Source: a virus
DNA: 29,998 nt
Virus record (IMG/VR): IMGVR_UViG_3300037847_003586
Coordinates: 1-29,998 of that record
Reading direction: 5' to 3' (one strand)
Part shown: piece after piece, positions 1 through 29,998 of the stretch
Position numbering within the stretch: the first letter of the stretch is position 1
Layout of the letters: the number at the start of each line of letters is the position of its first letter
Position numbers and translations under genes: made by a program
The notes under the pieces: model-generated
The model's input: only the letters and a program-made list of their open reading frames with translations
Told to the model about the DNA's origin: nothing
The model's database searches: none

Positions 1-2298
1 ACAACAACTTATCCTTCTCAAAATTATGAATTATTTGTAAATTCGACAGTTTCGGGTGGTTATACAAGTGGAAATATACACGTTCTTGGTTATACAGGAG
101 GTGGTCGTGGTTTAGATGGATATTTGGCTGAATATCATCTTATTGATGGATTTCAATATGATCCCTCATATTTTGGGGAAACAAATGCAGGTACAAACCA
201 ATGGAATCCTATAAAATATATAGGTGGTTATGGAACAAATGGATTTTATTTTAATTTTTTAGACAATTCTGGAACTACAGCAACAACACTTGGTAAAGAC
301 TCTTCTGGTAACGGCAATAACTATACACCAAATAATTTTTCTGTAAGTGCTGGTGCTGGTAATGATTCTCTACAAGATAGCCCAACTAATAATTTTTGTA
401 CAATAAATCCTTTAGCTGGAAGAGGAACAGTTTTTCTAAGTCCTACAAATGGAAATTTAGATTTTAGTTTACCTGCTGGTAGTGGTTATTTAGCTAATTC
501 CACATTTGTAATACCTACAAGTGGAAAATGGTATGCCGAATATGTTTTTACAACAGTAGGAAGTGGTGTAGTTAATGTAGGAAATAACCAAAAATCACAA
601 GGTAGTTCTGCTGCCGATCAGCTAAATGGAATAAGTATGCTAAGTGGTGAAATAAGGGTAAATGATAGTTCTACTCAGACAAGTCTTACTGCTTTTGGTA
701 ATAACGATATTATTGGTGTAAAGGTAGATCGTGATGCTGGTACTGTGGCATTTACTATAAATGGATCAGCAGTTGGTAATGCAGAAAATATTAGTTCAAT
801 GAACGCACCTACTGATTTAATATTTAGGGCATATCGTAATGCTAGTGGAGGTTCAACACCAGTAGGATCAATTAATTTTGGTCAAAGACCATTTAGTTAC
901 CAACCATCAGGATTCAAAGCATTATGTTCAGCAAACTTACCCGACTCAACAATAAAGCTACCTAATAAACATTTTAATACTTTGCTTTGGTCAGGTAATG
1001 GAGCAGCAAATCGTGCAATTACTGGATTAGATTTTCAACCTGATTGGGTTTGGTTAAAAAGTAGAACTAACACTGACTATCACCAAAGACATGATTCTAA
1101 TAGAGGAGCATCAGCGGGAGCTTTATTTCATGTAAGTGCTGCAGAAGATTCAAATTATCCTCTAGATAGTTTTGATAGCAATGGTTTTACTACCTCAGAA
1201 GCAGGTGATCAACAAAATACAAATGGTCAAAATTATGTTGCGTGGAATTGGAACGCTGGCGATACAGATGGCAAAACTTATACAGTAAAAGTTGTTTCTG
1301 ACTCTGGTAATAAATATAGATTTGATGATTTTGGAACGTCTGCTGTAACTCTTGATCTTGCAGAAGGTGGCACTTATATCTTCGATCAATCTGATAGTTC
1401 TAATGCTGGACACCCTTTAAGGTTTTACACAGCAGCAGATAAAACTGGCGGAGAATATACAACAGGAGTTACTACTGCTGGCACAGCAGGCTCAAGCGGT
1501 GCTTATACACAAATCGTTGTAGCTGCATCTGCTCCTACGCTTTTTTATCAATGCTCTGCTCACGCTGGAATGGGTGGTCAAGCTAATACAAACTCAACTC
1601 TTGGATCAAGTAATTTTGATGGTAACTTACAATCTGTTACTAAAGTAAATGCAACAGCAGGGTTTTCAATAGTTAAATGGACATCAGGTGGTAACTTATA
1701 TAAAACTGTCGGGCATGGTTTAGGAGTTAAACCTGATATTGTAATACTCAAATCTAGAACTACAAGTAATAATTGGTTTGTATATTTCGATGTTGTAGAC
1801 GGCACAAATGATTTTATGGAACTTAGTGCAACAAACGCTTCTTTAGATGCTGAAAGTTATAGTATTGTACCTCCTACTTCTACTGTATTTGGAACAGATG
1901 GTGCTTTTGTAAGTGGTAGTAGTAATATTCCACACATAGCTTATGTTTTTAGTTCTGTTGCGGGATATAGCAAGATTGGGATATATACAGGAAATCAAAA
2001 TTCTAATGGCACGTTTGTTTACACAGGTTTCAGACCCGCACTCGTAATTACGAAAGGAACTTGGGGTGGTAACTGGAATATGTATGATAATAAACGTAAT
2101 CCATCCAATGCTGCTAACAAAACTTTATATCCAAATTTAGCCAATGCAGAATCTACTGAAAGTCAATCTGGTAATCAAATGGATTTACTTTCAAATGGTT
2201 TTAAACTAAGAGGGAGTGATAATGATACAAACCATGCTGCTGGTTTTATATATTTAGCATTTGCAGAATCGCCTTTCAAAAATGCAAGAGCAAGGTAA
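1..2298 (+). CDS. Tail fibre/adhesin-like structural protein (5' end outside window)
   Basis: The frame is open from base 1 to the stop at 2296-2298, so the gene is 5'-truncated by the window edge; at least 765 codons are present. It probably forms a virion-surface fibre or adhesin. The first residues (GYLAEYHLIDG and following) and the GKDSSGNGNNYTPNNF segment are typical of marine-phage fibre proteins with concanavalin/LamG-like beta sandwiches. A SPRY/lectin-like region follows (from about TSGKWYAEYVF to FGQRPFSYQPSGF), then two copies of a module with the pattern FxPDWVWLKSR / VKPDIVILKSR. Between them, counting residue 1 at base 124, lies a cupredoxin-like insert (about residues 390-490) with H430, C477, H480 and M483, the ligand set of type 1 copper sites. 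The protein is low in charge and rich in Gly, Ser, Thr and Asn, as fibres are. The next gene starts 9 bases downstream. Structural role is quite sure; exact position in the virion is not. Confidence 0.8.
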   Translation, partial: TTTYPSQNYELFVNSTVSGGYTSGNIHVLGYTGGGRGLDGYLAEYHLIDGFQYDPSYFGETNAGTNQWNPIKYIGGYGTNGFYFNFLDNSGTTATTLGKDSSGNGNNYTPNNFSVSAGAGNDSLQDSPTNNFCTINPLAGRGTVFLSPTNGNLDFSLPAGSGYLANSTFVIPTSGKWYAEYVFTTVGSGVVNVGNNQKSQGSSAADQLNGISMLSGEIRVNDSSTQTSLTAFGNNDIIGVKVDRDAGTVAFTINGSAVGNAENISSMNAPTDLIFRAYRNASGGSTPVGSINFGQRPFSYQPSGFKALCSANLPDSTIKLPNKHFNTLLWSGNGAANRAITGLDFQPDWVWLKSRTNTDYHQRHDSNRGASAGALFHVSAAEDSNYPLDSFDSNGFTTSEAGDQQNTNGQNYVAWNWNAGDTDGKTYTVKVVSDSGNKYRFDDFGTSAVTLDLAEGGTYIFDQSDSSNAGHPLRFYTAADKTGGEYTTGVTTAGTAGSSGAYTQIVVAASAPTLFYQCSAHAGMGGQANTNSTLGSSNFDGNLQSVTKVNATAGFSIVKWTSGGNLYKTVGHGLGVKPDIVILKSRTTSNNWFVYFDVVDGTNDFMELSATNASLDAESYSIVPPTSTVFGTDGAFVSGSSNIPHIAYVFSSVAGYSKIGIYTGNQNSNGTFVYTGFRPALVITKGTWGGNWNMYDNKRNPSNAANKTLYPNLANAESTESQSGNQMDLLSNGFKLRGSDNDTNHAAGFIYLAFAESPFKNARAR

Positions 2299-2307
2299 TA
2301 TATAGAT

Positions 2308-2829
2308 ATGGCATTTTTATTAGACGGAAAACCTTTAGCAGTTGATGTTCCTTTTACTTATGGGGATGTACATTACCCTGCTAACTGGTTAAGACTATCA
2401 ACAGCACAAGAGAAAAAAGATCTTGGTATTACTGAGGTTGCTGACGCACCAACATATGACTCACGTTTTTACTATGAAGATGGAAAAGCAAAAGCACTTG
2501 ATGACACTAAAGAAACAAAGGATGGAGTTGAATATACTACTTTAGGTGTTAAATCAGTATTAAAGGCACAAGAAAAAGAAACTGCTGGATCTTTGCTTGC
2601 AATATATGATTGGTACGTTGTTAGAAAAGCAGAAAAATCTACTGCAATACCTTCTGCTATAACAACATATCGTGATGGTGTAAGAACTGCTTGTGATACA
2701 AGAGAAAAAGAAATTGATGCCTGTTCAGATACAGCTGCTTTAGTTACTCTTTATGGTGTTACAACAGACTCAGATGGCAAGTTTGTAAAATTTAACATGA
2801 CACAATATCCAGAAGATCCTAACGTCTAG
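2308..2829 (+). CDS. Hypothetical phage protein, probably tail-associated
   Basis: This 173-residue protein has no catalytic motif that I recognise. The N-terminal half, with FLLDGKPLAVDVPFTYGDV and YPANWLRLSTAQEKKDLGI, resembles short proteins that follow tail-fibre genes in marine phages and may be a fibre accessory or chaperone. The C-terminal half is helical and charged, like a small assembly protein. It has two cysteines near the C-terminus (around ACDTREKEIDACSD), no signal peptide and no membrane segment. It lies 9 bases after the fibre gene, so the two are probably co-transcribed. The assignment as tail-associated is from position and similarity of pattern only. Confidence 0.65.
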   Translation: MAFLLDGKPLAVDVPFTYGDVHYPANWLRLSTAQEKKDLGITEVADAPTYDSRFYYEDGKAKALDDTKETKDGVEYTTLGVKSVLKAQEKETAGSLLAIYDWYVVRKAEKSTAIPSAITTYRDGVRTACDTREKEIDACSDTAALVTLYGVTTDSDGKFVKFNMTQYPEDPNV

Positions 2830-2950
2830 ATTCTTGCATTTGTCTTGTCATTAAACTCATAGTGACGTAGAGAGGAGAGAGGGCTACAATTAATAACAAA
2901 ACGACTACTGACATTAGTGCTGTAGCTCGTGTTATCTGTTCTTTAATCAT
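2819..2950 (-). CDS. Small single-span membrane protein (hypothetical, antisense)
   Basis: A 43-residue frame reads MIKEQITRATALMSVVV and then a strongly hydrophobic stretch (LLLIVALSPLYV) followed by a basic tail ending QESRR: a plausible single membrane span with a short cytosolic end. It fills the only gap between flanking + strand genes. Its ATG overlaps the ATG of the divergent gene at 2949, and its end overlaps the gene ending at 2829 by 11 bases. No ribosome-binding site is visible. A longer in-frame start at 3013 would overlap the neighbour and is less likely. It could be a lysis-type peptide, but that is a guess; it may also be a chance frame. Confidence 0.35.
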   Translation of the reverse strand: MIKEQITRATALMSVVVLLLIVALSPLYVTMSLMTRQMQESRR

Positions 2951-3179
2951 GCGAAAGGCTTTAGACATTATTACTATCGTAACCAGTATCCTTGTTTTAG
3001 GAATTATAGGCACAGGATTCTTTACATATAGAACTGTAAAATCAGAGAAATTTCAAAAACAAATTATGGATAAAGTTCTTGGGAATGTAAGCGATATGAT
3101 GCCTAAAGTTCTTGATAGTAAACTTCCAGAAATGACAGGTGGATCAATGCCCTTACCTGACAAACTTAAAATAAAATGA
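2949..3179 (+). CDS. Small membrane-anchored hypothetical protein
   Basis: This 76-residue protein begins with a short basic end and a hydrophobic segment (about residues 6-27, IITIVTSILVLGIIGTGFF), then a polar helical tail. That predicts an N-terminal membrane anchor with the rest on one side of the membrane. No family is recognised. The stop overlaps the next start in an ATGA arrangement at 3176-3179, so translation of the two is likely coupled. No clear Shine-Dalgarno sequence precedes its ATG. It is the first gene of a chain of four overlapping small genes that runs to 4228. Confidence 0.6.
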   Translation: MRKALDIITIVTSILVLGIIGTGFFTYRTVKSEKFQKQIMDKVLGNVSDMMPKVLDSKLPEMTGGSMPLPDKLKIK

Positions 3180-3325
3180 AATGTTGGCATTGTAAAACTG
3201 AGTTGATCTGGGGTGGCGATCACGAAACTGAAGAAGACACGCAGTATTCTATGCTTACAAATTTATCTTGCCCAAAATGTCATTCTTATGTAGAAGTTTA
3301 TCTTCCTAGAAATGCTTACGATTAA
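3176..3325 (+). CDS. Small zinc-ribbon protein
   Basis: This 49-residue protein has two CxxC knuckles, CWHC near the N-terminus (C3, C6) and CPKC (about C32, C35), separated by an acidic loop. That is the layout of a four-cysteine zinc ribbon. Short proteins starting MKCWHC with an IWGGDH segment occur in marine phages; their function is not known to me. The start overlaps the previous stop (ATGA) and its own stop overlaps the next ATG (TAATG at 3323-3327), which supports it as a real coupled gene. It has no other domain. It could bind nucleic acid or a host protein. Confidence 0.7.
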   Translation: MKCWHCKTELIWGGDHETEEDTQYSMLTNLSCPKCHSYVEVYLPRNAYD

Positions 3326-3543
3326 TGATTTTTGGATTTCTAAAAAAATTAGTTAAATATTATATAGATAAACTAATTACTTGGTTGCGTATGAAAAAAT
3401 TTAATTTAGAGCTAGATAATGATATAAAAAAATATCACGAAGAAATGGATAAAAAAATAAAAAAACCTGTTGTAAAACAAATTGGCAAGTTTGGAGAAAA
3501 AGGATGGTCTATTTCTATTGGAGATGTAGATAAAAATGCCTGA
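3325..3543 (+). CDS. Hypothetical basic amphipathic protein
   Basis: The 72 residues start with an amphipathic or weakly hydrophobic stretch (MIFGFLKKLVKYYIDKLITWL), followed by a highly charged Lys/Glu/Asp helix and a short C-terminal region (IGKFGEKGWSISIGDVD). The N-terminal stretch could associate with membrane as a peripheral helix. No family is recognised. It is coupled to its neighbours: the start overlaps the upstream stop by one base and the downstream gene begins 8 bases before its own end. Membership of the same small-gene operon is the only functional hint. Confidence 0.6.
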   Translation: MIFGFLKKLVKYYIDKLITWLRMKKFNLELDNDIKKYHEEMDKKIKKPVVKQIGKFGEKGWSISIGDVDKNA

Positions 3544-4228
3544 TATTAATCAAATACCTAATACAGCAATACCTCGCATTCCAATAATAGAAATACCTGT
3601 AGAGCAATCATTACCAAATACAATTCATGTAACTAGAACATTACCTCCAGCATTAACAATGCCTTGTGTAACGCTAAGAAATGACGGCACAAAAAATAGT
3701 CAGCTTTTTGTAGATGATCCAAGCGGTAATAAATTAATATGTCCTTTACCATCTTATGTGCCTTTGCAATATGACAAAAAAAAGATCCTTCTTGTAGAAG
3801 AACAAAAAGCACCGACTAATGTAGATCCTCCAGAGACAAATGTTGAACAACCAGAAGTACCTAATGTGCCTCCAGAAAAACCACCTTGTCCAGATCCAAA
3901 AAAAAATAATCCGAGGATTGGAGATCTAAATGCAAAAGGAACAGAAAAAGTTGTTGGCTTTGAATGGGTAGAAGAAACAAAAGAATGTGTTGTCCAGTAT
4001 GAGGCTACAACAATAGTCGAAAAGTATCTTCCAAGCATAAACACAGTATCTACAACATTTGCAATAACAGTAGTTGCAACTACGGCTGCAACTCTTACAC
4101 CAATACTTAACAGAGTACTTAAACCTTTGTTTAAGCAAGCTATAGGTAAAGTTAAAAAAGCTATAGGTAAGAAGGGTACAAAGTTTTCTGGCAAAAAACC
4201 TATGAGAAGCAAAATTAACAAGGTATAA
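3536..4228 (+). CDS. Proline-rich protein with a C-terminal membrane segment
   Basis: This 230-residue protein begins with a Pro/Ile-rich region (IPNTAIPRIPIIEIP), continues with a beta-rich part (about residues 30-85), a proline-rich linker (PPETNVEQPEVPNVPPEKPP), and a conserved-looking FEWVEETKECVVQYEATT region. A hydrophobic segment (about residues 170-190, TTFAITVVATTAATLTPIL) follows and then a very basic tail rich in Lys. The order suggests an extended protein with a C-terminal membrane anchor and a DNA- or phospholipid-binding basic end. It ends the + strand run and is followed by a terminator at 4251. I do not recognise the family; cell-envelope or virion association is inferred from the linker and anchor. 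Confidence 0.65.
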   Translation: MPDINQIPNTAIPRIPIIEIPVEQSLPNTIHVTRTLPPALTMPCVTLRNDGTKNSQLFVDDPSGNKLICPLPSYVPLQYDKKKILLVEEQKAPTNVDPPETNVEQPEVPNVPPEKPPCPDPKKNNPRIGDLNAKGTEKVVGFEWVEETKECVVQYEATTIVEKYLPSINTVSTTFAITVVATTAATLTPILNRVLKPLFKQAIGKVKKAIGKKGTKFSGKKPMRSKINKV

Positions 4229-4250
4229 ACATAAGCAGACATTTTTTCAA

Positions 4251-4283
4251 GCCCCTTACAGCCGATTCTGAAGGGGCATTTTT
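4251..4283 (+). terminator. Rho-independent terminator after the tail/small-gene operon
   Basis: GCCCCTT at 4251-4257 pairs with AAGGGGC at 4271-4277, followed by ATTTTTAT. It closes the + strand operon ending at 4228. The opposite strand has no U-rich tract after the stem, so it serves mainly the + strand. Confidence 0.8.
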
Positions 4284-4935
4284 ATGGTTTTATCTCAATT
4301 TTATGAGTATGCGACTCAAATTCCAACATTTCTATGTCCTCGCATAATTTTGCCATTGGTGTACCTTCTTTAAATCTAATACCATTCTTATAGTTATCTA
4401 CACAAGTTTTTGCACGACTCATTTCAAAGTTAAGGCGTTTTGCTGCTAGTGATGCCTCATATAATTCGTTTTGTTTTTTCATTGCTTTGCGACATTGTCT
4501 TATGGGTTCACGATCTAATGGAATACTAAACGTAGCAGTTATTCCTCCGTTAATAGATACATTTGCTTTTTTCTGACCAGTTCTAACTTTTTCAAAATAC
4601 AGTATTTCACCTCTGTATCCAGCATCTACATCACCATCTCCAATAGGTTCATTCTCATCGTCAAAATCTCCTTCTGTATCACGCCTTGAGTATACTGGTC
4701 TATCAAAATGTGTTTCATATGGAGTAGCAAATCCATACGTTGTGGAGACAAATGGAGAAATATTGAGGGTAGCACCTTGGCATTGAATTGTATTCATCTG
4801 ATAATTAAAATTTCTAGAAGGAACCACTTGGACTGCTTGATTGACCACGCTTCCAGACGAATTGCTAGTTGTATTTACAGAATTAGCTAAAACAGGATTA
4901 TTAAGTAAAAGAAGCAAACATAAATATCTTTTCAT
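4282..4935 (-). CDS. Secreted hypothetical protein
   Basis: This 217-residue protein has a textbook signal peptide: MKRY, a leucine core, then PVLA before NS (cleavage likely after residue 17). The mature part has a Ser/Asn-rich start, a beta-rich region, an acidic loop (DFDDENEPIGDGDVDAG) and a C-terminal helical region with several cysteines (RQCRK, KTCVDN, KLCEDI). Those could form disulphides outside the cytoplasm. It overlaps the upstream gene by four bases (ATGA at 4932-4935), so the pair is coupled. Similar signal-peptide proteins sit in clusters in marine cyanophages. The function is unknown; an exported virion or envelope protein is the best guess. Confidence 0.7.
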   Translation of the reverse strand: MKRYLCLLLLLNNPVLANSVNTTSNSSGSVVNQAVQVVPSRNFNYQMNTIQCQGATLNISPFVSTTYGFATPYETHFDRPVYSRRDTEGDFDDENEPIGDGDVDAGYRGEILYFEKVRTGQKKANVSINGGITATFSIPLDREPIRQCRKAMKKQNELYEASLAAKRLNFEMSRAKTCVDNYKNGIRFKEGTPMAKLCEDIEMLEFESHTHKIEIKP

Positions 4936-5360
4936 TGGCTAAACGTACTGGTTGTGTCAGTTACATTTTCTATCTGGGTAGTCCTAATTATATGGGTGTA
5001 ATTGGTAATACCGGGTGCTTCTAAAGTTTCATAGTATTGAAAACTCTCCCCTTCATTCACAATACTAAATGTAGGCTTGTTATCTAAATTTGGAGAAACA
5101 TAAGTAGTTCCTGTTCCCTGTATTGTTGTATTTAATTTTGTCCATCCTTGTGGAGCTACATTACCTGTAGAACTTTTTACGTTTTCGCCACCTACTGTTA
5201 GTTGATAACCATTGTTTATGTCAAAACTTTTTATGTCCTCCACCACAGTACTTTTTGTTTCCGATCTTTGAGTAAGCACACCTTGATTAAAATTAGGAAT
5301 TACACTATTAGCATATACAGGTGCGCTAAAAAGACTTAGCAGAATCGCATACCTATACAT
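4932..5360 (-). CDS. Secreted hypothetical protein
   Basis: The 142 residues begin with a signal peptide (MYRYAILLSLFSAPVYA, cleavage likely before NS). The mature chain is Thr/Ser/Asn-rich, predicted mostly beta strand, and has no cysteines. Segments such as GYQLTVGGENVKSSTGNV and TYVSPNLDNKPTFSIVNEG look like surface or beta-helix proteins. It is coupled to the following gene by a four-base overlap and begins 8 bases after the next gene upstream, so all belong to one transcript. No enzymatic motif is visible and no family is recognised. Confidence 0.7.
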   Translation of the reverse strand: MYRYAILLSLFSAPVYANSVIPNFNQGVLTQRSETKSTVVEDIKSFDINNGYQLTVGGENVKSSTGNVAPQGWTKLNTTIQGTGTTYVSPNLDNKPTFSIVNEGESFQYYETLEAPGITNYTHIIRTTQIENVTDTTSTFSQ

Positions 5361-5368
5361 AAGCTCAC

Positions 5369-5875
5369 CTAATCAACGACTAACGTAGATGTAATTTGAC
5401 CAAGTGCCTCAGTATTGTGACCCCCTGCTGTTAGTGTGACTGCGCCTGCTGATGTGACTGTTCCAGCAAGATCCCCTGCTGTTCCACCAGCAATGCTTGT
5501 AACATTATCAGAAAAATTAGGATTAGTACCAGTTGTAACAGCACTACCCGGTATTGCATCAGCTTGATTATATGACTGACTAAATGTGAAGCTATTTCCT
5601 GCTGTTTTTTGGGTAACTGTAATAGCTGGAGCAGATGCTACACCGCTTGAAACATTTAATGATCCTAATCCATCACTAACTGTTTGCCCTGCTGCGGTAG
5701 TGTAACTTGTATCCACCCCAGAACCGCTAATGCTATAGCTGTTACCTAGTCTTGAAGAAGTTGTACTAGCCCCTCCTACTGTTAGTTTTGTAGAGGCCGT
5801 AATACTATGCGAAAGGTCTGCGTAGGTTGGAGTTGCTGCCGTTAGCGCAAAAATAAACGGAAGAAGCTTTTTCAT
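5369..5875 (-). CDS. Secreted Ser/Thr/Gly-rich beta protein
   Basis: This 168-residue protein has a signal peptide (MKKLLPFIFALTAATPTYA) and a mature sequence very rich in Ser, Thr, Gly and Ala with alternating hydrophobic residues. Motifs such as TKLTVGGASTTSSRLGNS recur in altered form (AVTLTAGGHNTEALGQ). That composition suits an extracellular beta-solenoid or aggregating fibre. TVGG also occurs in the neighbouring gene product (QLTVGGENVKS), hinting at a shared fold or partner. The start overlaps the end of the membrane-protein gene upstream (5872-5875). It could be a virion decoration or an exported host-surface protein; the sequence cannot decide. Confidence 0.7.
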   Translation of the reverse strand: MKKLLPFIFALTAATPTYADLSHSITASTKLTVGGASTTSSRLGNSYSISGSGVDTSYTTAAGQTVSDGLGSLNVSSGVASAPAITVTQKTAGNSFTFSQSYNQADAIPGSAVTTGTNPNFSDNVTSIAGGTAGDLAGTVTSAGAVTLTAGGHNTEALGQITSTLVVD

Positions 5876-6237
5876 TTTTGTGATTTAGGGTCGATTACTT
5901 CAGCACCTTCTATTTTGATAGGTGTTATTACTCTTATAGTCTGCACCATACCCTGACTTTCGGCAACAATATCGTCTTTTTTACTACCTTTTTTAGCTTG
6001 CTCTAATCCGAAACTGGAAAGTGCCGTTGCTAACAAGCTGGCCGGAAATGTTATATCCTGTTTCTCGCCAGTAGTAATACCGGGGATCTTAGGCAAGTAG
6101 TTGCTTGTAACAAGAAGGCCACTCCAAAAAACTACCAGAAGCCTGACTGCAACTGAGATGTACTCGAATTGTTCCTCTTTATCAGCAACTTTTTCTTTCA
6201 ATTTTTGAAAAAGATTTTTAGGTTTCTTAGGTGTCAT
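5872..6237 (-). CDS. Two-span membrane protein, possibly holin-like
   Basis: From ATG at 6237 the protein has 121 residues: a basic helical start (KNLFQKLKEKVADKEEQ), a hydrophobic segment (about residues 26-45, YISVAVRLLVVFWSGLLV), a turn with PKIPGI, a weaker hydrophobic stretch (ITFPASLLATALSSFGLEQ), and a polar tail. I chose this start because the next in-frame one (6261) has poorer upstream context and a still longer one would run over the divergent gene at 6280. Cyanophage proteins of this pattern sit beside tail and lysis genes, so a holin or lysis accessory is possible. The following genes encode exported proteins, consistent with an envelope-related operon. Confidence 0.65.
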   Translation of the reverse strand: MTPKKPKNLFQKLKEKVADKEEQFEYISVAVRLLVVFWSGLLVTSNYLPKIPGITTGEKQDITFPASLLATALSSFGLEQAKKGSKKDDIVAESQGMVQTIRVITPIKIEGAEVIDPKSQK

Positions 6238-6279
6238 AACCTTTTTCTGTATAATAGACATATATAGAGGACTCGTAAA

Positions 6280-6510
6280 GTGGTTGAAGTAATAGCAGCA
6301 GTAGGTGGAGCGATGATGACAGCTTGCTTTGTATCGGTAGGATCTGTGTCTTATAGAGGAAGACAATCAAGAGATGATCTCGTGCGAAATACAACAGCTA
6401 TAGAATTATTAACAACAAAAATAGATGATATGCACGATGACATGAAAGAGGTATTTCATCGTCTTAAAGAAGTAGAGCTTGCTGTTGCAGAAATTAAGCC
6501 AAGAAGATAG
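6280..6510 (+). CDS. Membrane protein with C-terminal coiled coil, holin/haemolysin XhlA-like layout
   Basis: The likely start is GTG at 6280, preceded by AGAGGA at 6266-6271. The 76-residue product has an N-terminal hydrophobic helix (about residues 2-24, VIAAVGGAMMTACFVSVG), then a heptad-like amphipathic helix (TTKIDDMHDDMKEVFHRLKE) and a basic end. Membrane anchor plus coiled coil resembles small phage lysis proteins such as XhlA or spanin-like subunits, but no signature residue proves this. It diverges from the membrane-protein gene ending at 5872, and the 42 bases between them must hold both start regions. Confidence 0.6.
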   Translation: MVEVIAAVGGAMMTACFVSVGSVSYRGRQSRDDLVRNTTAIELLTTKIDDMHDDMKEVFHRLKEVELAVAEIKPRR

Positions 6511-6542
6511 CCTCTTCCTTTATGACCAGCAGAAGAGGCTAT
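6507..6542. other. Perfect 11-bp inverted repeat
   Basis: ATAGCCTCTTC at 6507-6517 pairs perfectly with GAAGAGGCTAT at 6532-6542, with a 14-base loop. It begins at the stop codon of the gene ending at 6510. No U-tract follows on either strand, so it is not a standard terminator; it may protect or process the mRNA end, or mark a protein site. Confidence 0.6.
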
Positions 6543-6595
6543 AGCTCTATGTGTGAGGAGTGAGCTACTATAAACGTAGCAACATATAAAAATTT

Positions 6596-6757
6596 ATGCT
6601 AAAAATTATTGAACCGATTTTATTCGCCTTTCTTAGAGGTTCTGCAATAAAAAAACTCGCACTTGATATAGTACGAGCTATGGTCAAAAAAACTGATAAC
6701 ACAGTTGATGATAGATTAGTTGATGCGTTAGAAAAAGCTTTATTTCCGGGCAGGTAA
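6596..6757 (+). CDS. Small hypothetical protein
   Basis: A 53-residue frame from ATG at 6596 reads MLKIIEPILFAFLRGSAIKK, followed by a helical, charged tail (DNTVDDRLVDALEKALFPGR). The N-terminal part is amphipathic and could lie on the membrane. Small phage proteins with a VDALEKALFP-type ending are familiar to me from marine phages but have no known role. There is no close Shine-Dalgarno sequence; GAGGAG at about 6555 is too far. Its stop abuts the end of the convergent Lys-rich peptide gene at 6758. Considered likely real because its composition is protein-like. Confidence 0.5.
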   Translation: MLKIIEPILFAFLRGSAIKKLALDIVRAMVKKTDNTVDDRLVDALEKALFPGR

Positions 6758-6820
6758 TTATTTTTTACCGCCTTTCTTTTTCTTTTTCTTTTTCATTCCT
6801 GTTCCGTAATGTCCGGGCAT
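6758..6820 (-). CDS. Minute Lys-rich peptide
   Basis: A 20-codon frame on the - strand reads MPGHYGTGM, then a run of seven lysines, then GGKK. Very short phage peptides that start MPGHYG and continue with a poly-Lys tail occur next to tail or lysis genes in several marine phages, as far as I recall, so I list it in spite of its length. The basic tail would bind nucleic acid or acidic surfaces. No Shine-Dalgarno sequence is visible. The frame fills the gap between convergent neighbours exactly, ending at 6758, one base after the stop at 6757. Confidence 0.4.
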   Translation of the reverse strand: MPGHYGTGMKKKKKKKGGKK

Positions 6821-6902
6821 AGTGTGTAAGTGTAACTAAGCCAAGTATAGCTTTGTTGCCTTATAAGACCAGTACGTTAGTCTTGGTTTGGAGGGACTTG
6901 TA

Positions 6903-7205
6903 ATGAAACTTGTAATGCCTTGGTCAAACTGGTTTAACAATCAAGCCAAAAAAAGGCGCAAAGTAGAGCCTTGGGTTTTAGCTGACGTTACGTTAGAAGA
7001 AGAATTACAAGTTGAGATATTTCTACGTCATGTTATAGATACGCTAGATCCTAATGACATACCAGATCTTATAAGTGCTTTTGCAAAAGAAAATTTTAGA
7101 TTAGTAAAAATAATAAACCAAGCTGGCGATCATATAGAAAGGATAGATCCTAAATCTTCTTCTCCCAAAAGTAAGCGCAATCCTTCGCCCAGATCCCCCC
7201 ACTAG
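6903..7205 (+). CDS. Hypothetical protein with basic and acidic blocks
   Basis: I choose ATG at 6903 because GGAGGGA at 6890-6896 sits 6 bases upstream; a TTG at 6888 would precede that site. The 100-residue product has a basic start (NNQAKKRRKVEPW), an acidic helical middle (TLEEELQVEIFLRHVIDTLDPNDIPDLISAF) and a Ser/Pro/Lys tail. No family is recognised. The tail overlaps the convergent gene ending at 7150 by 56 bases, so one of the two ends is under double coding constraint. It is a cytosolic protein by composition. Confidence 0.6.
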   Translation: MKLVMPWSNWFNNQAKKRRKVEPWVLADVTLEEELQVEIFLRHVIDTLDPNDIPDLISAFAKENFRLVKIINQAGDHIERIDPKSSSPKSKRNPSPRSPH

Positions 7206-7464
7206 CTTTACCTTCTGGCATACCAAGACCACACTCTGCTTTTATAACTAAGTGATGTATGCAATCTATACATAGAGGATGATCTCTGCTCATACATCTA
7301 GCATCTGCATATAAATATTCTGCTTCTATAAGTGCAGGCTCTAGCTCTTTTGCTTTTAAAGGTAAATTTAGTTTACCTTTTTTTGTTTTAATTTTTACTC
7401 GCCATACAGTAGGTTCTTCTTCATATAGAACCATGCGACCAGCATGGTATCTAAGAGAAGCCAT
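7150..7464 (-). CDS. Cys/His-containing hypothetical protein
   Basis: The 104-residue product has a beta-rich basic start (GRMVLYEEEPTVWRVKIK) and a C-terminal part with clustered Cys and His (RCMSRDHPLCIDCIHHLVIKAECGLG, split here by its metal-type residues C, H, C, C, H, H and C), then a last CAYFWEKK. This could be a zinc-binding fold. It is the last gene of the - strand run that begins upstream at 11134 and overlaps the convergent gene by 56 bases. No Shine-Dalgarno sequence is obvious. No family is recognised. Confidence 0.55.
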   Translation of the reverse strand: MASLRYHAGRMVLYEEEPTVWRVKIKTKKGKLNLPLKAKELEPALIEAEYLYADARCMSRDHPLCIDCIHHLVIKAECGLGMPEGKASGGIWAKDCAYFWEKKI

Positions 7465-7472
7465 CTTTACAT

Positions 7473-7640
7473 TTATGCTTCGTAATCATCAGGTGGAGGT
7501 GTGAGCCAGTATCTTGTTCCATTTATAACCCTAAATACATGATTACCGCAACATACTATTTGCCCTGAGTCTTTCTGCTGCTGTCTGCGCTTCTGATCTT
7601 GTTTGATATGTTTTGCTAAGATAGACAACTTTTCCGTCAT
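7473..7640 (-). CDS. Small hypothetical protein (overlaps the gene at 7543-7728)
   Basis: From ATG at 7640 this frame gives 55 residues: a helical basic start (TEKLSILAKHIKQDQKRRQQ), then a beta-like end with CCGNHVFRVINGTRYWLTPP and an acidic last stretch. The C-terminal 25 residues look like real protein. The first half overlaps another frame that also looks real, so this is either an overlapping gene or the 3' part of a gene joined by a frameshift (see findings). AAGG lies about 9 bases upstream of the start. An in-frame upstream ATG at 7694 is possible but unsupported. Confidence 0.45.
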   Translation of the reverse strand: MTEKLSILAKHIKQDQKRRQQQKDSGQIVCCGNHVFRVINGTRYWLTPPPDDYEA

Positions 7641-7728
7641 AAAACCAACCTTGAAATTTATATGTAAGACCATGATATATTGGCTGGACTCCAAAATGGC
7701 CTTTGCAGACTAAATGTGTGACATACAA
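7543..7728 (-). CDS. Small hypothetical protein, possible frameshifted N-terminal part
   Basis: A frame of 61 residues with a TTG start at 7728 includes GVQPIYHGLTYKFQGWFYDG and KVVYLSKTYQTRSEAQ, followed by TAAERLR. That strand-strand-helix pattern is common in tiny phage proteins, so I believe this frame is translated. There is no ATG and no visible Shine-Dalgarno sequence, so the start is weak. The frame closes at 7543 inside the next gene's coding region, where the other frame becomes the convincing one. Either the two are overlapping genes or a single protein is read across a frameshift. Confidence 0.4.
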   Translation of the reverse strand: MYVTHLVCKGHFGVQPIYHGLTYKFQGWFYDGKVVYLSKTYQTRSEAQTAAERLRANSMLR

Positions 7729-7743
7729 GATTTTTTATGATTT

Positions 7744-7971
7744 TTATATCATTTCGTAACTACAATCTTTCCATCTAGCTTTAATATATTTAATAGCTTT
7801 TGCTTGAGTTTCTGCATTTGTAGATATTTTCATTGGTGCAGTTCCTATCCCTACTCCTTTAACAATAAAAGTATATTTTTTAGTTTTTTTGTCTTTTTGC
7901 GGTCTTGTAACACCCTCCATGTCAGGTGTCATTGCTAATAGTTCTTTATCTCTAAAGTTCTGCGATTGCAT
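7744..7971 (-). CDS. Hypothetical protein, AP2/Arm-like small domain
   Basis: I start this gene at 7971 because a strong AGGAGG lies upstream (AGGAGGAAGCTGAAAATG on the coding strand). The 75-residue product has a basic stretch (RPQKDKKTKKYTFIVKGV), a beta-like core (YTFIVKGVGIGTAPMKI) and a helix (NAETQAKAIKYIKARWK). Strands followed by an amphipathic helix recall the small Arm-like DNA-binding domains of phage integrases, which also have the motif xxxTxxEAxxAxxxI, but no catalytic part follows. It overlaps the upstream gene by 20 bases. Confidence 0.55.
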   Translation of the reverse strand: MQSQNFRDKELLAMTPDMEGVTRPQKDKKTKKYTFIVKGVGIGTAPMKISTNAETQAKAIKYIKARWKDCSYEMI

Positions 7972-8254
7972 TTTCAGCTTCCTCCTGTTCTTTATCAGTA
8001 AAGTCACGAATCAACATTTTTGTAACTTTGTTTACGTTGTAGTTATGTTTCATAATAATAGTTCTAATATTTTCATCTACCCAATCACTACGAAGACTTA
8101 CAGTATGGTTATCTGCATATTGAACAATATGATCGTAACCTCTAATATCTCTATCTAATTGTTTTGCATATTCTTCTAATCTATTTTCTTTAAGTTTTTG
8201 AAGTTTTAACTCTGATCTGTTACTTCTTTTTCCGTTTGTGTACTTTGGTGTCAT
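7952..8254 (-). CDS. Hypothetical basic helical protein
   Basis: The 100-residue product starts with a basic region (TPKYTNGKRSNRSELKLQKL), continues with long charged helices (ENRLEEYAKQLDRDIRGYDH), and has a C-terminal region with NYNVNKVTKMLIRDFTDKEQ that could be a small helical DNA-binding bundle. No family is recognised. It overlaps its upstream neighbour by four bases (8251-8254) and the downstream gene by 20, so all three are in one transcript and likely coupled. The strong ribosome-binding site of the next gene lies inside its last codons. Confidence 0.6.
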   Translation of the reverse strand: MTPKYTNGKRSNRSELKLQKLKENRLEEYAKQLDRDIRGYDHIVQYADNHTVSLRSDWVDENIRTIIMKHNYNVNKVTKMLIRDFTDKEQEEAENAIAEL

Positions 8255-8655
8255 GTTATTTTTTCTAACTCAGCAATAGCTAAAGAACGTGCTTTGTTGT
8301 GGATAGTTCTAAACTCGTTTCTATCTATATATTGCAATATAATTGCAGAAAAATGCTTATCGTAAATAGATCGAAATAAACTTTCATCGTGATCTAAGCT
8401 AATAAGTTGAGATAAAAAAGCTTTGCATACCTGTTGTTTGCGTCTTACTTTCTGATGCCAATCTTTATCATAAGCTTCTTGTTTTTCTTGTTTAAATTTC
8501 TTAATATAGTCATCCATGTTTTTAATAGCAGTCATTAATTCATCTTTCAACAACAAAACCTCTGGATTAGATAAAGACCCGACATCATCAATCGACACAA
8601 CTTTATCAATTTGTTTACTGTTAAATGTTAAAGGCATAGATAAGGATAATTTCAT
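8251..8655 (-). CDS. Hypothetical coiled-coil protein
   Basis: The 134-residue product has a short beta-like start (KLSLSMPLTFNSKQIDKVV), then a long charged helix (LLLKDELMTAIKNMDDYI and following, with many Lys and Glu) and a second helical region (HNKARSLAIAELEKIT). It looks cytosolic and probably oligomeric. No family is recognised. It is the first gene after a strong hairpin at 8697-8744 that separates it from the recombination genes upstream on the same strand, so its transcription depends on read-through or on an undetected promoter. Confidence 0.6.
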   Translation of the reverse strand: MKLSLSMPLTFNSKQIDKVVSIDDVGSLSNPEVLLLKDELMTAIKNMDDYIKKFKQEKQEAYDKDWHQKVRRKQQVCKAFLSQLISLDHDESLFRSIYDKHFSAIILQYIDRNEFRTIHNKARSLAIAELEKIT

Positions 8656-8696
8656 TCTATTTTAGCTTAATTTGGCTTAAAATCTAGTAAAAGTGA

Positions 8697-8744
8697 GGGG
8701 GCTTACATAAGAGAAAAACTCTCACAAAACCTCTTATAGCCCCC
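8697..8744 (-). terminator. Long hairpin after the recombination operon (terminator or attenuator)
   Basis: GGGGGCT (8697-8703) pairs with AGCCCCC (8738-8744), and after a 3-base bulge ATAAGAG (8707-8713) pairs with CTCTTAT (8731-8737). On the - strand the stem is followed by TCACTTTTAC, a weak U-tract. It sits just after the candidate ssDNA-binding gene and probably lowers read-through into the genes at 8251 and beyond. Confidence 0.65.
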
Positions 8745-8749
8745 CATAT

Positions 8750-9118
8750 TTAAAAAGGAAACTCCTCTTCTGCTGCTTTGACTTTTGGTGCTGGTGATTC
8801 GTTAGCATCAGCTTCTTCGATAGCTTTCATTGTCTTGTAATCAGGCTCTAGGTTAAGACCGATATACTTCTTACCTTGCTTACTCTCGTTAAGGTAGCCT
8901 GTAGCTCTAATAGTAACTACACCTTCTCCATGAAAGTCGCTATGTTCTGGCTTTGCTTTCTGTACATACTCACATAGCTTAATAATATCGGCCTCTGTAA
9001 TCTGCATAACACCAGAATACTTAGGATAGTTTTTGTTAGGATCGTAGTTCTCCTTGTAACGCTTTTTGTGGTCTTCTGCATCTTGTGAGAAAACTGCAAG
9101 TGGTAATTTAAAGTCCAT
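8750..9118 (-). CDS. Candidate single-stranded-DNA-binding protein
   Basis: The 122-residue product ends AAEEEFPF, closely like the acidic C-terminal tip (DDDIPF) by which bacterial and phage SSB proteins recruit partners. The body has strands (KYSGVMQITEADIIKLCEYV, GEGVVTIRATGYLN, KKYIGLNLEPDY) that fit an OB-fold, followed by a flexible Ala/Pro/Glu linker. It lies in the operon with RecT and the exonuclease, where an SSB would act on 3' overhangs. It is shorter than bacterial SSB (about 175 residues) and I see no clear SSB signature in the body, so the function is inferred from the tail, fold pattern and neighbours. Confidence 0.6.
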   Translation of the reverse strand: MDFKLPLAVFSQDAEDHKKRYKENYDPNKNYPKYSGVMQITEADIIKLCEYVQKAKPEHSDFHGEGVVTIRATGYLNESKQGKKYIGLNLEPDYKTMKAIEEADANESPAPKVKAAEEEFPF

Positions 9119-9128
9119 AGATAAAAAA

Positions 9129-9320
9129 TTAATTGGATTGACGTTTGGCTGATTCTAAATCCTCTATCTCAGCCAACTTATAGAGGATCTTTCCATTGAT
9201 GGTGTAGAAAGAAGGCGGTTTGCCTTCTCTTCTCCATCTTTCAACAGAACCAATATGAACTCGCCATCTTTCAGCAAGTTCGCTAGGTGTTAAAAACTCT
9301 TTCTTAGAATCCGAAGTCAT
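9129..9320 (-). CDS. Excisionase/MerR-type helix-turn-helix protein
   Basis: The 63-residue product reads EFLTPSELAERWRVHIGSVE, then RWRREGKPPSFYTINGKILY and a final helix. This is the HTH_17 (excisionase or DNA-binding domain) pattern: a TPSELAERW helix, a recognition helix SVERWRREG, and a short wing with Y-x(6)-Y. It binds DNA as a small regulator or architectural protein. Its start overlaps the end of the recT gene by 17 bases. No integrase is nearby in the window, so a role in transcription or DNA bending is more likely than excision. Confidence 0.75.
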   Translation of the reverse strand: MTSDSKKEFLTPSELAERWRVHIGSVERWRREGKPPSFYTINGKILYKLAEIEDLESAKRQSN

Positions 9321-9933
9321 CTTTAGCCTCCTGTTGATCTACAACTATCTCGACATTACCTGTAGTAACATCAATAGGCTGTATATCAACTACTTCCTCG
9401 CTAGTCTGCACACCTAATAAAAGGTCAGGAATGTATTGCCTACCGAAAAATGTAGATGCTCTGTTTCTTAGCATTAGCTCTGGCATTGATTGATACTTAC
9501 TATTTTTAGTCCAACCTTCTTGCCTAGCCATTTTCATTGTCACTGCTGTACCTTTTACTAGCTTGTTATCTTCTAACCTAATAGCTTGGCATTGGACAGA
9601 TAATGTTTCATCTTTACCAGTAACAATGTAGTCAAAGTTTTTAAATCTATTGCAACCTAATATTTGACTAGATACAAAAGCAGCACTCCAACTTGGTCTG
9701 CCATGAATAATATTTAGGTTTTGCATAACTGTAAGAGGACTAAGATTCATTCTCTTACTCATCTCTAATGCCACAAGACAATTAGATAAACCTTTTTGAC
9801 CTTGATAGCTTATTGGTACGAGGTTTGATTCTGCAAGACTTTTAGCTTGTCTCTGAGCAAACTCAAAAGACTCGGTGCTTTGATAGATAGAGGACTCGCC
9901 CTCTGGATTTGTTTTAGTAATTTCAGTTGTCAT
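9304..9933 (-). CDS. recT: RecT-family ssDNA annealing protein
   Basis: The 209-residue product has the RecT core: an N-terminal helix (FEFAQRQAKSLAESNLVP), then KGLSNCLVALEMSKRMNLSP, LTVMQNLNIIHGRPSWSAAF, and the later LMLRNRASTFFGRQYIPDLL with a final acidic tail EAKDDFGF. RecT anneals complementary single strands produced by the partner exonuclease, in phage recombination and repair. AAGGAG precedes the ATG. It is somewhat shorter than lambda-type or Rac RecT (about 270 residues), as in many phage variants. A 44-residue gene and then the exonuclease lie upstream in the operon, and the candidate SSB downstream, completing an exonuclease-annealase-SSB module. The acidic C-terminus may serve as a partner-binding tip. 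Confidence 0.85.
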   Translation of the reverse strand: MTTEITKTNPEGESSIYQSTESFEFAQRQAKSLAESNLVPISYQGQKGLSNCLVALEMSKRMNLSPLTVMQNLNIIHGRPSWSAAFVSSQILGCNRFKNFDYIVTGKDETLSVQCQAIRLEDNKLVKGTAVTMKMARQEGWTKNSKYQSMPELMLRNRASTFFGRQYIPDLLLGVQTSEEVVDIQPIDVTTGNVEIVVDQQEAKDDFGF

Positions 9934-10057
9934 GTGTAATCTCCTTGTAAGTAATGTCTACCCATTGACCTTGGGTAAATCTCCATGTTTTTTCTCTTGC
10001 TGGTTCATAGAAAACCTGACCTTCATATGGGTCGTAGGGAAAAGGAATACGTTGCAT
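9923..10057 (-). CDS. Small hypothetical protein between exonuclease and recT
   Basis: The 44-residue frame starts at ATG 10057, overlapping the exonuclease stop by one base (TAATG), and ends 11 bases inside recT. It reads MQRIPFPYDPYEGQVFYEP and then AREKTWRFTQGQWVDITY. Paired aromatic residues and the xFxxGxW pattern suggest a small beta domain. The recT ribosome-binding site lies inside it, so its translation could affect recT expression. No family is recognised. Coupling on both sides and sensible composition support it as a real gene. Confidence 0.6.
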   Translation of the reverse strand: MQRIPFPYDPYEGQVFYEPAREKTWRFTQGQWVDITYKEITHDN

Positions 10058-10899
10058 TAGTAAAGTTGGATTTCTTGATCTAGATTAGGGTCGTAATCTG
10101 ATTCTTTTTTCTTAGTCATCCAAGGAGGAAGACTAATAGTTTCTATTTCGTTAGGAGTATAGTCTGGGTAAGAATCGTTTTCTTTGCACCATAATATTTT
10201 GTCAATAGCTTCATCTACTTTTTTATTGCCCTCCTCAAGCATCTCCATACTGGCTCTATATACACCAACACAGAAAGGTGCTGTTTTTTCTATGGCTATA
10301 AATATAAAGTCATAAGAGTCGAATCCTAGATTCTGCAAAACTCGTAAATACCAACTAGCTTGGATATGGTAGCCAAAGTTTGCTATAGACTTTTGGAAAC
10401 CTTTAGGACTTGCATCTTGTGTAGTTTTAAGATCAACAACTATGTTTTTATCCTTAGAAATCCAATCTGGCCTACATTTTGCTCTTATTCCGCCTAAATC
10501 TTCACTAAAAAAGCTTAATTCTGTTAATCCCTCCATGTCATAAATCATCTTTGCTGGACTTGCTAAGAAGCTATGGTTCATGTGAATAAGGTTTTCTTCC
10601 CATTCAGCACCTAATATATTTAGATGACCATGCTCCTCCATCCATTGTTTGCCTTCTTTAGTCCTACCATTAAATGCTTTCGGTTTAAAGCAATATCTAT
10701 TTTTAAATAATTCATTCTCTAAAAAAAATGTATGAACCGCAGTACCTTCTTCCATAGCTTTAGTCGGCACAGACTCAGCAGTTTTATCGTAAAGATATTT
10801 TTTAGGGCTAGTTAATACTTTACGAATAGTAGAAGAAGACTCGTACTTGGTTTTGCGATGATACTCTTCATTAGACATTACAAGTGGTTTATAAATCAT
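10057..10899 (-). CDS. PD-(D/E)XK exonuclease (RecE/exonuclease VIII type)
   Basis: The 280-residue product is the 5'-3' double-strand exonuclease partner of RecT. The core motifs are GTAVHTFFL (H56), E127 in TELSFF, RPDW (D145) and VVDLKTT (D156-x-K158), in the order expected for the PD-(D/E)XK fold of the RecE/exonuclease VIII C-terminal domain. After the active site comes FGYHIQASWYL, the conserved Y/Q helix of lambda-exonuclease relatives. It makes 3' overhangs on which RecT loads. Its start overlaps the gene ending at 10889 by 11 bases. No fusion or truncation is seen; the length suits a stand-alone phage version. Confidence 0.85.
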   Translation of the reverse strand: MIYKPLVMSNEEYHRKTKYESSSTIRKVLTSPKKYLYDKTAESVPTKAMEEGTAVHTFFLENELFKNRYCFKPKAFNGRTKEGKQWMEEHGHLNILGAEWEENLIHMNHSFLASPAKMIYDMEGLTELSFFSEDLGGIRAKCRPDWISKDKNIVVDLKTTQDASPKGFQKSIANFGYHIQASWYLRVLQNLGFDSYDFIFIAIEKTAPFCVGVYRASMEMLEEGNKKVDEAIDKILWCKENDSYPDYTPNEIETISLPPWMTKKKESDYDPNLDQEIQLY

Positions 10900-11134
10900 T
10901 GAATTTTTCTCCCCATTTAATAAAGTTATCTAACTCGCCACATTCAGCGATTTTTTTAATTAATTTTCCGTGCATTAAATAAGCTAATTTTTCTTGGCCG
11001 TAGTACCACATACCACGATCAACAGCAAAACAAAAAGCTTCAAAATTATTTGTTCTTACATAAAGCAATAGTTTGTCTATAAACTCTTCACTTGTTTCTT
11101 TTTGTACTTTGCTCCAGTTGCTTGGCTTTTCCAT
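10889..11134 (-). CDS. Hypothetical protein at the head of the recombination operon
   Basis: The 81-residue product is helical, starting EKPSNWSKVQKETSEEFIDK, with AFCFAVDRGMWYYGQEKLAY in the middle and CGELDNFIKWGEKF near the end. No motif identifies it. It is the first gene of the - strand operon, about 19 bases from the predicted transcription start of the shared promoter at 11142-11187, and it overlaps the exonuclease gene by 11 bases. First-gene position and coupling suggest a small regulator or partner of the exonuclease; this is inference only. Confidence 0.6.
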   Translation of the reverse strand: MEKPSNWSKVQKETSEEFIDKLLLYVRTNNFEAFCFAVDRGMWYYGQEKLAYLMHGKLIKKIAECGELDNFIKWGEKFNDL

Positions 11135-11141
11135 AAATTAC

Positions 11142-11187
11142 TTGACACATATAACAACATATTATAGTATAGGACAACAAATGTCAA
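11142..11187. promoter_or_regulatory. Symmetric divergent promoter for the recombination and replication arms
   Basis: On the + strand TTGACA (11142-11147) is followed 17 bases on by TAGTAT (11165-11170) or, at 15, TATAGT. On the - strand TTGACA (11187-11182) is followed at 15 bases by TATAAT (11166-11161). Both -10 regions share the same central bases, so transcription would leave outwards in both directions, 16-19 bases before each start codon. This is the layout of a bidirectional bacterial sigma-70 promoter. Confidence 0.65.
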
Positions 11188-11191
11188 CCCT

Positions 11192-12880
11192 ATGCAACTA
11201 AGAGATTATCAAAATTTAGCAATCTCTAACGTAAGAAAATCGTTTCAAGCGAAGCATAGGTCTGTTTTGCTTACTCTTCCTACAGGTGCAGGTAAGACTG
11301 TCATCTTCTCAGAGATAACAAAACTTGCAGGGTTAAAAGGTTCTAATGTTCTTATACTCGTACACCGAAAAGAATTAATAGATCAGGCTGGCGATAAATT
11401 AACTAAGGCAGGTGTAAATTACGGAATAGTTGCATCAGGCCATAAGGAATCTAAGAGTAATGTACAAGTTGCCTCGGTGCAAACTTTAATTAATAGACTT
11501 AACAATCCAGATCAATTTGATTTGATTATTATTGATGAGGCTCATCATGCAGTTGCTAATTCTTGGCGAAAAATATTTGACTTTTATAAATCATCTATAA
11601 AACTTGGTGTTACTGCTACACCTATGAGAATGACAGGTGCAGGGTTAGGAGAAATATTTGATGATCTAATAGTTGGCTCTACTATTCCAGAACTTGTAGA
11701 ACAAAAATATTTAGCAGAACATGAAGTGTATGCACCGCCAAATAAGCTAAATTTAGAGAAAATAAGGACAATTAGGGGTGATTTTAGTAAAAAAGAGGTA
11801 GAAGATGAGCTAGATAAGGTTGATATAGTTGGTGATGCAGTAGAAAACTATCGAAGACTTGGACAGAATAAACCAGCAATAGCATTTTGCATATCAGTAA
11901 AACATGGACAATATGTAACTAATAAATTTAAACAGGCAGGCTACACAGCAGAACTTATTACAGGTTCTATGAAATCTGAAGAGAGAAAAACATTAGTAGA
12001 TAATTTTAAAAATGGAAAAGTACAGATATTAGTTTCTATAGATGTAGTTTCAGAGGGATTTGACGTAGAAGGTTGCTATGTTGCCATTCTACTTAGACCG
12101 ACACAATCAGAAGCTTTGTATATACAACAAGTTGGTAGAGTTTTAAGGCCAGAACCTAATAAGATTGCAATAGTCTTAGATCATGTAGGTAATACAAAAC
12201 GTCATGGATTTGTTGATGATGTAAGAGAATATGATCTTCACCAGAAAGCAAAAACAAAAAGAAAAGGAGAACTTGCACCAGCAGTAGAAACTTGCGAGGT
12301 TTGTTTTGCAGTTTATAGACCACAACCAATATGCCCTGTTTGCGGACATAAAAAAGAAATTAGAAAAAGAGAAATAACTTACGAAGATGGCGAATTAGTA
12401 AAGATGAAAAAAGAATTGAGACTTGATGAGGGAGATCCAATTATAGAAAAATCTACAGGTACAAAATTATATTTTTATGGTTGGGATGATGACCAGAAAA
12501 AGATAGGTTTTGAGTTTTCATTGAATCGTAAAAACGCAAAAGCAAAATGTTTTACAGAAGCACAATTCAAAGATTTTTGTAAAAAAGATTTATATGGTAT
12601 TCATTCAAAACATACAGATTATGCAAAGAAAAGATTTATCTTACAGTTTTTAAGTTTAGTTAGATTAGCAGAAGTAGATATAGATGATATTGCTGTAGTT
12701 AGATCAGAACAGCAACGAAGAAAAAAGTTAGAAGAGTGGAGTTGTAAGACATTACGAGATTGGATAAAACTTGCAGAGAAACGAGGTCATAATCAATTTT
12801 GGGCTAAGAAAAGATGGGAACTTAGAAAAAGACAAAAACCTAGAAATAATTACAATGATGACAAGTTCTTTGGCTTCTGA
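11192..12880 (+). CDS. DEAH superfamily 2 DNA helicase
   Basis: The 562-residue protein has helicase motif I PTGAGKT (GxGKT at residues 32-36), motif Ia HRKELIDQ, motif II DEAH (115-118), motif III TATP, and the second RecA domain with IQQVGRVLRP (motif VI). A four-cysteine zinc knuckle follows (C368, C371, C381, C384), then a basic C-terminal region. The order matches phage UvsW/RadD-like ATP-dependent helicases that remodel branched or recombining DNA. The knuckle and basic tail probably bind DNA. It is the first gene of the + strand replication arm, with a short leader from the divergent promoter. Its exact substrate cannot be told. Confidence 0.88.
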   Translation: MQLRDYQNLAISNVRKSFQAKHRSVLLTLPTGAGKTVIFSEITKLAGLKGSNVLILVHRKELIDQAGDKLTKAGVNYGIVASGHKESKSNVQVASVQTLINRLNNPDQFDLIIIDEAHHAVANSWRKIFDFYKSSIKLGVTATPMRMTGAGLGEIFDDLIVGSTIPELVEQKYLAEHEVYAPPNKLNLEKIRTIRGDFSKKEVEDELDKVDIVGDAVENYRRLGQNKPAIAFCISVKHGQYVTNKFKQAGYTAELITGSMKSEERKTLVDNFKNGKVQILVSIDVVSEGFDVEGCYVAILLRPTQSEALYIQQVGRVLRPEPNKIAIVLDHVGNTKRHGFVDDVREYDLHQKAKTKRKGELAPAVETCEVCFAVYRPQPICPVCGHKKEIRKREITYEDGELVKMKKELRLDEGDPIIEKSTGTKLYFYGWDDDQKKIGFEFSLNRKNAKAKCFTEAQFKDFCKKDLYGIHSKHTDYAKKRFILQFLSLVRLAEVDIDDIAVVRSEQQRRKKLEEWSCKTLRDWIKLAEKRGHNQFWAKKRWELRKRQKPRNNYNDDKFFGF

Positions 12881-12914
12881 TGTCATAGGGCGGTAAACTA
12901 GACAGATAAATTTG

Positions 12915-12943
12915 TTGACATAACTAGATTCTATTTATATAGT
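12915..12943 (+). promoter_or_regulatory. Sigma-70-type promoter before the ParB-like gene
   Basis: TTGACA (12915-12920), 17-base spacer, TATAGT (12938-12943): a near-consensus promoter. The expected transcription start near 12950 leaves about 15 bases before ATG 12966, which supports that start rather than GTG 12942 or ATG 12945. Confidence 0.75.
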
Positions 12944-12965
12944 GATGTTACAGATCGCAAAAGTG

Positions 12966-13937
12966 ATGACACTAACAGCACAAGAAATTACTTCTAAACT
13001 TACTGAGCAGTACAAAGATGTACAAGTAGGTATTGAATTTATTACTCCAGAACAGGCTCAAATTTATATGGGTCGTAATTTTAAAAACAATAGAAAAGTT
13101 GTTCTAAGTAATATTTTGGAATTAGAAAAAGAAATGAAAACTGATCGTTTTATTCTTTCTGATTCTGCTATTTGTTTTAATACAGAAAATGTATTAGTAA
13201 ATGGACAGCATAGGTTACTAGCAGTTATAAAAACTGGTCTTACACAACCTTTTTTAGTTGTAAAAAATTTACCTGATAAATCTAAGTTAATTATGGATGT
13301 AGGTAAGTCGAGAGTTATGCACGATAGGATTACTGTAAGTGGTATTGCCATAAATAGAAAAGATTGTTCTATTATTCGTCATGCAATGGCTAGAGTGAAT
13401 GTAGCTACTGGTGTACAACAATTTGCAAAGCCTTGCCACGATAGTATTGTTGCTCAAACTTACTTAAAACATAATCAGTTTTTAAGTTATATAAATAAAT
13501 TACATTGCTCAAAAACACGCAATATTTTTATTGCAGCAGCATTAAAAATTTATGCAGAAATGATTTATAACAATCAATCTGGAAAGCGTAAGTTAAATCA
13601 CGATATGACTCCAAAAGAAAGGGCAATTCATTTTTTAAATATAGTTTCTTGTGGTATGGCATCACCTATAAATGGTGTAGATAAGGATATTAAACCTGTA
13701 GATAGAGCAGCACAATTACTATACAAAAAAACTTGTGATAGATCTTTAAAGTCTTCTTATTGGAATAGTGCTGATGCTTGGGCTTATACATTAAGATCAG
13801 CATTTCATTTTATGTGTGGTACAGATACAAGTTATATAAGACAAGCATTAGAAGATCCTTTTAAATTATTTATTGATCTTCCATCTACAAATGAGATAAT
13901 GGAAATATCATCAACACAAGCCACTAACTTAACTTAG
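12966..13937 (+). CDS. ParB/Srx-fold protein with NGQHRL motif
   Basis: From ATG 12966 the protein has 323 residues. The N-terminal part fits the ParB/sulfiredoxin-like domain: ITPEQAQIYMGRNFKNNRKV, then ILELEKEMKTDRFILSDSA, and the core NGQHRLLAVIKTG (NGQHRL at 79-84), the conserved pocket of phage ParB-like proteins. The rest is helical with no clear motif. Such proteins occur in phages and plasmids beside replication genes; some ParB-like domains bind DNA or nucleotides and some act as nucleases, so I do not choose. The start follows from the promoter at 12915-12943. The next gene begins 32 bases downstream. Confidence 0.7.
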   Translation: MTLTAQEITSKLTEQYKDVQVGIEFITPEQAQIYMGRNFKNNRKVVLSNILELEKEMKTDRFILSDSAICFNTENVLVNGQHRLLAVIKTGLTQPFLVVKNLPDKSKLIMDVGKSRVMHDRITVSGIAINRKDCSIIRHAMARVNVATGVQQFAKPCHDSIVAQTYLKHNQFLSYINKLHCSKTRNIFIAAALKIYAEMIYNNQSGKRKLNHDMTPKERAIHFLNIVSCGMASPINGVDKDIKPVDRAAQLLYKKTCDRSLKSSYWNSADAWAYTLRSAFHFMCGTDTSYIRQALEDPFKLFIDLPSTNEIMEISSTQATNLT

Positions 13938-13969
13938 TGGTTTGTACAAACCTAACTAATTTTTATAAC

Positions 13970-14242
13970 ATGGAAGACAAGAAAAACTATGTTCGAGTGA
14001 TTTTTCAACTCGAACCAGATCGGCATGAGTTTGTAAAACAAGAAGCTGATAAAAATGGTGTGTCTACTAGCCAGTATTTACGCAATCTTGTTAGAGAAAA
14101 ATATTTTAGTTCTAGATTTTCTTCTATGTTTGAAGAACAACGACAAGAAAAACTAGATGATGGCTTCGAGCAAGATCATGTCGCTATGTTGGATAAACTC
14201 CGAAATAAATTTGCCGACAAACCAGATTATTCTTTTAAATAA
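13970..14242 (+). CDS. Ribbon-helix-helix (CopG/Arc-type) regulator
   Basis: I use ATG 13970 (90 residues) because the longer GTG-started frame adds an unlikely N-terminus that overlaps the previous stop. The first 40 residues show the RHH pattern: a strand (YVRVIFQLEPDRHEF) followed by two helices (VKQEADKNG and STSQYLRNLVREKYF). The conserved turn NGVSTSQYLRNLV is typical. It would bind DNA as a dimer through the ribbon. The C-terminal half is charged and helical. Placed between the ParB-like and VRR-NUC genes, it probably regulates the replication genes. Confidence 0.75.
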   Translation: MEDKKNYVRVIFQLEPDRHEFVKQEADKNGVSTSQYLRNLVREKYFSSRFSSMFEEQRQEKLDDGFEQDHVAMLDKLRNKFADKPDYSFK

Positions 14243-14270
14243 TGTATTATGGAAAAAACTACATCATTAG

Positions 14271-14627
14271 ATGTCAAACCAAGAGACAGTCTTACAACAA
14301 AATATAAGGTTAGCTCTTGGACAACATTCTGATTTACGTTTATTTCGCAACGAAACTGGAAAACTTCCAGATCCTAGAACAGGGAGATGGGTACAGTTCG
14401 GTTTGGCAAAGGGTAGTTCTGACCTTATTGGTTTTAAGACTGTCAAAATTACTCCTGAGATGATCGGGCAAGACTTAGCAGTTTTTACAAGTATCGAAGT
14501 TAAAACAAATACTGGACAACTCTCAAAAAATCAGCATAATTGGCTTCAAGCTGTTAAGAAAGCTGGAGGAATTACAGGGGTAGCTCGTACTGTAAGAGAT
14601 GCCTTAGAAATACTCAAAGTTAACTAA
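14271..14627 (+). CDS. VRR-NUC domain nuclease
   Basis: The 118-residue product is a stand-alone VRR-NUC domain of the PD-(D/E)XK superfamily. It shows an N-terminal helix with LRLFRNETGKL, the loop KGSSDLIGF (active-site Asp of the D/E pair), and IEVKTNTGQLSKNQ (E-x-K motif) followed by W and a GG turn (VKKAGGITGVARTV). Phage VRR-NUC proteins cleave branched or Holliday-like DNA and often stand beside primase-helicase genes, as here: the primase-helicase starts 27 bases downstream. Length fits the family. Junction resolution during replication is a reasonable role. Confidence 0.85.
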   Translation: MSNQETVLQQNIRLALGQHSDLRLFRNETGKLPDPRTGRWVQFGLAKGSSDLIGFKTVKITPEMIGQDLAVFTSIEVKTNTGQLSKNQHNWLQAVKKAGGITGVARTVRDALEILKVN

Positions 14628-14653
14628 CGCTTTTACACATACCTGTTATCTTT

Positions 14654-16816
14654 ATGTCTGCATTTGAATTAGACCGTAGCCAATGGCGGTCATTTTTAGA
14701 ACTTCTTGGAAAGGATATTCGCAAAGTTCGATTAAGATCATTTTTTCCTAAAGGTCATCCACTTAAAGAAAGAGATCGTGGTAAAAAATCTAACGCTAAT
14801 GGAGATTGGATAAAACATTGCCAAGAAGAAGGCAGAGGTGTCTATCTTGTAATTAATGATGGCGAGGATACAGACTCTTCAATAACAGGATGTAGAGCAT
14901 TTTTTTATGAACATGATGATATTCCAAAAGAAGAACAGATTTATATTTGGAAAGAGTTAGGCTTACCAGAACCTAGTATTCAGATTGATACTGGCGGTAA
15001 GTCTATACATAATTATTGGATATTAAAAAAAGCAATAGAACCAGAGACTTGGAAACCTATACAGGAAAGATTATTAGATTATGCAGATGCAGATAGAGCT
15101 TTAAAAAATCCATCACGAGTAATGCGGTTGCCCGGTACTTTTCATATGAAAGATGATGGTACTCATGGTGGCATGACTAAAATTATTCATACGTCAGATA
15201 AAAAATATAGTGTTAAAGAAATAGAGAAATGTTTGCCTACAAAAAGGCAATATGAGAAAAATAAAGAGTCTGTAGAATTTAAACAGTATCGTAAAGAGGA
15301 TTTTGCAACAGTGCAAAAAGCACTCGCACACATACCACCAAGAACTCCCGGATCGAATACATATCATATGTATCGCAATATTTTATGGGGTCTTATAAAA
15401 GCTTGTGAAGATGCAGGCAAAAGTTCTGCTGATGCAATATCTCTTATGAGAGAACACTCGCCAGCATGGGGAGGACTCGATCAAGTTGCACAGTCTGGAG
15501 GACAAAAAATAGAAGCTAATAGCTTTTGGTACTGGGCAATGCAACATGGTTACAAGCCACCAAAAGTAATGAAGGTTATAAATCCAGAAAATCCAGATAA
15601 TCCTACGTTAGTTCACTCAGATAAATTACAAAAAATAGAAGCAAATGAATTATTGAATTTGCTCAAGACTCGTAGAGAAAATGGCGAACACGCATTTAGA
15701 TACAACATATTTACACAGCAGATAGAACTAAATGGAGTCCCTTGTCAGGGGTCAACTTCTATTGATAGATATTATTTAGAACTTGCTAGGCAAGGTTATA
15801 AATGCAATAAAGATACTGCATTTGATTGTGTAGTGCAGATTGCTAGAGAATATGAATACAATCCTGTAACTGATTATTTAGATAAAGTCTATAAAACAGA
15901 ATCGCCAGCTTATATTGACAGACTCGCAAGTGCTTACTTAAGACCCGAAGATGCTCATTTGTCAGAACCAACTATCTATGATGATATGTTGAAGAAGACA
16001 TTGATCGCAGCAGTAGCTAGAGCATACAAACCAGAAGGACATAAATTTGATAATGCTTGCGTTTTGTTAGGAGAACAGGGAGCTAGAAAATCTACATTCT
16101 GGGCAACATTAGGAGGAGAGTTTTTTAGTGATGGTCTTAGAGACATTAACGGAAAAGACTCGCTTATGATTTTGCATCGCAGTTGGATATGTGAACTGGC
16201 CGAATTGGAATCAATCACATCTAAAAAAATGGCAGGGGAAATAAAGTCTTTTTTATCTCAAGAAAAAGATGTTTTTAGAGTTCCTTACGGCAAAGTTACT
16301 GAGGAGTTTCCTAGAAGGGGTATTATTGTTGGCTCTACAAATAGACATGATGGATTTCTTGTAGATGAGACCGGCAACCGCAGGTTTTGGATTATTAGGC
16401 TAGGAGAAAGTATTGGAATAGAAAACCCAATAGATTGCGAAGCATTAGTCAAAGAGCGCAATGCTATATGGGCAGGCGCAGTCTTGGCTTACAAAAATGG
16501 CGAAACTACATATCTAACTAAAGAGAATGAATTAAAAGTAAACGAAGAAAATTTAGATTATTTAATTGAATCGCCTTGGAAAGCTGTTATCGAATCTTTT
16601 TGCGAAGTACCACAAAATTTTCACAGAGAACTCACCACAGAACTTGTACTCTCTGAAGCTATTGAAAAACCAATTGAAAGACAGACTAGATACGATCAAA
16701 TGCAAGTTGCAACTATTTTAAAGAATCTAGGCTACGAAAAAAAGCGTAGAGGAAGTAGGGGTTGTCGCAAATGGGTCTACATTCGAGACTCGGAACGTGT
16801 CTTAACCTCTGTATGA
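14654..16816 (+). CDS. Primase-helicase (RepB-like AEP primase fused to VirE-type helicase)
   Basis: This 720-residue protein has two enzymatic parts. The N-terminal part (about residues 1-200) looks like an archaeo-eukaryotic-type primase: FFYEHDD (E86, D88), GGKSIHNYW (S117-x-H119) and a later PSRVMRLPGTFH give the DxD / sxH / third-motif pattern of RepB-like primases. The C-terminal part (about 400-700) is a virulence-associated E type superfamily 3-like helicase: Walker A GEQGARKST (473-481), Walker B WICELAEL (511-518), sensor VGSTNRHD and arginine-finger NRRFWIIRL. It primes and unwinds DNA for replication. Fusions of this kind serve phages and satellites. The leader TTATCTTT just before ATG matches the SD-less leader of the later genes. 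A candidate origin follows. Confidence 0.85.
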   Translation: MSAFELDRSQWRSFLELLGKDIRKVRLRSFFPKGHPLKERDRGKKSNANGDWIKHCQEEGRGVYLVINDGEDTDSSITGCRAFFYEHDDIPKEEQIYIWKELGLPEPSIQIDTGGKSIHNYWILKKAIEPETWKPIQERLLDYADADRALKNPSRVMRLPGTFHMKDDGTHGGMTKIIHTSDKKYSVKEIEKCLPTKRQYEKNKESVEFKQYRKEDFATVQKALAHIPPRTPGSNTYHMYRNILWGLIKACEDAGKSSADAISLMREHSPAWGGLDQVAQSGGQKIEANSFWYWAMQHGYKPPKVMKVINPENPDNPTLVHSDKLQKIEANELLNLLKTRRENGEHAFRYNIFTQQIELNGVPCQGSTSIDRYYLELARQGYKCNKDTAFDCVVQIAREYEYNPVTDYLDKVYKTESPAYIDRLASAYLRPEDAHLSEPTIYDDMLKKTLIAAVARAYKPEGHKFDNACVLLGEQGARKSTFWATLGGEFFSDGLRDINGKDSLMILHRSWICELAELESITSKKMAGEIKSFLSQEKDVFRVPYGKVTEEFPRRGIIVGSTNRHDGFLVDETGNRRFWIIRLGESIGIENPIDCEALVKERNAIWAGAVLAYKNGETTYLTKENELKVNEENLDYLIESPWKAVIESFCEVPQNFHRELTTELVLSEAIEKPIERQTRYDQMQVATILKNLGYEKKRRGSRGCRKWVYIRDSERVLTSV

Positions 16817-17068
16817 GGTTAGTACACACTATGGACACCGCAAACAATGTCAGGACTTGCGATATAAGCTGTGTCTATAGTGTCTATACCTTTTACTATA
16901 AAGTATAATAAGTAAGGAAAGAGGGGAGTATAGGGAGCATATAGGGGAGAAATAGGGGTTTAGGAAACTCTATAGGGAAGGTCGGCACACATAGGACACT
17001 ATGGACACCTAATAAACACCTAGTCTCACACCCCAAGACTTGCTAACATACAAAAAACAAGACTCGAT
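16817..17068. other. Candidate replication origin: phased G-rich repeats and ACACTATGGACACC sites
   Basis: This 252-base gap holds no gene. G-runs on the + strand start at 16923, 16933, 16944 and 16955 (spacing 10-11 bases), in the frame ATAGGGG(AG), with another at 16975. ACACTATGGACACC occurs exactly at 16826-16839 and 16996-17009, and GTGTCTATAGTGTC at 16871-16884 is a near inverted copy. A short AT-rich stretch (TACTATAAAGTATAATAAG) precedes the G-runs. Repeated sites, strand asymmetry and position after the primase-helicase make this a candidate origin or a regulatory region. Confidence 0.4.
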
Positions 17069-17842
17069 ATGGCAAGAAGAGCCGAAGTAACATTCTCATA
17101 TAATTTTGAGAAAATAAAAAAACAGTTAAGTGTATATGAAAGATCACAGTCAAAATTTGCAGGGAAAAAAGCATTAACTAGATTAAATAGACAATTAAAA
17201 GGAAAAAATGGTTTAGTCGCTAAGACATATAAAAGTGGTACGTTAACTGGCGGTAGATTTATAGATCCAGTTACTTTTACGCTTGCAAGTACTTTTGGTA
17301 TTCAAAAAGGAACAGAACTTACTGTTGGAGTGAAAGGAGAAAGAGCTTTAAGAGGTAAAGGAAATCCAGCTTCTAAATATTTATATCCTGTTATAGGCGG
17401 TGGTTCAACAAAAGCTTACGATACGAATTTTACGAAATATTTACGAAACAGAGATTTGATAAAAAGCAATGAATATCCTTATGCAGAATTTGATAATAGA
17501 TTTATAAAAACTAATAAAAGAGGTAGAGTTACTAAGCTTACTTACAGAAATACCATTCAAGGACTTAAAAACGATTATCCAAGTGGTAGAAGGGGGTCAA
17601 AAATTCAAGATGCAAGAGTGTTTGCTTTGAAAAATAAACAAGGCAGACTTAAGGCTGGTATTTATAGAGAAGTCCCTGATAGAGAGGGTAAATTCATAGC
17701 AAGAGCATTATTTTATTTTGGAAAAACCCCAAGACAAAAAGGTAAAGTAACATTTTCAAAAAGAATTAAAAAAATAGCAGATAAAAGAGTTTTCAAATAT
17801 TGGGTATCTGAAACAAAAAAACTTGCAAGAAAAACAAAATAG
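17069..17842 (+). CDS. Basic hypothetical protein, minor-tail/head-completion-like
   Basis: The 257-residue product is very basic (many Lys and Arg), starting ARRAEVTFSYNFEKIKKQL and with repeated KALTRLNRQLKG-type helices, GGRFIDPVTF and RGSKIQDARVFALK. The order of an N-terminal helix pair followed by beta-rich basic segments resembles phage minor tail protein Z or head-tail completion proteins, but the likeness is weak. It could equally be a DNA-binding protein, given its neighbours, replication and ligase genes. The start ATG overlaps a GACTCG word at 17061-17066. No Shine-Dalgarno sequence is visible. Confidence 0.55.
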   Translation: MARRAEVTFSYNFEKIKKQLSVYERSQSKFAGKKALTRLNRQLKGKNGLVAKTYKSGTLTGGRFIDPVTFTLASTFGIQKGTELTVGVKGERALRGKGNPASKYLYPVIGGGSTKAYDTNFTKYLRNRDLIKSNEYPYAEFDNRFIKTNKRGRVTKLTYRNTIQGLKNDYPSGRRGSKIQDARVFALKNKQGRLKAGIYREVPDREGKFIARALFYFGKTPRQKGKVTFSKRIKKIADKRVFKYWVSETKKLARKTK

Positions 17843-17875
17843 TACTATAATAGTATCAATATCTTTATCACAACT

Positions 17876-18655
17876 ATGTCAATCGCAGACGAATTAGCAA
17901 AAGAATTTTTATATCACAACGATCTTTACAGAGCAGGCAGAGCAATTATATCTGATAAACATTTTGATGCACTTAAAAAAGCTTTAATAGATGCTAATCC
18001 AAAACACCCTGCATTAAAAAAAGTAGATGAAGGTTGTGTATTGTCAGGACTTGGCACTTTGCCTTTTGCAGAGTGGTATTCTTATCTACCAAAAAACACA
18101 TCTGTAATAGTAGAGCCTAAGATAGATGGTTGCGCTATGGCTGTTAGATATGTAGATGGTTTATTAGTTAAAGCATGGACTCGCAAGGGTGTAGATAAAA
18201 CATATTGCATGAGAATGATAGAGGACTTGCCAAAACATATTATTGCAAAAGGTACTGTTGATATTAGAGGAGAGTTATATGGTAAAGGTCTTATCCCTGC
18301 CAGATCACAAAGACTTGCATCAGGTCACTTACGGAAGAAGCAACCATCAGGCATGGGTCTATCTTTTTGCGCTTTTCAAATATTTGATGGTAAAGGCACA
18401 GAAGTCTCTAATTTACAGCAACTTGTGAAATGGGGTTTTCATGTGTGTGGTCATATAAAGGTAAATACTAATGTTGTGAATAAAGTTAAACAGTTGCATA
18501 GTCAATGGCAAGACTCGCTGATATTCAGTCGCTATCCTACTGACGGAATCGTAGTAAAAGTTTTAGACAAAGACTTGCAAGAAGAAATAGGCAGAACATC
18601 AATAGCACCAAGTTGGGCTACAGCAATAAAAGATACATGGAAAAAGACTTGGTAG
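17876..18655 (+). CDS. Minimal NAD+-type DNA ligase (Ia and adenylation domains only)
   Basis: The 259-residue protein contains the NMN-binding Ia element (YHNDLYRAGRAIISDKHFDA) and all core nucleotidyltransferase motifs: I KIDG (K82 is the adenylated lysine), III DIRGELYG (129-136), IV TDGIVVKV (222-229) and V SWATAIK (246-252). The chain then stops, so the OB-fold, zinc finger, helix-hairpin-helix and BRCT domains of bacterial LigA (about 670 residues) are absent. It should form the enzyme-AMP intermediate with NAD+; whether it seals nicks alone is uncertain. The open reading frame is intact and ends with a natural stop, so it is a designed short form or needs a partner, rather than a broken copy. 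The leader ATATCTTTATC precedes the start. Confidence 0.85.
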   Translation: MSIADELAKEFLYHNDLYRAGRAIISDKHFDALKKALIDANPKHPALKKVDEGCVLSGLGTLPFAEWYSYLPKNTSVIVEPKIDGCAMAVRYVDGLLVKAWTRKGVDKTYCMRMIEDLPKHIIAKGTVDIRGELYGKGLIPARSQRLASGHLRKKQPSGMGLSFCAFQIFDGKGTEVSNLQQLVKWGFHVCGHIKVNTNVVNKVKQLHSQWQDSLIFSRYPTDGIVVKVLDKDLQEEIGRTSIAPSWATAIKDTWKKTW

Positions 18656-18656
18656 G

Positions 18657-18685
18657 TTGACTACTAAGTAAGTATCGAGTATTAT
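18657..18685 (+). promoter_or_regulatory. Sigma-70-type promoter for the 73-residue regulator gene
   Basis: TTGACT (18657-18662), 17-base spacer, TATTAT (18680-18685). It begins directly after the ligase stop codon and lies 26 bases before ATG 18711. Confidence 0.6.
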
Positions 18686-18710
18686 AACAGTAGTTTATAT
18701 TTTATCAACT

Positions 18711-18932
18711 ATGTCAAATCAAAGGCAACAAGTTAATTGCCGTATAGAAGAATCTACTTTAACTAAACTAAAAGCACTCGCTAATGGTTACAAATACAAG
18801 GCTTGCCCTACTTGTGGTAGAGCTTGGGACTTGCATGGGGGAGTTAAAACTGACCCTGTACAACATAGTGTTTTAGCAAGTCAACTATTAGAAAAAGCTA
18901 TCGACCAATTATTTCAAGATAGTCAAAACTAA
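18711..18932 (+). CDS. Small ribbon-helix-helix-like protein with CxxC insertion
   Basis: The 73-residue product starts with a strand and helix of RHH type (QVNCRIEESTLTKLKALANG) and ends with a second helix (SVLASQLLEKAIDQLFQ). Between them lies an insert with CPTC and the single-ended GRAWDLHG loop, which resembles half of a zinc knuckle; metal could be bound by two copies in the dimer. I see no other cysteines except C10. It probably binds DNA as a regulator. It has its own promoter and is followed by the first full copy of the intergenic cassette, so it could be the cassette's own regulator; that is inference. Confidence 0.6.
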   Translation: MSNQRQQVNCRIEESTLTKLKALANGYKYKACPTCGRAWDLHGGVKTDPVQHSVLASQLLEKAIDQLFQDSQN

Positions 18933-19015
18933 TTGTTACGATTTTGTAACATAGTACTAGACAAGTACTAACTTATCCTGTACATTAAGAATGTACTTTA
19001 TCTTTATCTTTATCA
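18933..19015 (+). promoter_or_regulatory. Cassette promoter region upstream of 19016
   Basis: TGTTAC (18934-18939) and GTAACA (18946-18951) form a dyad; it runs into TAGTAC-N7-GTACTA (18952-18957, 18965-18970). A leader of three TTATC/TTTATC units (CTTTATCTTTATCTTTATCA) sits immediately before the ATG, with no Shine-Dalgarno sequence. These boxes recur before later genes. Confidence 0.55.
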
Positions 19016-19369
19016 ATGACAGTTACAGTCAAACCTAAAAGAAAATCACTCGGTACACTTGCTTTCTCTCAGAAAGTCAACGAGTATCAATTATTCAGTT
19101 CTGCTAGAGAACAAGACATTAGATCAAAAATGATGCTTCATGCAAGTGGAGATTGGGGAGATCTAGCACCAGAAGATGCAGAGACTAACAATCAGGTAGT
19201 CAAAAATAGCAATGGTGGCAGATTACATTCTGTTTATAAATTGCAAGACAATAAAACTATTTGGATTATTACATCAGGTTATGGTCTTACCAAAGATGAC
19301 ATGGACTTGACTCAGTTTTCTGAACAGGATTATTGCAATACAGTAGTTTTATTTCCAGAGGAGTATTAA
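19016..19369 (+). CDS. Small hypothetical protein of a plasmid/phage family
   Basis: The 117-residue product has the pattern HASGDWGDLAPEDAETN, then GGRLHSVYKLQDNKTIWIIT and a terminal TVVLFPEEY. This matches a family of small proteins on plasmids, integrative elements and phages that I know only by pattern (GDWGD, KIWIIT, LFPEEY); its function is unknown, though databases sometimes label it misleadingly as a restriction subunit. It begins after a TTATC-rich leader and is first in a tightly packed run of five small genes and then Mom paralogue 1. Confidence 0.65.
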   Translation: MTVTVKPKRKSLGTLAFSQKVNEYQLFSSAREQDIRSKMMLHASGDWGDLAPEDAETNNQVVKNSNGGRLHSVYKLQDNKTIWIITSGYGLTKDDMDLTQFSEQDYCNTVVLFPEEY

Positions 19370-19371
19370 TT

Positions 19372-19581
19372 ATGACTCTATCTAAAGAACAACTATGGTT
19401 AGTAGAAGTTTTTCAAGCGTATCGCAAGAAACATAATCTACCTAATCTGTCAGCAGATGATTTAACAAATTCACCTATTAGAGAAAGATTACAAGTACGA
19501 CACATAGATTGGTTACAACAATTCATAGTCGTATGGGAAACAGTCGAATACAACGTAAACACTAACTCAGGAGACACCTAA
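19372..19581 (+). CDS. Small hypothetical protein
   Basis: I use ATG 19372, two bases after the previous stop, in preference to an upstream in-frame start inside the previous gene. The 69-residue product is helical (SKEQLWLVEVFQAYRKKHNL, then RERLQVRHIDWLQQFIVVWE). No family is recognised. GAGG at about 19359-19362 serves as a ribosome-binding site. The stop overlaps the next ATG by one base (TAATG at 19579-19583), so the pair is coupled. Confidence 0.6.
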   Translation: MTLSKEQLWLVEVFQAYRKKHNLPNLSADDLTNSPIRERLQVRHIDWLQQFIVVWETVEYNVNTNSGDT

Positions 19582-19940
19582 TGCCAAACAAAAAATTACC
19601 GACAAACATACAAATTTTTGTAGATCATTTACAAGTAGGGTTAGAATCAGCAGGCTTAGATTTTGCAGACTTTCGCCCTAGCACAGGTGTAAATAAAGAA
19701 ACAGGAGAGTTTGGTTTTCTGTTTACACAAATTCCTTACGAGGAAGAAGATAGTGTAGAGACAACAGTTATTGTTCACAATGACAGAATAGAGTTTTTGG
19801 ATCATAGTGTTTCATTAATGATGAATAATGAATCCCCTGCATCAGAGATAGCGATTCTATTTATTGTTGCAATGATTAAAGGCGAAGTTATCACACCACC
19901 AGACTGCCCTTGCTGTCAGGAGGAGGAGGTAGCACAATGA
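19581..19940 (+). CDS. Hypothetical protein with terminal CPCC motif
   Basis: The 119-residue product has an N-terminal helix (TNIQIFVDHLQVGLESAGLD), an acidic middle (GFLFTQIPYEEEDSVETTVI) and an end with CPCCQEEE. The closely spaced cysteines could bind metal or form a disulphide. No family is recognised. It is coupled to the upstream gene (TAATG) and to the next (ATGA at 19937-19940), and AGGAGGAGG close to its end serves the next gene. Confidence 0.6.
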   Translation: MPNKKLPTNIQIFVDHLQVGLESAGLDFADFRPSTGVNKETGEFGFLFTQIPYEEEDSVETTVIVHNDRIEFLDHSVSLMMNNESPASEIAILFIVAMIKGEVITPPDCPCCQEEEVAQ

Positions 19941-20137
19941 AACTTTATGAATACATAGATAAGGCTATCTACAACTATGCGTCTTGTTATGATTCGCCAG
20001 ATACAAGTAAGAATGAAGAGTTCTCAGATGCACTTGTTGATGTTATTGATCTGATAAGAGAATCTTCGATTGGCGAACTAGAACTTATAGAAGATGATGA
20101 TTCTCCATTTGATGACGAGGAGGAAGAAGAAGAATGA
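19937..20137 (+). CDS. Small very acidic protein
   Basis: I use ATG 19937, which overlaps the previous stop (ATGA) and has AGGAGGAGGT at 19921-19930 upstream; a longer frame from 19910 would lack this site. The 66-residue product has one helix-rich region (YIDKAIYNYASCYDSPD, FSDALVDVIDLIRESSIGEL) and then a run of Asp and Glu to its end. The charge suggests a DNA-mimic or an inhibitor of a nucleic-acid-binding protein, as in some phage anti-defence proteins; this is only inference from composition. It overlaps the next gene by four bases. Confidence 0.6.
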   Translation: MKLYEYIDKAIYNYASCYDSPDTSKNEEFSDALVDVIDLIRESSIGELELIEDDDSPFDDEEEEEE

Positions 20138-20448
20138 ATTATTTAATTTTAGGCAAACAAGTGTTTGGTAATAACTTATCAGGTACAGAGTTTACAGAAA
20201 AACTTGTCATAAAAAGTGATAAGGAGTTTACAGATGAGCAACTTGTTAAAGCGTTTGAACGTCATCTTGTCTATCAATACACAAAGGAGGGTTGGGAAGA
20301 AGAAGAGTTTAGTACTTGGACAGAGGAGGATCACTTTGCTGTTTATGACGAGAATGGAAATGCTAATCATGTTGACTACATACTAAAAACACCTAATACA
20401 ATTCCTGATTTTGAGGAGATTGATATTGATGATTATTATGACGAATAA
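20134..20448 (+). CDS. Acidic hypothetical protein coupled to Mom paralogue 1
   Basis: The 104-residue product has a beta-rich start (MNYLILGKQVFGNNLSGTEF), helices (FTDEQLVKAFERHLVYQYTK), and a strongly acidic end (FEEIDIDDYYDE). It has no cysteine, so it is not a relative of the zinc-finger activator Com of phage Mu even though it precedes a mom gene in the same coupled way. It starts in the previous stop (ATGA) and its own stop overlaps the next ATG (TAATG at 20446-20450). It might regulate or assist the modification gene. Confidence 0.6.
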   Translation: MNYLILGKQVFGNNLSGTEFTEKLVIKSDKEFTDEQLVKAFERHLVYQYTKEGWEEEEFSTWTEEDHFAVYDENGNANHVDYILKTPNTIPDFEEIDIDDYYDE

Positions 20449-21155
20449 TGAGTATTAAAGATCAGTTTATTGTTAGGTCTATAGAAAGTTCACAGACTTA
20501 TGAGTGGTTTTTGCATAAACACTATGCAAAAAGAATCCCTAATATTTCTTACAGCTTTGGTTTATATGATCGCAATAAATTCTTAAAAGGTGTTTGTAGT
20601 TATGCAAAGCCTATGAGTCAAACCTTAGTTCAAGGTGCTTTAGGCGGTAAATTTACAGATAGTTTTTTAGAATTAAATCGTTTAGTTGTTAACGATAATT
20701 TAGAAAAAAACACGCTAAGTTTTTTTGTATCACAGTCATTAACGCTTTTACCAAAGCCACAGGTTGTAGTTAGTTATGCTGATAGCTCTTATTATCATCA
20801 TGGTTATATCTATCAAGCAACAAACTGGATTTATACAGGATTAAGTTCTAAGTTTACAGATTATGCTGTTAAGGGACTTGAGCATATGCACCATAGCTCT
20901 ATCGAGGACTCGGTAGGTCGATACGATAAAGATAAAAACATAAATAAGCACCAACTATTAAAAGAAAAGTATGGGGACTTGCTGTATAGAAAAGAAAGGC
21001 CGAGAAAGCATAGATATTTTTATTTTTTAGGGACTCGTAAACAAAAACAGCAAATGAGAGACTCGTTAACTTATACAGTTGAGCCTTATCCTAAAGGAGA
21101 TAACAAACGATATGATTCTAGTTATAACCCAAATACTCAAGGATTATTATTCTAA
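20448..21155 (+). CDS. Mom-family DNA-modification protein, paralogue 1
   Basis: The 235-residue product has the Mom pattern (GNAT-like fold): HYAKRI near residues 25-30, FGLYDRNKFLKGVC, LELNRLV (E75 to L79), SYAD (109-112) followed by the YIYQATNWIYTG signature, and a C-terminal RPRKHRYFYFLGTRKQ. Phage Mu Mom converts adenines of selected DNA sites to a modified base and so blocks host restriction. The likely role is to protect phage DNA. It is coupled to the acidic gene upstream by TAATG. A second paralogue follows at 21617; over the first 130 residues they align without gaps with 83 identities by my count. Confidence 0.85.
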   Translation: MSIKDQFIVRSIESSQTYEWFLHKHYAKRIPNISYSFGLYDRNKFLKGVCSYAKPMSQTLVQGALGGKFTDSFLELNRLVVNDNLEKNTLSFFVSQSLTLLPKPQVVVSYADSSYYHHGYIYQATNWIYTGLSSKFTDYAVKGLEHMHHSSIEDSVGRYDKDKNINKHQLLKEKYGDLLYRKERPRKHRYFYFLGTRKQKQQMRDSLTYTVEPYPKGDNKRYDSSYNPNTQGLLF

Positions 21156-21233
21156 TGTAACAATTTGTTACATAGTATCAAATTAATACTAACAACTGCT
21201 ATATTAAATTTGTAATTTATTTTACTATCTATT
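21156..21233 (+). promoter_or_regulatory. Cassette promoter upstream of 21234
   Basis: TGTAAC (21156-21161) with GTTACA (21167-21172); TAGTAT (21173-21178) N7 ATACTA (21186-21191); a -10-like GCTATATTAAAT at about 21198-21209; the leader TTTTACTATCTATT directly before ATG. No Shine-Dalgarno sequence. Confidence 0.6.
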
Positions 21234-21620
21234 ATGACACTAACTTACGAGCAAAAAGTTTATCAATGGGCATCAGGTCATTATTTAGATGATGATGTTC
21301 CTAACAGTTTTTTTAAATTATCAGATCAAGATCAGCTTAAGCATTTAGAAGACAATGCGTGGCAACCTTTTGAAAATTTTAAAGGCAAAGCTATCCACCG
21401 ATATATTTGGCATCTTGCAAATGATGTAATTATGAAAAGAGTGCCAGTTGAATCAACAGAATTTAATATTCAATCCTACTTACAAGATGAAATTAAATCA
21501 CTAAAAGAAGTTATTGCAGAATATATATCTCACAGTAGGTCTAAATGTGATGATGGTTCTGATGATTTTATTGAAGGTAAATTAGATTTAGCTGAAAAAT
21601 TATTAGCTAAAATTCAATGA
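21234..21620 (+). CDS. Hypothetical protein coupled to Mom paralogue 2
   Basis: The 128-residue product has a pattern VYQWASGHYLDDDVPNSFFK, then LSDQDQLKHLEDNAWQPFE and IHRYIWHLANDVIMKR, and a helical C-terminal region (LQDEIKSLKEVIAEYI). I do not recognise the family. It ends with an ATGA overlap (21617-21620) with the second Mom gene, so each Mom paralogue is coupled to a small gene before it, although the two upstream proteins do not resemble each other. One cysteine is present. It has the cassette promoter. Confidence 0.6.
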   Translation: MTLTYEQKVYQWASGHYLDDDVPNSFFKLSDQDQLKHLEDNAWQPFENFKGKAIHRYIWHLANDVIMKRVPVESTEFNIQSYLQDEIKSLKEVIAEYISHSRSKCDDGSDDFIEGKLDLAEKLLAKIQ

Positions 21621-22288
21621 GTATAAAAAATAAATATTTCGTTAGATTTATATCTAGCTCAGAATCTTACGAGTGGTTTTTAAAAAAACATTATGCAAAA
21701 AGAATACCAAATATAGTTCATTGTTTAGGTTTATATAATACTGATAAAGCTTTACAAGGTGTTATAAGTTTTGGCTTACCAGCATCAAGGTCTTTAGTTG
21801 TTGGTTCATTTAAAGGTAAATATCAAGATATTTTTTTAGAATTAAATAGATTATGTATTAATGAAAATTTAGAAAAAAATATTTTAAGTTACTTTGTTGG
21901 TCAATCAATAAATCTTCTAAAAAAACCTAAAGTCATTGTTTCATACGCTGATACATCACAAGGTCATAATGGTTATATTTATCAGGCAACTAATTGGATT
22001 TATACAGGGCTGTCTGATATTCATAAAGAGTGGCGAATGTATGACAGTAATTTACATAGTAAAAATGTTTGCAAACAATTTACGTTAGAGGAGAGAAGAA
22101 ATAATCCTGATAAATTTTATATGGTTGATAGACCTAGAAAACATAGATATTTTTATCTTCTTGGGACTCGCAAACAAAGACAAGAAATGAAAGACTCGTT
22201 GAGTTACGCAGTAAAATCCTATCCCAAAGGAGATAACAAAAGATACGATTCAAGCTATGCCCCAAGCACACAAGGCATATTATTCTAA
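21617..22288 (+). CDS. Mom-family DNA-modification protein, paralogue 2
   Basis: The 223-residue product closely resembles the gene product at 20448: HYAKRIPN at 25-32, LELNRLC at 74-80, SYAD at 109-112, YIYQATNWIYTG, and a C-terminus with RPRKHRYFYLLGTRKQ and KGDNKRYDSSY. It is 12 residues shorter because the central variable region (about 135-170) differs. That segment may decide target or partner. The duplication is old enough for many changes but the core is kept, so both are probably active. It could alter specificity, or one may serve a different host. Confidence 0.85.
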   Translation: MSIKNKYFVRFISSSESYEWFLKKHYAKRIPNIVHCLGLYNTDKALQGVISFGLPASRSLVVGSFKGKYQDIFLELNRLCINENLEKNILSYFVGQSINLLKKPKVIVSYADTSQGHNGYIYQATNWIYTGLSDIHKEWRMYDSNLHSKNVCKQFTLEERRNNPDKFYMVDRPRKHRYFYLLGTRKQRQEMKDSLSYAVKSYPKGDNKRYDSSYAPSTQGILF

Positions 22289-22366
22289 TGTAAAGAATTG
22301 TTACATAGTATCACATGAATACTAATAGCTGTTATATTAAGTGTGTAGTTTATTTTACTATCTTTT
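22289..22366 (+). promoter_or_regulatory. Cassette promoter upstream of 22367
   Basis: TGTAAAGAATTGTTACA overlaps the Mom 2 end; TAGTAT (22306-22311) N7 ATACTA (22319-22324); a -10-like TGTTATATTAAG; leader TTTTACTATCTTTT before ATG 22367. Nearly the same as the copy at 21156. Confidence 0.6.
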
Positions 22367-22591
22367 ATGCTTACTTTTGACAACTGGCTTGCAACAGAAC
22401 AAGCGGGATTTTTTATGCATAAGCATGACGTAAAAAATCAATTAACTGAATCTGAGCTTCGCAAACTTTATTTTATTTTTAAAAAGAAAAAGTTTGAAAC
22501 ACCAAGAGGTGTAATGATTAAAGAATGTTGGCATCTTCAAAACGAAGATGGCTCATTAGGGGTTCCAGACTTACAACAGTTCGGACTTTAA
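22367..22591 (+). CDS. Small hypothetical protein
   Basis: The 74-residue product reads FDNWLATEQAGFFMHKHDV, then a basic helix (LRKLYFIFKKKKFETPRG) and a short end with ECWHLQNEDGSLG. No family is recognised. It is a single-gene unit with its own cassette promoter upstream and another cassette downstream. The leader CTATCTTTT ends directly at its ATG and there is no Shine-Dalgarno sequence. Its composition and regular spacing support it as real. Confidence 0.6.
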   Translation: MLTFDNWLATEQAGFFMHKHDVKNQLTESELRKLYFIFKKKKFETPRGVMIKECWHLQNEDGSLGVPDLQQFGL

Positions 22592-22671
22592 TTATTAACA
22601 AATGTAACAAAATAGCGGATTAGTACTAACTATCCGCTATATTGAATATGTAAACAATTTTACTATCTTTT
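22592..22671 (+). promoter_or_regulatory. Cassette promoter upstream of 22672, with 8-bp dyad
   Basis: AACAAATGTAACAAAA is followed by TAGCGGAT (22613-22620), TAGTACTAACT, ATCCGCTA (22632-22639), a perfect 8-bp dyad around the box. The leader TTTTACTATCTTTT precedes ATG. Confidence 0.6.
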
Positions 22672-22983
22672 ATGTCTAAAACTTTATCGAAAACAGACAA
22701 GGCAACTAAGCTTGCAATTATTTTTACAAGCGGTGGTGGCTCTTCTTGGGCGCAAGGCTCAGATGATGATAACTATGTTCTAGCTTATCGGGCTGGCAAG
22801 TATTTCAAGCAATCTTGGAAGCATATGTTTAAATTCAAAAAAGCTGGTGAGCAAAAATTATGTGTTCATCTTTATGACATATCAAAAGCAGAGGGTTGGT
22901 CAGCAGATTACGCTGGCAATATAACTTGTTTAGAATCTAAGCAAGATTGCCCTTATATTGAAAAAATTTATGTAGTGGTCTAA
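22672..22983 (+). CDS. Hypothetical protein
   Basis: The 103-residue product starts with a Lys/Thr-rich region (SKTLSKTDKATKLAIIFTSG), then GGGSSWAQGSDDDNYVLAYR and a basic stretch (KQSWKHMFKFKKAGEQKL), and ends in a beta-like region with three cysteines (CVHLYD, ITCLES, DCPYIEK). No family is recognised. It is expressed from its own cassette promoter. A 9-bp hairpin at 23003-23031 follows and separates it from the 47-residue gene at 23068. Confidence 0.6.
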   Translation: MSKTLSKTDKATKLAIIFTSGGGSSWAQGSDDDNYVLAYRAGKYFKQSWKHMFKFKKAGEQKLCVHLYDISKAEGWSADYAGNITCLESKQDCPYIEKIYVVV

Positions 22984-23002
22984 TTTAGTCCACTCAGTTT
23001 CG

Positions 23003-23031
23003 CCTAGAACAGCCCTCTAAGTTGTTCTAGG
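23003..23031 (+). other. 9-bp hairpin between small genes
   Basis: CCTAGAACA (23003-23011) pairs with TGTTCTAGG (23023-23031), 11-base loop. No immediate U-tract, so it is more likely an mRNA processing or stability element than a terminator. Confidence 0.55.
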
Positions 23032-23067
23032 TATATCTATAACCCTTATTTTTAGGAGAATTTTAAA

Positions 23068-23211
23068 ATGGATAAAAAAGAATATATATACTTTGACCCA
23101 CAGAATCCAGAGTTTTGCAAAAAAATGACTGCAAAATATGGAGAGAATTGGAATATAAATGATTTCTTTAATGATACTTCAGACGATTTTATTACACCTA
23201 CTAAAGACTAA
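23068..23211 (+). CDS. Small acidic protein (47 residues)
   Basis: ATG 23068 follows AGGAG at 23054-23058, one of few standard ribosome-binding sites in this arm. The 47-residue product reads MDKKEYIYFDPQNPEFCKKM, then TAKYGENWNINDFFNDTSDD and a short end. Aromatic and acidic residues dominate and there is one cysteine. No family is recognised. It is preceded by a hairpin rather than a cassette promoter, so it probably shares the transcript of the gene at 22672. Confidence 0.6.
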   Translation: MDKKEYIYFDPQNPEFCKKMTAKYGENWNINDFFNDTSDDFITPTKD

Positions 23212-23295
23212 TTGTTAACAAATGTAACAAAGTATCACATCAGTAGCAACTGTTTGATATATTAAATATGTAAACAAATTTACTATCTTTATCAC
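23212..23295 (+). promoter_or_regulatory. Cassette promoter upstream of 23296
   Basis: TTGTTAACAAATGTAACAAA is followed by a nested dyad: TATCA (23233-23237), CAGT, AGCA, ACTG, TGATA (23255-23259). A -10-like ATATATTAAATATG and leader TTTACTATCTTTATCAC precede ATG. Confidence 0.6.
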
Positions 23296-24075
23296 ATGGC
23301 AAGATCACTTTCAGTTCTATCTAAAATCTTAGGACTAACAGCTTCATCAAATCCACATGAAGCTAAACTAGCAGAAGAAAAGCTAGAGCAACAATTACAA
23401 GCTAGAGGTATCACCAGAGAACAGCTAGAGCAACAGTTAGATATGTCAACTGTTGACGAGGAGATAGAAGCTATCTCATTTAGATATGGTCAACCTTATA
23501 AGCGTGTTGATCCAGCAGTTTCTATTATTCTTAGCGGTGTTACTCACTATTACAACGGTAAAGTTGTTTTCACAAATACAGATGAAAACGATAGATACCT
23601 AAATGGCATGAGACAGATGGAAGTTTCAGCTAACAAAGCTAGACGTATAGAGATAGAAGTCTATACAGACTACCTAGTTCAAGCGTTACAAGACGATTGG
23701 CTTAAGCATTGTCAGGAAGACCCATTTCAAGTTGCAATGATGGGGTCAGCCCATAGAAACAGCTTTAGAAAAGCATGGGCTAATAAAGTCTGGTCTAGGT
23801 TTGCTCAAATGAAAAGAGATGAAGAAAACAATGGTAGAGAAATTCAAACAGAATCTAAAACTATCAATCAATCAGCATTGGCTGTCACTAAGTCAAACAA
23901 GACAGAGTTAGCTGTAGTTGAAGAATACTATAGAAAAAAATATCCTAACCTATCTAGGGGTACATCTTACACAAGCGGTGGGTCAGGCAGTTCAGCAGGC
24001 CGTCAAGCAGGCGGTAACGTAGGCTTATCTAGACAGATGGCTAGTGGCGGTTACAAAGCGTTAGGTGGGTCATAA
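23296..24075 (+). CDS. DUF2786-type protein with Gly/Ser-rich tail
   Basis: The 259-residue product starts with a DUF2786-like unit (VLSKILGLTASSNPHEAKL, then AEEKLEQQLQARGITREQLE), the family pattern of L-A-x(4)-NPxEAxxA with a helix ending in GI. A second conserved part has RMEV-like SANKARRIEIEVYTDYLVQA. The last 45 residues are a flexible Gly/Ser tail (about 215-259). The function of the DUF is unknown to me; it occurs in bacteria and phages. The stop overlaps the next ATG by one base (TAATG at 24073-24077). It has a cassette promoter. Confidence 0.75.
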   Translation: MARSLSVLSKILGLTASSNPHEAKLAEEKLEQQLQARGITREQLEQQLDMSTVDEEIEAISFRYGQPYKRVDPAVSIILSGVTHYYNGKVVFTNTDENDRYLNGMRQMEVSANKARRIEIEVYTDYLVQALQDDWLKHCQEDPFQVAMMGSAHRNSFRKAWANKVWSRFAQMKRDEENNGREIQTESKTINQSALAVTKSNKTELAVVEEYYRKKYPNLSRGTSYTSGGSGSSAGRQAGGNVGLSRQMASGGYKALGGS

Positions 24076-24275
24076 TGACCTACCCTAACCCTATAAGTTC
24101 ACCTTATGTTTTATTCAAACCTATGAGTCAACCTTTAACACGAAAAGAAATAAAAGCTCAAAAAAGAGCTTTAGTTGAAGACGCTTGGTTCAACGGAGAG
24201 ATAAGTGACGATCAACTTGAAGCTGAATATAAGGCTTTAGGTATTGTTAACAAATGTAACAAACTACCGCAATAG
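24075..24275 (+). CDS. Small hypothetical protein whose 3' end overlaps a cassette promoter
   Basis: The 66-residue product has a Pro-rich start (TYPNPISSPYVLFKPMSQPL), a basic helix (TRKEIKAQKRALVEDAWFNG) and an acidic helix with the pattern ISDDQLEAEYKALG. The SHOCT-like or short helical-hairpin shape is suggestive only. Its last codons (VNKCNKLPQ) are made by the sequence GTTAACAAATGTAACAAA of the next cassette, so the regulatory element constrains the C-terminus. It is coupled to the DUF2786-type gene. Confidence 0.55.
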   Translation: MTYPNPISSPYVLFKPMSQPLTRKEIKAQKRALVEDAWFNGEISDDQLEAEYKALGIVNKCNKLPQ

Positions 24276-24304
24276 TATTATAATTTGCTATTGTATAAAT
24301 ATCA
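24243..24304 (+). promoter_or_regulatory. Cassette promoter for the structured RNA region
   Basis: GTTAACAAATGTAACAAA (24246-24263) lies within the preceding gene, then CAATAG (24270-24275) and CTATTG (24288-24293) form a dyad, with -10-like TATAAAT at about 24294-24300. Position puts a transcript start near 24305-24310, just before the stems of the RNA. Confidence 0.5.
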
Positions 24305-24530
24305 GGCATTTACGAGCTTTAGGTTTGTAAAACGATTACAGAAATCGCAGTTAGCCGACCTTAACAGTAATCCCGATCAGATAACTGGGTCGCAGTTTAG
24401 ACGAGGGTAATCGACCTAAATAAGTACTGTAAGTCCTGACAAAACATTAAGTAGGTGTTTGAAGGTAGTTCTAGACAAACAAACTTAATGGTGATTACAC
24501 ACAAGTGCGTACCTAATCACCGCCTACTCT
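24305..24530 (+). ncRNA. Structured RNA candidate, two domains with alternative stems (long leader or ncRNA)
   Basis: No gene covers 24276-24564. Domain 1: TTTAGGT 24318-24324 with ACCTAAA 24414-24420; CGATTAC 24333-24339 with GTAATCG 24407-24413 (contiguous on the 3' side); inside, CGACC 24356-24360 with GGTCG 24388-24392 and CAGTAATC 24365-24372 with GATAACTG 24380-24387 (one A-A mismatch). Domain 2: AGTAGG 24450-24455 with CCTACT 24523-24528 closes a three-way junction made of TGTTTG 24456-24461 with CAAACA 24476-24481 and GGTGATTA 24490-24497 with TAATCACC 24514-24521. Competing pairings exist: CATTAAGT 24445-24452 with ACTTAATG 24483-24490, and CGATT 24333-24337 with AATCG 24343-24347. 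It is either a separate RNA or the leader of the gene at 24565. I recognise no known RNA family. Confidence 0.55.
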
Positions 24531-24564
24531 ATCTTATTAACTTTTATTTTCTATCTTTAAGATT

Positions 24565-24915
24565 ATGAGCAAAACTCAAACTTCACTAAAAACAATTTTA
24601 TTAGATGCAATCAATGATGAGCTTGCAACTAACACTTATGACCACCCTATCTTAGATAATAGTGATACTAAGAATTGGTCAGATATGGATAAGTTTCAAT
24701 GGGCTTTTGATAAGTACATGATCGAGGTTGGTGGCTTTGAAACTTTAGAATACTGGTTTAGCGGTTTAGCTTTAGGTATTCCATTTACTCATTACCAAAT
24801 AGAGCAATTAGGTTACAATTCAGATACTTTCTTTGCTGACTTAGGAAAAGAGCTTTGCAGAATTACAGGATATTCAGATAATCCTAAAGCATATACAAGA
24901 AAGATAAGGAGTTAA
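24565..24915 (+). CDS. Hypothetical protein downstream of the structured RNA
   Basis: The 116-residue product is mostly helical: TSLKTILLDAINDELATNTY, then a WSDMDKFQWAFDKYMIEVGG region and GYSDNPKAYTRKIRS at the end. Aromatic residues are frequent. No family is recognised. Its leader (TTTTCTATCTTTAAGATT) contains CTATCTTT but is a little longer than in other genes. It could be under control of the RNA element. The next gene begins 2 bases after the stop, with GGAG upstream. Confidence 0.6.
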   Translation: MSKTQTSLKTILLDAINDELATNTYDHPILDNSDTKNWSDMDKFQWAFDKYMIEVGGFETLEYWFSGLALGIPFTHYQIEQLGYNSDTFFADLGKELCRITGYSDNPKAYTRKIRS

Positions 24916-24917
24916 AA

Positions 24918-25382
24918 ATGACTAAAACAACCGAACAAAAATTTACTTGTAAAATTAATTACGAGTTTGACATAACCCTAGAAAACCTTAGAGATTTATT
25001 TTGCACTATGGGTCAAGGATCAGACTATTGGGCTACAGATGTAATTGTAGGTAATATTTTATTTGAAGAAGACGAGGAGGGGGTTACCTATGTTAAATCA
25101 GGTCAAGATTATGGGTGGGAGGGCTGTTGTATGTGGCTTAACGAGTTAACTCTTGATAGTCCTATAACAGTAGAAGATATAGAAGAAGACAAGCACCAAT
25201 TTAAAGTTAAAGATGTTTTAACAGCTATAGAAAATATTATCTCAGGAAAAACAAATCTTAATAGACATGATTGTGGCGAAATATTCCAAGCCTTTGCTAC
25301 TAATGATTTTGGACTTATAGATTCTTCAATAGCTGATTCTATATTACAGATAACAACCTACAACACCCTAGTTTATGGTTAG
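24918..25382 (+). CDS. Hypothetical acidic protein
   Basis: The 154-residue product has a beta-rich start (KFTCKINYEFDITLENLRDL), an acidic region (VGNILFEEDEEGVTYVKSGQ), a Cys pair (WEGCCMWLNEL), and a helical end. It is probably cytosolic. No family is recognised. GGAG at 24908-24911 precedes the ATG and it is co-transcribed with the gene at 24565. After its stop come three GACTCG words and a strong terminator. Confidence 0.6.
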   Translation: MTKTTEQKFTCKINYEFDITLENLRDLFCTMGQGSDYWATDVIVGNILFEEDEEGVTYVKSGQDYGWEGCCMWLNELTLDSPITVEDIEEDKHQFKVKDVLTAIENIISGKTNLNRHDCGEIFQAFATNDFGLIDSSIADSILQITTYNTLVYG

Positions 25383-25440
25383 CTAGGACTCGGGGAGTCT
25401 AAGACTCGCACAGAGACTCGCAGGCACACAAACAGGGTGG
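25383..25440 (+). repeat. GACTCG cluster in the 3' untranslated region
   Basis: GACTCG occurs at 25387, 25403 and 25415 within 34 bases, in the forms GGACTCGGGGAGTC and AGACTCGCA. It sits between the stop codon and a terminator. Similar clusters lie at 26067-26130, 26600-26640 and 27991-28064. Confidence 0.6.
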
Positions 25441-25458
25441 CATATAAAGATAGTACCT

Positions 25459-25490
25459 AGAGGGGAGTGATAAACCCCTCTTTTTTTATT
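25459..25490 (+). terminator. Rho-independent terminator
   Basis: AGAGGGG (25459-25465) pairs with CCCCTCT (25475-25481), followed by a run of T. Confidence 0.9.
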
Positions 25491-25578
25491 GTTACAGAAT
25501 GTTAAGAAATACTGTAATAATACTAATAAGTAAAAATTTAAGCTATAGTAAGGGTGTTCAACAAACTATCTTTATCAA
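25491..25578 (+). promoter_or_regulatory. Cassette promoter upstream of 25579
   Basis: TTGTTACAGAATGTTAAG is followed by the direct repeat AATACT-N5-AATACT (11-base period) and a -10-like GCTATAGTAAG, then GTGTTCAACAAACTATCTTT before ATG. The whole arrangement is repeated before 26268. Confidence 0.6.
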
Positions 25579-25842
25579 ATGACCACTATCTTAACTTCAC
25601 AAAAACAAGAATTTATAGATTATGTCTATAGCTTTTATGGCTCTTATGATGCTATTTACCCCTTACACCAGATGGTAACAGGGCAAAGACTTACAAAAAC
25701 TGACATCAAAAAAGCAATAAAAGATTATGAATTGTTTTTAGATAATCCTGAGTCAACTTGGACTTGGGGAGATGGAGACTCAATAGACAGAGAGAGAGTA
25801 CGGAACATTTTAGAAACAACTTACAACTTCAAGGAGGTTTAA
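25579..25842 (+). CDS. Hypothetical protein
   Basis: The 87-residue product starts ILTSQKQEFIDYVYSFYGSY, continues with YPLHQMVTGQRLTKTDIKKA and an acidic, aromatic helix (WTWGDGDSIDRERVRNILET). Regular helices suggest a small helical protein. No family is recognised. It has a cassette promoter and a leader without a Shine-Dalgarno sequence, whereas the following gene has a strong one (AAGGAGGT), so the first gene of each unit uses the leader and later genes use Shine-Dalgarno sites. Confidence 0.6.
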   Translation: MTTILTSQKQEFIDYVYSFYGSYDAIYPLHQMVTGQRLTKTDIKKAIKDYELFLDNPESTWTWGDGDSIDRERVRNILETTYNFKEV

Positions 25843-25844
25843 AA

Positions 25845-26066
25845 ATGACTGATTTTTACATCATTCAAGAAATTGACAGATTTGTTACTAAGCCACTTCT
25901 TTATGAAAAAGTTACTCAAGGTCTTAATGAGACTTATAAGGACTTTTCAAATAGATGCCTTAAAATTATTAAAAAAGCTGAAAAACAGCTTGGGGGTAAT
26001 TTTATTATTGCTGATTTAACTTATCTTGAAACAACAAATCAGACTCACTTAATAAAGGGGGTCTGA
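25845..26066 (+). CDS. Hypothetical protein
   Basis: I use ATG 25845 because AAGGAGGT at 25831-25838 is 6 bases upstream; the frame extends upstream through the previous gene, which is a shadow. The 73-residue product begins TDFYIIQEIDRFVTKPLLYE and ends with a beta-like part (FIIADLTYLETTNQTHLIKG) around a Lys-rich helix. No family is recognised. It ends just before a GACTCG-rich stretch at 26067-26130. Confidence 0.6.
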   Translation: MTDFYIIQEIDRFVTKPLLYEKVTQGLNETYKDFSNRCLKIIKKAEKQLGGNFIIADLTYLETTNQTHLIKGV

Positions 26067-26130
26067 CGAGACTTGCGAGACTCGATATAAGACTCGCACA
26101 AGACCTGCTAAAGACTTGCAGGCAAGTGTT
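26067..26130 (+). repeat. GACTCG-type cluster
   Basis: GACTCG at 26079 and 26091, with variants GACTTGC, GACCTGC and GACTTGCAGG in the same orientation. Not coding. Confidence 0.55.
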
Positions 26131-26159
26131 CACACACACATAATAAAGTTTGGGTTATT

Positions 26160-26190
26160 AAGAGCTAAGTAAAATTAGCTCTTTTTTATT
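26160..26190 (+). terminator. Rho-independent terminator
   Basis: AAGAGCTAA (26160-26168) pairs with TTAGCTCTT (26175-26183), then TTTTATT. The same stem occurs at 26661. Confidence 0.9.
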
Positions 26191-26267
26191 GTTAAGTAAT
26201 ATTACAAAATACTGTAATAGTAGCAATATCGTTTATAGTAAGAGTGTTCAAGCAACTATCTTTTATC
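26191..26267 (+). promoter_or_regulatory. Cassette promoter upstream of 26268
   Basis: TTGTTAAGTAATATTACAAAA, then AATACTGTAATAGTAGCAAT, -10-like TATAGTAAGAG, and GTGTTCAAGCAACTATCTTT before ATG. Nearly parallel to the copy at 25491. Confidence 0.6.
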
Positions 26268-26441
26268 ATGCAACTACTTAATAAAAAAATGAGAGTTTTT
26301 AAACTTACTGACTCTCAAATGGAATTATTACTAGATTCTGTTGAATATGCTTCACAAAATGAAAATTTACCTTTTTGGAAACAGTCAAAAATAGATGATT
26401 TTGATGCTATGAAAGCTGAAGTATTCGAGGGGTATAGATAA
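26268..26441 (+). CDS. Small hypothetical protein
   Basis: I use ATG 26268 because the leader CTATCTTTTATC ends at it; an in-frame GTG at 26244 lies in the promoter. The 57-residue product has a basic start (QLLNKKMRVFKLTDSQMELL) and an acidic, aromatic second half (ENLPFWKQSKIDDFDAMKAE). It looks like a short helical protein. No family is recognised. The stop overlaps the next ATG by one base (TAATG at 26439-26443). Confidence 0.6.
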   Translation: MQLLNKKMRVFKLTDSQMELLLDSVEYASQNENLPFWKQSKIDDFDAMKAEVFEGYR

Positions 26442-26599
26442 TGATTATTAAATCAAATAGTACTTTCTCATTAGTACAAACCATTACTGATTCAATTTTA
26501 TTAATTGTTAATGGTACATACTCTCAACCAGTTTTAAGGACTTGGCATATTTCACAAAAAGAAGATGCTCTTTATGAGTGGGATAGGATAACAAGTTAA
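26441..26599 (+). CDS. Small beta-rich hypothetical protein
   Basis: This 52-residue frame (MIIKSNSTFSLVQTITDSIL, then LIVNGTYSQPVLRTWHISQK and an acidic end) is coupled by TAATG to the gene before it and has GAGGGG at 26427-26432. The alternating hydrophobic residues suggest a small beta barrel or sheet. No family is recognised. It is followed by GACTCG-type repeats and a terminator. Confidence 0.6.
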   Translation: MIIKSNSTFSLVQTITDSILLIVNGTYSQPVLRTWHISQKEDALYEWDRITS

Positions 26600-26640
26600 G
26601 AGACCCGCAGGCAGAGACTCGCAGGCAAGCGATCACGCTT
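26600..26640 (+). repeat. GACTCG-type cluster
   Basis: AGACCCGCAGGCAGAGACTCGCAGGC-type sequence: one exact GACTCG (26616-26621) and one GACCCG variant, each followed by CAGGC. Not coding. Confidence 0.5.
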
Positions 26641-26660
26641 AAAAACTCACACAAAATTTT

Positions 26661-26690
26661 AAGAGCTAACAAAAAATTAGCTCTTTTTTT
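26661..26690 (+). terminator. Rho-independent terminator
   Basis: AAGAGCTAA (26661-26669) pairs with TTAGCTCTT (26677-26685), then T-tract. It is the same stem as at 26160 with a different loop length. Confidence 0.9.
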
Positions 26691-26781
26691 ATTGTTAATA
26701 AATGTTACAAAATACTAAAAGAATACTAATGAATTATAAATCTAGGCTATATTTGAATTGTTTAAAAAACTATTTTTTATC
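26691..26781 (+). promoter_or_regulatory. Cassette promoter upstream of 26782
   Basis: TTGTTAATAAATGTTACAAA, then AATACT-N5-AATACTAAT, a -10-like GGCTATATTTG, and leader CTATTTTTTATC before ATG. Confidence 0.55.
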
Positions 26782-27450
26782 ATGTCAAAAACAATTATCG
26801 AACTTCCAAATTTTGAAGGTTTTGACTATTCATGGATAGATTCAGAATTTGATGTTATTGCTCATAATGAGTCAGAATATTATGCTGATGAATATAATTT
26901 ATCTGATGAAAAAAAAGAAGAAATTAGAGAAGATTATTTTTCCCAAAATTTTGAAGAATTAAAAGAAGAAATTTGTAAGGTTTATGCTCAGAATTATTTT
27001 AATGATATTGAATTTGAGACTGATATAGAATTAAATGCTGAATTTGAAAGTTTAGGTAGTCAACAAACTTGGCTATGTAGGTTAGATAGATTCTTTGTAG
27101 AAGTGCCTACAAATAAAGCTCAGAGTCTTTTAAAGTGGATTTTAAACAATAAGTATGAAGAATTAAAAGAGATAGTTAGAGATAGGTTTACAAGTAGAGA
27201 CGGCTACATACCACACTATTCAAAAAAGCTAAGTGAGTGGGGTAAAATATCAACGTGGGATCATAACCAAATAGGGACTGCACTATTAGTATTTTTTGAT
27301 GATTCTAGTTTTAACTATGATATACATGAAAAGGTATCTGAAGTTATTTATAGTCAAATTTTTACTACTTTAAGTGATGATATGCAAGATTTTTTGAATA
27401 AAAAATTTCAAAAAAAATTAGATGCTGAAGCTCAGTTATCTTTATTTTAA
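26782..27450 (+). CDS. Large acidic hypothetical protein
   Basis: I use ATG 26782, which the leader ends at (222 residues), not the in-frame TTG at 26758. The protein is very acidic in its first 100 residues (FDYSWIDSEFDVIAHNESEY and a run of Glu), with a central segment VEVPTNKAQSLLKWILNNKY and a polar C-terminus with QDFLNKKFQKKLDAEAQLSL. It may form a coiled or helical acidic surface like inhibitors that mimic DNA. No family is recognised, and function is not known. Codon use is strongly AT-biased like its neighbours. Confidence 0.6.
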   Translation: MSKTIIELPNFEGFDYSWIDSEFDVIAHNESEYYADEYNLSDEKKEEIREDYFSQNFEELKEEICKVYAQNYFNDIEFETDIELNAEFESLGSQQTWLCRLDRFFVEVPTNKAQSLLKWILNNKYEELKEIVRDRFTSRDGYIPHYSKKLSEWGKISTWDHNQIGTALLVFFDDSSFNYDIHEKVSEVIYSQIFTTLSDDMQDFLNKKFQKKLDAEAQLSLF

Positions 27451-27575
27451 TTGTTACAAAGTATTAAGAAGTACTGTAACAATACTAATAGGTCAAAAAT
27501 TTAGACTATATTAGATTCATAGGCGGTTTATTAACCAACTAACTCACACTATTTATTCTCTATCTTTTATTTATC
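27451..27575 (+). promoter_or_regulatory. Cassette promoter upstream of 27576
   Basis: TTGTTACAAAGTATTAAG, then AGTACT-N5-AATACTAAT, -10-like GACTATATTAGA, a longer untranslated stretch, and leader CTCTATCTTTTATTTATC before ATG. Confidence 0.55.
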
Positions 27576-27989
27576 ATGCGATATGTTAACGGTCAAAAAA
27601 TTGTAGTTATCAAGGAAAAAAGAACTGAACTTGATAATGGTAGAGTACTTATCGAAAATTTTTATGAAGATGGTTATATTGATAAGTACACCTATATTCC
27701 TTACTGGCATCCTATCGAACTAAAACATATTTTTAGAGACTATAAAGCTTTTATGCCAAATAGTTATGTAAGGTTAGGTAAGAAAATTAAAGAGTTAGGT
27801 TTATGTAATGAGAATGATTCTGAATCATGGGATATTCAAAAAATACTTGATGCAATATCTCAACATATACCTATGAATTTAAAGCTTTTTAATTGCAATA
27901 CAATTAATGAAGCTGATAACAGAACTTTAAAACAAATTTTTAAAACAAGGGAAAAAATGAGAGAGGATATGAATAATTGGATTTATTAA
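27576..27989 (+). CDS. Hypothetical protein
   Basis: The 137-residue product starts with a beta-like region (RYVNGQKIVVIKEKRTELDN, then GRVLIENFYEDGYIDKYTYI) and a WHPIELKHIFRDYKAF stretch, followed by helices and a basic C-terminus (KTREKMREDMNNWIY). It has no recognisable motif. It is transcribed with its own cassette and is followed at once by the GACTCG tandem array and a terminator. Product is probably cytosolic. Confidence 0.6.
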   Translation: MRYVNGQKIVVIKEKRTELDNGRVLIENFYEDGYIDKYTYIPYWHPIELKHIFRDYKAFMPNSYVRLGKKIKELGLCNENDSESWDIQKILDAISQHIPMNLKLFNCNTINEADNRTLKQIFKTREKMREDMNNWIY

Positions 27990-27990
27990 A

Positions 27991-28064
27991 GACTCGCTAT
28001 GAGACTCGCTGAGACTCGCTATGAGACTCGCTGAGACTCGCTATGAGACTCGCTGAGACTCGCT
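27991..28064 (+). repeat. Tandem repeat of GACTCGCT with alternating 12- and 10-base units
   Basis: The units GACTCGCTATGA (12 bases) and GACTCGCTGA (10 bases) alternate three times (22-base period), then a final GACTCGCT: seven copies of GACTCGCT in 74 bases. It starts 2 bases after a stop codon and lies 12 bases before a terminator, so it is transcribed as the 3' end of the mRNA. Confidence 0.95.
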
Positions 28065-28075
28065 AACGTTCACAC

Positions 28076-28102
28076 ATAGGCTTTTTTAAGCCTATTTTTT
28101 TT
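28076..28102 (+). terminator. Rho-independent terminator
   Basis: ATAGGCTT (28076-28083) pairs with AAGCCTAT (28088-28095), loop TTTT, followed by a run of T. Confidence 0.9.
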
Positions 28103-28116
28103 AACAAAAATTCTAA

Positions 28117-28132
28117 TGTATCAAATGATACA
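28117..28132. promoter_or_regulatory. Candidate operator: TGTATCA inverted repeat
   Basis: TGTATCA-AA-TGATACA is a 7-bp dyad with 2-base centre at 28117-28132. TGATACA recurs at 28152-28158 and TGTATCA at 28191-28197. Repeated half-sites upstream of the gene at 28305 suggest a regulator binding site. Confidence 0.4.
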
Positions 28133-28166
28133 ATTTCAAAAAAGTACAAGGTGATACAAAATGTAG

Positions 28167-28212
28167 TGTAGCATATTATACAAAATTTTTTGTATCATTC
28201 GCTACATTTTTT
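28167..28212 (+). terminator. Hairpin with U-tract, possible second terminator
   Basis: TGTAGC (28167-28172) pairs with GCTACA (28201-28206), with ATACAAA / TTTGTAT pairing inside, followed by TTTTTT. It may back up the terminator at 28076, or serve as a regulatory hairpin. Confidence 0.45.
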
Positions 28213-28215
28213 AAT

Positions 28216-28304
28216 TGTTAATAATTGTTAAGAAGTAGTAATATAGTATTCACTTTTTCTTATTAATAGGTATTTTAAAAAAGTATTCTTAAATACTATC
28301 TTTT
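28216..28304 (+). promoter_or_regulatory. Cassette promoter upstream of 28305 (degenerate)
   Basis: TTGTTAATAATTGTTAAG and AAGTAGTAATATAGTATTC resemble other cassettes. The leader AAATACTATCTTTT ends at ATG 28305. The -10 is not clear. Confidence 0.45.
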
Positions 28305-28457
28305 ATGACTTCTTTATTTTCTAATGACTACCTACCAGATAGGTTAGACATTCAAGATGTTGACTCAATAGCCTATATGGAATTTATTGAGACTCAAAAA
28401 AGAAAAAATGATTTTTCTTTTATTATCAAAATTTTTAAATTTATCTTTAGAGGTTAA
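28305..28457 (+). CDS. Small hypothetical protein (50 residues)
   Basis: A 50-residue frame from ATG 28305 (MTSLFSNDYLPDRLDIQDVD, then SIAYMEFIETQKRKNDFSFI and a basic hydrophobic end IIKIFKFIFRG). The leader CTATCTTTT directly before the ATG is the cassette signature, which supports translation. The hydrophobic, basic end could attach to the membrane. The next gene begins 4 bases downstream with AGAGG in front of it. Confidence 0.55.
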   Translation: MTSLFSNDYLPDRLDIQDVDSIAYMEFIETQKRKNDFSFIIKIFKFIFRG

Positions 28458-28460
28458 ACA

Positions 28461-28823
28461 ATGAACATTCAAGACATAAAGCGACTAGCCAAAGAAGGGA
28501 AAAGCCCCTATTTTTTTGATAATAAAACTTTGGACTTTTTTCAAAGTATTATTTTTGATGATGTAAGAAAAGCCCCAAAAGGGTGGCTTTTCATCACTTC
28601 TGAAGTTTTTGGTGATGATCCTAGACATTATCAGGTAAGACATATCACCAAAGAAGGGGTGATTAATTACTGGGGTAATAGGTGGGATTCCTACGAAAAA
28701 GCCAAAAATTATTTTATGTCAGGGAATAGTCCCTTACAAATTGGATATGACCCTACTTTTAAAAGAAGGGAACATATAAAAAGAAGGCAATTCTTAGACA
28801 TTATTGGGGAGGATAGAATCTAA
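28461..28823 (+). CDS. Hypothetical basic protein
   Basis: The 120-residue product is basic and aromatic: NIQDIKRLAKEGKSPYFFDN, APKGWLFITSEVFGDDPRHY, then a region WGNRWDSYEKAKNYFMSGNS and the end REHIKRRQFLDIIGEDRI. AGAGG at 28449-28453 lies upstream. The GWLFITSEVFGDDPRHYQVR region looks like a small beta domain. Its CCCC and GGGG rich words do not affect coding. No family is recognised. Confidence 0.6.
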   Translation: MNIQDIKRLAKEGKSPYFFDNKTLDFFQSIIFDDVRKAPKGWLFITSEVFGDDPRHYQVRHITKEGVINYWGNRWDSYEKAKNYFMSGNSPLQIGYDPTFKRREHIKRRQFLDIIGEDRI

Positions 28824-28824
28824 A

Positions 28825-28887
28825 ATGTTAAGTCTTTTTTTTATTCTTCTAGCAGTAACAGTACTGCTAGACATTCAAACAAAATAA
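28825..28887 (+). CDS. Tiny hydrophobic peptide (20 residues)
   Basis: MLSLFFILLAVTVLLDIQTK: a 20-residue frame that is a single membrane span with a short polar end. It begins 1 base after the previous stop, with GGGGAGGA upstream, and ends 6 bases before a terminator stem, which supports translation. Such peptides occur in phage lysis or membrane interference; the function is not known. Confidence 0.5.
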   Translation: MLSLFFILLAVTVLLDIQTK

Positions 28888-28893
28888 ATTATT

Positions 28894-28920
28894 AAGGGGC
28901 TATGCAAAGCCCCTTTTTTT
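28894..28920 (+). terminator. Rho-independent terminator
   Basis: AAGGGGCT (28894-28901) pairs with AGCCCCTT (28908-28915), loop ATGCAA, followed by T-tract. Confidence 0.92.
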
Positions 28921-28958
28921 ATGTAATACTATAAGAGTATTCTAATACTATTTTTATC
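28921..28958 (+). promoter_or_regulatory. Short cassette promoter upstream of 28959
   Basis: AATACT-N5-AGTATT (about 28925-28940) and AATACTA with leader TACTATTTTTATC before ATG. It lacks the TTGTTA box. Confidence 0.4.
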
Positions 28959-29441
28959 ATGCAATTATTTGAATTTTACGGCAACGCTTTAAACTCTCAT
29001 AAGAGATCAATCGAAAAGCTAAACGGCAACATAGCCAAGTTCGATATTAACCAACTTTTAAAGCGTGACCAATTCAAAACTATAAATGAATTGTCAGGTG
29101 GTAAGGGTGTTACTAATTGGTCAAGTGTTAAGGGTTCAGTAAGGGTTAAAACAACATATACTGCGACTACCAGAACTTGTAAGACGCTTTTTAAGTTACA
29201 TAAAAACGTAATCTTCCAGTTTACTGAATTAAGGGGTTATGCAATCGTTTTAGGTGATTCTAAATTGTGGCAATCAGCAACAACAAAAAGACATATTAAT
29301 TACCTTTTAAGATTGCTTTTAATTCCCTTTAAATATGTAACTATCAATAATGAACCCTATCTAATAGGGACATTAAACAATAATTCAAACATTCAAAAGC
29401 GTTTAAGCCTTAATACAACTTATTACTTAAACGATTTATAA
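28959..29441 (+). CDS. Hypothetical basic protein
   Basis: The 160-residue product is basic throughout. It has an N-terminal helix (QLFEFYGNALNSHKRSIEKL), a Gly/Ser-rich part (ELSGGKGVTNWSSVKGSVRV), a Thr-rich beta region (KTTYTATTRTCKTLFKLHKN) and a basic end (QSATTKRHINYLLRLLLIPF, then IQKRLSLNTTYYLNDL). The basic character suggests nucleic-acid binding. It is the last gene before the 550-base terminal region, so it could act on that region, for instance as a replication initiator or packaging protein; this is only a positional hint. Confidence 0.55.
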   Translation: MQLFEFYGNALNSHKRSIEKLNGNIAKFDINQLLKRDQFKTINELSGGKGVTNWSSVKGSVRVKTTYTATTRTCKTLFKLHKNVIFQFTELRGYAIVLGDSKLWQSATTKRHINYLLRLLLIPFKYVTINNEPYLIGTLNNNSNIQKRLSLNTTYYLNDL

Positions 29442-29460
29442 ACCACACTTAAAACGATTT

Positions 29461-29487
29461 AAAGGGGCATTAAGCCTCTTTTTTTTT
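29461..29487 (+). terminator. Rho-independent terminator after the last gene
   Basis: AAGGGGC (29462-29468) pairs with GCCTCTT (29474-29480) with one G-U pair, loop ATTAA, then T-tract. Confidence 0.85.
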
Positions 29488-29533
29488 GGGAATTTTTACC
29501 AGTACGCCAAATTGTAACAACATTATACAAAAC

Positions 29534-29597
29534 CAAGCCTAGTGATAGCAAGCGATTACAGCTAAAATCGCCTGTAATAGGCTTGTTTTTTGTTTTT
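29534..29597 (+). ncRNA. Long hairpin with alternative inner stems and T-tract
   Basis: CAAGCCTA (29534-29541) pairs with TAGGCTTG (29578-29585), followed by a T-rich tract (GTTTTTTGTTTTT type). Inside, GCGATT (29552-29557) with AATCGC (29666 offset read as 29566-29571) competes with ATTACAG (29555-29561) pairing with CTGTAAT (29572-29578). No gene surrounds it; it could be the 3' end of a small RNA or a terminator for transcription from either side. Confidence 0.45.
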
Positions 29598-29605
29598 GGT
29601 GTCAT

Positions 29606-29663
29606 AGTACTCTAGGAGTATTAAGACGGCTCTGAGAGCCTTATAGACTACTCTGAGAGTACT
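29606..29663. repeat. Three adjacent short dyads with 3-base loops
   Basis: AGTACTC-TAG-GAGTATT (29606-29622, one G-U), GGCTC-TGA-GAGCC (29628-29640) and TACTC-TGA-GAGTA (29649-29661). Centres lie about 20-21 bases apart. AGTACTCT (29606-29613) and AGAGTACT (29656-29663) also pair with each other. Confidence 0.7.
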
Positions 29664-29998
29664 TTAAAAATGCTACTAAGTAAGATTTTATAATATTTTT
29701 TGATTGATAATATTTTTTTATATTTTTTAATTGTTTATATAAGCTCAGCTTATATGCCGAGGGACTCGCACACACAAAGGCTTTATAGTACTAATGTACT
29801 AATTCAAATCAATTTTGCAATATAAAAATAAAATGAAATTGTCAGAATTTCGTGATAGTACTAATGTACTATAGGCAAAAATACTCAATACTGTCTTACG
29901 AGTCTCATTCTGAGACTGTCAACCCCTAGCTACAAAAAAATTTACATTTTGTAACATTTAGGTTCTTTGTGGCGCAACGCTCGTGGGTAACTTCGCAT
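29664..29998. other. Gene-free AT-rich terminal region with dyads
   Basis: I see no credible gene. It holds an AT-rich stretch (about 29685-29740), the hairpin ATATAAGC-TCA-GCTTATAT (29737-29755), one GACTCG (29763-29768) and its single reverse copy CGAGTC (29899-29904), and two near-identical TAGTAC-TAAT-GTACTA dyads (29786-29801, 29856-29871). Together with 29606-29663 it resembles an origin or a packaging/control region. Confidence 0.45.

Follow-up and report, generated by a model that had tools for sequence, protein, structure and literature searches.

Constant adapter stem and exchangeable inserts in a structured RNA cassette of a probable cyanobacterial siphovirus

Several groups of structured phage and viral RNAs have been described. 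The stable RNAs C and D of phage T4 and other phage sRNAs are short structured transcripts without known function, type III toxin-antitoxin RNAs (ToxI) and phage pseudo-ToxI RNAs form tandem pseudoknotted units, extra copies of which benefit phages, and viral exonuclease-resistant RNAs (xrRNAs) are pseudoknotted. In the gene leaders of T4-like cyanophages, comparative genomics has revealed structured RNAs (manA, wcaG, PhotoRC-II and glnA/Downstream-peptide) that have fixed gene associations and single consensus folds and are included in Rfam (Weinberg et al. 2010; PMC2864571), while 5' stabilising stem-loops of the ompA/B. subtilis type begin the transcript with a hairpin and continue in an unstructured leader (PMC3997798).

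The RNA locus analysed here, located in a 29,998-nucleotide stretch of viral DNA (IMG/VR record IMGVR_UViG_3300037847_003586; the whole stretch is called the window), has something in common with each of these systems. Like T4 RNAs C and D and other phage sRNAs it is short and structured; to our knowledge, neither adapter nor cassette exchange is known for those RNAs. Its tandem units with pseudoknots recall ToxI and pseudo-ToxI, but they are unrelated in sequence and have only their closing stem in common; near-identical repeats of the type III kind are lacking (the tandem inserts of relative L025 share only the adapter), and the neighbouring genes match no toxin family in PHROGs. A compact pseudoknot near the 5' end, in a host possessing a 5'-3' exonuclease, recalls xrRNAs in its general layout. 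Unlike the leader RNAs of T4-like cyanophages, none of which matches here, both the fold and the downstream gene reassort, and large, specific inserts that can be exchanged and have conserved loops set the cassette apart from the 5' stabilising stem-loops.

In agreement with the original prediction, the RNA could not be assigned to a known family: the Rfam 15 covariance models gave no match at the gathering cut-off, either in the window or among the related loci that were scanned, and only chance-level matches at permissive thresholds, while ARAGORN detected no tRNA or tmRNA in the window. A BLAST search of a phage collection with this region matched only AG-345-A17, and no T4-type coliphage was among the matches of two further searches. 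We found no description of these RNAs among open-licence papers, and one may exist elsewhere; the S-CREM1 paper, which promises many non-coding RNAs, lists only tRNAs and four Rfam elements. The cassette RNAs look like an undescribed family of exchangeable phage RNAs, and not like a genetic switch.

The cassette lies in a gene-free gap of 289 bases (24276-24564) between an ORF ending at 24275 and another starting at 24565. Two separate domains and an upstream promoter-like cassette had been predicted in this gap; both are present, as are the individual stems named in that prediction, and the promoter-like cassette resembles, in alignment, other promoters of the phage. The features are as follows.

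24247-24263, plus strand: conserved promoter box TTAACAAATGTAACAAA, putative in function and kept in relatives
24279-24284 (TATAAT) or 24289-24300 (TATTGT/TATAAAT), plus strand: candidate -10 region, identified by a consensus scan and by aligning the phage's other promoters
24302-24313, plus strand: adapter 5' arm TCAGG-C-ATTTAC, pairing with 24429-24439 (pairing probability 0.73-0.87)
24429-24439, plus strand: adapter 3' arm GTAAGT-CCTGA, with TGTAAGTCC invariant in 11 units of 8 records
24302-24439, plus strand: domain 1, the insert closed by the adapter; its homologue (L037:630-780) is 74% identical
24318-24323 (TTTAGG) with 24415-24420 (CCTAAA), plus strand: domain 1 P2; one double change in L037
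24334-24339 (GATTAC) with 24407-24412 (GTAATC), plus strand: domain 1 P3; three double changes (AGTTGC/GCAACT in L037)
24356-24360 (CGACC) with 24388-24392 (GGTCG), plus strand: domain 1 P4; two double changes (CTATC/GATAG)
24365-24387, plus strand: domain 1 distal hairpin CAGTAATC/GATAACTG; its loop contains GATC, as read from the sequence
24450-24528, plus strand: domain 2, P1 (24450-24457/24521-24528) around an H-type pseudoknot
24463-24467/24510-24514, plus strand: domain 2 P2, crossing P3
24491-24496/24515-24520, plus strand: domain 2 P3, crossing P2
24533-24564, plus strand: constant leader tail (..TTAACTTTTATTTTCTATCTTTAAG..), ending at the start codon of the next gene and kept across about 15 relatives
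24565-24915, plus strand: downstream gene (116 aa, no assigned function), exchangeable relative to the RNA

Further copies of the promoter box are present in the window at 22595 and 23215, and degenerate copies at 25492, 26695, 27454 and 28218. Transcription is expected to start between ~24291 and ~24301, and the adapter begins at 24302, i.e. at this predicted start or no more than ~10 nt from it. No plus-strand terminator was found downstream of the cassette in a scan of the window, and the RNA therefore probably belongs to an mRNA leader, unless it is processed. Terminator-like T-runs can be read 3' of domain 2 in L039 and L004, and not in the window. A promoter region of the window (22615-22643) and promoters of relatives also carry inverted repeats, both arms of which change together between copies (GCGGAT/ATCCGC, GCGCATTA/TAATGCGC).

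Relatives of the locus were gathered using the flanking genes and sequence patterns. In about 15 of them the promoter (...TTGTATAAATATCAGGC) and the leader tail (CTAACTTTTATTTTCTATCTTTAAG..ATG) are kept, and everything between is replaced: the middle of the locus is either empty or occupied by inserts of nine unrelated types, singly or in tandem arrays of up to three. The empty form is a hairpin, TCAGGC-AA-GCCTGA (L005/L028, L021, L022 and the first copy in L024), from which it follows that the insert is dispensable. Single inserts occur in L018, L019, L026, L027, L030, L035 and L037, and three unrelated ones in L025, while the window combines domain 1 inside the adapter with a separate domain 2, and in L024 domain 2 follows an adapter that is almost empty. 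Some inserts (e.g. that of L018) look unstructured. G-poor, seemingly unstructured inserts (CTAACTCACACTATTTACTAA..CACTAAGAA) recur at two loci (L018:6093-6160, L035:8729-8796, window 27509-27560), and not every insert is therefore a folded RNA. A second locus of like kind, in which a promoter is followed by a TAGGC hairpin, was observed in the window (27454-27560), L035 (8711-8796), L006 (7030-7190) and L030 (8965-9110); the hairpin carries an insert ending in ..GTAAGTCCTA in L035, and another structured-looking RNA (CTTAGNCCCACYCTTGAAAGC) is present in L006 and L030.

Most inserts are closed by the constant adapter (NNNGGCA...TGTAAGTCCNNN), typically as TCAGG-C-A(TTTA).../...TGTAAGT-CCTGA, whose NNN/NNN flanks covary. 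A search of 23 records for GGCAT...TGTAAGTCC yielded 11 units in 8 records (the reversed-pattern control yielded none), and the adapter bases outside GG/CC vary among these units and pair within each of them (TCA/TGA, CCT/AGT, CGA/TCA, TGT/ACA, CTT/AAT). When the flanks were permuted among seven distinct contexts found without a pairing criterion, 19 contiguous pairs were counted against 6.7 expected (p 0.0009); with the module-A units (see below) included, the count was 28 against 11.7, and 0 of 50,000 permutations were as good, for contexts that partly share descent and are not all independent. Judged from this covariation, the adapter is an RNA stem. Three further records (L042-L044) that had appeared to carry tandem adapters look like chance matches in coding sequence, which leaves L025 as the sole true match of that pattern.

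The window and L037 provide the only two distinct domain-1 sequences compared; they differ by six compensatory pair changes, with zero broken pairs in the compared arms. In the single-sequence fold the two outermost pairs of P2 have probabilities of 0.13 and 0.48. The distal hairpin of L037 (AAGAAAAC/GTTTTCTT) occupies the same place with entirely different arms, and again has GATC in its loop.

Domain 2 had been predicted to form a three-way junction closed by AGTAGG (24450-24455) and CCTACT (24523-24528). The closing stem is present, but the internal hairpin TGTTTG/CAAACA is specific to the window, and a conserved pseudoknot (AGGTA/TACCT) is found instead. Homologues of this domain (L024:4227-4312, L004:3264-3346 and L039:8425-8507) were aligned with that of the window (four distinct sequences from four viral genomes, ~85 positions). 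P1, of 8 bp, surrounds two helices that cross each other (WGGTA/TACCW and GTGRTT/AAYCAC); 98.7% of the cells in the alignment are paired, as opposed to 30-56% in slid controls. Five pairs are changed on both sides (three in P1, one each in P2 and P3), and one of these double changes, in a pseudoknot helix, is A-U to U-A. The covariance model R1 recognised the homologues with E values of 4e-21 to 8e-24, having been built from these same sequences. Three unpaired segments, GTTCTAG, ACTTAATG and GCG, are invariant. The domain occurs in the family of the window phage, in AG-345-A17 and in L039. Two other candidates, L038 and L041, proved to be chance matches, and a relaxed pattern recovered from viral contigs, beyond the known members, only tRNA genes and coding-like DNA.

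In the 84.5-kb contig L039, domain 2 is preceded by another module, designated A (GGCAAGGATCTATGGTTGTC...GTAAGTCC), which occupies the window locus in L035, a relative of the window phage. Unannotated gaps of Prochlorococcus phage P-SSM2 (55979-56037, with 100% identity across 59 bases), of P-SSM5 and of several SAG cyanophages contain it as well. Among eight module-A sequences, six pairs have double changes, and the unpaired segments CTATGGTTG and AAATTAC are invariant. Covariance models of module A and domain 2 detected no other full-strength copies in the records searched; a weak module-A match in AG-345-F15 (at 34060; E 7e-4) has no adapter and was left out. Neither the domain-2 nor the module-A pattern had any match in bacterial and archaeal genomes, and there is therefore no sign of a host origin. 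As read from the sequence, module A is nested in the arm of another RNA in AG-345-F15 and in the arm of a third RNA in AG-345-E15, and this third RNA carries yet another module in AG-345-O18/F15; statistical testing of the nested modules covered module A only, and the SAG viruses are unannotated. Phages of the P-SSM2 type contain long unannotated gaps, of up to ~700 nt, densely filled with segments that resemble RNA modules (e.g. GTGGTATGACTTAGTACC..GGTGAAGCACCTCTTGAGCATACCAC and GGTTCAGGTGTAAGCGATTCCC), some of which sit within arms of others (L069:500-1240, reverse strand, MH319750.1 26800-28400; L045:2081-2470; L048:2040-2460).

A search for compensatory changes had been proposed as a check of the original prediction, and such changes were found in both domains; the structure is convincing because of them. 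Comparison with relatives thus constitutes strong evidence that the structured RNA is real. It shows a constant adapter stem, placed after the putative promoter, that carries an exchangeable domain 1 and is followed by an independent pseudoknot, domain 2; we have little doubt about this anatomy of a real, modular and non-bistable RNA. These are most likely swappable accessory phage RNAs near the 5' end of an operon mRNA.

The best overall explanation, which we hold at not quite an even chance, is a modular structured RNA cassette with exchangeable accessory effector inserts. If transcribed from the promoter, the RNAs would come to lie at or close to the 5' terminus of an accessory-operon transcript; the adapter would close this end into a helix, and each insert would fold on its own. 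The inserts may then serve as accessory effectors made of RNA ("RNA morons"), targeting a component of the host or of a competitor through their conserved unpaired sequences, and they may be swapped between cyanophages by recombination in the constant flanks. The invariant unpaired segments suggest specific binding and not mere bulk, and diversity among close relatives, exchange between phage groups, and tandem and nested arrays are consistent with an effector role. That the inserts act in trans is a tentative proposal, rated at, or a little under, the level of the explanation as a whole. More speculative still is the wider view, that ocean cyanophages possess a large undescribed system of interchangeable RNA modules, effectors against host or competitor functions, forming an RNA counterpart of hypervariable anti-defence gene islands. 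In this view the modules would use one widely distributed adapter stem, and also the arms of one another, as sockets, and the system, which extends to the model phage P-SSM2, would have been overlooked because it lies in unannotated gaps. Prochlorococcus, the host of P-SSM2 and its relatives, is Earth's most abundant phototroph. If unannotated gaps of P-SSM2 do hold exchangeable nested modules under structural selection, protein-centred annotation has overlooked a whole layer of phage function. Because this model phage is available in culture, the transcription, processing and binding partners of its modules are directly testable. That close relatives have swapped inserts points to a part in conflicts with hosts or competitors, or else to a novel kind of mRNA protection in hosts with RNase E and RNase J.

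The latter possibility, which we regard as unlikely though worth serious attention, is that the adapter hairpin and the inserts act as a generic 5' shield of the phage mRNA against 5'-end tethering by RNase E and against the 5'-3' exonuclease RNase J. RNase J is found in every sequenced cyanobacterium (PMC10989914), host RNase E is induced by cyanophage P-SSP7, which keeps its own RNA protected (PMC9692554), and mRNA is stabilised by 5' hairpins in B. subtilis (PMC3997798), all of which agrees with such shielding, as do the position of the stem so close to the expected transcript start and the minimal 5' hairpin retained by the empty allele. Other leaders (window 22595, 23215, 25492, 26695 and 28218) also put a short hairpin (GTAAA/TTTAC, TGTT/AACA, GTTT/AAAC, AGTATT/AATACT) before CTATCTTTA-ATG, but the statistic is weak and suggestive only (mean 3.95 vs 2.73 pairs in 20 partly redundant leaders). 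Moreover, shielding leaves unexplained the conserved unpaired sequences, the long multi-module arrays (~600 nt in L069) and the fact that close relatives manage with a 14-nt hairpin. We place a trans-acting accessory RNA somewhat ahead of it.

It is improbable that the TGTAAGTCC/GGCA ends represent the ends of a tiny mobile DNA element, or a recombination or processing site, with the inserts as passengers. Although the loop of the empty hairpin is replaced precisely and units occur both in tandem and nested inside other modules, the flanking arms covary as an RNA stem and are not accompanied by target duplications, and the inserts themselves carry compensatory changes. In L027, moreover, the constant 3' arm is lost and replaced by ATGCCTGA, and a perfect stem (TCAGGCATAG/CTATGCCTGA) is restored.

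The main reading of the original prediction, namely that the gene at 24565 is controlled in cis by a bistable switch or riboswitch, would suit the leader position, the complex fold and the pseudoknot, but it is largely refuted and we consider it very improbable. In a transcript from ~24301 the rival stems have probabilities of 0.05-0.17, compared with mostly 0.7-0.97 for the conserved stems (some of whose outermost pairs fall below this range). One half of the supposed switch, CATTAAGT (24445-24452), is missing in all three other domain-2 homologues, and its partner ACTTAATG owes its invariance to something else, probably to being a conserved loop. The other rival stem, CGATT/AATCG (0.12-0.13 vs 0.73-0.86 for CGATTAC/GTAATCG in the window transcript), loses a pair in L037, where CGATTAC/GTAATCG is kept by three double changes. 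The competing stems are thermodynamically minor and not conserved, a bistable design is not supported, and two conserved mutually exclusive folds were found in neither domain 1 nor domain 2.

The neighbouring genes lead to the same conclusion. Homologues of the gene at 24565 sit elsewhere in L001 and L006/L018, and none follows the same RNA in L002, where the RNA is 99% and two upstream proteins are 100% identical to those of the window, and the two sequences diverge from the start codon onwards, continuing into unrelated genes. Conversely, the gene family MxNSTxTKFQEYTQYL occurs behind five different inserts and behind the empty hairpin, and the family MANxQKTYTEDLADFGYREQ behind three different inserts. 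With one RNA standing before different genes, and one gene found behind any of five inserts or behind the empty form, a leader switch is unlikely. The RNA and the gene behind it are reassorted freely, with no stable association with one gene or pathway of the kind typical for riboswitches, and no Rfam riboswitch matched. The second option offered originally, a separate phage ncRNA, fits the evidence better, although the prediction could not recognise a modular cassette in which a constant adapter holds exchangeable cargo.

An excess of structure over dinucleotide-shuffled controls, another check proposed originally, is present but modest: z is -2.0 for 24305-24530 (16 of 500 shuffles as good), -2.5 for domain 1 (24302-24441; 14 of 1000) and -2.2 for domain 2 (24442-24532; 28 of 1000). 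The minus strand gives similar z-scores, and z <= -2.5 is reached by 8 of 100 background segments of 140 nt from this genome. Taken by itself, folding energy is weak evidence for a structured RNA. The lowest z-score of the background set is -5.3, for the segment from 22501. Chance secondary structure in an AT-rich intergenic region would fit z-scores of about -2, which are not rare in this genome, but it is hardly credible, being refuted by the compensatory changes in three independent modules (domain 1, domain 2 and module A) from different viral genomes.

The primase-polymerase of the window phage is closest to those of Synechococcus phage S-LBS1 (57%, across 54% of the protein) and of cyanophage S-2L (31%, across 90%), and on this basis the phage is probably a cyanobacterial siphovirus, with a host proposed from that of its relatives. 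Two Mom-like DNA modification proteins (PHROG 1384) are encoded close together in the window (20448-21155 and 21617-22288).
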